Shown in pieces: positions 1-64,000 of a stretch of 64,000 bases of DNA (within the stretch, counting starts at the first letter, position 1; each line of letters starts with the position of its first letter). The notes beneath the pieces are model-generated. The model saw only the letters and a list, made by a program, of their open reading frames with translations. It ran no database searches and was not told the DNA's origin. Source of the stretch: an uncultured Pelagibacteraceae bacterium (GTDB taxonomy: Bacteria; Pseudomonadota; Alphaproteobacteria; Pelagibacterales; Pelagibacteraceae); contig CACJEC010000001.1 in the NCBI GenBank assembly GCA_902592325.1, positions 124,001 through 188,000 on the forward strand, given 5' to 3'. Made by a program: the position numbers and the translations under genes.

Positions 1-2
1 AA

Positions 3-965
3 CAAAATACTAAAGAAGAAGGTTTTGAACAAATGGATTATGCTTTAGATCAAGGTGTAAATTTTTGGGATACGGCTGAAATTTACTCTATTCCACCTAA
101 AAAAGAAACTTTCGGTGATACTGAGGTTATTATTGGAAAATGGTTTGAAAAAACAAAAAAAAGAGACAAAGTAATTTTGGCTTCAAAAGTTTGTGGACCA
201 ATGAGAGAATATGTAAGAGGTGGTGGAAATCAATTTGGCACAAAAAATATTACTGAAGCATTAGAGGGCAGTCTAAAACGATTAAGGACTGATTATATTG
301 ATTTATATCAATTACATTGGCCTGAGAGAAATACAAATTTTTTTGGAAAATTAGGATATGAACATGATGATAGCAATGAATGGACTAAATTTGAGGATAT
401 ACTATTAGATTTAAAAAAATTCATAGATCAAGGAAAAATCAGATATGTTGGATTATCAAATGAAACTCCTTGGGGTTTGTCTAAATTTTTAGAGTTATCA
501 AAAAGTAAAGATTTACCAAGAATGATTTCAGTTCAAAATCCATATAATTTACTTAATAGAACGTATGAAGTTGGTCTTGCAGAAATATCGGTAAGAGAAA
601 AAGCTGGATTACTAGCTTACTCACCCTTAGCTTGTGGGTTCTTATCAGGAAAATATAGAAACAACCAACTACCTAAAGGATCAAGAATAGAACGAGATGG
701 AGAATTTTGGACTAGATATAATAAACCTAATTCTAATAAAGCTATAGATGCTTACTATGAAATAGCAAAAAAGAATAATTTAAACTTACCTCAAATGTGT
801 TTAAAATTTTTAGAAATTCAACCTTTTGTCACATCTGTCATCATAGGTGCAACTACTATGGATCAGTTGAAAACAAATATAGAAAGTGTAAATATAAAAT
901 TAACAAATAAAGTTATAGAAGAAATAAATGAAATTCAAAAAATTTATCCTAATCCATGTCCATAA
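3..965 (+). CDS. Aldo/keto reductase (5' truncated by window edge; frame open upstream of the ATG at 33)
   Basis: Frame continues to base 3 (QNTKEEGFEQ-MDYALDQGVNFWDTAEIYS); AKR motifs DTAEIY, DLYQLHWP, YSPLACGFLSGKY. Confidence 0.9.
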   Translation, partial: QNTKEEGFEQMDYALDQGVNFWDTAEIYSIPPKKETFGDTEVIIGKWFEKTKKRDKVILASKVCGPMREYVRGGGNQFGTKNITEALEGSLKRLRTDYIDLYQLHWPERNTNFFGKLGYEHDDSNEWTKFEDILLDLKKFIDQGKIRYVGLSNETPWGLSKFLELSKSKDLPRMISVQNPYNLLNRTYEVGLAEISVREKAGLLAYSPLACGFLSGKYRNNQLPKGSRIERDGEFWTRYNKPNSNKAIDAYYEIAKKNNLNLPQMCLKFLEIQPFVTSVIIGATTMDQLKTNIESVNIKLTNKVIEEINEIQKIYPNPCP

Positions 966-1468
966 TTAAAAAAAAATTAATTTTAATCTTAAGTTTTACC
1001 TTAATGTTTTTAATAAATTCTAATGCTGAAGAATTAAAACAAATTGGTAAATATAAAGATTGGAAAACAATGATATTAATTGAACCTACTGGCACAGTTT
1101 GTTTTGCACAGTCTTCTCCAGTTTTGCAGGCTCCAAAATCAAATAAAAGAGATGCCAGATTGTTTGTTACCTTTAGGCCAAGTGAAAAAATTACAGATGA
1201 AATAAGTGCAAGTCCAGGGTATGACTTTAATAAAAAAAACTCTGTAACGGCAACATCTGGAAAAAATAAAATCAAATTTGATATTATTCAACAACGTTTT
1301 GCTTGGATAGCTGATAACAAAATTGAAAAGAAAATGGTCAAGGTTATGAAAAAAGGTTCAAGAATTATGATTACTGGATATAATCAAAAAGGCTCACAAA
1401 CTATTGACCACTATTCGTTATTAGGTTTTACTAAAGCTTACAATGCTGCAAAAAAAGCCTGCAGTTAA
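956..1468 (+). CDS. Secreted protein, invasion-associated locus B (IalB)-like
   Basis: Signal peptide; IalB-like layout (KDWKTM...CFAQSSP...RPSEKITDEISASPGYDF...MITGYNQKGSQTIDHYSLLGFTKA). Confidence 0.65.
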   Translation: MSIIKKKLILILSFTLMFLINSNAEELKQIGKYKDWKTMILIEPTGTVCFAQSSPVLQAPKSNKRDARLFVTFRPSEKITDEISASPGYDFNKKNSVTATSGKNKIKFDIIQQRFAWIADNKIEKKMVKVMKKGSRIMITGYNQKGSQTIDHYSLLGFTKAYNAAKKACS

Positions 1469-1471
1469 TTA

Positions 1472-2656
1472 ATGAATTCAAAAAAAAAAATTGTTTTAGC
1501 TTACTCCGGAGGCTTAGATACATCAATAATTTTAAAATGGCTTCAAGAAAATTATAATGCTGAAGTTATTTGTTATACTGCAGATATTGGTCAAAAAATT
1601 AATAGAAAAAAAATATTAGCTAATGCAAAAAAATTTGGTGTCAAAAATATTATAATTAAAGATTTAAAAGATGAATTTGTTAAAAATTATGTTTACCCAA
1701 TGATAAGAGGACACGCAATTTATGAGGGAGTTTATTTATTAGGAACTTCAATTGCCCGACCACTTATTGCAAAAGATCAAATTAGAGTTGCAAAAAAATT
1801 TAAAGCATTTGCAGTATCACATGGTGCAACAGGTAAAGGAAATGACCAGATTAGATTTGAGCTAGGTTATCATTATTTTGGTCCAAAAATAAAAATCATA
1901 GCTCCTTGGAGAATTTGGAAATTAAAATCTAGGACTGATTTAATTAATTATGCAAAAAAACATAAAATAGAAATTCCTAAAGATAAAAAAGGTGCCCCAC
2001 CTTTTTCGATTGATGATAATTTATTTCATACATCAACAGAGGGGAAAGTTTTAGAAAATCCAAAAAATTCAGCTCCAGAATTTATTTTTCAAAGAACCAC
2101 TTCTCCTGAAAAAGCTCCTACAAAACCATCATTTGTTTATATCAATTTCAAAAATAGTGATCCAATTAGTATTAATGGAAAAAAATTATCCCCATCAAAG
2201 CTATTAGAAAAACTTAACCATCTTGCTGGTAAAAATGGAATAGGAAGGGTGGACTTAGTTGAAAATAGATTCATTGGAATTAAATCTAGAGGAGTATACG
2301 AAACTCCTGGTGGTGCATTATTAATTCAAGCACATAGAGCAATTGAGTCTGTAACTTTAGATAAAAAAACTATGCATAAAAAAGATCAAATAATGCCTAG
2401 ATATGCAGAACTTATTTATAATGGTTTCTGGTATTCAAAAGAAAGATTTAAGCTTCAAAAAATAATTGATCTTAAAAAAAATAAGGTAAATGGATCTGTT
2501 AAGTTAAAACTTTATAAAGGAAATATTATTATTCATTCAAGAATTACTAAAAGTAATGCCTACTCGATGAAAAAAGTATCTTTTGAAGAAAATAAAACTT
2601 TCAATAAAACCAATGTTGAGAGATTTATTAATTATCACAAAAAAAAGCTCAAATAA
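1472..2656 (+). CDS. argG: Argininosuccinate synthase
   Basis: N-terminal AYSGGLDTSIILKWL ATP-binding motif; GATGKGNDQIRFE; HRAIESVTLD. Confidence 0.97.
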   Translation: MNSKKKIVLAYSGGLDTSIILKWLQENYNAEVICYTADIGQKINRKKILANAKKFGVKNIIIKDLKDEFVKNYVYPMIRGHAIYEGVYLLGTSIARPLIAKDQIRVAKKFKAFAVSHGATGKGNDQIRFELGYHYFGPKIKIIAPWRIWKLKSRTDLINYAKKHKIEIPKDKKGAPPFSIDDNLFHTSTEGKVLENPKNSAPEFIFQRTTSPEKAPTKPSFVYINFKNSDPISINGKKLSPSKLLEKLNHLAGKNGIGRVDLVENRFIGIKSRGVYETPGGALLIQAHRAIESVTLDKKTMHKKDQIMPRYAELIYNGFWYSKERFKLQKIIDLKKNKVNGSVKLKLYKGNIIIHSRITKSNAYSMKKVSFEENKTFNKTNVERFINYHKKKLK

Positions 2657-2662
2657 TTTAAA

Positions 2663-3805
2663 ATGAATTTTGTTCCTTCAAGAGCTTCGGCAATTGAGAA
2701 TCTGAATAAATTTGTTGAAAATAATCTTTCAGATTATTCTAGGTTAAGAAATTTTGATTTTGGTCCAAAAAACAGATCAAATATTTCTTGTCTCTCACCT
2801 TATATAACTCACGGTATAATTTCTGAACTAGAATTAATAAAAAAATCTTTAAGTAAATTCTCATTTTTAAAAAATGAAAAATTTATTCAAGAAGTTCTAT
2901 GGAGAACTTATTGGAAAGGTTGGTTGGAATTAAGACCTAATGTTTGGACAGATTATCTAAACGAACTTAAAAAAATTCGTGAAGATTTTAAAGACAATGC
3001 TAATTACAAAAATGCTATTGAGGGTAAAACTGATATTGAATGTTTTAATCAATGGGTAAAAGAATTAAAAGAAAACAACTATTTACACAACCATGCAAGA
3101 ATGTGGTTTGCAAGTATTTGGATTTTTACTTTGGATCTTCCTTGGCAACTGGGAGCAGAAGTTTTTATGAAACACTTATATGATGGAGATGCTGCTGCAA
3201 ATACTCTGGGATGGAGATGGGTTGCTGGAATTCAAACCCAAGGTAAAAATTATCTAGCTAGTGAATGGAATATTAAAAAATTTACAAATAATAGATTTAG
3301 CAATATAAAACTCAATGAAAATGCTCCTTCAAAGATAAGCAGCAAAACTTATGCGGCATCAAAATTAGAATTTAACAATCCCCAAAATTTTAAAGAAAAA
3401 AATCTTCTTATTTTTGATAATAGTTTATCTTTTGAAATAAGTGATTTTAATAATCTAAAATTTAAAAAAATCTTTTTAATTTCGAACAAAAATGAAAACC
3501 GTATCATAAAGCTCAGTGAGAAATTAATAAAATTCAAGTCAAAATTAATTGAAGATCAAAAAAAGAGATTAGAAGAAAAATCAATCAACTCTGAAATTAT
3601 AGATTTAAGTGAAATACAAAATATTAATGAAAGTTCTTATGGTTTATATCCAACAGTTGGTGAAAACTTGGATTTTATAAATATAAATGATTTAAAAATA
3701 GAATTTCTATATAGAAAACTAGATCAATTTTCTTGGCAATATTGTAATAAGGGTTTTTTTAATTTTAAAAATTATATTCCAAAAATAATTACAACTTTTA
3801 ATTAG
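2663..3805 (+). CDS. Photolyase/cryptochrome-like FAD-binding domain protein without the N-terminal antenna domain
   Basis: FAD-domain motifs FIQEVLWRTYWKGWLE, HNHARMWFASIW, DGDAAANTLGWRWVAGIQTQGKNY; starts directly at the FAD-binding half. Confidence 0.8.
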   Translation: MNFVPSRASAIENLNKFVENNLSDYSRLRNFDFGPKNRSNISCLSPYITHGIISELELIKKSLSKFSFLKNEKFIQEVLWRTYWKGWLELRPNVWTDYLNELKKIREDFKDNANYKNAIEGKTDIECFNQWVKELKENNYLHNHARMWFASIWIFTLDLPWQLGAEVFMKHLYDGDAAANTLGWRWVAGIQTQGKNYLASEWNIKKFTNNRFSNIKLNENAPSKISSKTYAASKLEFNNPQNFKEKNLLIFDNSLSFEISDFNNLKFKKIFLISNKNENRIIKLSEKLIKFKSKLIEDQKKRLEEKSINSEIIDLSEIQNINESSYGLYPTVGENLDFININDLKIEFLYRKLDQFSWQYCNKGFFNFKNYIPKIITTFN

Positions 3806-4023
3806 AACCACCTAATCATTCCAATAATCCCAGCTGTTGCGTAAAAAAATTGTAATAATAATATTCCTTTATGACCTCCTCTGTAAGCCCAAATTCCAAT
3901 TAAAATTGCTGACAATAATAATAAACAAAAACCAAAAAATTCAATTCCAATATTTAGAGCAACAAACAATGAATATAAAATGGCCGTAATAACCCCTGCC
4001 CATTCAAAAAATTTATTATTCAT
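3802..4023 (-). CDS. Small membrane protein, unknown function
   Basis: 73 aa, hydrophobic; overlaps the next gene by 4 nt. Confidence 0.6.
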   Translation of the reverse strand: MNNKFFEWAGVITAILYSLFVALNIGIEFFGFCLLLLSAILIGIWAYRGGHKGILLLQFFYATAGIIGMIRWF

Positions 4024-4739
4024 AAAAGTTTTTTAAAATTAGTATAAAGAATTTTGGAATAATTATTCATATCAGACATATTATCTCTCGCAGATTGATC
4101 AAATTTTTCTAATGCTCCATTTCCCAATTGATCCTCAAGAGCCTTTTTGTACTCTGGAACACATCCCCATTCATTGACAGTAGTATCCTTAATTTCAATG
4201 TGAAATTGAATTCCATAAGCATGATTTTGATATTTAAAAATTTGATTTTTAGTAACTGGAGATGAGGCTAATAAAGTTACCTCTTTGTTATTCTCAATTC
4301 CTTGGACTTCATAAGAATGCCATTGTAAACTTTTGATTTGCTCTGGAAATTTTGAAAAAAGATTATCTTTGTTTTTTTCATTGGTAAAATTAATATCCAT
4401 AATACCTATTTCTGCTGGTTGAGATTTAACTACTTTGCCACCAATAACTTCACCTAATAACTGGCACCCCAAACAAAAACCCAAATAAGGTTTTTTCAAA
4501 TTAATAACGAATTCTTTGATTGCTTTTTTTTCTTCAATTAACCAAGGATAATCTTTTTCCATAAACGTATCCATTGGACCACCCATACAAAACATCCCAT
4601 CAAATTTACTAAGATCACTTGGAATTTTTTCACCTTCATCAAGCTCTATAGTGGTTAAATTTAATCTATCAGCCAACATTAGATCTTTAATGTAACCAGG
4701 GTCTTCAATTTTAATATGCTGTAATACAATTATGTTCAC
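4020..4739 (-). CDS. Class I glutamine amidotransferase-like protein (GMP synthase GATase-like)
   Basis: PYLGFCLGCQLLGEVIGG nucleophile elbow; YGIQFHIEI catalytic His/Glu region. Confidence 0.88.
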   Translation of the reverse strand: MNIIVLQHIKIEDPGYIKDLMLADRLNLTTIELDEGEKIPSDLSKFDGMFCMGGPMDTFMEKDYPWLIEEKKAIKEFVINLKKPYLGFCLGCQLLGEVIGGKVVKSQPAEIGIMDINFTNEKNKDNLFSKFPEQIKSLQWHSYEVQGIENNKEVTLLASSPVTKNQIFKYQNHAYGIQFHIEIKDTTVNEWGCVPEYKKALEDQLGNGALEKFDQSARDNMSDMNNYSKILYTNFKKLL

Positions 4740-4744
4740 TAAAA

Positions 4745-4873
4745 TTAGCTTAGCTTAGAACACTTCTTTGAACAATATTTAACTCTATCCCAATTTAGCT
4801 TCCATTTCTTTCGCCAAATAAAAGGTCTTTTACAAACAGGACAAATTTTTGATGGTAGATTTTCTTTTTTCAC
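4745..4873 (-). CDS. DUF2256-like small Cys4 protein (42 aa, GTG start), missing from ORF track
   Basis: Translation of the minus strand: (M)KKENLPSKICPVCKRPFIWRKKWKLNWDRVKYCSKKCSKLS*; CxxC...CxxxC pattern with WRKKW; GTG start overlaps TGA stop of the upstream photolyase gene (GTGA). Confidence 0.88.
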   Translation of the reverse strand: MKKENLPSKICPVCKRPFIWRKKWKLNWDRVKYCSKKCSKLS

Positions 4874-6363
4874 TTAATTGTATTTTGTTTTATGAATTTG
4901 TCTGCTGCAGATAAAATTATTTTTTTTCTATCAGTATTCATTTTATCAAAGATACGAACCATCATCGACAATCTAGGATTTTTTAAAAAGAATTTTCTAT
5001 TTCGGTCTATAAATCTCCAATACAATCCATCCATTGTATTGCACCATTCTCCTTTTTTAAAATCCATCATTTTCATAAAATAAGCTGATCCACAGATATA
5101 AGGTTTGGTCGCAAAAATTCCACCATCACTAAATAAACCCATCCCATAAACATTTGGAACCATTACCCAATCAGAAGAATCCACAAACATTTCCATAAAC
5201 CATTTATAAACAATTGTAGGCTTAATCTCACAAAGGTTCATTATGTTAGATAAAATCATTAATCTCTCAATGTGATGAGACCATCCATGTTTTACAGCGT
5301 TTTTAATAGCATGATCTAAAGGTGGTAAACCTGTAGAACCCTCATACCAGGATTTTTTCATTTTTCTATTATGTTTGAAAAAGTTGTTTGTTTCCAATTC
5401 GTCAGAATAACTTTGATAAATTCCACGCATGAATTCTCTCCAGCCAATTACCTGACGAATATATCCCTCTAATGAGTTCATTCTTATTTTATTTTTTTTG
5501 TGAAACTCTAAAACTTTTTGAATAATAAATTCAGGAGTTATAAGACCTAAATTAATATAGGGACTTAAAGCACTATGAAACAGAATATTATCTTTTTGAT
5601 TTACAGCATCTTCATAATCACCAAACATATTTGATTTTTCTTTTATAAAAAAATTTAAAAGTTTTACTACTTCATCAAATTCTGTTGCAAGCCAGAAGTC
5701 CTTTGTGTTACCAGGGTGATCTTTAAATAATTTTTCAATAATAGGTTTTAACTTTTTTGTATGCTTAGTTTCATTAATTTTAGGAAATTTTGGTATTAAA
5801 ATATCTTTAGGTAATTTATTTCTATTTTCTTCATCAAAGCTCCATTTTCCTCCAACTGGATTTCCATCAGCGCCTATTAATATTCCAGATTTTTTTCTAA
5901 CTTCTTTATAAAATGTTGCCATGAAAGGTTTTTTAGTTTTTTTTAAATAATTCTTAAATTCATTTCTTGAATTTAAAAACATTGAGGTTTGAATAATATT
6001 CCAATTAATTTTTTCTTTTTTTAAAAATTGTGAAATTTTCTTTTCAAAAAATTTATCTTCAACTTCAAAGCTTGAGATTTCTTTAATCTTTTTTTTGATG
6101 ATTATTTTTTTTAATTTTTTAAAATAATCATCTTTAAAATCTCTGTCCTCAATTTTTAGATAGTCTAATTTATATTTATTCTTTTTGAGACTATCAGCAT
6201 AAGAACGCATGGAAGATAAAAATAACAAGATTTTTTGCTTATGGTGTTTTTCATAAGTACATAATCCGTTATCTTCTGCCATAAAAAATAGATGGTCCTT
6301 TTTGTAGCGGTCGAGGTATTTTAATGGAAATAATTGATTACCAAGTATAAAAAATAACTTCAT
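4870..6363 (-). CDS. Deoxyribodipyrimidine photolyase-related protein (FeS-BCP/PhrB-like cryptochrome/photolyase)
   Basis: FILGNQLFP start; GYIRQVIGWREFMRG; HHIERLMILSNIMNL; VMVPNVYGMGLFSDGGIFATKPYICGSAYF. Confidence 0.92.
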   Translation of the reverse strand: MKLFFILGNQLFPLKYLDRYKKDHLFFMAEDNGLCTYEKHHKQKILLFLSSMRSYADSLKKNKYKLDYLKIEDRDFKDDYFKKLKKIIIKKKIKEISSFEVEDKFFEKKISQFLKKEKINWNIIQTSMFLNSRNEFKNYLKKTKKPFMATFYKEVRKKSGILIGADGNPVGGKWSFDEENRNKLPKDILIPKFPKINETKHTKKLKPIIEKLFKDHPGNTKDFWLATEFDEVVKLLNFFIKEKSNMFGDYEDAVNQKDNILFHSALSPYINLGLITPEFIIQKVLEFHKKNKIRMNSLEGYIRQVIGWREFMRGIYQSYSDELETNNFFKHNRKMKKSWYEGSTGLPPLDHAIKNAVKHGWSHHIERLMILSNIMNLCEIKPTIVYKWFMEMFVDSSDWVMVPNVYGMGLFSDGGIFATKPYICGSAYFMKMMDFKKGEWCNTMDGLYWRFIDRNRKFFLKNPRLSMMVRIFDKMNTDRKKIILSAADKFIKQNTIK

Positions 6364-6390
6364 GGTTAAATATAACTAATAAAAAATTTT

Positions 6391-7101
6391 ATGTCAGAAA
6401 AATATTTAATTTTTGGTGCGACAGGTTCAATCGGTTCAAGCTTAGCTGAACAATTAGTAAGTTCAGGCAATAGTGTTCATTTAGTTGGACGAAATGAAAC
6501 TGAACTAAAAAATATTTCTGACAAATTAAAATGCACTTCCACAGTAGCAGATGTATTGGAGGAAGGATTTATTGATAAAGTTAAAAATGATATTTCAGAA
6601 ACAAAGGGAATTGCTTACTGCGTAGGTTCTATTGATTTAAAACCCTTGAGAATGGTGACCGAGCAAGATTTTAATAATTGTATGAAACTTAATCTTTATT
6701 CAGCTGTTGAAACTATAAAGGGTTTTCAAGAAAGCTTGAAAAAAAATAAAGGATCGATAGTTTTATTTTCTACAGTTGCCGCACAAAGAGGATTTACAAA
6801 TCATGCAATAATTGCTTCTACAAAAGCTGCTGTTGAGGGACTAACTGTGTCTCTAGCTGCAGAATTTGCGCCAAACATTAGAGTTAACTGTATAGCACCT
6901 AGCTTAACAAATTCTAAAATTGCTGAACCGATGTTAAAAAATAAAGCTTTAGCAGATGGTATTGCAAAAGCTCATCCACTAAAAAGACTAGGCGAAGGGA
7001 AAGATTCTGCTTCACTTGCAAAATTTCTTATTACTGAAGATAGTTCTTGGGTTACAGGACAAATAATTGCAGTAGATGGAGGCAGATCTAAATTATCTTA
7101 A
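6391..7101 (+). CDS. Short-chain dehydrogenase/reductase
   Basis: GATGSIGSSLA cofactor motif; SxxK region ASTKAAVEGL; C-terminal SSWVTGQIIAVDGG. Confidence 0.92.
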   Translation: MSEKYLIFGATGSIGSSLAEQLVSSGNSVHLVGRNETELKNISDKLKCTSTVADVLEEGFIDKVKNDISETKGIAYCVGSIDLKPLRMVTEQDFNNCMKLNLYSAVETIKGFQESLKKNKGSIVLFSTVAAQRGFTNHAIIASTKAAVEGLTVSLAAEFAPNIRVNCIAPSLTNSKIAEPMLKNKALADGIAKAHPLKRLGEGKDSASLAKFLITEDSSWVTGQIIAVDGGRSKLS

Positions 7102-7117
7102 TAAATAAAGAAAAAAT

Positions 7118-7381
7118 TTAATTGTCTAAAATTTTTTTTTTAGCTTTTTCAAACTCTTCTTTAGTTAAAACACCACTTTTTAAAAGTTCATTTAAATTAT
7201 TTAATTCTTTGCTTAAATTTTCAGAATTATTTGAAGAATTTTCCTCTTCGATGTTTTCATTTTCTAAGTCCATTTTATTTGCACTTTTTGCACTAGAACC
7301 TGTCATGATAGCTCTAACACCTAAATAAATTACAAATAAAAAAATAGGTATTACTAATCCAAAAAAAATTATTTTTTCCAT
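7118..7381 (-). CDS. SHOCT-domain membrane protein
   Basis: N-terminal TM; C-terminal LNELLKSGVLTKEEFEKAKKKIL typical SHOCT helix pair. Confidence 0.8.
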   Translation of the reverse strand: MEKIIFFGLVIPIFLFVIYLGVRAIMTGSSAKSANKMDLENENIEEENSSNNSENLSKELNNLNELLKSGVLTKEEFEKAKKKILDN

Positions 7382-7384
7382 ACT

Positions 7385-7603
7385 TTAATCCTCATCTTCT
7401 TCTCTCCAATTTTTTTCATACATTAACCAAGCCGCATATATTACTGAAAATGTTCCTACTATCATACCATAATCAAATCCGGTCTGTATATCATACAAGT
7501 ACCAACCTAATTGTGTTGCTCCTATCGGAGGAATAGTAAGTATGCCCATAAGAATAGCTATTCTGTATGGATATTTAGGTTTTTTCATAACCCACTTTAC
7601 CAA
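7385..7603 (-). CDS. Small membrane protein, unknown function
   Basis: 72 aa, two hydrophobic segments; co-oriented with neighbours. Confidence 0.6.
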   Translation of the reverse strand: MVKWVMKKPKYPYRIAILMGILTIPPIGATQLGWYLYDIQTGFDYGMIVGTFSVIYAAWLMYEKNWREEDED

Positions 7604-7625
7604 AAATGTTTTGTTGTTTTAATTA

Positions 7626-8471
7626 TTAAATTTGCGATCTTTTGAAACAGTCAATTGTATTTTTAAGTAAACAAGCAATCGTCATTGGACCTACACCACC
7701 AGGAACTGGGGTTAATGCTTTTGCATTTTTAGAAACTTCGTTAAATTCTACATCGCCAACAATACCTTTCTCTGTTTTGTTTATTCCAACATCTATTACA
7801 ATTGTATCTTTTTTTACCCAATCTCCTTTAACAAGCTCTGGAATACCAACTGCCGCTACAATAATATCTGCCTTTAAACATTCTGATTTTAAATCTTTAG
7901 TTTTAGAGTGAGTAATTGTTACAGTGCAATTTTCTTTTAAAAGAAGTTGAGTCATAGGCTTACCATTTAAATTTGACCTACCAACTATAACTGCTTTTTT
8001 TCCACTTAAATTAGGTTCAATTTTTTTTATCAGTAAATAACAGCCTAGGGGTGTACAAGGTACAGAGCTTTCATAACCTGAGGATAAATTTCCAACATTC
8101 ATAGGATGAAATCCGTCAACATCCTTATAAGGGTCTATGGTTTCTATTACTTTTTGTTTATCAATATGTTTTGGTAATGGTAATTGAACTAAAATTCCTG
8201 AGACAGTTTCATCCTTATTTAATTCTTTTATTTTATCTAGTATTACCTTTTCTTCGACAGAATCTGGATATTTAATTACATCAGATTTTAATCCAACTTC
8301 TTTAGCAGATTTTTCTTTATTTCTAACATATATTTGACTTGGTGTTAAATCTCCAATCAAAATAACTGTTAAACCTGGAACTTTATTATGTTTAGCTTTT
8401 AACTCGGAAACTTCATTTTTTAGTTTCTCCCTTAATTCAGCTGCTATTTTTTTTCCATCAATTAAAATCAT
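7626..8471 (-). CDS. folD: Bifunctional methylenetetrahydrofolate dehydrogenase/cyclohydrolase
   Basis: YVRNKEKSAKEVGL; GILVQLPLPKHID; PGGVGPMTIACLL. Confidence 0.97.
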   Translation of the reverse strand: MILIDGKKIAAELREKLKNEVSELKAKHNKVPGLTVILIGDLTPSQIYVRNKEKSAKEVGLKSDVIKYPDSVEEKVILDKIKELNKDETVSGILVQLPLPKHIDKQKVIETIDPYKDVDGFHPMNVGNLSSGYESSVPCTPLGCYLLIKKIEPNLSGKKAVIVGRSNLNGKPMTQLLLKENCTVTITHSKTKDLKSECLKADIIVAAVGIPELVKGDWVKKDTIVIDVGINKTEKGIVGDVEFNEVSKNAKALTPVPGGVGPMTIACLLKNTIDCFKRSQI

Positions 8472-8478
8472 AAATTTT

Positions 8479-8769
8479 TTAGAATATTATTGGTGCAATG
8501 TAGAGCTTCATACACATTTCTATAAACCAAATCAATAGAAGTAAAATAATAGGTGATATGTCTAATGATCCTAAATTTGGTAGGAATAGTCTTATTTTAT
8601 TTAATATTGGATCAGTAAGTCTGTAACTAAACTCTAAAACAGAATAAACAAATCTATTTTGAGTATTTAAAATATTAAAAGCTATCAACCAACTCACAAT
8701 AACATTTGCAATCACAACGTATGAGTAAAGTTTTAATATTTGTAAAACCAAATAAAAAATAGCTATCAT
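8479..8769 (-). CDS. YggT family membrane protein
   Basis: YggT-type layout: YVVIANVIVSWLIAFN...FSYRLTDPILNKIRLFLPNLGSLDISPIILLLLI. Confidence 0.88.
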   Translation of the reverse strand: MIAIFYLVLQILKLYSYVVIANVIVSWLIAFNILNTQNRFVYSVLEFSYRLTDPILNKIRLFLPNLGSLDISPIILLLLIWFIEMCMKLYIAPIIF

Positions 8770-9851
8770 TTTTTTTCAATATAAATTGAAGAACTTGGAA
8801 ACGCGAATGAAGCTTTATTATTTTCTACGATTTGTTTAATTTCTATCGCCAATTTTTCTTTTACAGAAAGCCATTCATTCCAACTATCTGATTTTGTAAA
8901 ACATCGAACATACATATCGATTGAACTATCTGAAAATTTGTCAACTCTAACTGCAATTCCAATGTTTATATTAAAGTCCTCACTTTTTTTTATATGATCT
9001 TCAATTTGATTTCGGATAGTCTTTAGTTGATCAACTGTTGTATCATATTGAAGAGTAATGATCCAGCTTATCAACCAGTTGGAGGTTTCACTAACATTAA
9101 CAACTGCATTTTCTGCAAACTGAAAATTTGGGATGATTGCTAATGACTTATCAAATTTTCTGATTGTTGTTGATCTAAATCCAATTTTTTCAACTATACC
9201 TTCTATTATTCCATCAACTAAAATCCAATCACCTATTTTAAATCTTTTTTCAACAAGGACTAAAATTCCTGAAATTAAATTTTTGAATAAATCTTGAGCA
9301 CCTAATGCAACAGCAACACCAAACAATCCAAGTCCAGCAATAATAGGTCCAATTTTTATCCCCCACAATTCAAGCACTGCTGCGAGACCTAAAATAAAAA
9401 TTAATATTTTAAGTGATTTTATGATCCAACCAATTAATTCTCTTGTTAAAATTTTATCTAGTCCACTTAAAATATAAGAAATAGGTTCAATAATTTGGTG
9501 AATAACCCAAAAAATTAAAATTGTAATTAAAGTTCTATTAATTGTATCCGCTACTTCTCTACCCTCATTGGAAAATGTCATGTAGTAACTAGCTATAAAA
9601 AAACCTAAAACAATTGGTAAAAATCTTGCTGGCCCTTCTAACGCTTTTACAAAAGTATCATCTAATTTGTTAGTAGTTTTTTTTGATATTATCTCCAGTT
9701 TTTTAATAATTAACTTACTAATTAAACCTCTAAATATCAAAAATATTAGAAATATTCCTATTCCAATTAAAATTTGAAAAATGTCTACGCCAAGAATACC
9801 TTTATTCCATACAGACAAAAAAATTTCTGAAAAATTATTTATTAAATCCAT
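8766..9851 (-). CDS. MscS-family mechanosensitive channel
   Basis: GLFGVAVALGAQDLFKNLISGILVLVEKRFKIGDWI pore/beta-domain motif. Confidence 0.93.
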   Translation of the reverse strand: MDLINNFSEIFLSVWNKGILGVDIFQILIGIGIFLIFLIFRGLISKLIIKKLEIISKKTTNKLDDTFVKALEGPARFLPIVLGFFIASYYMTFSNEGREVADTINRTLITILIFWVIHQIIEPISYILSGLDKILTRELIGWIIKSLKILIFILGLAAVLELWGIKIGPIIAGLGLFGVAVALGAQDLFKNLISGILVLVEKRFKIGDWILVDGIIEGIVEKIGFRSTTIRKFDKSLAIIPNFQFAENAVVNVSETSNWLISWIITLQYDTTVDQLKTIRNQIEDHIKKSEDFNINIGIAVRVDKFSDSSIDMYVRCFTKSDSWNEWLSVKEKLAIEIKQIVENNKASFAFPSSSIYIEKK

Positions 9852-9853
9852 GG

Positions 9854-10552
9854 CTAAATTTTATATAACAAAAACTCTTCTTCTCCAGGGTTAAAAAGAA
9901 AAATCTTTTTCCATTTAATTTCATTCAATATTGATGAGGTTTTTTCACCTATACACATCAAATTAGTATTCATCCAAAGGGTTTCGGACTGATGGATTTT
10001 GATGAATTTCAAAAAACTTAACGCACTATTTTGAGAATATACATAAACAATATCAGGCATATTAGACTTAAGTGCCTTAATAAAATTTTCATCGAATTTT
10101 TCATTGTACCTTGTACGATAATTAATAATTCTTCTTACATCATACCCTTCTTTTGATAATTTTTGATCAAGATCCATGGAGATTGTTTCACCACTTACAT
10201 AAATTAATTTCCCATTTTTTTTATCGAAATTTTGTAGAATTAACTCCTTTAGATTTTCAACATTTCCTTCTGCTGCGATAACATTTTGAAATCCAACACT
10301 TCTAGCTTTTTTTTCTGTAGCATTACCCACACAAAAACATAAACACTCTTTATCAATTTTTTTAATATCTAAAAATTTTATAGCGTTGGCACTTGTAAAA
10401 ATAATAGCTTTAAAATCTGAAAAGTTAATCTCCTTGTAATTTAGCTTTTCTATAATTAACAATGGAAGATTTGAAACTTGGTGACCTAAATTTTGAAATT
10501 TTAAAATCATTTCAGAACAATCTTCTAAAGATCTAGTTAACAAAATATGCAT
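9854..10552 (-). CDS. hemD: Uroporphyrinogen-III synthase
   Basis: HemD fold signatures (LTRSLEDC, IFTSANAIKFL, VYVYSQNSALSFL, CIGEKTSSIL); adjacent to hemC. Confidence 0.85.
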   Translation of the reverse strand: MHILLTRSLEDCSEMILKFQNLGHQVSNLPLLIIEKLNYKEINFSDFKAIIFTSANAIKFLDIKKIDKECLCFCVGNATEKKARSVGFQNVIAAEGNVENLKELILQNFDKKNGKLIYVSGETISMDLDQKLSKEGYDVRRIINYRTRYNEKFDENFIKALKSNMPDIVYVYSQNSALSFLKFIKIHQSETLWMNTNLMCIGEKTSSILNEIKWKKIFLFNPGEEEFLLYKI

Positions 10553-10553
10553 G

Positions 10554-11471
10554 TTATTTTTTATAAGAATTATTAGACTTCATTTTTAACATTTTTCCCA
10601 CATCGTTACCTAATTCTTTTGAATTTTTTATTTCTGAAGATTTTTTTTCATAAAACCTTTGAGACCCATCTAAAGAAAAAAGTTCTGCTTCCAAAATTAT
10701 TTTATTTTCTTCTACCATAGCATGAACACCTACTGCTGTCTCACAATCTCCTTCTAAAACTTTCAAAACATTTCTTTCAGCATTAGCTCTTTGATAAGTT
10801 TCATTATGATTAATTTTTTTTAATATTGAAATTATTTCTTTATCATCTTCACGACATTGTAGTGAAATAATACCTTGCCCAGCACTTGGAATTAATTCTC
10901 TTACTGAAAATATCTCTGAAATTTGATGATTTAATTTTAAAGATTGAACGCCTGCATAAGATAAAATTATAGCATCGTATAATCCATCTTTTAATTTTTT
11001 AATTCTCGTATCAACATTTCCTCGTATAAGCTTACAATTAAGATCTGATCTAATATTTTTAATTTGAAATTCTCTTCTTAAGGAAGAAGTTCCAATTATT
11101 GAATTTGATTTTAATTCTTTTAATTTTTTTTTATTATTAGTTATTAAAATTTCTCTAGGATCATTTCTCTCTAGAAATGTATCTACAATTAAACCTTTAG
11201 TCTCTAAAGCAGGTAGGTCTTTTAAAGCATGAACTGCTATATCAATATTTTTTGCTTTAAGCTCCTTTTCAATATTTTTAGAAAATAAACCCTTTCCTCC
11301 AACTTCAGATAACCGAACATCCTGAACTTGATCACCTTTTGTGGTAATTCCTTTAATTTCAACATCTTGATCTTTTAAATTTGTATTATCAATAATTTTA
11401 TCTTTAGCAATTTTTGCATAAATTAATGCCAGCTTACTGTTTCTTGATCCTATTATAATTTTTTTACTCAT
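10554..11471 (-). CDS. hemC: Hydroxymethylbilane synthase (start trimmed from the track ORF to MSKKIIIGSRNSK)
   Basis: IIGSRNSKLALIYAK; HALKDLPA; SSLRREFQ; LEGDCETAVGVHA; the 63-aa track extension overlaps tsaD and is not HemC-like. Confidence 0.95.
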   Translation of the reverse strand: MSKKIIIGSRNSKLALIYAKIAKDKIIDNTNLKDQDVEIKGITTKGDQVQDVRLSEVGGKGLFSKNIEKELKAKNIDIAVHALKDLPALETKGLIVDTFLERNDPREILITNNKKKLKELKSNSIIGTSSLRREFQIKNIRSDLNCKLIRGNVDTRIKKLKDGLYDAIILSYAGVQSLKLNHQISEIFSVRELIPSAGQGIISLQCREDDKEIISILKKINHNETYQRANAERNVLKVLEGDCETAVGVHAMVEENKIILEAELFSLDGSQRFYEKKSSEIKNSKELGNDVGKMLKMKSNNSYKK

Positions 11472-11526
11472 AAATAATTTATTTCTTACTTGTATTGAGA
11501 TTGTACAATTAATAAAAACTATTTGA

Positions 11527-12600
11527 ATGAGTAAAAAACCTTTAATTCTTGGGATTGAAACAAGCTGTGACGAGACGGCCGCCTCCTTAATAACTGAAAA
11601 TGAACAAGGAATACCTATTATTTTATCAAATATTGTTTCAAGCCAAACTGATGTGCACAAAAAATTTGGGGGAGTAGTTCCAGAATTGGCGGCTAGATCT
11701 CATTTAGAAAAAATTGATTGGATTGTTCAAAAAGCAATTAATGATAGTGGAAAAAAAATTGATGAAATTGATGCTGTAGCATCTACAGCAGGACCTGGTT
11801 TAATAGTTTGTTTATCAATAGGGTTAAGCTTTGGTAAAGCTTTGGCCGCATCATTAAATAAACCTTTTATAGCAGTTAATCATTTAGAAGGTCATGCTTT
11901 AAGCCCAAAACTTGGATTGGTTTTAAATTATCCATACTTACTTTTGTTAATTTCTGGTGGACATTCACAATTTTTAAATGTTCAAGATCTTGGAAAGTAT
12001 AAAAGATTAGGCACAACTATTGATGATGCTTTAGGTGAAGCATTTGACAAAACTGCAAAACTTTTAGGAATAGAATTTCCTGGTGGGCCAAAAATTGAAG
12101 TCCTGGCTAAAAAAGGTAATCCAAATAAATATGATTTACCAAAACCAATATTTAATAAAGGTGGTTGTAATTTATCTTTTGCTGGACTTAAGACAGCAAT
12201 TTTAAAAATAACTAAAAATATTAAAACTGAACAAGAAAAATTTGATCTTGCCGCATCATTTCAAAAAACAGTGGAAGAAATTTTACATAAAAAAACTAAA
12301 ATTGCTTTTAAAGAATTTGAAAAACAAAACAATCTTAAGGAAAAAATATTTGTAGTCGCTGGTGGTGTTGCTGCGAATAAAAATATCAGATCTATGTTAA
12401 TAAATTTATGTAAAGAACAAAATTATAAAAGCGTATTTCCTCCAATAGAACTATGTGGTGACAATGCTGCTATGATTGCAACAGTTGGTTTAGAAAAATT
12501 TAAACAAAAACAATTTAATAATCTAGATCATCCAGCAAAACCAAGGTGGCCGTTAGATGAAAATGCAGCTTTTCTTAAAGGTGCAGGAGTACAGTTGTAA
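11527..12600 (+). CDS. tsaD: tRNA N6-adenosine threonylcarbamoyltransferase
   Basis: GIETSCDETAAS; VNHLEGHALSP; ISGGHSQF; GGVAANKNIR. Confidence 0.97.
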   Translation: MSKKPLILGIETSCDETAASLITENEQGIPIILSNIVSSQTDVHKKFGGVVPELAARSHLEKIDWIVQKAINDSGKKIDEIDAVASTAGPGLIVCLSIGLSFGKALAASLNKPFIAVNHLEGHALSPKLGLVLNYPYLLLLISGGHSQFLNVQDLGKYKRLGTTIDDALGEAFDKTAKLLGIEFPGGPKIEVLAKKGNPNKYDLPKPIFNKGGCNLSFAGLKTAILKITKNIKTEQEKFDLAASFQKTVEEILHKKTKIAFKEFEKQNNLKEKIFVVAGGVAANKNIRSMLINLCKEQNYKSVFPPIELCGDNAAMIATVGLEKFKQKQFNNLDHPAKPRWPLDENAAFLKGAGVQL

Positions 12601-13013
12601 TGCAATACTGGTTAATGAAATCAGAACCAGATGTTTGGTCCATTGATCAACAGATGAAAAAAGGAGTTAAAGGTGTGCCTTGGGATGGTGTTAGAAATTA
12701 TCAGGCAGCAAAAAACTTAAAATTAATGAAAAAAGGTGATCAATGTTTTTTTTATCATTCAAATATAGGAAAAGAGATTGTGGGTATTGTAGAGGTCATC
12801 AAAGAGGCTTATTTAGATAAAACAGATAAATCTGGTCGATTTGTGGCTGTAACGGTTAAGTTTTTAAAAAAACTAGATAAACCAGTCAGTCTAAATGAAA
12901 TCAAAAAAAACAAGCAATTAAGCCATTTATCCTTAATTAAACAAAGTAGATTATCTGTAATGTCAATAGATTCTAAAAGCTGGAAAATTTTGAACAACAT
13001 GAGTAAAATTTAG
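12600..13013 (+). CDS. EVE (PUA-like) domain protein
   Basis: YWLMKSEPDVWSIDQ; WDGVRNYQAAKNLKLMKKGDQCFFYHSN. Confidence 0.93.
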   Translation: MQYWLMKSEPDVWSIDQQMKKGVKGVPWDGVRNYQAAKNLKLMKKGDQCFFYHSNIGKEIVGIVEVIKEAYLDKTDKSGRFVAVTVKFLKKLDKPVSLNEIKKNKQLSHLSLIKQSRLSVMSIDSKSWKILNNMSKI

Positions 13014-13028
13014 ATATAAATCTAAGAT

Positions 13029-15113
13029 ATGCCTAAAAAAAAGAAAAAAAGAAAAAATAAAAAAAAACCTTCTAAAAAAAAAAGAGTAAAAAAAAAGGTT
13101 AATAAACTTTCAAGAAAAAAAACAAAAAAAATTTCAAGAAAAAAGAAAAAAAGAAAAAGTAATGGAGTAGATACACCATCTGAATTAATTATTAAAACTA
13201 GACATGAATGGGTTAAGTCAAGCCTAGCAAATAAAACGCAATATCAAAAGAATTATAAAGAATCGATAAAAAATAATGATGGTTTTTGGAAAAAAGAAGG
13301 GAAAAGAATAACTTGGATAAAACCTTATAAGAAAATTAAAGATGTAAAATATAATTCTAAGGATGTTAAAATTAAATGGTTCTATGACGGAACTTTAAAT
13401 GCTTCAGCGAATTGTATTGACAGGCATTTAAAAGATAAAAAAGATAAGACTGCAATAATTTGGGTTGGAGATAATCCAAAAGATAGTCAAAAAATTTCAT
13501 ATAAACAACTTCATCAAAAAGTATCCAAAGCTGCGAATGGTTTAAAAAAATTAGGAATTAAAAAAGGAGACAGGGTTACAATTTATTTAACAATGATTCC
13601 AGAACTTGCAATTTTAATGTTAGCTTGTGCAAGAATTGGCGCCGTACATTCAATCATTTTTGGTGGTTTTTCAGCTGACTCTATATCTGGCAGAGTAAAT
13701 GATTGTGAGTCAGAATATATTATTACAGCAGATGAAGGTGTAAGAGGAGGAAAAACAATTCCTTTGAAAGCTACAACAGACGAGGCATTACAAAGCTGTC
13801 CTAATGTTAAAAAATGTATAGTAGTCAAAAGAACAGGAAATGAAATTGGATGGAACGATTACAGAGACATTTGGTATCATGATTTAATTAAAGATGTTTC
13901 CTCTCATTGCGAACCAGAAGAAATGGAAGCAGAAGATCCATTATTTATCTTATACACATCCGGATCAACGGGAAAACCAAAGGGTGTGTTACATACCACT
14001 GGTGGTTATATGGTTTATGCTTCAATGACACATCAATATATTTTTAATTACAAACCAAAAGATGTTTACTGGTGCACTGCAGACATTGGTTGGGTCACTG
14101 GACATAGTTATATTATTTATGGGCCTCTTGCTAATGGTGCAACTACTATGATGTTTGAAGGTATCCCTAATTATCCTGATAGCTCTAGATGGTGGCAGAT
14201 TATTGATAGATATAAAGTAAATACTTTTTACACAGCACCAACTGCTATTAGGGCATTAATGAGAGAGGGCGATGGTCCAGTAAATAAAACTTCTAGAAAA
14301 TCATTGAAGTTATTAGGTACTGTAGGTGAACCAATAAATCCAGAAGCTTGGATGTGGTACTACAAAAAAGTAGGAAATTCTAAATGCCCAATAGTTGATA
14401 CCTGGTGGCAAACAGAAACTGGTGGAATTATGATATCCCCACAAACAGGCGCTATGCCACTTAAACCAGGTTCAGCTTCAAAACCTTTTTATGGAATTAA
14501 GCCTGCGCTTTTGAATAAGGATGGAAAAGAAATAAAAGGTGCAGGTGAAGGAAGACTTTGTATTTCTCAATCTTGGCCTGGACAAATGAGAACGGTCTAC
14601 GGAGACCATCAAAGATTTATAGATACTTACTTTTCTCAATTCGAAGGAAAATATTTTACTGGTGATGGATGTAAAAGAGACAAAGATGGATATTATTGGA
14701 TTACAGGAAGGGTTGATGATGTAATTATAGTATCTGGTCATAATCTAGGTACAGCAGAAATTGAAAGTGCATTTGTTGCTCATCCCAAAGTAGCTGAGGC
14801 AGCTGTTGTTGGCTATCCTCACGATATAAAAGGAAATGGATTGTATTGTTATGTAACCTTAAACGCTGGTGAACCAGAAACTGGTGAACTTGAAAGGGAT
14901 TTAAAACTTTGGGTAAGAAAGCAAATAGGCCCTCTTGCTACACCTGATTTAATTCATTTTACTCCAGGATTACCAAAAACAAGATCTGGAAAAATTATGA
15001 GAAGAATTTTAAGAAAAATAGCTGCAAATGAACATGATCAATTAGGAGATACTACAACTTTAGCAGACCCAAGTGTTGTTCAAAGTTTAGTTGATAATAG
15101 AAAAAATAATTAA
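13029..15113 (+). CDS. acs: Acetyl-CoA synthetase with Lys/Arg-rich N-terminal extension
   Basis: [53 protein letters not shown]-terminus [23 protein letters not shown]... Confidence 0.96.
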
Positions 15114-15733
15114 AACTCAACTCTGTCTTTAAATTCTTTTTTTATTATATCCCATTTTAAAATTACAGAATTCAAAACTATTTTTCTATCAAGAGTTTTT
15201 AACTCATCAGCAATAGGTGCCCACTTATATAATGAAAGAGCACTAGGATTAAAAGGAAGATCATCATAGTATTTATTCCAATCAATAGAATTTAATCTTT
15301 CATTAAAATTTTTTTTTGCTTCTTCAATAATGTCTAATGGCATACTGTTAGTACTTTCATCATCTAAAATTTTTAAAAAAATCTCTTTAGCATTATTTTC
15401 TTCTTCTAACTTAAAATGAACTTTAATATATGAAAATGTATAGAAAGTAAGATCCTGAAGAGAAACAGCGTAAATATTCCATTTTGCTTTATTCACAGAC
15501 TCCATAAATTCATCATTCTCAAAATGAAGAACATATCTTGTGCCCATTCTTGTCTTTAAGTAATTATAAAGAGTCACTTGAGAAACCCATGCTGCTTTTG
15601 TTTGAATAAATTTTTCTAATTCATCAAAATTTTTAATTTTTTTTTTAGGTATGAATGCTTTAAAAAGAGAGAAAAAATAAACTTTAAAATCATTTAAAGT
15701 TAAATCTCTCCAAGTTGGTTTTTTTTTTGTCAT
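15110..15733 (-). CDS. Conserved-looking hypothetical protein
   Basis: 207-aa ORF with coding-like composition between acs and the acetate transporter; no recognised domain. Confidence 0.7.
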
Positions 15734-15852
15734 AAATTCTATTTTTAGTAGAAAATACTGTTAAAACTAACCTAATATGTACATTTTTTACACTTTTAAT
15801 CTATCTCAGAATAGGTAAGGTTTCGCCAGTTATAACTAAAAGAGAGGTATAA

Positions 15853-16113
15853 ATGTCAAAAAATGAACAACACTGGGAAAAAACCAAAGGTTTGCTATTT
15901 GTTACTTTAGCAATCTGGTTTGTATTCTCAATTGGCATCTTCCTTTTTGGCGCTGAGATGAACGAAGTTACTGGTCCTTTTGGATATCCATTAACTTATT
16001 GGTTCACTTGTCAGGGTTCTCTTGGATTATTTGTAATCCTAATTTTCTGGTTTGCAAATAGACAAGAAAAAATTGATGAAGAATTTGGTTTCAGTGAAAA
16101 AGGAGACAGCTAA
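15853..16113 (+). CDS. DUF4212 small subunit of a sodium/solute symporter
   Basis: 86 aa, two TM; WFVFSIGIFLFGAEMNEV...GYPLTYWFTCQGSLGLFVILIFWFANRQEKIDEEFGF; overlaps SSS gene. Confidence 0.93.
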   Translation: MSKNEQHWEKTKGLLFVTLAIWFVFSIGIFLFGAEMNEVTGPFGYPLTYWFTCQGSLGLFVILIFWFANRQEKIDEEFGFSEKGDS

Positions 16114-17924
16114 TGATTAAAGGTAATTTTATAGATAACTTGCCTAAAGTTTACGGAATCTATACTGGAGGTTTTATAGGTTTCATAATCTTGATGGCAA
16201 TTGGTGAGCAGATGGGAATGACATCGAAAGCAATCGGAATTTGTTTTGTTGCTTTCACAGTAGCCATCTACGCACTTATTGGTTGGCTATCTCGTACAGC
16301 TCAAGCGAGCAATTATTACGTAGCTGGAAGACAAGTTCCAACTGTGTTCAACGGAATGGCAACAGCAGCCGACTGGATGTCTGGTGCTTCATTCGTTGCA
16401 ATGGCAGGTGGAATTTATTTTAAAGGTTATGGTTATATGGCTCTGCTCGTTGGTTGGACAGGTGGTTATGTGTTAGTTGCAACTTTACTAGCTCCGTACT
16501 TAAGAAAATTTGGTTGTTACACTGTTCCAGATTTCGTTGGTACAAGATATGGTGGTAATTTAGCAAGATTACTTGCGGTAATAGTTTTAACTGTTGCCTC
16601 ATTTACATATGTGACTGCACAAATTAATGCCACTGGTACTATCGCATCAGTTGCTTTAGATATCCCATTTCAATATGCTGTTTACATTGGATTAATAAGT
16701 ATCTTATTATGTTCAATGCTAGGTGGTATGAGAGGGGTAACTTGGACACAGGTTGCGCAATATATCGTGCTAATTATAGCTTACTTACTTCCAGTATTCT
16801 GGATCAGTAACAAAATAGGTGCGGGTTTCTTCCCACACTTCATGTTGGCTGATGAAGTAGCTAGAATTGGAGAATTAGAACAACAGTTTGGTTTTGTAAA
16901 AAATGCTGCTGCTGATCTAAAAACAGTACCTAAAGGGCTAGCAGGAATAACTAAAGCTCACTCAGCAGTTAACGCTACACCTTGGGCGTTCATCTCTTTA
17001 GCACTGGCAATGATGATGGGAACAGCTTCATTACCTCATGTTATGATGAGATTCTTTACTACTCCAAGTGTAAAAGCAGCTAGAAAATCAGTAGGTTGGT
17101 CTTTATTCTTTATCTTCTTACTTTATTCTTCTGCACCAATGTTAGCGACTATGTCTAAACTTTCGTTAATTGATCCAACATTACCAACAGGTATTATTGG
17201 TAAATCAATTGCAGAAGTTCAAGCAATAGATTGGTACCAAAACTGGAATCAAGCAAACTTAATGTTTATCAGTGACTTTAACAGCAATGGAACTGTTGAA
17301 TTAAATGAGTTTTTCATGGCTGGTAAAGCTGTTGTGTTAGCAACTCCTGAAATAGCTGGATTACCATACGTAATCTCAGGACTAGTAGCTGCTGGAGGTA
17401 TGGCTGCTGCCATGTCAACTGCAGACGGTTTGATTCTTGCGATTGCGAATGCGATCTCTCATGATGTTTATTATAAAATGATAGATCCAAAAGCTGAGAC
17501 AGCAAAAAGACTAGTTGTTGCAAGGGTACTACTTGTAGTAATTGGTTTTGCTGGAGCAACTATTGCAGCAATGGAGATTCAAGGTATCTTAGGTTCAGTG
17601 ATATGGGCTTTTGACTTTGCGATGTCTGGTTTGTTCTTCCCACTTGTACTTGGTGTATGGTGGAAACGAGCTAACAAAGAAGGTGCTATAGCTGGTATGG
17701 CTTTAGGTTTAATTTCTGGTTTTGCGTATCTAATTTGGGTGCGTAATGGTGGAAGTGGATTCCTTGGTATTACTCAGTTAACTTTTGGTATCTTTGGATC
17801 AGCTGTGAGTTTAGTAGCAATGGTTGTTGTGAGTTTGATGACTCCAGCACCAAATGCTTCAACTCAGAAAATGGTTGATGATGCTAGAGTACCTTCGGGT
17901 GCACAAGTAATTTCACAAAGATAA
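16113..17924 (+). CDS. Sodium:solute symporter, cation/acetate symporter (ActP-like, VC2705 subfamily)
   Basis: NYYVAGRQVPTVFNGMATAADWMSGASFVAMAGGIYFKGY; GLVAAGGMAAAMSTADGLILAIANAISHD. Confidence 0.93.
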   Translation: MIKGNFIDNLPKVYGIYTGGFIGFIILMAIGEQMGMTSKAIGICFVAFTVAIYALIGWLSRTAQASNYYVAGRQVPTVFNGMATAADWMSGASFVAMAGGIYFKGYGYMALLVGWTGGYVLVATLLAPYLRKFGCYTVPDFVGTRYGGNLARLLAVIVLTVASFTYVTAQINATGTIASVALDIPFQYAVYIGLISILLCSMLGGMRGVTWTQVAQYIVLIIAYLLPVFWISNKIGAGFFPHFMLADEVARIGELEQQFGFVKNAAADLKTVPKGLAGITKAHSAVNATPWAFISLALAMMMGTASLPHVMMRFFTTPSVKAARKSVGWSLFFIFLLYSSAPMLATMSKLSLIDPTLPTGIIGKSIAEVQAIDWYQNWNQANLMFISDFNSNGTVELNEFFMAGKAVVLATPEIAGLPYVISGLVAAGGMAAAMSTADGLILAIANAISHDVYYKMIDPKAETAKRLVVARVLLVVIGFAGATIAAMEIQGILGSVIWAFDFAMSGLFFPLVLGVWWKRANKEGAIAGMALGLISGFAYLIWVRNGGSGFLGITQLTFGIFGSAVSLVAMVVVSLMTPAPNASTQKMVDDARVPSGAQVISQR

Positions 17925-17935
17925 ACAATCTTTTT

Positions 17936-17964
17936 AAGGGGCGATTAATTTCGCCCCTTTTATT
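17936..17964 (+). terminator. Rho-independent terminator after the acetate symporter
   Basis: AAGGGGCGA-TTAATT-TCGCCCCTT followed by T-rich tract. Confidence 0.88.
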
Positions 17965-17993
17965 CTTCACAATTTTCAAATATAAATTCTTTA

Positions 17994-18350
17994 ATGTCTG
18001 CTAACTTTCACCCACTTGTCTATATCGTAGACTATATTCTTGGAATTATAATGTGGACCTTAATAGGAAAAGTTGCGATGAATATTTTTCAAAGGGAAGA
18101 CTCGGAATTCTTTTTTATGAAGGTTTTTGTGAAATTTACAAATCCATTACTTACTATCTTTAAGCCAATAACTCCATCTTTTATTATTCGGCCATTAGTA
18201 CCTTTATACGTTGCTTGGTTCTTTTTTATGATTAGATTTTATCTAATGCCATATGTGTTAGGGTACTCAGTTATGGGAATGCTTTCTTTTCCACTTGAAA
18301 GTGAGATATCAAGACATATTTATCAATTTTTTAATTCAATAAAATTTTAA
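17994..18350 (+). CDS. YggT-like membrane protein (tentative)
   Basis: VDYILGIIMWTLIGKVAMNIF...FVKFTNPLLTIFKPITPSFIIRPLVPLYVAWFFFMIRFYL; similar layout to YggT. Confidence 0.55.
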   Translation: MSANFHPLVYIVDYILGIIMWTLIGKVAMNIFQREDSEFFFMKVFVKFTNPLLTIFKPITPSFIIRPLVPLYVAWFFFMIRFYLMPYVLGYSVMGMLSFPLESEISRHIYQFFNSIKF

Positions 18351-18378
18351 AAATTGATACTAATTGATTTAGTTTCAA

Positions 18379-19038
18379 ATGAAAAAAATACAAATTTCAC
18401 CCTCAATTTTATCTGCAGATTTTAGTCAGTTAGGTAAAGAAATAAAAAGACTTGAAGAGGCTGGAGCTGACTTTATTCATGTCGACGTAATGGATGGCCA
18501 CTTTGTACCTAATTTAACAATTGGCCCACCTGTTATAAAAGCACTTAAAAAAAACTGCTCAATTAAATTTGATGTACATTTAATGATTTCACCAGTACAT
18601 GAATTCATTGAAGCCTATGCTGAGGCGGGCGCAGATATAATCACTATTCACCCTGAAGCAACTGAAGATTTATCAGCCTCTATTTTAAAAATTAAAAAAT
18701 TAAAAAAAAAAGTCGGGGTATCACTAAATCCAGAGACAAAAGTGAATGTAATAAAAGATTATTTAAGTCAAATTGATTTAGTTCTAATTATGAGTGTTAA
18801 TCCTGGTTTTGGAGGTCAAAAATTTATGCCTAAAGTTCTAGATAAAGTAAAAGAACTCAAAGATATCCAAAAAAATCATAATTTAAATTTTGATATTGAG
18901 ATTGATGGTGGAATTAATTTTGAAAATTCAAAACTTGTAATTGAGGCAGGGGCTAATATCCTAGTCTCAGGGACAACAATATTTAAAAGTAATAATGGAA
19001 ACATAAAAAAAAATATTGATTTACTAAAATCTTCATAA
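18379..19038 (+). CDS. rpe: Ribulose-phosphate 3-epimerase
   Basis: ISPSILSADFSQLG; HVDVMDGHFVPNLTIGP; VNPGFGGQKFMP; EIDGGI. Confidence 0.97.
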   Translation: MKKIQISPSILSADFSQLGKEIKRLEEAGADFIHVDVMDGHFVPNLTIGPPVIKALKKNCSIKFDVHLMISPVHEFIEAYAEAGADIITIHPEATEDLSASILKIKKLKKKVGVSLNPETKVNVIKDYLSQIDLVLIMSVNPGFGGQKFMPKVLDKVKELKDIQKNHNLNFDIEIDGGINFENSKLVIEAGANILVSGTTIFKSNNGNIKKNIDLLKSS

Positions 19039-19042
19039 CTAA

Positions 19043-20671
19043 ATGATTTTAAGAAATTCCTTAAATTTCATAAGTCAATTTTCGTCAAATATTATAAGAA
19101 AGATAAAAAATATCTATCTTAACTCAAATTATTATGACAAAAAAATTTCTAAAGTAAATATTGAAGATTTAATTTATAAACCAAGTCCACATTTACTTTC
19201 ATCATTAATAAAATATCAAAAAAAGAAGATTAATTTAGATGAAATTACAACAAAAAATTTATGGGATAATAAAAATATTAATCAAAAAAATTTTAAAAAG
19301 TTAAATAACTTTTACTGGTTTTTTAGTTTAGATTTAAAATCGTCAAAAAAAAATACCCAAAAGATTATTTCTGAATGGATAAAAAAAAATTCCAAATATA
19401 ATTCAAAGAGTTGGGAATTTGATCTTACATCAAAAAGAATTATAGCTTGGCTATCGAATCATAAACTGACAATTGAAGAAAGTGATAGAGACTACCTTAA
19501 TTTATTCAATAGAATAATCAAAAAACAAACTAATCATCTAATGAGCGAAATAAATAATTCAAAAATAGTCGATGATAAAATGATTGGTTGTTCTGCTATT
19601 ATTTTAGTTGGCTTATGTTACAAAAATGAAAAAAAATATCTATTATATGGTTTAAGTTTACTTAAAAAAATATCTACTCTTGTTTTTGATAATTATGGGT
19701 TTCCAAAATCGAGAAACATTAAACAGCTTATTTTTTATCTTAAATATTTTATTCTTATTAGAGAATGGTTTAAAGAGGCTCAAATTGAAATTCCTGAACA
19801 TATAAATGAAATAATCTATTATTTAGGCCAAGGTTATGCATTTGTATGGCAAAATACAAAAACAGACATTTTAATGAACGGTAATAATATTTCTGATAAT
19901 TTTGAGTTTGATCAATATCTCAAAAGATTTAGCTACACGTTTAAAAATGAAAACAAAGAATTTGGTGGTTATACAGTATTATATAATAAAAAAATTTCTA
20001 TTATAATGGATATTGGTAGTACACCTTCCTCTAAATTTTCTTCCAAATATCAATCCGGAGCGCTTTCATTTGAAATTAATTCCAATGGAAAAAAATTAAT
20101 CAGTAATTGTGGATATTATAATGGTAGTAATAAAAAATTGGTCCAATTATCTAAATCAACTGCAGCACATAGCACTTTAATAATTGATGATAACTCCTCA
20201 TGTCTTTACAATAAAAATAATGAAAATTATGTGGTAACTAATGGTTTAAAAATTTTAAAAAAAGATATTGTATTTGAAAAAGATTATTGGAAAATAAATG
20301 CATCTCATGATGGATATCATAGAAAATATAACACAACTCATGAAAGAAAAATTGAGTTTTATCCTCTACAGTTTAAATTTATCGGTACTGATAAAATTTT
20401 GAATAAAAAAACCAATCAAAATATTAAATTTGATATTCGATTTCATCTGGAGCCAGAGATTAAATTAATGAAAACACAAGATAACAAAACAATTCTGATA
20501 GAATTAAATGATGAAGGTTGGAAGTTTACTTGTAATAAATTTGATATAAATATTGATAATGGTTTATATTTCGGTAATAAAAATTCTTATACTCAGAACC
20601 AAAATATATTTATTTCTGGAATAACAAGTAAACAAAATGAGAATATTGTATGGGAATTAACTAAAATTTAA
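19043..20671 (+). CDS. Heparinase II/III family protein
   Basis: FYWFFSLDLKS...WEFDLTSKRIIAWLSN; C-terminal AHSTLIIDDNSS...SHDGYHRKYNTTHERKIE. Confidence 0.88.
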   Translation: MILRNSLNFISQFSSNIIRKIKNIYLNSNYYDKKISKVNIEDLIYKPSPHLLSSLIKYQKKKINLDEITTKNLWDNKNINQKNFKKLNNFYWFFSLDLKSSKKNTQKIISEWIKKNSKYNSKSWEFDLTSKRIIAWLSNHKLTIEESDRDYLNLFNRIIKKQTNHLMSEINNSKIVDDKMIGCSAIILVGLCYKNEKKYLLYGLSLLKKISTLVFDNYGFPKSRNIKQLIFYLKYFILIREWFKEAQIEIPEHINEIIYYLGQGYAFVWQNTKTDILMNGNNISDNFEFDQYLKRFSYTFKNENKEFGGYTVLYNKKISIIMDIGSTPSSKFSSKYQSGALSFEINSNGKKLISNCGYYNGSNKKLVQLSKSTAAHSTLIIDDNSSCLYNKNNENYVVTNGLKILKKDIVFEKDYWKINASHDGYHRKYNTTHERKIEFYPLQFKFIGTDKILNKKTNQNIKFDIRFHLEPEIKLMKTQDNKTILIELNDEGWKFTCNKFDINIDNGLYFGNKNSYTQNQNIFISGITSKQNENIVWELTKI

Positions 20672-22206
20672 TGAAAAAAATTAAAAGAGCTCTAATTTCT
20701 GTAACAGATAAAAACAACTTAAAACCTTTATTAAATATACTAAAAAAAAATAAGGTTGAAATTATTAGTTCTGGGGGCACCTATAGAGAAATCAAAAAAT
20801 TAAAATTTAAATGTAATGAGGTGTCAGATTATACTGGATCACCTGAAATACTTAATGGAAGAGTTAAAACACTACATCCTAAAATTCATGCTGGAATTTT
20901 GAGTCAAAGAAAGAATAAATCTCATCATAAAGATTTAATAAAAAATAAATTTAAAAATATTGATCTTGTAATAGTTAATTTTTATCCTTTTCAAAAAACT
21001 ATAGAAAACACATCTAATCATAAAAAGATAATTGAAAATATTGATATTGGTGGTCCAGCTATGGTTAGGGCTGCAGCAAAAAATTATAATGATGTAACTG
21101 TTATAACTTCTAATACTCAGTATAACGAACTTATTAAAGAAATGATTAAATTTAAAGGCTGTACATCTCAAAATTTCAGAGAAAAGATGTCTCAAATAGC
21201 CTTTGCAGAAACTGCTTATTATGACGCTACAATCTCAAATTATTTTAACAAAAAAATTAAGGAAAATTTTCCTCATAAAAAAATTATTTTTGGAAATTTA
21301 ATTAAAAAACTCAGATATGGTGAAAATCCACATCAAGAGAGTGCAATATACTCAAAAAGTGATTTTTTAAAGTTAAACCAATTGAATGGTAAAAAATTAA
21401 GTTATAATAATTTTAATGATATTTTCACAGGGTTAGCAATTTCTAAATCTCTCCCAAAAAATTCAGGTATAGTAATTATAAAACATGCTAATCCATGTGG
21501 AGTATCTATTTTAAAAGATCCTTTAAAGTGTTACAAATCAGCTCTTGCATGTGATCCTATTAGTGCTTTTGGTGGAATAATTTCCTGTAATTTTAAAATA
21601 AACAAAAACCTGGCACTAGAACTAAATAAATTATTTTTTGAAGTGATAATTGGAAACAATTTTGATTTTGATGCTATAAAAATTTTAAAAAAGAAAAAAA
21701 ATTTGAGGTTAATTGATGCATCAAATTTTAGTTTTAAAGAAAGTTTAAATTTTAATTCTATTGATGAGAATATTTTAATACAATCAGAAGATAGGAAAAT
21801 TTTTACAATAAAAGACTTTAAGATTGTATCAAAAAAGAAACCATCAAAATCTCAACTAGATGACTTAATTTTTGCTTTTAATATATGTAGATTTGTAAAG
21901 TCAAATGCAATTGTTTTAGCATCTAACAAAACGACTGTAGGTATTGGTTCAGGCCAGCCTAGTAGGTTAGATAGCTGTCAAATAGCAATTAATAAAATGA
22001 AAAAATTCACAACATCATCATTAGAAATTGTTGCAGCCTCAGATGCTTTTTTTCCATTCGTTGACGGAATTGAAAAATTAGTTCAATCTGGAATAAAAGC
22101 TGTAGTTCAACCAGCAGGATCTATTAGAGATAAAGAAATTATAAAATTTGCAAATGAAACTAATACAGTTTTGTTATTTTCAAAAACAAGACATTTTAGA
22201 CATTAG
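20671..22206 (+). CDS. purH: Bifunctional AICAR formyltransferase/IMP cyclohydrolase
   Basis: RALISVTDKNNL; GRVKTLHPKIHAGIL; KLRYGENPHQESAIY; IIKHANPCGVSI; SDAFFPFVDGIE. Confidence 0.97.
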   Translation: MKKIKRALISVTDKNNLKPLLNILKKNKVEIISSGGTYREIKKLKFKCNEVSDYTGSPEILNGRVKTLHPKIHAGILSQRKNKSHHKDLIKNKFKNIDLVIVNFYPFQKTIENTSNHKKIIENIDIGGPAMVRAAAKNYNDVTVITSNTQYNELIKEMIKFKGCTSQNFREKMSQIAFAETAYYDATISNYFNKKIKENFPHKKIIFGNLIKKLRYGENPHQESAIYSKSDFLKLNQLNGKKLSYNNFNDIFTGLAISKSLPKNSGIVIIKHANPCGVSILKDPLKCYKSALACDPISAFGGIISCNFKINKNLALELNKLFFEVIIGNNFDFDAIKILKKKKNLRLIDASNFSFKESLNFNSIDENILIQSEDRKIFTIKDFKIVSKKKPSKSQLDDLIFAFNICRFVKSNAIVLASNKTTVGIGSGQPSRLDSCQIAINKMKKFTTSSLEIVAASDAFFPFVDGIEKLVQSGIKAVVQPAGSIRDKEIIKFANETNTVLLFSKTRHFRH

Positions 22207-22540
22207 TTATCTGATCAATTTTAGATGCTAAAATAAAATCATTTTCAGATAAACCTTCAATTGCATGAGTTGTGATATTAATTTTTGCATATCCCCAGCC
22301 AAAAATAATATCTGGGTGATGCCCTTCATCCTCTGAAATTCTTCCAACATTATTCACAAAATCTTGACTGTCTTTAAAATTTTTAAAATTAAATTTTTTT
22401 TCTAAAAAAAAAATATTTTTTTCATTTTGAACAATTTTCCAACCATCCACCATTTTTTGATATTTATGAATTTCTGAAATATCAAATGGTGTTACACCAC
22501 CTTCACAAGGTTTACATTTTTTATCCTTTAAATCATTCAT
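22196..22540 (-). CDS. 4a-hydroxytetrahydrobiopterin dehydratase (PCD/DCoH)
   Basis: FKNFKDSQDFVNNVGRISEDEGHHPDIIFGWGYAKINITTHAIEGLSENDF. Confidence 0.93.
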   Translation of the reverse strand: MNDLKDKKCKPCEGGVTPFDISEIHKYQKMVDGWKIVQNEKNIFFLEKKFNFKNFKDSQDFVNNVGRISEDEGHHPDIIFGWGYAKINITTHAIEGLSENDFILASKIDQITNV

Positions 22541-23369
22541 ATTTTAATTCCTTTAAATCATTTAAAAATTGATCTCTAATTTTATCTGATAATTCTTTAG
22601 ACAAAAATTTTTCCCATTTATTATTGAAACCTAAGTTAAAAAAATTTATTGATTTTCCATCCTTAGAAACTGCACTTTCTCCAAAACCATATAATTTCTC
22701 TTTATTTTTTAAATTTGAAAAACTTGTTGAATTTATAGAATTAATCATTTTTTCCTCATTAATTTCATTGTTAGTTCCTTTTAAATTTTCAATGAAATTC
22801 AAAATTTTTCTAAATTCTTCATGAGTATTGTCTCGCAAATCTTCATATTTAACTATTAAAGTTTTAAAATTTATATCATTTTTCCAAGATCTATAGTGAT
22901 TTGACCATGATCCCAAAAAAGTAAAATTACTACAATCACCATCTGCTGTTTTAAAAGATAATGAAGAATTATTGTCTGTCATTTTTGCATACGCCTCATC
23001 TAGATTTAATGAGTAATGATTACACATTGATGAGATAATATTTCTTGGGTCTCTAATTATATATATTGCCCCCGCCGTTTCCGATGAAGTTGTAAATTTA
23101 TTTCCAAAATATTCCTCTAATGAACTATGAGTTTTGAGGAAATAAAATTCTTCTTTTTTAAAAAAATTCTTTTGATTAGGTATCCAGCTACTTGCTGCAT
23201 CCATAAAAGTATAAGCCTTTTTAGATGAATATCTTAAGGCTGGAAATTGTTTTATATTTAGTAGTAATTCAAAATCAAATTTACCTTTTTTAGAAAAATA
23301 ATATGCTGACAGAAATGATCTAACATACGTATTTCCACTTTTAGGGTAAGATGCAATCCAAATTATCAT
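22533..23369 (-). CDS. Sulfotransferase family protein
   Basis: WIASYPKSGNTYVRSFLSAY (PAPS 5'-phosphosulfate loop); YIIRDPRNIISSM. Confidence 0.9.
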   Translation of the reverse strand: MIIWIASYPKSGNTYVRSFLSAYYFSKKGKFDFELLLNIKQFPALRYSSKKAYTFMDAASSWIPNQKNFFKKEEFYFLKTHSSLEEYFGNKFTTSSETAGAIYIIRDPRNIISSMCNHYSLNLDEAYAKMTDNNSSLSFKTADGDCSNFTFLGSWSNHYRSWKNDINFKTLIVKYEDLRDNTHEEFRKILNFIENLKGTNNEINEEKMINSINSTSFSNLKNKEKLYGFGESAVSKDGKSINFFNLGFNNKWEKFLSKELSDKIRDQFLNDLKELKYE

Positions 23370-23382
23370 AATTTCATTTTAA

Positions 23383-23457
23383 TGGAGCGGGCAAAGGGGG
23401 TCGAACCCTCGACCTTCTCGTTGGCAACGAGACGCTCTACCACTGAGCTATGCCCGC
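23383..23457 (-). tRNA. tRNA-Gly(GCC), CCA encoded
   Basis: Minus strand GCGGGCATAGCTCAGTGGTAGAGCGTCTCGTTGCCAACGAGAAGGTCGAGGGTTCGACCCCCTTTGCCCGCTCCA; complete cloverleaf, anticodon loop TTGCCAA. Confidence 0.97.
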
Positions 23458-23511
23458 AAAAATTTTATTATATTTCTCAATTATATAAATGCAAGAAATA
23501 TGAAAGATGAG

Positions 23512-24366
23512 TTAATGATAATGTAATTCTTGTAAGTTTTCTTTAAAAATTTTATTAATTTTGTTGGCAAAACTGGTTTCAAAAAAAACTTTCCAATCAT
23601 TACTCGGCCCAAGATGAAAGAACGGTATTTTGTTACTATCTTGATTTTTGGACTTTATAGATTCAGAAAAACCATAATTTTTTTCAATTTTTTTCAATTT
23701 TTCAAAAGAAGTAGTGGCTATTGCTTTTTGCGCTTTGAGTTTATCAAAATTAAGACCTGTTTTACATGTTTTATCAATAAAATTAATTAAATCTTTTACT
23801 ACATAAAAAGTTTTATCTAAAAGATCTTCATACTTAATAAGCTTAATTGGAAAATCACTATTATTAATCCAAGATTTATAATTCTTTTGCCAAGAGCTGA
23901 TAAATTGAAAATCACTATAATCATTTTTTTTAAAATAATCATATGTATATTTTTTTTCATTTAGCATAAAATTTAAAGCTTCTTCTTTATTCATCTCAAA
24001 ATGATTCATAATTGAAGTTAAAACATTTCTTGGATCCCTTACTATATAAACAGCTCCAATTGAATTATTTTTATTGGAAAAATTATTATTGTTTAAAGAA
24101 CCATAAATATTATGAGTTTTAAAAAATTTTATTTTTTTATCTTTATTTATTAATTCTTGAGCTTTAATCCAATGCTTAACTGTTGCGACTGGATTACTTT
24201 TATCATATTCAAATTTATCAAAATATTTTTTTTCTGGAAATTGAGGAATATTTTTTAAAATTCTATCATTTGTAAAATTTCCGTCTTTGGTAAAATAATA
24301 AGCACTTAAAAGAGACCTTAACCATGTGTTTCCATTTTTAGGGTATGAAGCAATCCAAAAAATCAT
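23512..24366 (-). CDS. Sulfotransferase family protein (paralogue of 22533..23369)
   Basis: WIASYPKNGNTWLRSLLSAYYFTKDGNF; YIVRDPRNVLTSIMNHF; same architecture as the previous gene. Confidence 0.9.
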   Translation of the reverse strand: MIFWIASYPKNGNTWLRSLLSAYYFTKDGNFTNDRILKNIPQFPEKKYFDKFEYDKSNPVATVKHWIKAQELINKDKKIKFFKTHNIYGSLNNNNFSNKNNSIGAVYIVRDPRNVLTSIMNHFEMNKEEALNFMLNEKKYTYDYFKKNDYSDFQFISSWQKNYKSWINNSDFPIKLIKYEDLLDKTFYVVKDLINFIDKTCKTGLNFDKLKAQKAIATTSFEKLKKIEKNYGFSESIKSKNQDSNKIPFFHLGPSNDWKVFFETSFANKINKIFKENLQELHYH

Positions 24367-24407
24367 TTAATTATTTATTTTTTAAAGGTATACTTAAGCT
24401 CATAATA

Positions 24408-25046
24408 ATGAAATTACCAAAAAAAATAGCAGTATTTCCCCTAAGTAATTTTATAATTTTTCCAAAAACTACTGTGCCACTTAATATTTTTGAACCAAGA
24501 TATATTGAGATGGTTAATGATAGTATGAAATCAGAAAAGTTAATAGGCATGATACAGCCTAAAACTGTTAAAAAAGTTAAGAAATTAGATTCTGAACTTT
24601 ATGATATTGGTTGTTTAGGCAAAATAACAAGTTTTAAAGAAACAAATGATGGCAGATATTTAATTGATTTGAAAGGCATTATTAGATTCAAGATAAATAG
24701 AGAAATCAAGTCAGAAAAAAAATATAGAGAATGTGAGGTCAATTACGATACTTATTTGGAGGATCTAAATGAAAAAAAAGAAGATTTAAAATTCTCTGAT
24801 TTAGAATTAATTTTTAAAGACTTAAAATCATTATTTGAAAAAAGAGGTTTTATAATTAATTGGAAGGCTCTCGAAAAACAAAGTTTAGATGAAACAATTA
24901 ATGCCTTAGCAATGGCTTCTCCATTTAGTCTAGAAGAAAAACAAGTTTTATTAGAAGCTGTAAGTTTAGATTTGAGAAAAAATAAAATAGCTGAAATCTT
25001 ATCTACGTATACATTTGATCAATTTCAAAATACAACGCTTCAATAA
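24408..25046 (+). CDS. LON-protease N-terminal (substrate-binding) domain protein
   Basis: IAVFPLSNFIIFPKTTVPLNIFEPRYIEMV; start trimmed to MKLPKK. Confidence 0.92.
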   Translation: MKLPKKIAVFPLSNFIIFPKTTVPLNIFEPRYIEMVNDSMKSEKLIGMIQPKTVKKVKKLDSELYDIGCLGKITSFKETNDGRYLIDLKGIIRFKINREIKSEKKYRECEVNYDTYLEDLNEKKEDLKFSDLELIFKDLKSLFEKRGFIINWKALEKQSLDETINALAMASPFSLEEKQVLLEAVSLDLRKNKIAEILSTYTFDQFQNTTLQ

Positions 25047-25049
25047 ATT

Positions 25050-26132
25050 TTAAATTCTGAAACCATTATCTGCAAATTTTTTAAAATAAGAATTTATAGC
25101 TTTATTTTTTCCAATTATATTTATGGACTTAATTAAAAAATTTGATTTAATTTTACTTTCGAAATTAAATAATTCATAAATAAAATCAATTCCAGTTGAA
25201 AAAAGATAATTTTTATCTTGTGATTTTTTTTGAAACTCTTGACAAATAGCACTATCTAAATCCAAACCTAAATTAATTTTTTCATTAATTAAATTCGACA
25301 AAAGTTTAATATCTCTTAATGACATATTAAATCCTTGGCCTGCTAATGGATGAATTTTATGAAGCAAGTCTCCAAAAGCAATAATATTGTCTTTATAATA
25401 TTTTCTTAAATGAGAAGATTTTAGATTAATATATTTACAGTCGTTAATTTTTTTTATTGAATAAATAGGATTATACTTTTTTATCAAATTTTTAATGTCA
25501 AAGTTATTTTTTTTGTTTTTTGTTCTTATAGAATAAACTACAGAGGTTTGGTTTTCAGAAATTGGCAAAAAAGCTATAGGACCATTATTAGTAAAATTTT
25601 GGTAAGCAGTTTTATTATCAACTACTTTTTCATGATCAATGATTGTAGTGTATGCAAAACTATTATAATTTTTCTCTATTCTTTTAGAGAAAAATTTTTT
25701 TGTTATTTGATGGTTAGGATTACAGTTAATTATCAATTTATAATTTTTTTTAACAATATCGTTATAATTGATAATAGATTTAAATCTAACAAATCTACTC
25801 TTTTTTAATTTATTGTTCAGTAATTTTAACAATTCATAGTTTCTAACAATAGAAAAAATTTGTTCATTGTTATTATCAAATTTAATTATCTCTTTACTGA
25901 GGTTTTTTTCAGTATAAATTTTTATCTTATTTATTTTCCATAAAATTTTCTCTATATCTAATATTTCACTTTTAAAATAATCAATATTAGATTTTGAAAT
26001 CCCTAAAGTTCTAAATTTATCAAATTTTCTATTTTTTCTATTTGATAAAATATCGACTGTTAATTCTTTTTTGATTAACATGTTGGCTAATGTTAAGCTA
26101 ACTAATCCATCACCAATAATACAAACTTTCAT
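25050..26132 (-). CDS. UbiH/UbiF-family FAD-dependent hydroxylase
   Basis: N-terminal GDGLVSLTLA dinucleotide motif; FGDLLHKIHPLAGQGFNMSLRDIKLLSNLI. Confidence 0.88.
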   Translation of the reverse strand: MKVCIIGDGLVSLTLANMLIKKELTVDILSNRKNRKFDKFRTLGISKSNIDYFKSEILDIEKILWKINKIKIYTEKNLSKEIIKFDNNNEQIFSIVRNYELLKLLNNKLKKSRFVRFKSIINYNDIVKKNYKLIINCNPNHQITKKFFSKRIEKNYNSFAYTTIIDHEKVVDNKTAYQNFTNNGPIAFLPISENQTSVVYSIRTKNKKNNFDIKNLIKKYNPIYSIKKINDCKYINLKSSHLRKYYKDNIIAFGDLLHKIHPLAGQGFNMSLRDIKLLSNLINEKINLGLDLDSAICQEFQKKSQDKNYLFSTGIDFIYELFNFESKIKSNFLIKSINIIGKNKAINSYFKKFADNGFRI

Positions 26133-26193
26133 AACAAAGTAATTTTAACAACAAAAATTAGATGATACAAAGTGTTATATTTGATTCATTAAA

Positions 26194-28284
26194 ATGAATA
26201 TTAAAGAAATTACAAATACAGTTATTAAATTTTCAATCAATAGATTGATTGAAATTCTTGCTACATCAGTCACGATAATAGGTCTTTTGCTATTAACAGC
26301 ACTAATCTTTTATTCTCCAAATGACCCTAATTTTATTTTCCCAGAAAATACTGAAATCAATAACATATTGGGATTTCAAGGAAGTTATACCGCAGATTTA
26401 TTTTTTCAATCGGTTGGAATTATTTCTTATTTAGTATCTATAACTCTAATATTTACAGGTATAAATGTTTTTAGATGTAAAGATCTTTTTTTAATCCTTG
26501 AAAACATTTTTTTTGCTATTCTTTACTGTATCTTTGGATCATTGTTCTTTGACTATTTTTATCAAAATACTTTTGAATTATATATTAATGGTAACGGAGG
26601 ATTTGTTGGACAGTACCTAAATCAAACGTTTTTTGAAAATTTGTTAAATTTACAACCAACCATTTTATATTATTTTTTAATTTTCTTAATCTTAGGTTTA
26701 TTTTTATATAGCATCAACTTTCACCCTCAAAAATTTTGGATCTTTTTAAAAACTACTAAAAATCTTTTGAAAAAAGATGATAACAGAAACTATACTAACA
26801 GAAATGAAATTATTAGTGAATATATTCCTCAAGATGAAATTAAAGATTTAATTCAAAAGGATCTTCCATTTATAAAAGCAGAGAGAATAAAAGAGAATGA
26901 AAAAACAAAGTTTAAACTTCCTGGTTTAGATTTATTAAAAACTCCATCAAAAAAGGAAAGGGAAAATTCTTACAAAGATAAAACTCATAATTCTGAATTT
27001 CTTGAAAAAATTTTACTGGATTTTGGTGTAAGTGGCAATGTTAATAAAGTAAGTCACGGTCCTGTTGTTACATTAAGCGAGTTTGAGCCAGCAGCAGGAG
27101 TTAAAGTATCTAAAATAATTAATCTATCTGATGATATAGCTAGAAATACAAGTTCAGAATCTGCACGAATTTCAACCATTCCAGGTAGTAATACTGTTGG
27201 AATAGAATTACCAAACTCCTCAAGAGAGAATGTTTATTTGAGTGAAATTTTAGATAAAGCTGATTTTAAAAAGAAAGAGATTAAGTTACCTATTGCTTTA
27301 GGAAAAAATATTTCAGGTGCACCAATAATTGGTGATTTAACTTCAATGCCTCATTTATTAATTGCTGGAACAACAGGATCTGGTAAATCAGTTTGTATTA
27401 ATACAATTATATTATCTCTTCTTTACAGACACTCACCTGAAAAATGTAAACTTATTTTGATTGATCCTAAAATGTTAGAACTTTCAACATATGAAGGCAT
27501 TCCTCACTTACTATGTCCTGTTATAACTGAAGCTAAAAAAGCAGCATCTGTTCTTGGTTGGGTAGTTAAAGAAATGGAAAGTAGATACCGATTAATGACT
27601 AAAGAAGGCGTTAGAAATATAGACGGTTACAATGCCAAACATAAATTACCTATGCCATACATAGTAGTTGTTGTTGATGAAATGTCTGATCTTATGTTAG
27701 TGGCTGGTAAAGAAATAGAAAATTATATTCAAAAATTATCACAAATGGCTAGGGCAGCTGGAATTCACATTATAATGGCTACACAAAGACCAAGTGTAGA
27801 TGTAATTACTGGCACAATTAAAGCTAATTTTCCTACAAGAATTTCATTTCAAGTAACATCAAAAATAGACAGTAGAACAATATTAGGAGAGCAAGGAGCC
27901 GAGCAGCTTCTTGGAAAAGGTGATATGCTTTATATGTCATCTGCTAATAAAATCTTGAGGATTCATGGTCCTTTTGTATCAGATAAGGAAATTGAAAAGA
28001 TTAATGATTTTATTAGATCTCAATCAGAGCCAGATTATATTGATGAAATATTAAATTTTGTAGATGAGAAGGAAATAGGTGATAAATCTTTAAAGAGTGG
28101 AGATAAAGATGATCTTTATCAAACCGCATTAGAAATAATTAAATCTGAGGGCAAAGCATCTACATCATTTTTACAAAGAAAACTTCAAATTGGTTACAAT
28201 AGAGCTGCTAGGATTATTGATATGATGGAAGATGAAGGGATTGTGAGTAAAGCTAATCATGTTGGTAAACGAGATGTTCTTTAA
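26194..28284 (+). CDS. ftsK: DNA translocase FtsK
   Basis: N-terminal TM segments; LIAGTTGSGKSVCINTIILSLLYRHSP; ATQRPSVDVITGTIKANFPTRISFQV; gamma wHTH at C-term. Confidence 0.97.
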   Translation: MNIKEITNTVIKFSINRLIEILATSVTIIGLLLLTALIFYSPNDPNFIFPENTEINNILGFQGSYTADLFFQSVGIISYLVSITLIFTGINVFRCKDLFLILENIFFAILYCIFGSLFFDYFYQNTFELYINGNGGFVGQYLNQTFFENLLNLQPTILYYFLIFLILGLFLYSINFHPQKFWIFLKTTKNLLKKDDNRNYTNRNEIISEYIPQDEIKDLIQKDLPFIKAERIKENEKTKFKLPGLDLLKTPSKKERENSYKDKTHNSEFLEKILLDFGVSGNVNKVSHGPVVTLSEFEPAAGVKVSKIINLSDDIARNTSSESARISTIPGSNTVGIELPNSSRENVYLSEILDKADFKKKEIKLPIALGKNISGAPIIGDLTSMPHLLIAGTTGSGKSVCINTIILSLLYRHSPEKCKLILIDPKMLELSTYEGIPHLLCPVITEAKKAASVLGWVVKEMESRYRLMTKEGVRNIDGYNAKHKLPMPYIVVVVDEMSDLMLVAGKEIENYIQKLSQMARAAGIHIIMATQRPSVDVITGTIKANFPTRISFQVTSKIDSRTILGEQGAEQLLGKGDMLYMSSANKILRIHGPFVSDKEIEKINDFIRSQSEPDYIDEILNFVDEKEIGDKSLKSGDKDDLYQTALEIIKSEGKASTSFLQRKLQIGYNRAARIIDMMEDEGIVSKANHVGKRDVL

Positions 28285-28835
28285 TGAAAAATATTTTTTT
28301 AATACTGATAATCATTAATTTTAACAATATTGCTCTTGGATCTATTAAAGAAAATATAATAAATAATTTAGTTAAAATAGATAATTTCAATTTTAATTTT
28401 GAGCAAAACATTAATGGTAAAATTGAAAGAGGAAATTGTGTTATCGAATATCCAAAAAAAATTTTTTGTAAATACAAAAAATCGAATGGTAAAATTTTGG
28501 TTTCAAATGGAAAATCATTAGTAATTCAAACTAAAAATGGAACTTATTACAGATATGCTATAAATAGAACTCCTTTAAATTATATTCTTGATAAAAAATT
28601 TATAGTTAATCAAATTAATTTTCTTGAAGAAAGAATTATTGATAACAAATTTATAAACTTTACAATTTTCAAAAATGAAAATGAAATTAATATCTTTTTT
28701 GATAAAAAAAACTTCAATTTAATAGGATGGCAAGTATTAGATGTTTATCAAAATTTAAATATTACTTATATAAATATAAGAGAAATAAATCAAAAATTAG
28801 ATAAAGATTTATTTAATCTTCCTAAACAAAATTAA
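28284..28835 (+). CDS. lolA: Outer-membrane lipoprotein carrier LolA-like
   Basis: Signal peptide; NFNFEQNINGKIERGNCVIEYPKKIFCKYKKSNGKILVSNGKSLVI; downstream of ftsK. Confidence 0.85.
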   Translation: MKNIFLILIIINFNNIALGSIKENIINNLVKIDNFNFNFEQNINGKIERGNCVIEYPKKIFCKYKKSNGKILVSNGKSLVIQTKNGTYYRYAINRTPLNYILDKKFIVNQINFLEERIIDNKFINFTIFKNENEINIFFDKKNFNLIGWQVLDVYQNLNITYINIREINQKLDKDLFNLPKQN

Positions 28836-29719
28836 GAAAATAATTTATTGATTGTTTTTACAGATTGAACATGACCATAAGAATTAGATCCATAAACATT
28901 ATGTAAAAAATATCTTGGTGAGACGTAAATGTCATTTATATCTTTTGGAACGTCTTCAAATAAATGCTTATAATCTTTTTTTACAAAAAAAGCATTTGAT
29001 CCTGTATGAGCATTACAACAAACTAAAAAATAATTATTTTTTTCAAACAATTGATCAAAAGAAGCTAGAGAAGCACCATAATAATCACTACCATCCCAAA
29101 TATGATTTTCATTATATTCAATGCTCCATTTAACAGGTGGAGGAAATTTTGAATTATACTCAACTATAAATAATTTTGGTCTAAATTGATTCTTTAATAG
29201 CTCAGAAACTAAGTACAGATCATTACCATCTAAATCAAATGAGATTACATCAATGTTATCACATTTGATTTCTGATTTTCCTTTTGAGGCTAAAGTAACG
29301 ATATTCTTTAAAGAGACGAATTCTTTAAAAAAGGAAAATTTATTATCTTTTTTATAATCAATAATTAAATCTTCACCACCAACCCAAAAACCTTTCCATC
29401 CTAATGATTTCAATATTAATGTATTATTTTCCATTCCATCGCCTGGGCCAAATTCAGCAAATGTCCCTTTATCTAGTGAACCTATTCTTTTTAAAATCTC
29501 AATTGTTATTCCATCCTCATCAGTTTGAGAAAAACATTTTTTCCCATACTTGTTTAAAGGATTTTTATGATCCATTTGTAATTTTTGAGTTTGATAATTA
29601 AGAGTTAATTCTCTCAAATCTTTTGCATATGTATCAAGTCTTGAAGGTCTTTTTCTTCTTTTATATCCTCCAAGGGTAATCAAATTAAGTATTTTTTCTT
29701 TAATTTTTTTCATTTTCAT
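28832..29719 (-). CDS. FkbM/SAM-methyltransferase-like protein
   Basis: FSQTDEDGITIEILKRIG...FAEFGPGDGMENNTLILKSLGWKGFWVGG...VISFDLDGNDLYL. Confidence 0.65.
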   Translation of the reverse strand: MKMKKIKEKILNLITLGGYKRRKRPSRLDTYAKDLRELTLNYQTQKLQMDHKNPLNKYGKKCFSQTDEDGITIEILKRIGSLDKGTFAEFGPGDGMENNTLILKSLGWKGFWVGGEDLIIDYKKDNKFSFFKEFVSLKNIVTLASKGKSEIKCDNIDVISFDLDGNDLYLVSELLKNQFRPKLFIVEYNSKFPPPVKWSIEYNENHIWDGSDYYGASLASFDQLFEKNNYFLVCCNAHTGSNAFFVKKDYKHLFEDVPKDINDIYVSPRYFLHNVYGSNSYGHVQSVKTINKLFS

Positions 29720-29756
29720 AAATTTAATCTAAAGCAAACCTATATTAAAAAAAAAT

Positions 29757-30263
29757 TTATACAATTAGTGTTTCTTTTTTAAAAATAGTCATACCTCTTG
29801 CTAAATAATTTTTTAAAGCGTTTTTATGATCAAGGGTACAAGTATGAAGCCAAACCCTTTTTATTTCTTTTTTTTCAAAAGATTTTTTAATTGCAGTTGT
29901 AAGCAAATATCCCCCTAATTTTTTATTATGGTATTCCTCTAATAAACCAAAATAAGCAATTTCAATTTCATCAGGGTCTGTATGAAAAATTAACTCAAAA
30001 TACCCCGCAAAATCATCATTAACTTTTAAAATATATGTTTTTACTTTCGGGTTAGAAATGTATTTTATCCAATCATTATCCTTCCAAACAAGCCTATCAT
30101 TCCATCTATGTTTCTTACCAACATTTTTATAAAAAAATTTATTTATTTGAAAATCATCTGATTTTACAAGTACAACTTTATACTGTGATTCAGTAAAACT
30201 ACTTTCAATTAAAGCGTTAATAGACTTTATTTCTAAATAATTTCTGTCAATCTTCTCTTTCAC
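29757..30263 (-). CDS. GNAT-family N-acetyltransferase
   Basis: DEIEIAYFGLLEEYHNKKLGGYLLTTAIKKSFEKKEIKRVWLHTCTLDHKNALKNYLARGM. Confidence 0.88.
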   Translation of the reverse strand: MKEKIDRNYLEIKSINALIESSFTESQYKVVLVKSDDFQINKFFYKNVGKKHRWNDRLVWKDNDWIKYISNPKVKTYILKVNDDFAGYFELIFHTDPDEIEIAYFGLLEEYHNKKLGGYLLTTAIKKSFEKKEIKRVWLHTCTLDHKNALKNYLARGMTIFKKETLIV

Positions 30264-30625
30264 TCAACCATTTTTCCTACTTTTTCGCCACCAAATAAAT
30301 GGAAATGTAAATGAGGTACTTCTTGCCCCCCATCTTCACTAATATTTGCTAATGCTCTATAACCTTTTCCCGTATCAACAGAAATTTTAAGTTTTTTTGC
30401 AACTATATTAATTCCTTTTAATAAACCAACCATTTCGTCTGGACTTGCATTTGAACTAAAATCGTCAAGATCAACATATTTTCCTTTAGGAATAACTAAT
30501 GCATGAATTTTTTTTTGTGGATTAATATCATAAAATGATAATACAAACTCATCTTCATAAATCTTATTACACGGAATATCGCCACTTAATATTTTTGCAA
30601 AAATATTATTATTGTCGTAACTCAT
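30260..30625 (-). CDS. HIT-family (HINT-like) protein
   Basis: IFAKILSGDIPCNKIYED; HALVIPK; QEVPHLHFHLFGGE. Confidence 0.95.
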   Translation of the reverse strand: MSYDNNNIFAKILSGDIPCNKIYEDEFVLSFYDINPQKKIHALVIPKGKYVDLDDFSSNASPDEMVGLLKGINIVAKKLKISVDTGKGYRALANISEDGGQEVPHLHFHLFGGEKVGKMVE

Positions 30626-30894
30626 TTTTTTCTTTTATCTAACTCTTCCATTACATCTTCAATCTTAATATTATTTGTCTCAAGATACATGATAAGATGA
30701 TAAAAAACATCTGCCGCTTCATGAATTTTATTTGTACCCTTTTCTACGGCTTCTATTAATTCATTTATTTCTTCTAAAATTTTAGCTTTGCTTAATGATT
30801 TGTCACTCAATAGTTTATTTGTATATGAGTTTTCTTTAGGAGATTTTTTTCTCTCTCTTGCTAAATTTAACAAGTTTTCTAGGTTCTTAAGCAT
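30622..30894 (-). CDS. hisE: Phosphoribosyl-ATP pyrophosphatase
   Basis: KILEEINELIEAVEKGTNKIHEAADVFYHLIMYLE; adjacent to hisF. Confidence 0.9.
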   Translation of the reverse strand: MLKNLENLLNLARERKKSPKENSYTNKLLSDKSLSKAKILEEINELIEAVEKGTNKIHEAADVFYHLIMYLETNNIKIEDVMEELDKRKK

Positions 30895-30895
30895 A

Positions 30896-31651
30896 CTAAA
30901 TTCTAACAGGTATTCCTTTTGAATCCAAATATTCCTTAGCCTCTTTTACTGAATGGGTTCCATAATGAAATATTGATGCTGCCAATACACCGCTAGCATT
31001 TCCCAATTTTATTCCATCAACTAAATGATCTAAATTTCCTACTCCACCAGATGCAATTATAGGTATGTTTACCTTTAAAGATATTTTAGACATTAAATCA
31101 ATATCATAACCAACTTGTGTCCCATCTCTATCCATAGAAGTTACTAGTAATTCTCCTGCCCCACTTTCCTCCATTTTTTTTGCGTATTCTAGTGCATTAA
31201 TCCCACTATTGTTTCTTCCTCCATGAGTAAACACTTCCCATTTATTTCCATTTTTTTTTGCATCAATTGCAACTACTATACATTGAGATCCAAATTTTTT
31301 TGAGCTTTCATAAACAACTTTTGAGTTTTCAACTGCAGCAGTATTTATTGAAACCTTATCTGCTCCACAATTAAGTAATTTATTAATATCATCTACACTC
31401 CTGACACCACCACCAACAGTTAATGGTACAAAGCATTTCTTTGAGGTATTTTTAACCACATCATAAATTGTTTTTCTATTTTCATTAGAAGCAGTAATAT
31501 CTAAAAGACAAATTTCATCTGCACCACCATCAGAATAAATTTTAGCTTGCTCAACAGGATCTCCAGCATCTTTTAGATCAACAAAATTAATTCCTTTTAC
31601 TACACGACCATTTTTAATGTCTAAACAAGGTATTATTCTATTTTTAAGCAT
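30896..31651 (-). CDS. hisF: Imidazole glycerol phosphate synthase, cyclase subunit
   Basis: [55 protein letters not shown]. Confidence 0.97.
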
Positions 31652-32369
31652 CTAATTCTTTAACTAGTTCGTTCAACTCAATATCACCATCATAGATAGC
31701 CTTTCCAACTATAATACCCTCTATGTTTTTATTATTCATTTCCTTGGCTTTTTTAATATCATTAATAGAAGAAACTCCACCTGATATTATTACAGGACAA
31801 TTAGATATGTTAGCAACCTTAGTTGTATCATCAAAATTAGGGCTTTGCTTCATTCCATCTCTATTTATATCAGTATAAATTAATCTACTGACACCAAAGT
31901 CATTTACCTCTCTCAAATAATCTAAAGTTAATTGATTAGAATTTTCTTTCCAACCAGAAACAGATAAATATCCATCTTTAGCATCCAATCCTAAAGCGAT
32001 TTTATTTGGAAATTTTATACATGCGTCTTTTAAAAAGTTTTTATCTTTTACGGCCGCACTTCCTAATATTACTTTCTCAACACCAATGTCCACATATTTC
32101 TGAATACTTTCAAAATTTCTCACACCTCCACCAACTTCGATTTTAAGATCAAATTTACTTACTATTTCTTGAATAAAACTTAAATTGACTATTTCACCAG
32201 TCAAAGCTCCATCTAAATCTACTATGTGTAAATTTTTAAAACCATAATCTTTATATAAACTAGCTTGATCAATTGGAGTAATTTCATATTCAGTTTTATT
32301 ATCAAAGTCTCCCTTGACCAACCTTACACATTTTTTATCTTTAATATCTATTGCTGGCAATATTTTCAT
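31644..32369 (-). CDS. hisA: Phosphoribosylformimino-5-aminoimidazole carboxamide ribotide isomerase
   Basis: [48 protein letters not shown]. Confidence 0.96.
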
Positions 32370-33209
32370 TTAATTATTTTTAAATTTTTCATCTTCTTCT
32401 GGTTTTCTTAAAACTATATTATCCAGATAAATGGTTTGATCTTGTAAACTTTCCCAATCAGAATTCCAATATCCTATTGTTCTATGTCTATAAATTCCTA
32501 TTTTCATATACCCTCCTGTACAAGTATCAGCCAAAGTTTTTATATTTTTAAGATCAACAACTACTTTGTCATTTTTGTAAATTTTAAATCTTCCTGTTTC
32601 ATCTAACTTCCACAAAACATGAAATTTAATATGAGTCCATTTTCCTTTTAACTCATCAATTTTTCCTATAACCACAGGTTCAGACGAATAAGCTGCCTTA
32701 CTCGCCCAACTATAATAACGTTCTCCTTTATATTTAAAATCTTGAAACCAAAAATGACAGCAACTATGGCAGCCCTTGGCTTTATTATCAGTATGCATTT
32801 GGACAATTATAACAACCGCACCTTTCTTTAAAGGTTCATAATTTTCATCAAAGTAAACTGCATATTCATAAATATACTCCTTATTTTTTAACTTCATATT
32901 ACCTAAGTGTAACTCTTGCCTACTTCTATTACCTTTTCCATCACACTGGATTTGTGTAGTTTGTGCTTTGCCAGTGCCACAACCTGCATCTTCCCGGTTA
33001 ACAGTAAATTGGATACTAGTTTCTCCTTCATAAACTGGAAAACCGTCAGATTTTTTAACTTCTTTAATTCTATTCTCTTTTTTTTTATGCATTGAAATAA
33101 ATTGTTTTTTAAATCCTGTGATATCTTTAAATTTTGTTTTATGACCATCAGAAAAAGATGTGTGACAATAAAAAGAAAATAGAATTACTATACTTAAAAT
33201 TTTTTTCAT
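32370..33209 (-). CDS. Secreted polysaccharide lyase-like protein (heparin lyase I family-like)
   Basis: Signal peptide; SRQELHLGNMKLKNKEYIYEYAVYFDENYEP; WTHIKFHVLWKLDETGRFKIYKNDKVVVDLKN; MKIGIYRHR; IYLDNIVL (jelly-roll lyase pattern). Confidence 0.75.
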   Translation of the reverse strand: MKKILSIVILFSFYCHTSFSDGHKTKFKDITGFKKQFISMHKKKENRIKEVKKSDGFPVYEGETSIQFTVNREDAGCGTGKAQTTQIQCDGKGNRSRQELHLGNMKLKNKEYIYEYAVYFDENYEPLKKGAVVIIVQMHTDNKAKGCHSCCHFWFQDFKYKGERYYSWASKAAYSSEPVVIGKIDELKGKWTHIKFHVLWKLDETGRFKIYKNDKVVVDLKNIKTLADTCTGGYMKIGIYRHRTIGYWNSDWESLQDQTIYLDNIVLRKPEEDEKFKNN

Positions 33210-33210
33210 T

Positions 33211-33837
33211 TTACAAATTTATAAAATTATTAATAATTTGTAATCCAATTTTATCACTCTTCTCTGGATGAAATTGAGTTCCAAAAATATTTTCCTTTTC
33301 AACTGAACAAACAATTTTCGATGAATAATCTGTTGTTGCTGAAATTACACTTTTATCTTCAGGAATGAATTCATAACTATGTACAAAATACATGTGTGAG
33401 TTATTTTCTATATCTTTAAAAATTTTACTATCCTTTAGAATGTTTATCTGATTCCAGCCAATGTGAGGAAGTTTGTATTTTCCATTTTGATTATCTATTT
33501 TTGATACCTTACCCGAAATCCAACCGAGACCTTTGGTTTCTGTTTCTTCGTAACCAACCTCAGCAAACATTTGTAGTCCAACACAAATTCCAAGAAGTGG
33601 TTTTTTATTGTTAATTGCAAAATCATTTAAAGTATCAACTAAACCTTTGATATTATTTAAAGCATCAACACAACTCTTGAATGAACCCTGTCCTGGTAAA
33701 ACAACTTTATCACAAGATTTAATCTTATTTAAATCCGAAGTTACATTAATATTTACTTTATCTTTAGCAACTTCCTCAAAAGAGTTTATCACCGAGCTTA
33801 TGTTGCCCGAATTATAATCAACAATTGCAACGTTCAT
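33211..33837 (-). CDS. hisH: Imidazole glycerol phosphate synthase, glutamine amidotransferase subunit
   Basis: VDYNSGNISSV; LPGQGSFKSC; GICVGLQMFAE; GTQFHPEKSDKIG. Confidence 0.97.
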   Translation of the reverse strand: MNVAIVDYNSGNISSVINSFEEVAKDKVNINVTSDLNKIKSCDKVVLPGQGSFKSCVDALNNIKGLVDTLNDFAINNKKPLLGICVGLQMFAEVGYEETETKGLGWISGKVSKIDNQNGKYKLPHIGWNQINILKDSKIFKDIENNSHMYFVHSYEFIPEDKSVISATTDYSSKIVCSVEKENIFGTQFHPEKSDKIGLQIINNFINL

Positions 33838-33842
33838 TAAGC

Positions 33843-34433
33843 TTATAATGAGCCTTTAGTGGATGGGATACTCTTCTTATTTCTAGGATCCATCTCTAAA
33901 GCAACTCTTAACGATCTTGCTAGCCCTTTATAACAAGATTCAATAATATGATGGCTATTGTCACCATAAATATTTTCAATGTGCAAGGTTATACCAGCTG
34001 ATTGTGAGAAGGCCTGAAACCACTCTTTAAATAATTCAGTATCCATCTCTCCAAGTTTCTCTACTTTTAATTTTACTTTCCATATCAGATAAGGTCTGTT
34101 CGAAACATCAACCGCTACACGTGATAATGTTTCATCCATTGGTATCATCGCATGTGCATATCTTTTTATGCCCACAAATTTTTTAGCAGCTTTTTTTAAA
34201 GCCTCTCCAATAGCAATACCTGTATCTTCTGTTGTATGATGAAGATCTATATGAGTATCACCTTTTGCTTTTACTTTTAAATCAATAAGTGAATGCTTTG
34301 ATAACTGCTCAAGCATATGGTCCAAAAAACCTATTCCAGTGTCAATTTTATATTTGCCTTTTCCATCAATATTAACTTCAACATCAATACTGGTTTCTTT
34401 TGTTTTTCGCGAAACTTTTCCTTTTCTTGCCAT
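33843..34433 (-). CDS. hisB: Imidazoleglycerol-phosphate dehydratase
   Basis: [54 protein letters not shown]. Confidence 0.97.
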
Positions 34434-34486
34434 ATGTTGTAGAGGTATACATACATAATACCACTATATCAATATCAGTATGAGCA

Positions 34487-34514
34487 CTTGAAGTATCAAA
34501 AATAGTTACCATTT
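34487..34514 (+). promoter_or_regulatory. Candidate RpoH (sigma-32-like) promoter of hslVU
   Basis: CTTGAA-N14-taCCATTT immediately upstream of the hslV ATG (34522); pattern match by eye only. Confidence 0.4.
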
Positions 34515-34521
34515 ATTAAGA

Positions 34522-35037
34522 ATGACAACGATTGTGTTAGTAAGAAAAAACAATGAAGTAGTAGTTGCTGGTGATGGACAAGTTAGTATGGGAAATACTG
34601 TTGTTAAAAGCACAGCTTCAAAAGTTAGAAAAATTGAAAAAAGAGATGTGGTTGCTGGCTTTGCAGGTTCAACTGCGGACGCATTAACATTATTTGAAAG
34701 ATTAGAGGGAAAGCTTGAGAAACATGCTGGAAACTTATCAAGAGCTGCAGTCGAGTTAGCAAAAGACTGGCGGACAGATAAATATTTAAGAAGATTAGAG
34801 GCTTTAATGGCTGTAGGTGATAAAAATAATAGTTACATTATTTCTGGGACTGGGGATGTTTTAGAGCCTGAAGGAGACGTGATTGGAATTGGTTCTGGAG
34901 GAAATTATGCTCTAGCTGCAGGAAAAGTATTAATGGAAGGAAATATGTCTGCTGAAGAAATAGCTAAAAAAGCAATTAAAATTGCTGCCGATATATGTGT
35001 TTTTACAAATGACAATGTAAAGATTGAGAAAATATAA
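34522..35037 (+). CDS. hslV: ATP-dependent protease subunit HslV
   Basis: [27 protein letters not shown] with catalytic N-terminal Thr; [10 protein letters not shown]. Confidence 0.97.
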
Positions 35038-36410
35038 TGGATAATTCTAACGTAACACCTCTACATCCAAAAGATAGAAATAAAATAGAAAATGAATCAT
35101 TAGTGAGTTCTTTATCTCCTAGAGAAATAGTTTCTGAGTTAGACAGATTTGTTGTTGGTCAAAACAAAGCTAAGAAAGCTGTTGCTGTGGCACTTCGTAA
35201 TAGGTGGAGAAGGCAAGCTCTTAAAGGTGAAATGAAAAACGAAGTTTTACCAAAAAATATTCTGATGATTGGACCTACTGGGGTTGGAAAAACAGAAATT
35301 TCTAGAAGACTATCGAAATTGGCAGAAGCTCCTTTTGTAAAAGTTGAAGCAACAAGATTTACAGAAGTTGGATATGTAGGAAGAGATGTTGAACAAATTG
35401 TAAGAGATTTAATTGAAATTGCAATTTCAATGGAAAAAGTAAAAAAAAGAAAAGAAGTACATGCCAAAGCTCAGAAAGCTGCTGAAGAAAAAGTTTTAGA
35501 TGCACTAGTTGGAAAAAAAGCAAGTTTAGCAACAAGAGAAAGTTTTAGAAAAAGACTTAGAAATGGTGATTTGGATGATAATGAAATAGAAATAGCAGTT
35601 AGTGATACTGGCTCTGGAGGAACATCATTTGAAATACCTGGAATGCCTGGAGCAAATGTTGGTATGATAAACATCGGTGAGATGATTGGTAAATCGATGG
35701 GCAACAAAGAGAAAAAAAAGAAAATGACTGTAAAAGAATCTCATGAAATTTTAATAAATGATGAATCCGATAAATTAATTGAGCAAGATAAAATTGTTAA
35801 AGCTGCTAAATTATCAACTGAAAATAATGGGATAGTTTTTTTAGATGAAATAGACAAAATTTCAGCGAGAACAGATAGAGTTGGTGGTGATGTATCACGA
35901 GAGGGAGTTCAAAGAGATTTGTTACCTTTAATTGAAGGGACAACTGTGAATACAAAACATGGTCCTATCAAAACTGATCATATTTTATTTATTGCTTCCG
36001 GTGCTTTTCAACTGGCAAAGCCCTCGGACTTACTTCCTGAGCTTCAGGGTAGATTACCTATCAGAGTTGAATTAGAGGCTTTAACTAGTGATGATTTTAA
36101 AAGAATACTTAAAGAACCTGACTATAGCTTAATTAAACAATATGTGGCTTTATTGAAAACAGAAAATGTAGAACTTGAATTTTCAGAGGATGGTATTGAC
36201 TCAATTGCAAAAATAGCATCCGAAGTAAACGCAACTGTTGAAAACATTGGAGCAAGAAGACTTCATACTATTATTGAAAAAATATTGGATGAAATTAGTT
36301 TTACAGCAACTGATCGAGCTGGAGAAAAAATAGTTATCAATAAAGAATATATAAATAAAAACTTAGATAATTTAATAAAGGATACAGATTTATCTAAATT
36401 TATTTTATAA
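35037..36410 (+). CDS. hslU: ATP-dependent protease ATPase subunit HslU
   Basis: [80 protein letters not shown]. Confidence 0.98.
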
Positions 36411-36818
36411 CTTTTTTTTTAAAAAAATATAAAAAGCACCACTGCCACCATCGCCAATTTCTGCTTCCTTTATCTCCAAAATCTTTTTAATCAAATCATT
36501 ATTATTTCTTATAAACTCTGGGACTGAGTATTTAAGAATGCTATAATCTTTCGAAATATAAGGATCTTTTTCAACATATGAATGAAGTCCTTTACCTGTA
36601 ACAACAACAATTTTTGAAATACCATTATCATACGAATCATTAATAAATTTTTCAATAACCTTATTAGCTTCAAGCAAACTTAAACCATGTAAATCTATAT
36701 GCTTAGATTTTGAAATTTTTTTTTTACTAAAATTTAAATCTTTATCAGGTAATTTATCATCACTAGATAAAAAATTTTCCCAATCTTTTTTATCTTTATC
36801 TGAAATTTTATCGTTCAA
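36405..36818 (-). CDS. Smr-domain protein
   Basis: [55 protein letters not shown]. Confidence 0.93.
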
Positions 36819-37415
36819 TTAAGTAAGGGTATCAACTAATTGCCAATTTGGATTATTTGATCTTGTATCTCTTGAAAAAATCCAAGTATCATAAATTTTT
36901 TTTATCTTTTCTGGATCTCCTGAAATAACTTTTTTATCTTTATCTTTTATGCAAGTAATCACTTCACTAACAAAATCAACAGTAACATTTAGAATTTTAT
37001 CAATCTTCTTATGTTCTTTAATTTTAGCTGAATTTATACCAATAAAAGTAATCTCAGCATATTGACCTCTTTTAGTTCTTTCTTTTAAAGCCTCTTCAAA
37101 TTGATCATGTATTTTTTTACTTAGTAAAGGTTTACTAGCAATTAATTTATTATCATTGTCGCTAAAATCAGTGATAATTGTCTCATAAGCAATTTTTGCA
37201 CCTTTTAAAAATTCTTGCTGTGCTTCGTTATCAAAATTTTCTTTTTGAATAATTTTTTTTTCGGCTGGCACGTTATTTAACACCTTTTCAAATTGGGATG
37301 TTGTTTCAGCCTCGAAACCTGTTCTTTTTCCCAAAATACCTCGCAATCTCAAGAAAATAAATCCCGCAATCATTGCAAGTAGTATAATATCGATATATTC
37401 AAAACTATAACTCAT
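36819..37415 (-). CDS. Tim44-like domain membrane protein (start trimmed to MSYSFEYID)
   Basis: N-terminal TM; IAGFIFLRLRGILGKRTGFE; FLKGAKIAYETIITDFSDNDNKLIASKPLLSKKIHDQFEEAL; DTWIFSRDTRSNNPNWQLVDT. Confidence 0.92.
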   Translation of the reverse strand: MSYSFEYIDIILLAMIAGFIFLRLRGILGKRTGFEAETTSQFEKVLNNVPAEKKIIQKENFDNEAQQEFLKGAKIAYETIITDFSDNDNKLIASKPLLSKKIHDQFEEALKERTKRGQYAEITFIGINSAKIKEHKKIDKILNVTVDFVSEVITCIKDKDKKVISGDPEKIKKIYDTWIFSRDTRSNNPNWQLVDTLT

Positions 37416-37472
37416 TAGGTAAATGTAATTACTATGTTGATTAATTTCAACTAACAATTACATTAAAGACAA

Positions 37473-37898
37473 ATGAACTCAGTTTTATTAGCAATAATTT
37501 TAATACCAGTTTTAGAAATTTACTTATTTATTAAAATAGGCTCACAAATTGGAGCTTTTAATACAATATTATTAATATTTATAACTGCAATAATCGGTAT
37601 TTATTACGCAAGATATGAAGGACTAAATACTATAAGGTCAGGATTTACTCAAATAGTTAAAAATAAGGTTCCTGCTTATGAAATTATATCTGGAGCTGCT
37701 ATAGCTTTTGCCTCAATTCTTTTAATTATTCCAGGTTTCGCAACAGATTTATTTGGTTTTTTACTTATTTTTCCAATTACAAGAAAGTTATTATTAGGAA
37801 ATTTATCAAATAAAATTAAAAAAGAAGGAATAAGAAAAGATAAAATTATAGAAGGTGAGTTTGAAGATATAGAAAATAACGATGACAGAAAAATTTAA
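37473..37898 (+). CDS. FxsA family membrane protein
   Basis: IPVLEIYLFIKIGSQIGAFNTILLIFITAIIGIYYARYEGL; LLIIPGFATDLFGFLLIFPITRK. Confidence 0.92.
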   Translation: MNSVLLAIILIPVLEIYLFIKIGSQIGAFNTILLIFITAIIGIYYARYEGLNTIRSGFTQIVKNKVPAYEIISGAAIAFASILLIIPGFATDLFGFLLIFPITRKLLLGNLSNKIKKEGIRKDKIIEGEFEDIENNDDRKI

Positions 37899-38304
37899 GA
37901 TACTAGCAAAATATATCAAAGATATGTCAAGCGAGACCTCTGATATAGAAACTTTTTTATTTGTTAAAGAAAATATTTCAAAGTATCAACTTAATATAGA
38001 TATTAACTCTAAAGCTCTTAAAAATAAATTAATAGAAATTAATACTACATTAAAATTTGAAGATAAGGAAGCAAACGAAAAAAAATCTCATTATGAAATT
38101 GTTCATGCAACAATAATTAAAGTTGATGAAAAAGTTAAAGAAAAAAAAGATCTCGAAAAAATTGTTTTATGTGATGTACCTACAAAGATTTATCCTGATT
38201 TAGAAAATTCCTTTCTCAATTTAATCCATAACTCGGGACATCCAGAAATTAAGTTAGAAAAAAAAATCGATTTTAATAAACTATATAACGAAAGATTTAA
38301 TTAA
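37882..38304 (+). CDS. secB: Protein-export chaperone SecB
   Basis: FKILAKYIKDMSSETSDIETFLF; IDINSKAL; LCDVPTKIYPDLENSFLNLIHNSGHPEIKLEKKIDFNKLY. Confidence 0.85.
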   Translation: MTEKFKILAKYIKDMSSETSDIETFLFVKENISKYQLNIDINSKALKNKLIEINTTLKFEDKEANEKKSHYEIVHATIIKVDEKVKEKKDLEKIVLCDVPTKIYPDLENSFLNLIHNSGHPEIKLEKKIDFNKLYNERFN

Positions 38305-38962
38305 TAAAATTTTTCTTCAAATCTTTTTTTAGAAAATCTTTATGCTTTTTTAATTCTTCTTCGGTAGGTTTAATTACCTTTTTAAAATATAATATTTTAT
38401 TTCTTTCTAGATTTTGAGGTTTTTCTTCTTGTTTTTGAAAATCTAAAGTCGGTTCTTTTTGATCAATTAGATTGATATAAACTTTTGCTAACAAATCACA
38501 ATCAATTAGAGCTGTATGTTGAACTCTTTTAGAATTATCAATTCTGTACCTTTTACATAGAGCATCAAGACTTATTGAGGAGCCTGGAAATTTTTCTCTA
38601 GCTAGAACCAGAGTATCAATAACTTGGTTATTAATTTTATCCATTCTAAGAATTTCTAATTCATGATTAAGATGAGCCAAGTCAAACTCTGCGTTATGTA
38701 TTATTAATTTTTTTCCATTTATAAAATTTAAAAATTCCTTTACAATTTCTTTAAATTTTTTTTGGTTTGATAAGAATTCATCTGTATATCCATGAACTTC
38801 AAAAGCTTTTTCAGAAACTTTTCTTTCTGGATTTAAATAACAATGAAATTTTCTTTTCGTTGGTATTAAATTATCAAGTTCAATACATCCTATTTCAACA
38901 ATTCTATGACCATCTTTAACAGATAAACCTGTTGTTTCAGTATCTAATACTACCTCTTTCAT
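38297..38962 (-). CDS. dnaQ: DNA polymerase III epsilon subunit
   Basis: EVVLDTETTGLSVKDGHRIVEIGCIEL (ExoI); LIIHNAEFDLAHLNHEL; RVQHTALIDCDLLAKVYINL. Confidence 0.96.
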   Translation of the reverse strand: MKEVVLDTETTGLSVKDGHRIVEIGCIELDNLIPTKRKFHCYLNPERKVSEKAFEVHGYTDEFLSNQKKFKEIVKEFLNFINGKKLIIHNAEFDLAHLNHELEILRMDKINNQVIDTLVLAREKFPGSSISLDALCKRYRIDNSKRVQHTALIDCDLLAKVYINLIDQKEPTLDFQKQEEKPQNLERNKILYFKKVIKPTEEELKKHKDFLKKDLKKNFIN

Positions 38963-39532
38963 TTATTTAATTTCTTTTAAAATATATTTTATCGCTTTTT
39001 TAACAGTTTTTTTAGTAAAATCATTTTTTATAACAAATTTAGATTTTTTTTTTTTATAGCTAAGTGGCAACTGAATATTTTTAAATTTGTTAAAAAGCAG
39101 TTTATTAAAATTTGTTCTTTTTTTTAATCTTTTTAAAATATCTTTTTTTTCTGATTCAACGAAGACTAGAATATCTTTTTTATTATTAATTTTATTTTCT
39201 AACAAAAGGGGAATGTCTAAAATTACAATTTTTTTATCTTTATTCTTTTTTAAAAAAATATTCATTTTTTTTCTAATTTCTAAATGAACAATTTTAACAA
39301 TTTTATTAAGATTCGATTTATTTGCTAGTATAGCTTTTGAAATTTCATTTTTTTTTATTGGGAAAGAATAAATATATTTTGATAAGATTTTATTTAATTT
39401 AATATAAATTTTTTTATCTTTCTTATATAATTTGCTAACTTCAAGATCAGCGTTAAATACAGGGTACCCAAAATTTTTTGCTACATAACTTTTACCAGAA
39501 CCAATGCTGCCTAAAATTCCAATCTTTATCAT
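38963..39532 (-). CDS. coaE: Dephospho-CoA kinase
   Basis: IGILGSIGSGKSYVAKNFGYPVFNADLEVSKLY; VILDIPLLLENKIN. Confidence 0.93.
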   Translation of the reverse strand: MIKIGILGSIGSGKSYVAKNFGYPVFNADLEVSKLYKKDKKIYIKLNKILSKYIYSFPIKKNEISKAILANKSNLNKIVKIVHLEIRKKMNIFLKKNKDKKIVILDIPLLLENKINNKKDILVFVESEKKDILKRLKKRTNFNKLLFNKFKNIQLPLSYKKKKSKFVIKNDFTKKTVKKAIKYILKEIK

Positions 39533-40323
39533 TAATCTAAAATTTCAATTACTTCCTTATTTATCTTTGGTTTAATACCATGCCATATATTAAATGCTGC
39601 AGACGCCTGGTATATAAACATCGATTTACCATTTTCTATTCTGTTTCCCAATTTTTTTCCAACTTTCAGAAAATTTGTTTCACTTGGTTTATAAATTACG
39701 TCGTAAAAAAGTTTGTTTTTACCTATTTTAAATTCATCTAAGTTTATCTTATCGTCATTTTTGAGACCTAAGCTTGTTGCATTAATAATTATATCAAAAT
39801 TAGGAATCTCACCCCATTCAACTACATTTATATTTTTAAATTGATCTTTTAATTTGTCTGCTTTACTTTTAGTTCTATTACTGAGTGTAATTTCAGATAC
39901 CTTCATTCTATTTAAAGCAAAAATTATCGATGGTGCTACGCCACCTGCTCCTAATATTAAAACTTTTTTATTATTCATATCTAGTCTTAAATCTTGAATA
40001 CTTAGCTCAAATCCTTCGATATCAGTATTATGACCAACAATTTTATTGTTATCTAAATAAATCGTATTAACTGATTGAGTATTCTCTGACTCGACACTCA
40101 AATGATCAAGAAAAGGAATTACAGCTTTTTTAAACGGAATTGTAACATTAATTCCATGAATATTTTTTTTTTTAACTTCCTCAATTAAACTACCAAGCTC
40201 AGTTTCATTGAGTTTTTTTTTTTCGTAAATTGCACTAAGATTATTAGTCTTAATCCAAAAATTATGTAATTTTGGGGATAAAGAATGTTCAATAGGATTT
40301 CCTATAACTAAAAATTTTTTCAT
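39532..40323 (-). CDS. aroE: Shikimate dehydrogenase
   Basis: VIGNPIEHSLSPKLHNFWI; GINVTIPFKKAVIPFLD; GHNTDIEGFE; LILGAGGVAPSIIFAL. Confidence 0.97.
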   Translation of the reverse strand: MKKFLVIGNPIEHSLSPKLHNFWIKTNNLSAIYEKKKLNETELGSLIEEVKKKNIHGINVTIPFKKAVIPFLDHLSVESENTQSVNTIYLDNNKIVGHNTDIEGFELSIQDLRLDMNNKKVLILGAGGVAPSIIFALNRMKVSEITLSNRTKSKADKLKDQFKNINVVEWGEIPNFDIIINATSLGLKNDDKINLDEFKIGKNKLFYDVIYKPSETNFLKVGKKLGNRIENGKSMFIYQASAAFNIWHGIKPKINKEVIEILD

Positions 40324-40907
40324 TCAACTTCTTTAAGGTATTCTTTAATTTTTTCAATTGGTAAGCCCATTATTGTATTTTCATTTCCATCTATTTTTGA
40401 AAATAAATTTTTTCCCTCACCTTCAATCTGATAAACATTATAAGCATATAACGCTTGATCTGAAATTTTAGATAGATATGATTTCAGCTCATTTTCGGAA
40501 AAATTTTTCATCGTTAATGTTGCTTTATCAGTATAATTCCAGATCATAGAGCCATTCTTTGAGATACATACTGAACTAATTAAATAATGTTTTTTTCCAT
40601 TTAATTTTTTTAAAATATTTAAAGCTTCATCCCTATTTTCAGGTTTTGAAATTAATTCTCCATCCAAATCAATCACACTATCAGCACCTAAAACCATTTG
40701 ATCTGTTTTTTTTTGACTTATCTTATTGGCTTTTAATTCTGCTAAATTTTTAGAGATAATATCTGGAGTAACGTTTTCTTTTATCAAGCTTTCTTTAACT
40801 GTATCTTCGTCAATATTTGATGGTTCAACTTTATTTGGTATATTATTTTTATCTAATATTTCTTTTCTCACTTTGCTTTTTGAAGCAAGAATAATTTTAG
40901 TTAACAT
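40320..40907 (-). CDS. Maf-family nucleotide pyrophosphatase
   Basis: ILASKSKVRKEILDKNNI; MVLGADSVIDLDGELISKPENRDEALNILKKLNGKKHYLISSVC. Confidence 0.95.
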   Translation of the reverse strand: MLTKIILASKSKVRKEILDKNNIPNKVEPSNIDEDTVKESLIKENVTPDIISKNLAELKANKISQKKTDQMVLGADSVIDLDGELISKPENRDEALNILKKLNGKKHYLISSVCISKNGSMIWNYTDKATLTMKNFSENELKSYLSKISDQALYAYNVYQIEGEGKNLFSKIDGNENTIMGLPIEKIKEYLKEVE

Positions 40908-41724
40908 TTTTAAGATATATTTCGTGTATTTTTATTATTGAAGCCGCTGCTTCTTCAACTGACTTTCTTGTAACATCAATAACAGGCCACCTATATTTTT
41001 GGAAAGTTTTTTTTGCATCCGCGATTTCTTTTGTAATATTTTCAATATTTGTATAATTTTTATTTTCTGTCTCTTTTAAAGAGTTCATTCTATTTTTTCT
41101 TATTTCTACTAATCTTTCTGGTTCTGTGCTTAAACCGACAACACATGTAAGTTGTGGATTATCTTTTAGTTTTTTTGGCAAAGAATTTTCATTTACAAGT
41201 GGTATGTTTGAGGTTTTAAAACCTCTATTAGCTAAATAAATAGAAGTTGGTGTTTTACTTGTTCTACTAACCCCAACTAATATTATATCTGACTTATCTA
41301 TATCTTTGGTTGATTTTCCGTCGTCATGATTCATAGTAAATTGAATAGCTTCTATTCTTTCATAATACTCATCATTTAAAGCATGCTGACCACTAGGTTC
41401 ATGAGAAGCTTTCTGATTGAGAATTTTTGAAAAATTTAAAATTAAATTACCTAATACTCCAAAACAAGGAATATTTTTTTCATCACTCATATTCGCTAAA
41501 TACTTTGCTAAATTATTATCTACAATTGTATAAAGAATTACAGAATGTTGGTTTTTGCTAGCTTCCTCTAAAATTTTCAAGACTTGATTTTCTGTTCTTG
41601 TAAAAGAATAGGAATGAACTTTATATTCAATATTCTTAAATTGTGCTTTTAAAGCTAAAAAAATCCTATCTAAAGTTTCTCCTGTAGAATCTGAAATCAA
41701 ATAAATTTGATATGTATTAGTCAT
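40897..41724 (-). CDS. DUF299 / pyruvate,water dikinase regulatory protein (kinase/pyrophosphorylase)
   Basis: YLISDSTGETLDRIFLALKAQF; ILVGVSRTSKTPTSIYLANRGFKTSNIPLV. Confidence 0.96.
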   Translation of the reverse strand: MTNTYQIYLISDSTGETLDRIFLALKAQFKNIEYKVHSYSFTRTENQVLKILEEASKNQHSVILYTIVDNNLAKYLANMSDEKNIPCFGVLGNLILNFSKILNQKASHEPSGQHALNDEYYERIEAIQFTMNHDDGKSTKDIDKSDIILVGVSRTSKTPTSIYLANRGFKTSNIPLVNENSLPKKLKDNPQLTCVVGLSTEPERLVEIRKNRMNSLKETENKNYTNIENITKEIADAKKTFQKYRWPVIDVTRKSVEEAAASIIKIHEIYLKNVN

Positions 41725-41996
41725 GAATAAATTGTAAATAAGTTTGTATTATTTTAATAAAATTACTCAATTTAAATATTGTAAAATTATTGCTGTAAAA
41801 TAAGGGTTTTGTTAACAATTATAAATTCGTTTATAAAATAATACAGTAAATATAATAAAATACTTAAAAGCTACATTTTAAACGATATTATTAATTTTTA
41901 GATGTTATTAAACTGTCGATATAATGTTAATAAAAAATAATTATCCTTATTCACATTACATAATACTAATACAATAATAATATATATTATTTTAAT
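41725..41996. other. Probable chromosomal replication origin (oriC) spacer
   Basis: 272-bp extremely AT-rich spacer between divergent DUF299 and hemE genes (alphaproteobacterial origin context); DnaA-box match TTATTCACA at 41947-41955; perfect palindrome AATAATATATATTATT at 41976-41991. Confidence 0.6.
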
Positions 41997-42998
41997 ATGA
42001 CACCTATACACAAAGTAATACTTAATAAAGACACACATATAAAACCTATATGGATAATGAGACAAGCAGGTAGATACTTACCTGAATTTAGAGAAATTAG
42101 ATCTAAAAATACAGATTTTATAAAATTATGTTTAAATCCAATCTTATCTTCAGAAATTACTCTTCAACCTTTGAAAAGATTTGATTTTGACGCAGCAATT
42201 ATTTTTTCAGATATATTAATGTTGCCCTATGGTTTAGGCCAAAATGTAGAATTTAAAAAAGATTTTGGTCCTATTTTAGGTCAGCTTGATTTAAATAAAA
42301 TATCTAAAATGAAAGAAATTAATTTTACTGAAAGAGTTAAACAAGTCTATGAAGCTATAAAAAATGTAAGTAATAATGATGTTTTAAAAAATAAAAATAC
42401 TATTGGATTTGTAGGTGCTCCTTGGACCATATTAGTTTATATGATAAATCAACAATCTCCTAAAAAAAAATTAAAAAAAGATTTCTTTGAAAATAAAGAT
42501 TTAATAAATAATGTTTTATTGATTATTGAGAAATTTTTAAAAATTCACATTAAAAATCAAATAGATAATGGTGCAAATGTAATTCAAATATTTGATAGTT
42601 GGGCAGGATTATTAGAAGAAAAGAACTTACCATATTATATATATAACCCGACACTAAATTTAGTAAAATTCATTCAATCTTTGAATACACCTGTCATATG
42701 CTTTCCAAGGAATATTAAGGACTATAAAAAATATTGTGACTTTATAAAACCTGATGCAATCTGCATTGATTATGAAGTTGACCCAGTAAAAATAAAAAAA
42801 GAGATAAGCATACCTATACAAGGTGGAATGGATCCAAAAGTTTTACTGACAGATAAAGAAAATATAAAAAAGGAAGCAACTAAATATTTAGATATATTTA
42901 AAGATCATCCATATATTTTTAATCTAGGCCATGGAGTTTTGCCAAAAACAAACCCGGAAATGATGGAGTATCTAGTTAAAACTGTAAAAGATTATTAA
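41997..42998 (+). CDS. hemE: Uroporphyrinogen decarboxylase
   Basis: PIWIMRQAGRYLPEFREIR; FSDILMLPYGLGQNVEF; FNLGHGVLPKTNPE. Confidence 0.98.
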   Translation: MTPIHKVILNKDTHIKPIWIMRQAGRYLPEFREIRSKNTDFIKLCLNPILSSEITLQPLKRFDFDAAIIFSDILMLPYGLGQNVEFKKDFGPILGQLDLNKISKMKEINFTERVKQVYEAIKNVSNNDVLKNKNTIGFVGAPWTILVYMINQQSPKKKLKKDFFENKDLINNVLLIIEKFLKIHIKNQIDNGANVIQIFDSWAGLLEEKNLPYYIYNPTLNLVKFIQSLNTPVICFPRNIKDYKKYCDFIKPDAICIDYEVDPVKIKKEISIPIQGGMDPKVLLTDKENIKKEATKYLDIFKDHPYIFNLGHGVLPKTNPEMMEYLVKTVKDY

Positions 42999-43996
42999 TG
43001 AAAAAAGATTTAGAACATCCCCCTATAAATTTTGGAAAAATTGGAGTTTTAATAATAAATTTAGGAACACCGGATTCAACAAGCTGGTTAGACATAAGAA
43101 AATATTTAAAAGAATTTTTATCTGACAGAAGAGTAATAGAAGTAAATCCTATAATATGGCAAGTCATATTGAATGTTTTTATATTAAATTTAAGACCTTC
43201 AAAAACAGCAAAAGCTTATAAAGAAATATGGATGAAAGAAGAAAATATTTCTCCCCTTTTATATTATACAAGAAAACAAGCAGAAAAATTATCAATCTCA
43301 ATATCTAAAGAAAATTTGGTAGTAGATTATGCTATGAGGTATGGAAATCCAAGCATTAGAAGTAAAATAAAAATTCTTCACGAAATGGGTTGTGAAAATT
43401 TAGTAATACTTCCGTTATATCCTCAATATGCTGCTGCCACTACAGCCACTGTTTGTGATGAAGTATATAGGACACTTATGAAAATGAGGTGGCAGCCATC
43501 ATTAAAAATAATTCCACATTATGAGTCCAATCCTTTATACATAGAAGCATTGGTTAACTCCTTAAACAAAAAGATTAAAGAAATTAATTGGAAACCAGAT
43601 CTAATATTAGCTTCCTATCATGGAATTCCTCAAAAATATTTTGATAAAGGAGATCCCTATCATTGCTACTGTCATAAAACCACAAGATTAATATCTGAAA
43701 AATTTAACTCAATTGAAATCAAGACTACATTTCAGTCTAGATTTGGCCCACAAAAATGGCTTCAACCTTATACTGATAAGGCTTTAGAAAACTTGCCAGC
43801 TGAAGGAAAAAAAAATGTCTTAGCCATATGTCCTGGCTTTTCTTCAGATTGTGTTGAAACTCTGGAAGAAATACTTATTCAAGGCAAAGAGAGTTTTTTA
43901 AATTCTGGCGGTGAAAATTTTGACATGGTACCATGCTTAAACGATAGTGATGACCATATTGCGTTATTAAAATCTTTAATTCAAAAAAGTATATAA
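42998..43996 (+). CDS. hemH: Ferrochelatase
   Basis: GVLIINLGTPDS; VLPLYPQYAAATTATV; SYHGIPQKYFDKGDPYHCYCHKTTRL; FQSRFGPQKWLQPYTD. Confidence 0.98.
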   Translation: MKKDLEHPPINFGKIGVLIINLGTPDSTSWLDIRKYLKEFLSDRRVIEVNPIIWQVILNVFILNLRPSKTAKAYKEIWMKEENISPLLYYTRKQAEKLSISISKENLVVDYAMRYGNPSIRSKIKILHEMGCENLVILPLYPQYAAATTATVCDEVYRTLMKMRWQPSLKIIPHYESNPLYIEALVNSLNKKIKEINWKPDLILASYHGIPQKYFDKGDPYHCYCHKTTRLISEKFNSIEIKTTFQSRFGPQKWLQPYTDKALENLPAEGKKNVLAICPGFSSDCVETLEEILIQGKESFLNSGGENFDMVPCLNDSDDHIALLKSLIQKSI

Positions 43997-43999
43997 TAA

Positions 44000-44434
44000 A
44001 TGAACACTTACTTGCTTTTTAAATCATTACATTTAATAGCGGTAATTTCTTGGATGGCTGGACTATTATACCTACCAAGAATTTTTGTTTATCACTCCCA
44101 AAATAATACTCAACCAATTATTTCAGAAGTATTTAAAGTGATGGAAAAAAAACTTTTCTATTACATAATGACACCAGCAATGATTTTATCATGGATATTT
44201 GGTTTAATATTAATCCATGAAATTGGATTTGATAAATTGGGACAAAAATGGATGATTTTAAAATTGATTCTTGTAGTTTTATTAACGCTTTATCATCTTT
44301 ATCTTGGGAAAATTCTTGGTCAATTTAAACTAGACTCAAACAAGCATTCACATAAATTCTATAGATATATAAATGAAATACCCACATTATTGCTTATTTT
44401 AATCATTTTTGTTGTGATATTTAAGCCTATCTAG
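44000..44434 (+). CDS. hemJ: Protoporphyrinogen IX oxidase HemJ-like
   Basis: YLLFKSLHLIAVISWMAGLLYLPRIFVYH; MTPAMILSWIFGL; RYINEIPTLLLILIIFVVIFKP. Confidence 0.93.
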   Translation: MNTYLLFKSLHLIAVISWMAGLLYLPRIFVYHSQNNTQPIISEVFKVMEKKLFYYIMTPAMILSWIFGLILIHEIGFDKLGQKWMILKLILVVLLTLYHLYLGKILGQFKLDSNKHSHKFYRYINEIPTLLLILIIFVVIFKPI

Positions 44435-44498
44435 GGTTGAATATTTATGAATTGTATATATATTAGTTATATTATTAAGTCCTTAATAATTTTTAATC

Positions 44499-45767
44499 AT
44501 GAACATACAAGAACTAAAACTTAAATCGTCTGAACAGCTTATTACTCAAGCAGAAGAACTTGGAATAGAAAATGCCAGTACTTTAAGAAAGCAAGAAATT
44601 CTTTTTGCTATATTAAAAAAAGTAGCTGAAAAAGAGGAAATTACAGGTGCAGGTGTTTTACAACTATTGCAAGATGGATTTGGTTTTCTTAGAGCCATGG
44701 AGTCTAACTATTTGCCTGGACCTGATGATATTTATGTAAGTCCAAGCCAAATCAGAAAATTTGGATTGAGAACTGGAGACACAGTAGAGGGACCTGTAAG
44801 AGCACCAAAAGAAGGCGAGAGATATTTTGCACTTCTTCAAGTTAGCAAGATAAATTTTGAAGAACCAGAAAAATCAAGACACAAAATTGCATTTGAAAAT
44901 CTCACACCACTTTATCCTAATCAACAATTAGTAATGGAAGTTGAACCAACAAAGGTTGAAAAGAAACAAGATCTTACACCTAGATTAATTGATCTAGTGA
45001 GTCCTATTGGTAAAGGACAACGTTCAATAATTATATCACCACCTAAAGCTGGTAAAACTATGATTTTACAGAGTATTGCAAACTCTGTAGCTAAAAATTA
45101 TCCTGAATGTTATCTTATTGTCCTCTTAATTGATGAAAGACCAGAAGAGGTTACCGATATGCAAAGATCAGTAAAAGGAGAGGTAATAAGTTCAACTTTT
45201 GATGAACCAGCTCAAAGACACGTTGCAGTGGCTGAAATGGTAATTGAAAAAGCGAAAAGATTAACAGAAAATAAAAAAGATGTTGTTATACTATTAGATT
45301 CTATAACCAGGCTTGGAAGAGCTTATAATGCTGTGATACCTAGTTCAGGTAAAGTATTAACTGGAGGAGTTGATGCAAACGCCCTACAAAGACCAAAAAG
45401 ATTTTTTGGTGCAGCAAGAAATATTGAGGAAGGTGGCTCTTTAACCATTATTTCCACAGCATTAATAGATACTGGGAGTAGAATGGATGAAGTAATTTTT
45501 GAGGAATTTAAAGGAACAGGAAATAGTGAAACAATTTTAGATAGAAAGATTGCAGATAAAAGAATTTACCCTGCAATAGATATAACCAAATCAGGAACTA
45601 GAAGAGAAGAATTACTTTTTGATAAAAATGATTTACAAAAAATGAATGTATTAAGAAGAATAATAGCCCCAATGGGTACGATGGATGCAATCGAATTTAT
45701 AAGTTCTAAATTAAAAGATACAAAAAATAATGCTGAATTTTTTAATTCAATGAATAAACCTGCATAA
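44499..45767 (+). CDS. rho: Transcription termination factor Rho
   Basis: [70 protein letters not shown]. Confidence 0.98.
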
Positions 45768-45785
45768 TAAGGTATTAAAAAATGT

Positions 45786-47363
45786 ATGGATTTAGAGAAA
45801 AAAATTAGATCAATACATGATCTTCTCCAAAAGAAAAAATTTTTACAAGTTAAAGAAGAATTAGAAAAACTCTTAAAAAAGATTCCTAATAATCCCTATT
45901 TATTGAATCTAAGTGGTCTCACACTTCAATACTTAAACGATTATAAATCAGCGATAAATTATTTTATTCTTGCAATCAAAAATGATGAAAAAAATATTGC
46001 AGCAATGAATAATTTAGCCAATTCTCATAAAAATTTATCAAATTATACAGAGGCTGAAAAAATTTATAAAAAAATTTTAGAAATTGATCATAATTATGTT
46101 CATGCACTAAACAATTATGCAAACCTTAAAATTGAAATTAATGATCATAAAGAGGCAATTCCTTTACTAGAAAAAGCAATATTAATTTCTAATCAAAGAA
46201 ATATTAAAGCAATAGATATTATGCTCACTTTAGCCAGTGTTTATCAAAGTATCAATAATTTAGAAAAAACAAGAAAAATTTTAGATGAAATATTTTCAAT
46301 TAAACCTAAATGGTCTAAGGCTCATAAACTATTAAGTGAAATTACTAAATACTCTTCCGATGACTCTAAATCTTTATCTCATATTGAAGAGATGAAAAAA
46401 ATTATGTTAGATAAAGAATTAAAGGATGATGATAAGTCAATTTTGTCTTTTGCTTTAGGAAAATCATTAGAGGATCTAAAAAAATATGATCAGTCTTTTG
46501 TTTATTTAAAAACGGCCAATGATTTAAAAAAAAATTTAATTATTTCAAATTTAAATGATGAAATTGGCCTCTTTAAAGAATTAATCAAAAAATTTGATGA
46601 TATAGATTTTGAAAAGATTAAGAATAAAGTCGAGACAAAAAAAATTATATTTATTTGTGGTATGCCAAGATCTGGCACTACTTTGGTTGAGCAGATTTTA
46701 TCATCTCACCCTGAAGTCTATGGAGCAGGTGAGTTATTATACCTAGAAAATACATTAAAAAATAATTTTTTAGAGGATAATAAGATTAACAAACAAAAAA
46801 TTATAGATTTAAAAAACTCTTCATCAGATGAAATTTTATCAGACTATTTAAAGTTTTTTGAAATTTATAATTTAGATAAAAATATAATTACAGATAAAAC
46901 TCCACAAAATTTTAAGTGGATAGGTTTTATAAAAATTTTCTTTCCTAATACAAAAATTATTCTTTGTCAGAGAAATCCAAAAGATAATTGTGTTTCCCTT
47001 TTTAAGAATGATTTTCCTTCATCAACTATGAATTGGTCATTTGATCAAGAGGAAATTGCTGAATATTATAATGAATATCATAAACTTACTAGTTTTTGGA
47101 AAAATAAAATTTCAAAAGATATTTATGAATTAAATTATGAAAAATTGATAGAAGATGATAAAGGCGAAATAGATAAACTTTTAGAGTTTTGTAATTTAGA
47201 TTTAAGTGAAAAATGTTATAATTTTACGAAATTTAGTAAAACTCCAATTAAAACAGTAAGTGTATCTCAAGCAAATAAACCTATTTATAAAGATTCTATT
47301 AATTCATTTGATCCGTATCAAAATCATTTACAAAAAATGTTAAAAAAACTTAGTATAATTTAA
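45786..47363 (+). CDS. TPR-repeat sulfotransferase
   Basis: N-terminal TPR-like repeats (AAMNNLANSHKNLSNYTEAEKIYKKILEIDHNYVHALNNYANLK); FICGMPRSGTTLVEQILSSHPEVYGAGEL; CQRNPKDNCVSLFKNDF. Confidence 0.93.
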   Translation: MDLEKKIRSIHDLLQKKKFLQVKEELEKLLKKIPNNPYLLNLSGLTLQYLNDYKSAINYFILAIKNDEKNIAAMNNLANSHKNLSNYTEAEKIYKKILEIDHNYVHALNNYANLKIEINDHKEAIPLLEKAILISNQRNIKAIDIMLTLASVYQSINNLEKTRKILDEIFSIKPKWSKAHKLLSEITKYSSDDSKSLSHIEEMKKIMLDKELKDDDKSILSFALGKSLEDLKKYDQSFVYLKTANDLKKNLIISNLNDEIGLFKELIKKFDDIDFEKIKNKVETKKIIFICGMPRSGTTLVEQILSSHPEVYGAGELLYLENTLKNNFLEDNKINKQKIIDLKNSSSDEILSDYLKFFEIYNLDKNIITDKTPQNFKWIGFIKIFFPNTKIILCQRNPKDNCVSLFKNDFPSSTMNWSFDQEEIAEYYNEYHKLTSFWKNKISKDIYELNYEKLIEDDKGEIDKLLEFCNLDLSEKCYNFTKFSKTPIKTVSVSQANKPIYKDSINSFDPYQNHLQKMLKKLSII

Positions 47364-47397
47364 TATTAATTTTGTGTGATTTTAATATGATAAAGAC

Positions 47398-48729
47398 ATG
47401 ACAATTTATGCTTTATCAAGTGGTCCAGGGGTTTCGGGTGTAGCAATAGTTAGAATTTCAGGACCTGAGTCATCAAATGTAATCAAGTCTCTTACTGGCA
47501 AAGAAGTTCCTAAGCCTAGAATGGCAACCCTTCGAAAAATAAACAATATCAACACTTCTGAGCTGATTGATGAGGGTATAATAATTTGGTTTCCTGGGCC
47601 TGAGAGCTACACAGGTGAGGATATGGCTGAAATTCATGTTCATGGAGGTAAAGCAGTGATCTTAGCTTTACAAAATGAAATATCAAAAAACAAAAAATGT
47701 AGATTAGCTGAGCCTGGGGAATTTACAAAACTCGCTTTTCAGAATGGTAAAATTAATTTGTTAAAAGCTGAAAGTTTAGCCGATCTTATATCTGCTGAAA
47801 CAGAAATCCAGAGAATGCAAGCAGTAAGAATTATGAAAGGTAAGTCATCAATAAAATTTAACGAACTAAGAGAGAAATTATTAAAACTTTTATCATTTGT
47901 TGAAGCCAAAATAGATTTTCCAGAGGAAGAATTGCCAAATGAAAATATTAAAAAGTTAACAAAAGATTCAACAGAAGTTTTAAATGAAATTAAAAAAATA
48001 TTAGATGACCAAAAAGTTGGTGAAATGATACGTGAGGGTTTTAAAATTGCTATTATAGGACCGACTAATGCAGGAAAGTCCAGTTTACTAAATAATTTAT
48101 CGAATAGAGAAGTTGCAATAGTCTCTGAAATAGCAGGTACAACAAGAGATGTGATAGAAACACATTTAAATTTAGATGGTTACCCAGTAATCATTTCAGA
48201 TACTGCTGGTATAAGAAATTCAAAAGATGAAATTGAAAAAAAAGGTATTAAATTATCACTCAATAAAGCTGAAAATGCCGATTTAAGACTGGTTGTGGTT
48301 GATGCAAAAAATGTTGATTTAAGCGGCTTTTTGAACGATTTATTAAAAAAAAATGCAATCTTAGTAATAAATAAGTCAGATTTATTAAAGGATAAATTGG
48401 ATGATCAAGTTAAAAAGTTTGAACATGTTTTAATTTCATTAAAGGAAAATTCTAATATAGATCAATTAATTTCAAAAATTAAAAATAATTTAAAAAATAA
48501 ATTTGTTTCCGCCGATGATATTTTAATTACCAGAGAAAGGCATAGAGAACATTTAGATCAATGCGTTGATCATTTAAATAATTTTCTGAAAAAAAAAGAT
48601 AAAAAAGATTTTGATAAAGCAGCCGAAGATTTAAGGTTAGCCACTAGACATTTAGGAATGATTGTCGGAAAAGTCGATGTAGAGGAGATATTAGGCAGTA
48701 TTTTCAACGATTTTTGTATTGGGAAATAA
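47398..48729 (+). CDS. mnmE: tRNA uridine-5-carboxymethylaminomethyl modification GTPase
   Basis: TIYALSSGPGVSGVAIVRISG; GPTNAGKSSLLNNL; C-terminal FCIGK. Confidence 0.98.
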   Translation: MTIYALSSGPGVSGVAIVRISGPESSNVIKSLTGKEVPKPRMATLRKINNINTSELIDEGIIIWFPGPESYTGEDMAEIHVHGGKAVILALQNEISKNKKCRLAEPGEFTKLAFQNGKINLLKAESLADLISAETEIQRMQAVRIMKGKSSIKFNELREKLLKLLSFVEAKIDFPEEELPNENIKKLTKDSTEVLNEIKKILDDQKVGEMIREGFKIAIIGPTNAGKSSLLNNLSNREVAIVSEIAGTTRDVIETHLNLDGYPVIISDTAGIRNSKDEIEKKGIKLSLNKAENADLRLVVVDAKNVDLSGFLNDLLKKNAILVINKSDLLKDKLDDQVKKFEHVLISLKENSNIDQLISKIKNNLKNKFVSADDILITRERHREHLDQCVDHLNNFLKKKDKKDFDKAAEDLRLATRHLGMIVGKVDVEEILGSIFNDFCIGK

Positions 48730-48845
48730 TTGTCATTTTGCTGTATTTTTAGCCTATTTTCTTCAATTATCGTTGATAAATAACAATTATTCAGCTTCTC
48801 TAACTCAAAACTTGTAAATATTTTAATCGAATATAAATTTATATC

Positions 48846-50717
48846 ATGAAAAATGATTTGGCTTTTGATGTAGTTGTAATTGGCGGAGGTCATGCTGGCT
48901 GTGAAGCAGCAGCAGCTTCAGCACGCCTTGGAGCTAACACTGCACTTTTCACTCACAATAAAGATACGATTGGAGAAATGTCATGTAATCCAGCTATCGG
49001 TGGTTTAGGTAAAGGTCATTTAGTTAGAGAAATAGATGCTTTAGACGGTGTTATGGGTGAAGTTGCAGATAAGTCTGGTATCCAATTTAGACTATTAAAT
49101 AGAAGCAGAGGTCCTGCTGTAAGGGGTCCTCGAACTCAATCTGATAGATCACTATATCGTAAATTTATGCAAGAAAAACTTGTAAACTATTGTAATTTAA
49201 GCATTTTTTCAGATCCTGTTATTAAGTTTATTTTTAATAATAATGAAATAAGTGGATTTATAACATTAAAAGGCAACAAAGTAAGTTGTAACAAGTTAAT
49301 TCTTACAACAGGCACATTTTTAAATGGATTGATACATATTGGTGATGAGAAAACTCCTGCAGGTCGATTTAATGAAAAACCAACTACAGGTTTAAGTGAG
49401 CAGTTAAAAAAGTATAATTTTAAAATTGGAAGACTGAAAACTGGTACACCTCCTAGATTAGATTCTAGAACAATTAATTTTGATAAATTGGAAAAACAAT
49501 TTGCAGACGATAATCCTTATTTTTTTTCTTTCTTAACTAAAAAAAATTTAAATAAGCAGGTATCGTGTTCGATGACCTATACCAACGAAAAGGTTCATAA
49601 GATCATCGAAAAAAATTTATCTAAAAGCGCTATGTATTCTGGTAGTATCCAGGGTGTTGGTCCGAGATATTGTCCTTCGATAGAAGACAAAATAGTAAAA
49701 TTTGCTGATAAATCTAGACATCAAATCTTTTTAGAGCCAGAAGGCCTTAATGATCATACTATTTACCCTAATGGTATATCAACTTCTCTACCTGAGATTG
49801 TTCAGCATGAAATTCTCAATAATATCAACGGTTTAGAGAGTGTAAGAGTTATTAGACCAGGATATGCTATAGAATATGATTATATTGATCCTAGAGAGCT
49901 TTTTTTAACATTAGAGACAAAAAAAATACGTAACCTGTATCTTGCTGGTCAAATAAATGGAACAACAGGATACGAAGAAGCTGCCGCTCAGGGTCTTATA
50001 GCAGGTATTAATGCTGTTCTTTCTTTAAAAAATATGGAGCCTTTTATTTTGGACAGGTCAGATGCTTATATTGGTGTAATGATTGATGACTTAGTAACCA
50101 AAGGTGTTGCTGAACCTTATAGAATGTTTACGTCTCGAGCTGAATATCGATTAAGTCTTAGATCTGATAATGCCGACTTAAGGCTTACTCATAAAGGTAT
50201 CAAGATTGGTTTAATAACTGATTATCGAAAAAAAATATTTGAGGATAAATTTGATAAATTAAGCAAAATATCAATGCAAATGTCTAATTTAAACATTACA
50301 CCCTCTAAGGCAGATAAATTTGGAATTAAAATAGCCAAAGATGGAGTTTTAAGATCTGCTGACGAAATTTTAACCCATAATGGAGTGAATATGGTTAATA
50401 TTAGAGATATATGGCCTGAAATAAAAAATTATGGTTCCGAAATTGATGAACAGGTAGAAATTAACTCTCATTATAGAGGGTATCTTAAAAAGCAAAAAGC
50501 AGATATTCTTGCTTTTAAAAGAGACGAAAATCTATCAATTCCTGATAATATTGATTATGACCAATTCTCAGGGCTTTCTAATGAGGTAAAAGCTAAATTT
50601 AAGCAAATAAAGCCTAAAACTATGGGTCAGGCATTAAGAATTGATGGAATTACACCTGCTGCAGTATATATTTTGTTGTCACATGTAAAAAGAAAGTCTA
50701 TTAAGCATATAGCTTAA
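48846..50717 (+). CDS. mnmG: tRNA uridine-5-carboxymethylaminomethyl modification enzyme
   Basis: [75 protein letters not shown]. Confidence 0.98.
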
Positions 50718-51361
50718 TGGATCAAGAAATTTTAAATTCTTACTCAAGACTCAATGACTTAGATGTTTCACGTGAAACAATTTCAGACTTTGAAAACTAT
50801 ATATCGATGATATTGGAAAAAAATAAAAAAATTAACATAATCAGCAAAAATACAGCATCAAAAAAGTCAATAATTGAGAGACATATCTTAGATTCAGCAC
50901 AAATTATTGATTTTGTTGATTTAAATAACAATACAACTACAGATTTAGGTTCAGGGGGAGGTTTGCCTGGGATTATAGTGGCAATTATATTAAAAAACAT
51001 GAAAAATAATATGAATGTGCACCTTTATGAAAAAAGCTATCATAAAAGCCATTTTTTGAGGGAAGTATCAAAAAAATTGAAATTGAAAACAGAAATTTTT
51101 CAGAAAGATATTTTTAAAATAAAAAATATTAAAACTGGCACTATAATGTCAAGAGCCTTTAAGCCAATGCCTGTAGTTTTAAATTTAGTTAATGAAAATT
51201 TTTCAAGTTATGAAAATTTAATTTTTTTTATGGGTAGAAATGGAAAAAAAATTTTTGAAAATTCTTTAAGAGATTGGGATTTAGAATATACAGAAAAAAA
51301 AAGCTTAACTAATAAAGATTCGTTCTTGTTGAATATAAAAAAAATTAGAAAAAAAAATTAG
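50717..51361 (+). CDS. rsmG: 16S rRNA (guanine527-N7)-methyltransferase
   Basis: NIISKNTASKKSIIERHILDSAQI; DLGSGGGLPGIIVAI; SRAFKPM. Confidence 0.95.
   Translation: MDQEILNSYSRLNDLDVSRETISDFENYISMILEKNKKINIISKNTASKKSIIERHILDSAQIIDFVDLNNNTTTDLGSGGGLPGIIVAIILKNMKNNMNVHLYEKSYHKSHFLREVSKKLKLKTEIFQKDIFKIKNIKTGTIMSRAFKPMPVVLNLVNENFSSYENLIFFMGRNGKKIFENSLRDWDLEYTEKKSLTNKDSFLLNIKKIRKKN
50764..50779 (+). promoter_or_regulatory. parS: parS centromere site
   Basis: TGTTTCACGTGAAACA, exact 16-bp palindromic parS consensus, inside rsmG about 580 bp upstream of parA. Confidence 0.95.
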
Positions 51362-52156
51362 ATGCAGATCATTTCAATTATAAATCAAAAGGGCGGAGTT
51401 GGAAAAACGACAACTGCAATTAATCTTGCGGCGGGACTATCTCAACAAAACAAAAAAATTCTTGTTATAGATTTAGATCCTCAAGGTAACGCTACCACAG
51501 GTCTTGGACTATCTAATATAGAAAATTCTAGTCATACAATTTATGGAGTTTTAAATGGAACGAAAGAAATTTCAGAGGTAATTAAGAAAACTAAATTTGA
51601 AAATCTAGATATTATAACCTCAAATGTTGATTTATCAGGCTTGGAGGTTGAAACAGCTGATGATACTGAAAGAGCCTTTATATTGAAGCGTAAATTAACC
51701 TCATATTTAAATGATTCTAGAGCATTATACGATTATGCTTTAATTGATTGCCCACCTTCGCTTAGTTTATTGACTGTGATGGCATTAGTTAGTTCTCATT
51801 CACTATTGGTCCCCCTTCAGACCGAATTTTTTGCTTTAGAGGGATTAACACAACTTATGAAAACGATAGAGAGAATAAAAGTAAGTTTAAATCCTGAATT
51901 AGAAATAAGAGGAATACTTCTAACAATGTATGATAAGAGAAATAAACTTTCATCTCAAGTTGAAAAAGAGGCTAGGGATTACTTTAAAGAAAAGGTTTAT
52001 AAAACTGTAATCCCAAGAAATGTTCGATTATCTGAAGCACCTTCACATGGAATGCCCGTCCTAATTTATGATAAGTCATGTCCTGGAAGCAAATCATACT
52101 TTAGTTTTACAGATGAGTTTATTAATCAAAAAACATCTTTAGGAAGTGCAGCATAA
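51362..52156 (+). CDS. parA: Chromosome partitioning ATPase ParA/Soj
   Basis: IISIINQKGGVGKTTTAINLAAGLS; VIDLDPQGNATTGLG. Confidence 0.97.
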   Translation: MQIISIINQKGGVGKTTTAINLAAGLSQQNKKILVIDLDPQGNATTGLGLSNIENSSHTIYGVLNGTKEISEVIKKTKFENLDIITSNVDLSGLEVETADDTERAFILKRKLTSYLNDSRALYDYALIDCPPSLSLLTVMALVSSHSLLVPLQTEFFALEGLTQLMKTIERIKVSLNPELEIRGILLTMYDKRNKLSSQVEKEARDYFKEKVYKTVIPRNVRLSEAPSHGMPVLIYDKSCPGSKSYFSFTDEFINQKTSLGSAA

Positions 52157-53004
52157 TGGATTCTAATAAAATTAAAAAAGGGTTAGGTCGAGGGTTATCC
52201 TCATTAATTGGGGAGACGAAAGTTCAAGAAAATAAAAATAATCTTTTAATTTCAGAAATTATCCCAAATAAATATCAACCTAGAAAAGATTTTGATGAAG
52301 ATAATTTAAGAGATTTAACAAATTCAATTATTGAGAGAGGGATAATCCAACCGATTGTTGTGAGGAAGTCTAATGATGATAAATCTAAATTTGAAATTAT
52401 AGCTGGAGAAAGAAGGTGGCTCGCAGCTCAAAAAGCTGGTTTACACAACGTGCCAGTTATTATAACAGAGGCTGATGATCTCAAATCACTTGAATTTGCA
52501 ATCGTAGAAAACGTTCAAAGACATGATTTAAATCCACTCGAAGAAGCTCAAGGATACAAACGATTAATTGATGAGTTTAAATATGATCAAGAAAAAGTCT
52601 CAAAATTTATTGGTAAAAGTAGAAGTTATATAACAAATTGTTTAAGACTTTTAACCCTACCAGAAGAAGTTATTAAGCTTATCGAACGAAAAAAGTTAAC
52701 TGCCGGCCACGCTAAAATTTTGGTCGGCTTGGATAATGCGGTTTTTGTTGCTAATAAAATTATTGAAAAAAAACTTTCAGTAAGGCAAACAGAGAATTTT
52801 GTTAAATTGTTTAAAGGAAAAAAACAAAGATCTAATATTTTAAAAGATGCAAATTTAAGAGATCTTGAAAGAACAATTTCTGATAAAATTGGACTCAATG
52901 TTATCATTAAGAACAATAAAAGAAATCAAGGATCAATTACTTTTTCTTATAAAGAAATTGACCAATTAAATAAAATAATTGAAATTATAAAATCTAATTA
53001 TTAG
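52156..53004 (+). CDS. parB: Chromosome partitioning protein ParB/Spo0J
   Basis: KKGLGRGLSSLIGE; NKYQPRKDFDEDNLRDL; AGERRWLAAQKAGL; ENVQRHDLNPLEEAQGYKRL. Confidence 0.97.
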   Translation: MDSNKIKKGLGRGLSSLIGETKVQENKNNLLISEIIPNKYQPRKDFDEDNLRDLTNSIIERGIIQPIVVRKSNDDKSKFEIIAGERRWLAAQKAGLHNVPVIITEADDLKSLEFAIVENVQRHDLNPLEEAQGYKRLIDEFKYDQEKVSKFIGKSRSYITNCLRLLTLPEEVIKLIERKKLTAGHAKILVGLDNAVFVANKIIEKKLSVRQTENFVKLFKGKKQRSNILKDANLRDLERTISDKIGLNVIIKNNKRNQGSITFSYKEIDQLNKIIEIIKSNY

Positions 53005-53989
53005 ATATTTCTAATTTCTCTAAAATAAAATTATTAATTAATTGATTTGAGATTTGGGAATTTTTTTTTATTAATAACTCCATATTATTTGTCTTTCTCA
53101 TTAATAATTTTATTTCAGCTAATGATAAATTTTTTAATTGTTGTTTAATTATGTCTTTATCTTTCCAAAAAATTGGTGGTTTATATGAAGATATAACTAA
53201 ATCAGTATTTTTCTTAATTTGTATTTCTAATTTCAATTTTTTTAATCTTTTCAATTTGTATAAAAAAGTCTTAAGAATTAAAATATTATCTTCAGACGAA
53301 GGTATGTTTTCATTTAAAATATTTAAAGTTTTTTTCTTATTTTTAGCAAGGCAGTGATCAATCATTTCAGAGATACTATAATTTTCAGCTAAGTTTGAAA
53401 GTTTTATAATTTCTTCTAATTCAATAGATAACTTCTTTTGACTAAAATTTTTAATTTTTTCTAACTCGTTTTTTAAGTTACTTCTATTTCCCTTTGAATT
53501 TTCAATAATATAATTGATATTTTGAGTTGAAATTTTAATTTTATGTTCTTTAAAAAAATTTTGGGCGATAAATAAAAGTGATTGATGATTGTCTTCATAA
53601 AATGGAACTGTAATTAGATCTTTATGTTTTTCAAAAAAATTTCTTAGTTTTGATTTTTTTTCAAGACTTCCGGCTTTTATTATGATTTTAAAGCTTTCAT
53701 CTTTTTTTTCTAAAATTTCTTTTATTAAATCTAAAATCTTATCTGAAGCTCGATTAATTATAATTAATTTATCATTTTCAAAAAAAGATTTATTGAATAT
53801 CCCATCTTTAAAATTGTCTAGGCCAGATAAGATTTCTGATTCATCGTACTTATATGTATTTTTAGAAAAAATTGGCTTTAAATCTTTGTCTATAATTTCT
53901 TCCATTAAGCCGTTATTTTGACCATAGAAAAGAAATAAATTAATATTTTTTTTTAAATTTTTTTTTAATTCATAAGATTTAATTATCAT
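52994..53989 (-). CDS. holA: DNA polymerase III delta subunit
   Basis: LFYGQNNGLMEEII; IIKAGSLEKKSKLRNFFEKHK; NRSNLKNELEKI. Confidence 0.9.
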   Translation of the reverse strand: MIIKSYELKKNLKKNINLFLFYGQNNGLMEEIIDKDLKPIFSKNTYKYDESEILSGLDNFKDGIFNKSFFENDKLIIINRASDKILDLIKEILEKKDESFKIIIKAGSLEKKSKLRNFFEKHKDLITVPFYEDNHQSLLFIAQNFFKEHKIKISTQNINYIIENSKGNRSNLKNELEKIKNFSQKKLSIELEEIIKLSNLAENYSISEMIDHCLAKNKKKTLNILNENIPSSEDNILILKTFLYKLKRLKKLKLEIQIKKNTDLVISSYKPPIFWKDKDIIKQQLKNLSLAEIKLLMRKTNNMELLIKKNSQISNQLINNFILEKLEISNN

Positions 53990-54435
53990 TATAAATTTAA
54001 ATATAATATGATTTCACTAATTATTTTATCGACAAGATCATTTTTAACAGTATTTTGATATTCAACTAATTCAAACTTATTTTGTTTGTTAGTATAAGTG
54101 AATTCTTTTAAAAATTTTTTTCTTTGAGTAATATTATTTTTGATATTCTTAATCTCTAAATTAACTGAAACTATAGTTTTAAATGATTTCACCTGTCCTT
54201 CTTTATTTTTTACTGTTTCTTCAATCAGAGATGAACTTGAAATTAATAATGTATTTAGATTATCATTTTCTTTATTCTCTTTTACCGAAAGAGAATTAAT
54301 AATTTTCTTATTAATATCTTTCTCACCTATTAAATTGATTTCCCGAAATTCAATACTTTCAAGATTTTTATTTACATAAATTGGCTGATAACCACAACTT
54401 GTTAAAAATAGTAAAATAAAAAAAATTTTTTTCAT
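53989..54435 (-). CDS. lptE: LPS-assembly lipoprotein LptE-like
   Basis: Lipobox-like LLFLTSCGYQPIY; located between leuS and holA. Confidence 0.8.
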   Translation of the reverse strand: MKKIFFILLFLTSCGYQPIYVNKNLESIEFREINLIGEKDINKKIINSLSVKENKENDNLNTLLISSSSLIEETVKNKEGQVKSFKTIVSVNLEIKNIKNNITQRKKFLKEFTYTNKQNKFELVEYQNTVKNDLVDKIISEIILYLNL

Positions 54436-56975
54436 TATTTAATTATAAAATTTATTAATCTGTTCTTAATATATATTGTTTTTTTTAATTCTCCATTGTC
54501 TAAATATTTTGATATTAGTTGTTTATTTTTTATTAAATCTACCAAATCCTTTTCATCAATATCTTCCCCAATTAATATAGTGTTTCTTTTTTTGCCGTTA
54601 ACTTGAATTACAATTAAATTTTTATCTTTAACTAGATATTTTTTATCTATTTGTGGCCATTGAAAATCTTCTTTAAAGTTAAATTTAGATAAACATTCAT
54701 TAGCAAAATGAGGTATTACCGGTAGCATTATAATGAGAATTTTTTCAAAATTTTTTTTTAAATTTTTAAAGTTTTTATTTTTTTCAGATATTTTTCTAAA
54801 AAATGTATATATCTCATGAAAGACAGCGATAATTATATTGTATCTAAATTTATCTAAAGCACGATTAATTTTGTCAATTATTTGATTTGTGAAAATTTCA
54901 ATTTCTTCACTATTTTCTTTTGCTTCTAATTTTGAAATTTCAAAAATATTTTCACTTAAAGCCCAAAGTTTTTGAATAAATTTATATGAAGATAACATAC
55001 CTTCTTCAGACCACTGAATATCTCTTTCTGGTGGGCTGTCAGATAAAATAAAAAATCTAACTGAATCAGCTCCGTATTCATCAATAATATTTTGTGGATC
55101 TATTGTATTCTTTTTCGACTTAGACATTGACTCAGAAGGTCCAACTTTTACTTTTTTTGACGGCTCATTTTTTTGGAAATAATTTTTTCCATCTTTAGTA
55201 AAAACTTCTTCTGGGCTAAGCCAGTTATTTTCTTCATCTTTATAAGTTTCATGACACACCATGCCCTGAGTAAATAAACCTCTAAAAGGTTCTTTAAAAT
55301 TTATTTCATTGTTATTCATGCCAATAGCTCTCATAAAAAATCTTGAGTATAGTAAGTGTAAAATAGCATGCTCAACACCTCCGATATATTGATCAACCGG
55401 CATCCAATAGTCTATTTCTTCTTGATTGAAAGGATTAGTCTTATCATTTGATGAACAGAATCTTAAAAAATACCACGATGAGTCAACAAACGTGTCCAGT
55501 GTATCTGTTTCTCTCTTGCATTTTTTCCCATCAATAATGATATTTTTCCATTCTTTAACAGCATCTAGTGGATTTCCATTCGTATTAATATCTATATTTT
55601 CTGGAAGCTTTACCGGTAAATCTTTTTCAGGTATTTTAACAATTTCATCATTTTCATCATAGGCAATTGGTATTGGACATCCCCAATATCTTTGTCTGGA
55701 TATGCCCCAATCTTTAAGTCTATAATTAGTTTTTCTTTTTCCTAAATTTTTTTTTTCTAAAATATCAATTGTTTTATTAATTGACTCATCAGGAACCTTT
55801 GATCCATTTAAAAATTCTGAATTTATAATATAACCTTCACCCACATAAGGCTCTGTATTGACTCTATAATCTTCATTTTCATCTTTGGGCCTAACAACTG
55901 TTTTTATCTCAAGATTATATTTTTTTGCAAAATCGAAATCTCTTTGGTCATGGGCAGGACAACCAAAAACAGCACCTAATCCATAATCCATTAATACAAA
56001 ATTAGCGAAATAAACTGGGACTTTATTATTCTGATCAAAAGGGTTTATAGCAAATAAATCTGTTTTAAAACCTATTTTTGGAGCTTGAGCAATAGATTCC
56101 TCTGTAGTTCCAGAGGTGGAACATTCTTTTTTAAAATCCAAAAACTTTTTATCATTAATGTATAATTTGGAAAGAGGATGATCAATTGATAACGCGAGAA
56201 AAGATAATCCATAAAGTGTGTCAGGTCTAGTAGTATAGCATTTGATTGATTTAATATCTTTTGATCCTTCTATTTGAAAATCTATTTCGCAACCAAAAGA
56301 TTTTCCTATCCAATTTCTTTGCATTGTTTTAACTTTTTCAGGCCATTCACTTAAAGTATCTAAGTTTTTGAGTAGATCTTCGGAGAAATGTGAAATTTTG
56401 AAAAACCATTGATTAAGCTTTTTTCGCTCTACAATAGCACCTGATCTCCAACCTTTACCGTCAATTACTTGTTCATTTGCAAGAACTGTTTTATCAATAG
56501 GATCCCAATTTACATAACTGTCTTTTCTGTAAACAAGTCCTTTATCATAAAGTTCTAAAAAAATTTTTTGTTGATGTTTATAATAACTTTCAGAACAAGT
56601 TGAAAGTTCTCTGTTCCAATCTATAGAGAGTCCCAATTTTATAAGTTGAGACTTCATTACTTCAATATTATCTTCCGTCCACTTTTTTGGATCAAGTTTA
56701 TTTTGTTTTGCCGCATTTTCTGCTGGCATACCAAAAGAATCCCAACCCATTGGATGTAAAACATTAAAGCCTAACAAAGATTTATATCGAGAAAGAACAT
56801 CTCCTATAGTATAATTTCTTACATGACCCATATGGATTTTTCCTGATGGATAAGGAAACATCTCAAGACAATAAAATTTTTTTTGATCCTTATTAACTTT
56901 TGAAGAAAAGAAATTTCCTTTTTTCCAAACTTTTTGCCATCTTTCTTCAATTATTTTAAAGTTATATCTGTTCAC
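54435..56975 (-). CDS. leuS: Leucyl-tRNA synthetase
   Basis: [25 protein letters not shown] (HIGH region); [18 protein letters not shown] (KMSKS). Confidence 0.98.
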
Positions 56976-57018
56976 TTATGGTAGCCATTTGGAGATTAAT
57001 TATTAAATGAAAATGAAA

Positions 57019-57546
57019 TTAATCATCTTTCTTTTTTTTGTCTTCTTTATATTTTGAGGCTTTTTTCAAAATTGTTGAAATAAGTTTTTTTTTAATTTCA
57101 GGGTTATCTTCATTAATTGTACATTTATCCATGCTTTTACAATTCTTTGTATAAACTTTAACATTAAGTGAGTCAGATCTAATTTCATTCGTTAAAAACC
57201 GAATAGATATTTTTATATAATCTTGATAATTGTTATTTTCATTATACCAATCAGTAATTAAAATACCCCCTCCATAATCAGCTGACATTAATGGCATAAA
57301 ATCCAAGGTATCTAAACTAGCTCTCCAAAGTTCATTAGATGTCGCAAAATCAAAAACACCACCGCCCTTATTATCAGGACCAAATAATCGAAATCCACGC
57401 CCTTCCTCTATGTTTTTGGCGACTCTTTTTTCAGGTTCAGGAGGGAATTCCCTAGCGTCTACTGGTCTGTAAATTCCACATGAATTTAAAAGAATTAAAA
57501 CAGGTATAAAAAGTAAAAATTTGCCTATATATTTGGTTAAAATCAT
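57019..57546 (-). CDS. DUF3576-like lipoprotein
   Basis: LNSCGIYRPVDAREFPPEPEKRVAKNIEEGRGFRL...LWRASLDTLDFMPLMSADYGGGILITDWY. Confidence 0.9.
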   Translation of the reverse strand: MILTKYIGKFLLFIPVLILLNSCGIYRPVDAREFPPEPEKRVAKNIEEGRGFRLFGPDNKGGGVFDFATSNELWRASLDTLDFMPLMSADYGGGILITDWYNENNNYQDYIKISIRFLTNEIRSDSLNVKVYTKNCKSMDKCTINEDNPEIKKKLISTILKKASKYKEDKKKKDD

Positions 57547-57605
57547 AATATCTCACTAAGTTTTATATCAAAAAGTTAAAAAAAATAGTTAATTCCTTAT
57601 CTAAT

Positions 57606-57626
57606 TAATAATATGTGATATTATTA
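57606..57626. repeat. Inverted repeat (9-bp arms, 3-nt spacer) in the DUF3576/porin divergent spacer
   Basis: TAATAATAT-GTG-ATATTATTA read directly. Confidence 0.6.
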
Positions 57627-57732
57627 CAACACTTTTATAAATTAGTATGCTAAATGTCATTTTTTTTACAATAAATTCAAATCCTATAATAATTTTACCC
57701 TGTTTATAATTATAAATATATAGGAGTAAAAT

Positions 57733-58650
57733 ATGAACAATTTAAAAAAACTAGGATTAACAGCTTTAGCTGGATCTTTAGTTGCTTCAACTGCTGTAGC
57801 TGGAAGCTTAGATGTTTCTGGAACAGCGAAAGTGAAGTATCAGTCAAAAGGTTCTGAAAGAGTTTCAGCAAACCCTTGGTCTGATTCAACTACAATCACA
57901 TTTTCTGGATCAGGTGATCTAGATAATGGTATGGCTATAAGTTACGGTTACACAATGGCTAACGCTGTGTTCTCAAGTTCTAAACTTGCTTTAGATATGG
58001 GTGACGCTGGTGTTATTTCATTTGGTAACGTTTCACACCAAGCTGGTATCAGTAAATATTCTGATGTTATGCCAACTGCTGGAGAGCAAGTTTGGGATGA
58101 CGTTGACGGTACTGACAACGGTGTAACTGATTTAGGTGGTGATAATACTTTAGGTTATGAAATGACTATGAATGGTATTACAGCATCTGCTTCATATGCT
58201 AGAACTGGTTTAGGAACTGATAACTCAATAGTGCTTATCGCTAATGAATTAGTAGATGGTGCTTCTTTTGGTATAGGTTCTGGAACTAACGTAATATCAA
58301 ACACTTCAGAAGATGATATGACTACTATGTGGGCTAAGTACACAGCCGGCGCTGCAACTTTTGGTGTTCAATTATCAGAAATAGATAAGACTGCTGCAAA
58401 CTCTGACGTAGATAGAGAAGCTGCTTCAATATCTGTTGCTGTTAACGAAAACCTAAGTGTATCGTATGGTATATCTACTGTAGAATATGAAGATTCTACA
58501 AAATCTGACGAAGAAAGTTCTGGTTTCTCAGCTTCTTACACTATGGGTTCTATGACTCTTGGTGCAGTTGCTAACAAAACTGATTCAATTTCAGGAACTG
58601 CAGGAACAGATTATTCGTTCACTGAAGTTTCTTTAGCATTTGCGTTTTAA
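57733..58650 (+). CDS. Outer-membrane porin
   Basis: Signal peptide NLKKLGLTALAGSLVASTAVAGSLDVSGTAKVKYQSKG; alternating beta-barrel strands; C-terminal Phe (SLAFAF); AGGAG Shine-Dalgarno. Confidence 0.9.
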   Translation: MNNLKKLGLTALAGSLVASTAVAGSLDVSGTAKVKYQSKGSERVSANPWSDSTTITFSGSGDLDNGMAISYGYTMANAVFSSSKLALDMGDAGVISFGNVSHQAGISKYSDVMPTAGEQVWDDVDGTDNGVTDLGGDNTLGYEMTMNGITASASYARTGLGTDNSIVLIANELVDGASFGIGSGTNVISNTSEDDMTTMWAKYTAGAATFGVQLSEIDKTAANSDVDREAASISVAVNENLSVSYGISTVEYEDSTKSDEESSGFSASYTMGSMTLGAVANKTDSISGTAGTDYSFTEVSLAFAF

Positions 58651-58671
58651 TTAAACGTAAAAAGTTAAAAT

Positions 58672-59238
58672 TTAAAACGGCCTAAGTTTACTTAGGCCGT
58701 TTTTTTTTGCCCAACTTATAGATGCAAATCCTTTAGATTTTAATAATCCAATTTTTTTTATATTTTTTTGATTAATTCCACCAAGCGCAATACAGTCAAC
58801 TTTGCTATTTAAAGCTATTAAATTGAATCTTGATATATCTAAATAATTTTTGGATTTATCAACTTTAAAAATTGGAGAAAGAAAAATTTCATCACATTTT
58901 TGTTTTTGTTTAGTTATAATTTCAGTCAAATTGTGAGCCGAACCAATAATTTTAAAAGATTTTGGTAGGCTATAACCTAGACCATAATTAATTGTTTTAT
59001 TAAATGATGGTATGTAAAGACCATTTAAACCCAATTTGATACAAAGCTTTATATTATTTGACAGATAAAGCTTATTACCAGAATTTCTACAAAATTTTTT
59101 TAATTTAAGAATATTATCTATGTGATTAATATTATTATAATTTCTATAAATTATATTAATATTCTTACTTAATTTTGATAAATCTGATAAATTAAATTCA
59201 TCAACAAAACAGTAAATTTTAGGTAAATTTTTTTGCAT
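58672..59238 (-). CDS. Thiamine phosphate synthase/TMP-synthase-superfamily protein (ThiE/TenI-like)
   Basis: NGLYIPSFNKT; IIGSAHNLTEI; CDEIFLSPIFKVDKSKNYLDISRFNLIAL; CIALGGINQKNI. Confidence 0.82.
   Translation of the reverse strand: MQKNLPKIYCFVDEFNLSDLSKLSKNINIIYRNYNNINHIDNILKLKKFCRNSGNKLYLSNNIKLCIKLGLNGLYIPSFNKTINYGLGYSLPKSFKIIGSAHNLTEIITKQKQKCDEIFLSPIFKVDKSKNYLDISRFNLIALNSKVDCIALGGINQKNIKKIGLLKSKGFASISWAKKNGLSKLRPF
58674..58708. terminator. Bidirectional intrinsic terminator after porin
   Basis: AAAACGGCCTAAG-TTTA-CTTAGGCCGTTTTTTTTT; A-tract on the left arm allows minus-strand use. Confidence 0.93.
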
Positions 59239-59886
59239 AAAAGTATTAACAACTTAGTTTTAATAAATGAGGAGATAAAGTCAAAATTTGATGATATTGA
59301 GAATATAAATATTGTTGCTGTTAGTAAAACTTTTCCAATAAATGAAATTAAACCATTAATTGATAATGGCCACATTCATTTTGGAGAAAATAAAGTTCAA
59401 GAAGCTGTTGAGAAATGGGCAGCTATAAAAAATTCTTTAAAACATGTTAAATTACATATGATAGGTAAATTACAAACTAACAAGGTAAAATATGTAGTAC
59501 CTTTATTTGATTATATCCATTCTTTAGATAACATTAAATTAGCTGAAAAAATTTCAACAGAACAAAAAAAACAAAAAAGAAATTTAAAAATATTTATTCA
59601 AATTAATATAGGGGATGAAATGCAAAAAAGTGGAATAGATAAAGAGAAGTTAAGAGATTTCTATGAAAAGTGTGTTAATGAATATAAATTAAACATTGTT
59701 GGGTTAATGTGCATACCTCCACAGGATGGAATGCACAAATCATATTTTAATGAAATGTTAAAACTTAATAAATTAATAGGTCTTAAAGATTTAAGTATGG
59801 GTATGTCATCTGATTATTTAGATGCTATAAATTGTGGTGCTACTTTTATAAGAATAGGATCTAAAATTTTTGGAAATAGAAATTAA
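59233..59886 (+). CDS. YggS/PLPBP-family pyridoxal-phosphate homeostasis protein (TTG start)
   Basis: NIVAVSKTFPINEIKPLIDNGHIHFGENKVQEA; KLHMIGKLQTNKVK; LSMGMSSDYLDAINCGATFIRIGSKIFG. Confidence 0.94.
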   Translation: MHKSINNLVLINEEIKSKFDDIENINIVAVSKTFPINEIKPLIDNGHIHFGENKVQEAVEKWAAIKNSLKHVKLHMIGKLQTNKVKYVVPLFDYIHSLDNIKLAEKISTEQKKQKRNLKIFIQINIGDEMQKSGIDKEKLRDFYEKCVNEYKLNIVGLMCIPPQDGMHKSYFNEMLKLNKLIGLKDLSMGMSSDYLDAINCGATFIRIGSKIFGNRN

Positions 59887-60374
59887 ATAATTTTGATTTT
59901 TGTTTTTTTATTTATTATTTTTAGGAGAATTAACATATCTTTTTTTTTAATTGCTACACAACCTTGTGTTTTACTATAATTATTTGTCAAATGTAGAAAA
60001 ATTGCACTTCCTTTATTTTTTTTTGGTTTTGTAGTGTTATAATGAATTATAAGTACAAGATCATATTTTTTATCTCTCCTATATAGTTTTTCAGATCTAA
60101 TTTTTTTTCTCGATCTTATAATTTTATTATAAAACCTACTGTTAATATCATCACACCATCTAAAATTTTTATTGATTTTTATTGTTTTAATTTTCGTTTG
60201 AGGTTTTGATAGTCTATCTTTTCTAAAATAAAGTGGGCCTAAAGCGTAAGTACCTTTGGGAGTTTTATTATCTCCTTCAATTTTTTTTGATGATACACCT
60301 GCTTTTCCAACACTACATTTAAATTTAAAATCATCGTATAAAAGTGTATCTTTATTTTGAATTATGATTTGCAT
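59883..60374 (-). CDS. L,D-transpeptidase (YkuD)-like protein
   Basis: CSVGKAGVSSKKIEGDNKTPKGTYALG; catalytic H..SxTQGCVAI (IFLHLTNNYSKTQGCVAI). Confidence 0.88.
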   Translation of the reverse strand: MQIIIQNKDTLLYDDFKFKCSVGKAGVSSKKIEGDNKTPKGTYALGPLYFRKDRLSKPQTKIKTIKINKNFRWCDDINSRFYNKIIRSRKKIRSEKLYRRDKKYDLVLIIHYNTTKPKKNKGSAIFLHLTNNYSKTQGCVAIKKKDMLILLKIINKKTKIKII

Positions 60375-60383
60375 TTTATTTTT

Positions 60384-60944
60384 ATGAATTCTAAAAATTT
60401 ATTAATATATGACTCAGTTAAATTATTTCAAATACTAGATGAAATCAAAGAAAATTTAAATTTTAAAATTAATTTTATTGCTAAAAGTGAACTCTCAAAA
60501 ATAGAATTTGAAAAATATAATAACTATTTGGTAGTTACTACAGAATTCAATAAAGACATTAAAAATTGTTTAGTAATAAATAGTCTACCCAAAAAAATTA
60601 AACAAATAATAGAATTAATTAATTTAGGTTTCTTAAGGAATCAATTCAATAACCAATCAAAAATTAAAATTGGAAAATATATTCTTGATTTAAATTCTCG
60701 AAAAATAAATTTTGGTAAAATTAATATTGATCTTACTGAAAAGGAGTGTGATTTAATTTTATTTATTCAAGCTAATAAAAAAGTAAATCTGAAAAAGATA
60801 CAGAAAAATGTTTGGAATTACTCATCAGATTTAGAAACACACACAGTTGAAACACATATATACAGAATTAGAAAAAAAATGATTGATAATTTTAATGACC
60901 CTAGTTTTATAAAATTTGATAAAGAAGGATATTCTTTAAATTGA
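60384..60944 (+). CDS. OmpR-type winged-helix regulator with degenerate receiver-like N-terminus (start trimmed to MNSKNLLIYD)
   Basis: LTEKECDLILFIQANKKVNLKKIQKNVWNYSSDLETHTVETHIYRIRKKM...FIKFDKEGYSL. Confidence 0.88.
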   Translation: MNSKNLLIYDSVKLFQILDEIKENLNFKINFIAKSELSKIEFEKYNNYLVVTTEFNKDIKNCLVINSLPKKIKQIIELINLGFLRNQFNNQSKIKIGKYILDLNSRKINFGKINIDLTEKECDLILFIQANKKVNLKKIQKNVWNYSSDLETHTVETHIYRIRKKMIDNFNDPSFIKFDKEGYSLN

Positions 60945-61045
60945 AAAAAAATCCAATAGCAAAAAGTCTAATTAATAAAAGGTATAAACCAAAAGTTGTT
61001 AAGCCAAAAAAAGGGAAAGGTAGTTTTAAAAGAAAAAAAAATTAA
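60941..61045 (+). CDS. ArfA-like alternative ribosome-rescue factor (34 aa, TTG start), missing from ORF track
   Basis: [40 protein letters not shown][YF]xRK ArfA signature; TTGA start/stop overlap with upstream regulator. Confidence 0.82.
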   Translation: [34 protein letters not shown]

Positions 61046-61968
61046 ATTCTAGCTCCAATTTTTTGGATAATTTTTGATGATAATTCTGTTCCTTTAATTA
61101 AACTTTCTTTTATTGTTAAATTATTAATTATTCCGTGTAAATAACCTGCAGCAAATAAATCACCAGCCCCAGTCAAATCTTTAATTTTCAGATTTTTTTT
61201 TGCATCACACTCAATTATTTCATCTCCAAAAATAGATAATGCTCCTTTTTCACCTCTGGTAATTATTATATTTTTTTTAATTTGTTTAGAAAATGAAATA
61301 ACTTCATCAAATGATTTGGCATTAATTAATGAAATTATTTCTTGTTCATTTGAAAAAACAATATCTAGATCATTTTGAACAAGTTTTAAAAAATTTAATC
61401 TGTGTCTATCAACACAAAATGTATCAGACAATGACATTGCAGTTTTTTTTGAAATTTTAATTGCTTTATCAAATGCTTTCTTAGGTTTTCCTTCATCCCA
61501 TAAATATCCTTCTAAAAAAACAATATCTGATTCTTTAATATTTTTTTCATTAACATCTTTGTCACTTATGTCTCCTGCAGTTCCTAGAAATGTACACATA
61601 GTTCTCTCCGAGTCAGGTGTTATTAGGATTAAACAAGAACCAGTTGGAACTTTTTCATTTTTTTTATTATATAAATATTTAACATTTTCTTTTTTTAATC
61701 CATCCTCATATTTTTGGCCAAGCTCATCGTCACTAATTTTTCCTATAAATCCAACTTCATTACCAAGTTGAGATAAACCAACAATAGAATTAGCAACAGA
61801 ACCCCCAGAAATAGTTTCTTCAATTTTTAATGATGATATTAATGTCTTAAATTCTGACTCATCTATCAATTTCATTGTTCCTTTTATAAGCGAATGATTC
61901 TTTAAAAAATCTTCTGATACTTTACAAAGTACATCAACTATAGCATTTCCAATTCCTAAAATTTTCAT
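61042..61968 (-). CDS. PfkB-family carbohydrate/adenosine kinase
   Basis: GIGNAIVDVLCKV; GGSVANSIVGLSQLG; DLTGAGDLFAAGYLHG. Confidence 0.95.
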   Translation of the reverse strand: MKILGIGNAIVDVLCKVSEDFLKNHSLIKGTMKLIDESEFKTLISSLKIEETISGGSVANSIVGLSQLGNEVGFIGKISDDELGQKYEDGLKKENVKYLYNKKNEKVPTGSCLILITPDSERTMCTFLGTAGDISDKDVNEKNIKESDIVFLEGYLWDEGKPKKAFDKAIKISKKTAMSLSDTFCVDRHRLNFLKLVQNDLDIVFSNEQEIISLINAKSFDEVISFSKQIKKNIIITRGEKGALSIFGDEIIECDAKKNLKIKDLTGAGDLFAAGYLHGIINNLTIKESLIKGTELSSKIIQKIGARI

Positions 61969-62621
61969 TTTGGTTTTTTTGTGATAATAGGTTTTTTTCT
62001 TTTAGGATAACAAGTAGTACAAATTTTACAAGTCAATCCATAACATTCACGAGCTTTACAATATTCTCTTCCATAATAAATTATTTGAAGATGAAGTTTA
62101 TTCCAATTTTTTTTTGGAAATAATCTTTTTAAATCTTTCTCTGTCTGAATAACATTTTTACCATTTGTTAGTCCCCATCTTTGAGCTAGTCTATGAATAT
62201 GTGTATCAACAGGGAAAGCTGGATAACCAAATCCTTGAGACATCACTACACTCGCTGTTTTGTGTCCAACTCCTGGCAATTTTTCTAATTCTCCAAAAGT
62301 TTTTGGTACTTTACCATCATATTTTTTAATTAAGATTTTTGACATATTATATATACTTTTTGCTTTAACTCTAAAAATTCCAATTTTTTTTATTAAAGTT
62401 TCAATTTTTTTTCTTCCTAATTTTATAAAGTGATCTGGTTTATAGTATCTTGGATAAATATTTCTTGTAACATTATTTACATTTAAATCAGTGCATTGAG
62501 CAGATAGAAGAACGGATACTAGTAAAGTAAATACATTTCTACTTTTTAAAGGCACTTTTATTTTTGGATAAGTTTTATTAAGTATTTTTAATACTTTACT
62601 TGCCCTTTCAATTTCGTTCAT
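61965..62621 (-). CDS. nth: Endonuclease III
   Basis: LLSAQCTDLNVN; LPGVGHKTASVV; FPVDTHIHRLAQRWGL; 4Fe-4S CKARECYGLTCKICTTC. Confidence 0.97.
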   Translation of the reverse strand: MNEIERASKVLKILNKTYPKIKVPLKSRNVFTLLVSVLLSAQCTDLNVNNVTRNIYPRYYKPDHFIKLGRKKIETLIKKIGIFRVKAKSIYNMSKILIKKYDGKVPKTFGELEKLPGVGHKTASVVMSQGFGYPAFPVDTHIHRLAQRWGLTNGKNVIQTEKDLKRLFPKKNWNKLHLQIIYYGREYCKARECYGLTCKICTTCYPKRKKPIITKKPK

Positions 62622-63397
62622 TATCCGAAATTCATTAAATCTCTCATGGAGTATAAACCATTTTTTTTATTGTTTAACCATTTTGCAGCTGAGAGAGCCC
62701 CTTCAGAATACAAAGTTCTGTCGAAAGCTTCATGATTTAATTTGATTATTTCTTTATTATTTGAAAATAAAACTTCATGTTCTCCTATTATTTCACTTTT
62801 TCTTATAGAATTAAAATTTATTTTTTTTCCATACGGAAAAGATTTTTTATTAAGAAATTTTTTTCCTATTAAACTATAAAATTCTTTTTTTCTTCCAACG
62901 GCTATTCCTTTGCCAAGCATTAAAGCGGTTCCTGAGGGATAATCTTTTTTATACTTATGATGAACTTCAAAAATTTTACTTAAGTATTTATTTCCCAAAG
63001 CTTTTGAGGCAATTTCAGTTAAATACATTAAAAGATTTATGCCTAAACTCATATTGCCAGCTTTTAATATTGGTATTTTTTTTGAGTAAGATTTAATCAA
63101 ATTTTCCTCTTTTTTTGTAAAACCAGTAGTTCCAATAACTACCTTTTTTTTTAATTTAGATGCTATTTTTAAAACTTCCAAAGTACATTTAGGATTTGTA
63201 AAATCAATAATCACATCTGTTTTTTTAAAAGCTTTTTCAGTGTTTAGTTGTGGTTTTATTCCAAGGAATTTTTTATTCATTTTTTTGTATTCTGTTAAGC
63301 TATGAATTTTAAAGTTTTTTTCTTTTTTTAATGATTTAATTATTTGTTGGCCCATACGACCCATACAGCCTGTGATTGATATGTTTATTTTTTTCAT
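62621..63397 (-). CDS. dapB: 4-hydroxy-tetrahydrodipicolinate reductase
   Basis: ISITGCMGRMGQQIIKSL; VIGTTGFT; EVHHKYKKDYPSGTALMLG. Confidence 0.97.
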   Translation of the reverse strand: MKKINISITGCMGRMGQQIIKSLKKEKNFKIHSLTEYKKMNKKFLGIKPQLNTEKAFKKTDVIIDFTNPKCTLEVLKIASKLKKKVVIGTTGFTKKEENLIKSYSKKIPILKAGNMSLGINLLMYLTEIASKALGNKYLSKIFEVHHKYKKDYPSGTALMLGKGIAVGRKKEFYSLIGKKFLNKKSFPYGKKINFNSIRKSEIIGEHEVLFSNNKEIIKLNHEAFDRTLYSEGALSAAKWLNNKKNGLYSMRDLMNFG

Positions 63398-63437
63398 TTA
63401 TAGGGATTTTATAACTATCTTTTGATTATTACAAAGA

Positions 63438-64000
63438 TTAGTTTTTCCAAAAATTTTTTGCTTTTTGGAAAAATTGTTTAATACTTGGATTAGATTTTTC
63501 ATTTTCAATTTTTCTAAATTTTTCCAATAAATCTTTTTGTTCTTTATTTAAATAAATTGGCACCTCGGTCTTAACTTGCACATATAAGTCACCAAAATCT
63601 CCTCTTTTCATAAAGGGCATGCCTTTCCCTTTCAATCTAAATTGTTTACCATCTTGAGTACCATCAGGAATCTTTATCTTCGCTTTTTTTCCATCAATAG
63701 TTGGTATTTCAATTGTTGTACCAAGTGCAGCATCAGCTATAGAAATTGGAAATTCAAAAAATAAATTGACATCAGATCTTTTAAACAAATCATGATTTTT
63801 AACATTGATGAATAGATATAAATCACCACTTGCCCCACCCCTTGTTCCTGCTTCACCTTTTCCTGCAAGTCTAATTCTTGTGCCATCATCGACTCCTTTT
63901 GGGATAGTTACAGATATTTTTTTAGTAGTTTGTTTATTTCCCTGTCCATTACAATCTGAACATGGATTTGTTATCTCTTCTCCACTACCGTTACATTGAG
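63438..64000 (-). CDS. dnaJ: Chaperone DnaJ, C-terminal part (5' end outside window)
   Basis: Frame stays open to the edge: CNGSGEEITNPCSDCNGQGNKQTTKKISVTIPKGVDDGTRIRLAGKGEAGTRGGASGDLYLFINVKNHDLFKRSDVNLF; track ORF is only the C-terminal piece. Confidence 0.95.
   Translation of the reverse strand, partial: QCNGSGEEITNPCSDCNGQGNKQTTKKISVTIPKGVDDGTRIRLAGKGEAGTRGGASGDLYLFINVKNHDLFKRSDVNLFFEFPISIADAALGTTIEIPTIDGKKAKIKIPDGTQDGKQFRLKGKGMPFMKRGDFGDLYVQVKTEVPIYLNKEQKDLLEKFRKIENEKSNPSIKQFFQKAKNFWKN

Follow-up and report, generated by a model that had tools for sequence, protein, structure and literature searches.

A 34-residue ArfA homologue conserved in Pelagibacter is a likely ribosome-rescue factor

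ArfA-type proteins release ribosomes that have stalled on broken messages. In ArfA of Escherichia coli (YhdL) a hydrophobic patch formed by Leu19, Leu24, Phe25, Ala18 and Ile11 activates RF2, residues 1-10 of the activated complex turn back to lie on h44 and S12, and the single substitution Ala18Thr abolishes activity (Demo et al., 2017, PMC5378476). On the side of RF2 the contacts are Trp319, Val198 and Phe217, the first of which explains the specificity for this release factor (Demo et al., 2017, PMC5378476). The E. coli protein is active when cut at Asn47 and inactive when cut after Met40. Another very short factor with a basic C-terminal stretch is ArfT of Francisella tularensis (40 aa), whose rescue activity is also dependent on release factors (both RF1 and RF2 are used); it has no KGKGS motif and, according to its authors, evolved independently of ArfA. 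According to reviews, ArfA occurs only in certain beta- and gammaproteobacteria (PMC8012679), and a survey that applied nucleotide profiles to 15,259 genomes detected it in none of 2,376 Alphaproteobacteria (PMC11633108). Among phages, gp30 of the pelagiphage HTVC027P has been published as ArfA by its match to PF03889 and is highly expressed both early and late in infection (PMC12753301).

The gene described here occupies positions 60941..61045 (+ strand) of the window, i.e., the whole 64,000-nucleotide stretch of an uncultured Pelagibacteraceae genome that was analysed. It has a TTG start and a TAA stop and encodes 34 aa, a size at which the ORF is usually left out of annotation. Upstream lies a 195-aa OmpR-type winged-helix regulator (Trans_reg_C, 60357..60944, + strand; PF00486, 41.2 bits), the stop of which (TGA, 60942-60944) overlaps the arfA start as TTGA, while downstream a convergent pfkB-family sugar kinase (61042..61968, - strand; PF00294, 148 bits) has its stop (61042-61044, - strand) interlocked with the arfA TAA (61043-61045). 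This arrangement is exactly the one described in the original prediction, which had been made from the letters of the sequence and had also recognised the upstream gene as a winged-helix regulator. The overlap between the two genes suggests co-transcription, and regulator and arfA are likely to share one transcript with coupled translation. The sole Pfam match of the regulator is the OmpR-type DNA-binding domain in its C-terminal part; no Pfam receiver domain matched its N-terminal 100 residues. An AGGAT located 5' of the arfA start codes for a conserved Gly-Tyr of the regulator and was for this reason not accepted as a Shine-Dalgarno site. In E. coli, arfA is expressed from a nonstop message that arises through a hairpin, RNase III or a terminator, a mode of control that does not enter into the definition of the family; the SAR11 gene ends in TAA and is not of this regulatory type. 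No strong hairpin or terminator like that of E. coli arfA was found within the gene (fold z-score -1.07), and the message of SAR11 arfA, unlike that of its E. coli counterpart, appears to be a normal one that includes a stop codon.

Against the Pfam ArfA profile (PF03889) the 34-aa product scores 28.6 bits (gathering cut-off 25.5, E = 9.8e-7), the match covering residues 12-33 only, and a profile search of the 925-kb genome returned this ORF as the single match. No other Pfam family matched the peptide, an NCBIfam search with it gave no match either, and it contains no GGQ-bearing RF-1 domain, by which ArfB (YaeJ) is defined. The six best PDB matches obtained with phmmer were all E. coli ArfA chains, residues 2-32 of the peptide pairing without gaps with residues 12-42 of the full-length chain 5h5u. 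By our count, 14 of these 31 positions are identical, including KKGKGS..RK, in good agreement with the gapless pairing of 30 residues and about 13 identities put forward earlier; the significant Pfam score likewise upholds the assignment made then. PF03889 also gave matches in Sulfolobus and, within the sister family, in frames of 366 aa; both were ascribed to chance. We regard the homology as firm and the ORF, judged by its sequence, as a real and conserved ArfA of reduced size, for which a function as ribosome-rescue factor is likely.

Pelagibacter is an abundant bacterium of the ocean, and the gene turned out to be present in most of its genomes. Of the 357 genus (Pelagibacteraceae) genomes with a completeness of 80% or more, 282 have a gapless orthologue, as do 91 of the 113 high-quality ones; the PF03889 cut-off was exceeded in 30 of the 101 genomes of the relatives search, with many more slightly below it. 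All the named top matches were single-cell or metagenome genomes of Pelagibacteraceae/SAR11, Candidatus Pelagibacter ubique SCGC AAA795-A20 among them. Throughout 81 distinct loci N4, L10, K16, K21-S28 (KPKKGKGS) and R31 are invariant although their codons vary, residue 15 is either Y or F and K8 is almost invariant. The median pairwise dN/dS of about 0.08 in these loci (ca. 43% of the pairs were set aside as saturated at synonymous sites) indicates strong purifying selection, and the reading frame first proposed from a single genome is conserved in its relatives. The start codon can be ATG, GTG or TTG, at sites a few codons apart, TTG being the local variant.

The gene is single-copy, and in the relatives examined the order regulator, arfA and convergent pfkB is kept across the genus, with regulator and arfA overlapping or abutting in the majority of 30 loci examined. 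In G198 and G475, which belong to another genus of the family, the order is regulator, photolyase-related gene, arfA, transporter and pfkB; since arfA is also found there near the regulator and pfkB, it is probably older than the split of the two Pelagibacteraceae genera. Where the gene is absent, the regulator stop almost directly meets the pfkB stop (G307, G397) or a different gene sits between the two (G033), and in a pfkB tree, which is a single-gene tree with long branches, the ArfA-negative genomes fall in separate places. ArfA must be dispensable, as both it and the short-tailed relative described below are absent from some complete relatives (the closed genomes G397 and G486).

Outside the family, a mixed ArfA profile (E <= 0.001) matched 23 of 385 evenly drawn Alphaproteobacteria, of which three are Pelagibacteraceae with ArfA. 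Others, such as G381, G435, G327 and G223, have KGKGS-type proteins, the tested ones over or slightly below the Pfam cut-off; the weaker matches are mostly short-tailed. On chromosomes, ArfA is thus genus-wide in Pelagibacter and sporadic elsewhere in the Alphaproteobacteria, and it is frequent in phages of this class and in viral contigs of marine origin. Relatives are carried by phages of Caulobacter, Brevundimonas, Roseobacter, Erythrobacter and Pelagibacter (tblastn; the window peptide itself gave no match to phages, the peptide of a relative did), two of these copies being already annotated as ArfA, and at least 189 viral contigs of IMG/VR encode them. The earlier remark that an ArfA in an alphaproteobacterium would be notable therefore holds for chromosomes when set against the published surveys, but not for phages, which were already known carriers, and sporadic chromosomal copies exist elsewhere in the class.

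The phages HTVC027P (gp30), CRP-212, Cr30, Kikimora and RXM share with SAR11 ArfA the core N-P-x-A-K...KPKKGKGS; compared with the SAR11 gene, the phage ORFs are phage-borne, lie beside phage genes and often have a longer N terminus (gp30 has 58 aa). In the pelagiphages HTVC027P (MN698241.1, 15768-15944) and HTVC034P (MW273922.1, 35184-35309) the gene lies in the packaging region, near those for terminase. In some IMG/VR contigs (L180, L190, L206, L219, L235) the motif is found inside a protein of 120-170 aa whose N-terminal stretch is basic and whose C-terminal part is a KAGNYTKPTMRKRLFE..GQWSARKAQML domain (phrog_17747); in these proteins a rescue motif is joined to a second phage domain. 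The frequency of relatives in phages and viral contigs, together with the high expression of the pelagiphage copy early and late in infection, could be taken to mean that the host gene is a domesticated viral one, with its chief job in phage infection (for example, freeing ribosomes while nucleases of phage or host origin cut mRNA) and not in routine rescue. We consider this unlikely: the host gene is found at one conserved chromosomal site with no phage genes around it, and the closest of the viral copies listed agree with host copies at no more than 27 of 32 positions.

A way to appreciate what has been retained in such a small protein is to compare its two halves with E. coli ArfA, residue n of the window peptide corresponding to residue n+10 of the E. 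coli protein. The peptide then spans E. coli residues 11-44 and is, as anticipated, a minimal form shorter at both ends. Residues 21-34 (61001..61042, + strand; E. coli 31-44) form the mRNA-channel tail, which is fully kept with respect to E. coli; the KKGKGS motif and the basic character are common to both proteins, with eight basic residues here vs. seven in E. coli 31-47. This tail is three residues shorter than the shortest active E. coli truncation reported, and given the activity of the form cut at Asn47 and the inactivity of that cut after Met40, the length is close to the known limit. The half that faces RF2 and the decoding centre, residues 4-19 (60950..60997, + strand; E. coli 14-29, by the PDB alignment and the 81 loci, roles as in Demo et al., 2017), is much less conserved with respect to E. 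coli than the tail. Leu20 and a single aromatic residue (Tyr) at the position of Phe25 are kept, but Ala18 is replaced by Lys, Leu19 by Ser, Asp or Asn, and Leu24 by Lys or Arg, and residues 1-10 are absent.

The partner genes are present. Like E. coli, SAR11 has tmRNA, SmpB and RF2 beside ArfA: the genome of the window encodes an alpha-type tmRNA (contig C6, 32659-32958) and SmpB (contig C12, 7987-8412), and both are present in 22 of 22 complete relatives. In these complete relatives the RF-1-domain proteins number one or two, each of about 350 aa, and none has the size of ArfB, hence the relatives possess RF1 and RF2 but no ArfB. RF2 of the window's genome (prfB on contig C17) and of the closed genome G012 keeps SPF, Phe217 and Trp319 and has Ile at the position of Val198; the switch loop of SAR11 RF1 is devoid of Trp. 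The classic RF2 frameshift site (AGGAGTATCTTTGA) is kept near the start of prfB in both genomes (L303 and L301, respectively), which suggests that SAR11 RF2 controls its own synthesis as the E. coli factor does.

The basic or polar residues now found at the positions of Ala18, Leu19 and Leu24, next to an unchanged tail, could point to an ArfA-descended, release factor-dependent protein that has kept the channel plug and rebuilt the contact to use RF1, in addition to RF2 or instead of it, as Francisella ArfT does with a similarly short chain of 40 aa. This appears improbable, as Leu20 is retained and a Tyr stands in place of Phe25, SAR11 RF2 has the ArfA-contacting Trp319 and Phe217 whereas SAR11 RF1 has no Trp there, and the SAR11 tail is unlike the KKGGSTNKK-like tail of ArfT, from which KGKGS is absent.

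That the peptide might be a short basic binder of ribosomes or RNA that has no relation to ArfA and is similar to its tail by composition is very improbable, in spite of its richness in Lys and Arg, the AT-rich genome and a Pfam match limited to residues 12-33. With a profile that excludes SAR11 host sequences (it includes viral sequences retrieved by a SAR11 query) the peptide scores 60.6 bits vs. a maximum of 16.5 among 20,000 composition-preserving shuffles, which refutes the explanation in its simple form, and among the 1,446 ORFs of the window it scores 58.8 with the same profile, all others staying at or below 6.5. As some non-SAR11 members of this profile were found via a SAR11 query, it is the Pfam result that provides the fully independent test; no other Pfam family matches, and 31 residues can be paired with E. 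coli ArfA without a gap. Finally, a spurious ORF over the ends of two real genes, as its 34 aa, TTG start, usual absence from annotation and lack of an NCBIfam match might suggest, is refuted by the median dN/dS of 0.08, by the frames that stay open in 81 distinct loci while their start codons vary, and by the ArfA-negative relatives, which lack the whole segment and have the regulator stop close to that of pfkB.

All this leaves a genuine minimal ArfA, acting as the alternative rescue factor of the Pelagibacteraceae, as the very probable identity of the ORF. The conserved ORF, its ArfA homology, the purifying selection, the partner genes and the absence of ArfB from complete relatives are direct observations, from which we infer expression, binding, choice of RF2 and rescue activity. 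On a ribosome that has run to the 3' end of a message lacking a stop codon, the lysine-rich tail would enter the vacant mRNA channel and the N-terminal half would settle in the decoding centre and recruit RF2, whose GGQ motif would then be positioned to release the nascent chain. It would be the usual ArfA cycle carried out with a reduced N-terminal fold, and, ArfB being absent from the lineage, ArfA would serve as the backup of tmRNA-SmpB.

Pelagibacter genomes without ArfA often hold an ORF of 45-50 aa that has an ArfA-like N-terminal half and a tail without GKGS (example peptide: MSKKRKKVKKKNPMAKLLSSPMLRNKIVKNKKKIYNRKKFKLGNE). Together with the divergent RF2-facing half and the absence of ArfB, this short-tailed relative goes beyond what had been predicted. 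It was identified in 23 of 318 genomes, none of the 23 being among the 282 ArfA-positive ones; the probability of such exclusivity is near 2e-16 if genomes are independent, which related genomes are not, and the replacements may be few. Two of the ORFs are located in ArfA-negative genomes mentioned above, G307 (C1, 28662-28787, L308) and G033 (C3, 42634-42759, L310), and others in G524 (L311), G558 (L319) and 19 more genomes. Where looked at, the Pelagibacter ORF (NPMAKLLSSPMLRNKIVKNKKKIYNRKK) is near photolyase genes. Aligned with hhalign, the ArfA and short-tailed profiles gave a probability of 97% over 26 columns. In the sister family the short-tailed ORF was found in 11 of 12 good genomes, and the relatives search found no ArfA there. 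This ORF (43-47 aa, NPIARELRTTKYKPHKIQNKKK...) sits between SDR and nitroreductase genes (L073, L074, L076, L077; genomes G061-G072); the 47-aa matches had first been read as ArfA and were reclassed as short-tailed for their lack of KGKGS and their site between these two genes.

The wider alphaproteobacterial set also includes matches to DUF7230 (PF23876), an uncharacterised family, and four loci (L288, L289, L291 and L297, in G377, G455, G441 and G396) hold members or near-members of it. DUF7230 and the short-tailed ORFs are homologous to SAR11 ArfA in their N-terminal half and differ from it in missing GKGS and the adjoining tail residues, suggesting a link of DUF7230 to ribosome rescue. Our hypothesis is that the short-tailed ORF may replace ArfA functionally. 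More tentatively, the Pelagibacterales may possess two interchangeable rescue peptides, one with KGKGS and one short-tailed, the latter related to DUF7230, occurring also elsewhere in the Alphaproteobacteria and constituting a new class that recruits release factors, while viruses would carry and spread the KGKGS type.

ArfA is found genus-wide within a class in which surveys had counted none. With 34 aa, near the smallest form that the mechanism allows, the protein poses directly the question of which parts of ArfA are required. Judging by the large number of viral copies, nonstop ribosomes seem to be of importance when marine Alphaproteobacteria are infected, and a short-tailed relative replacing ArfA would provide a testable candidate function for the members of DUF7230.
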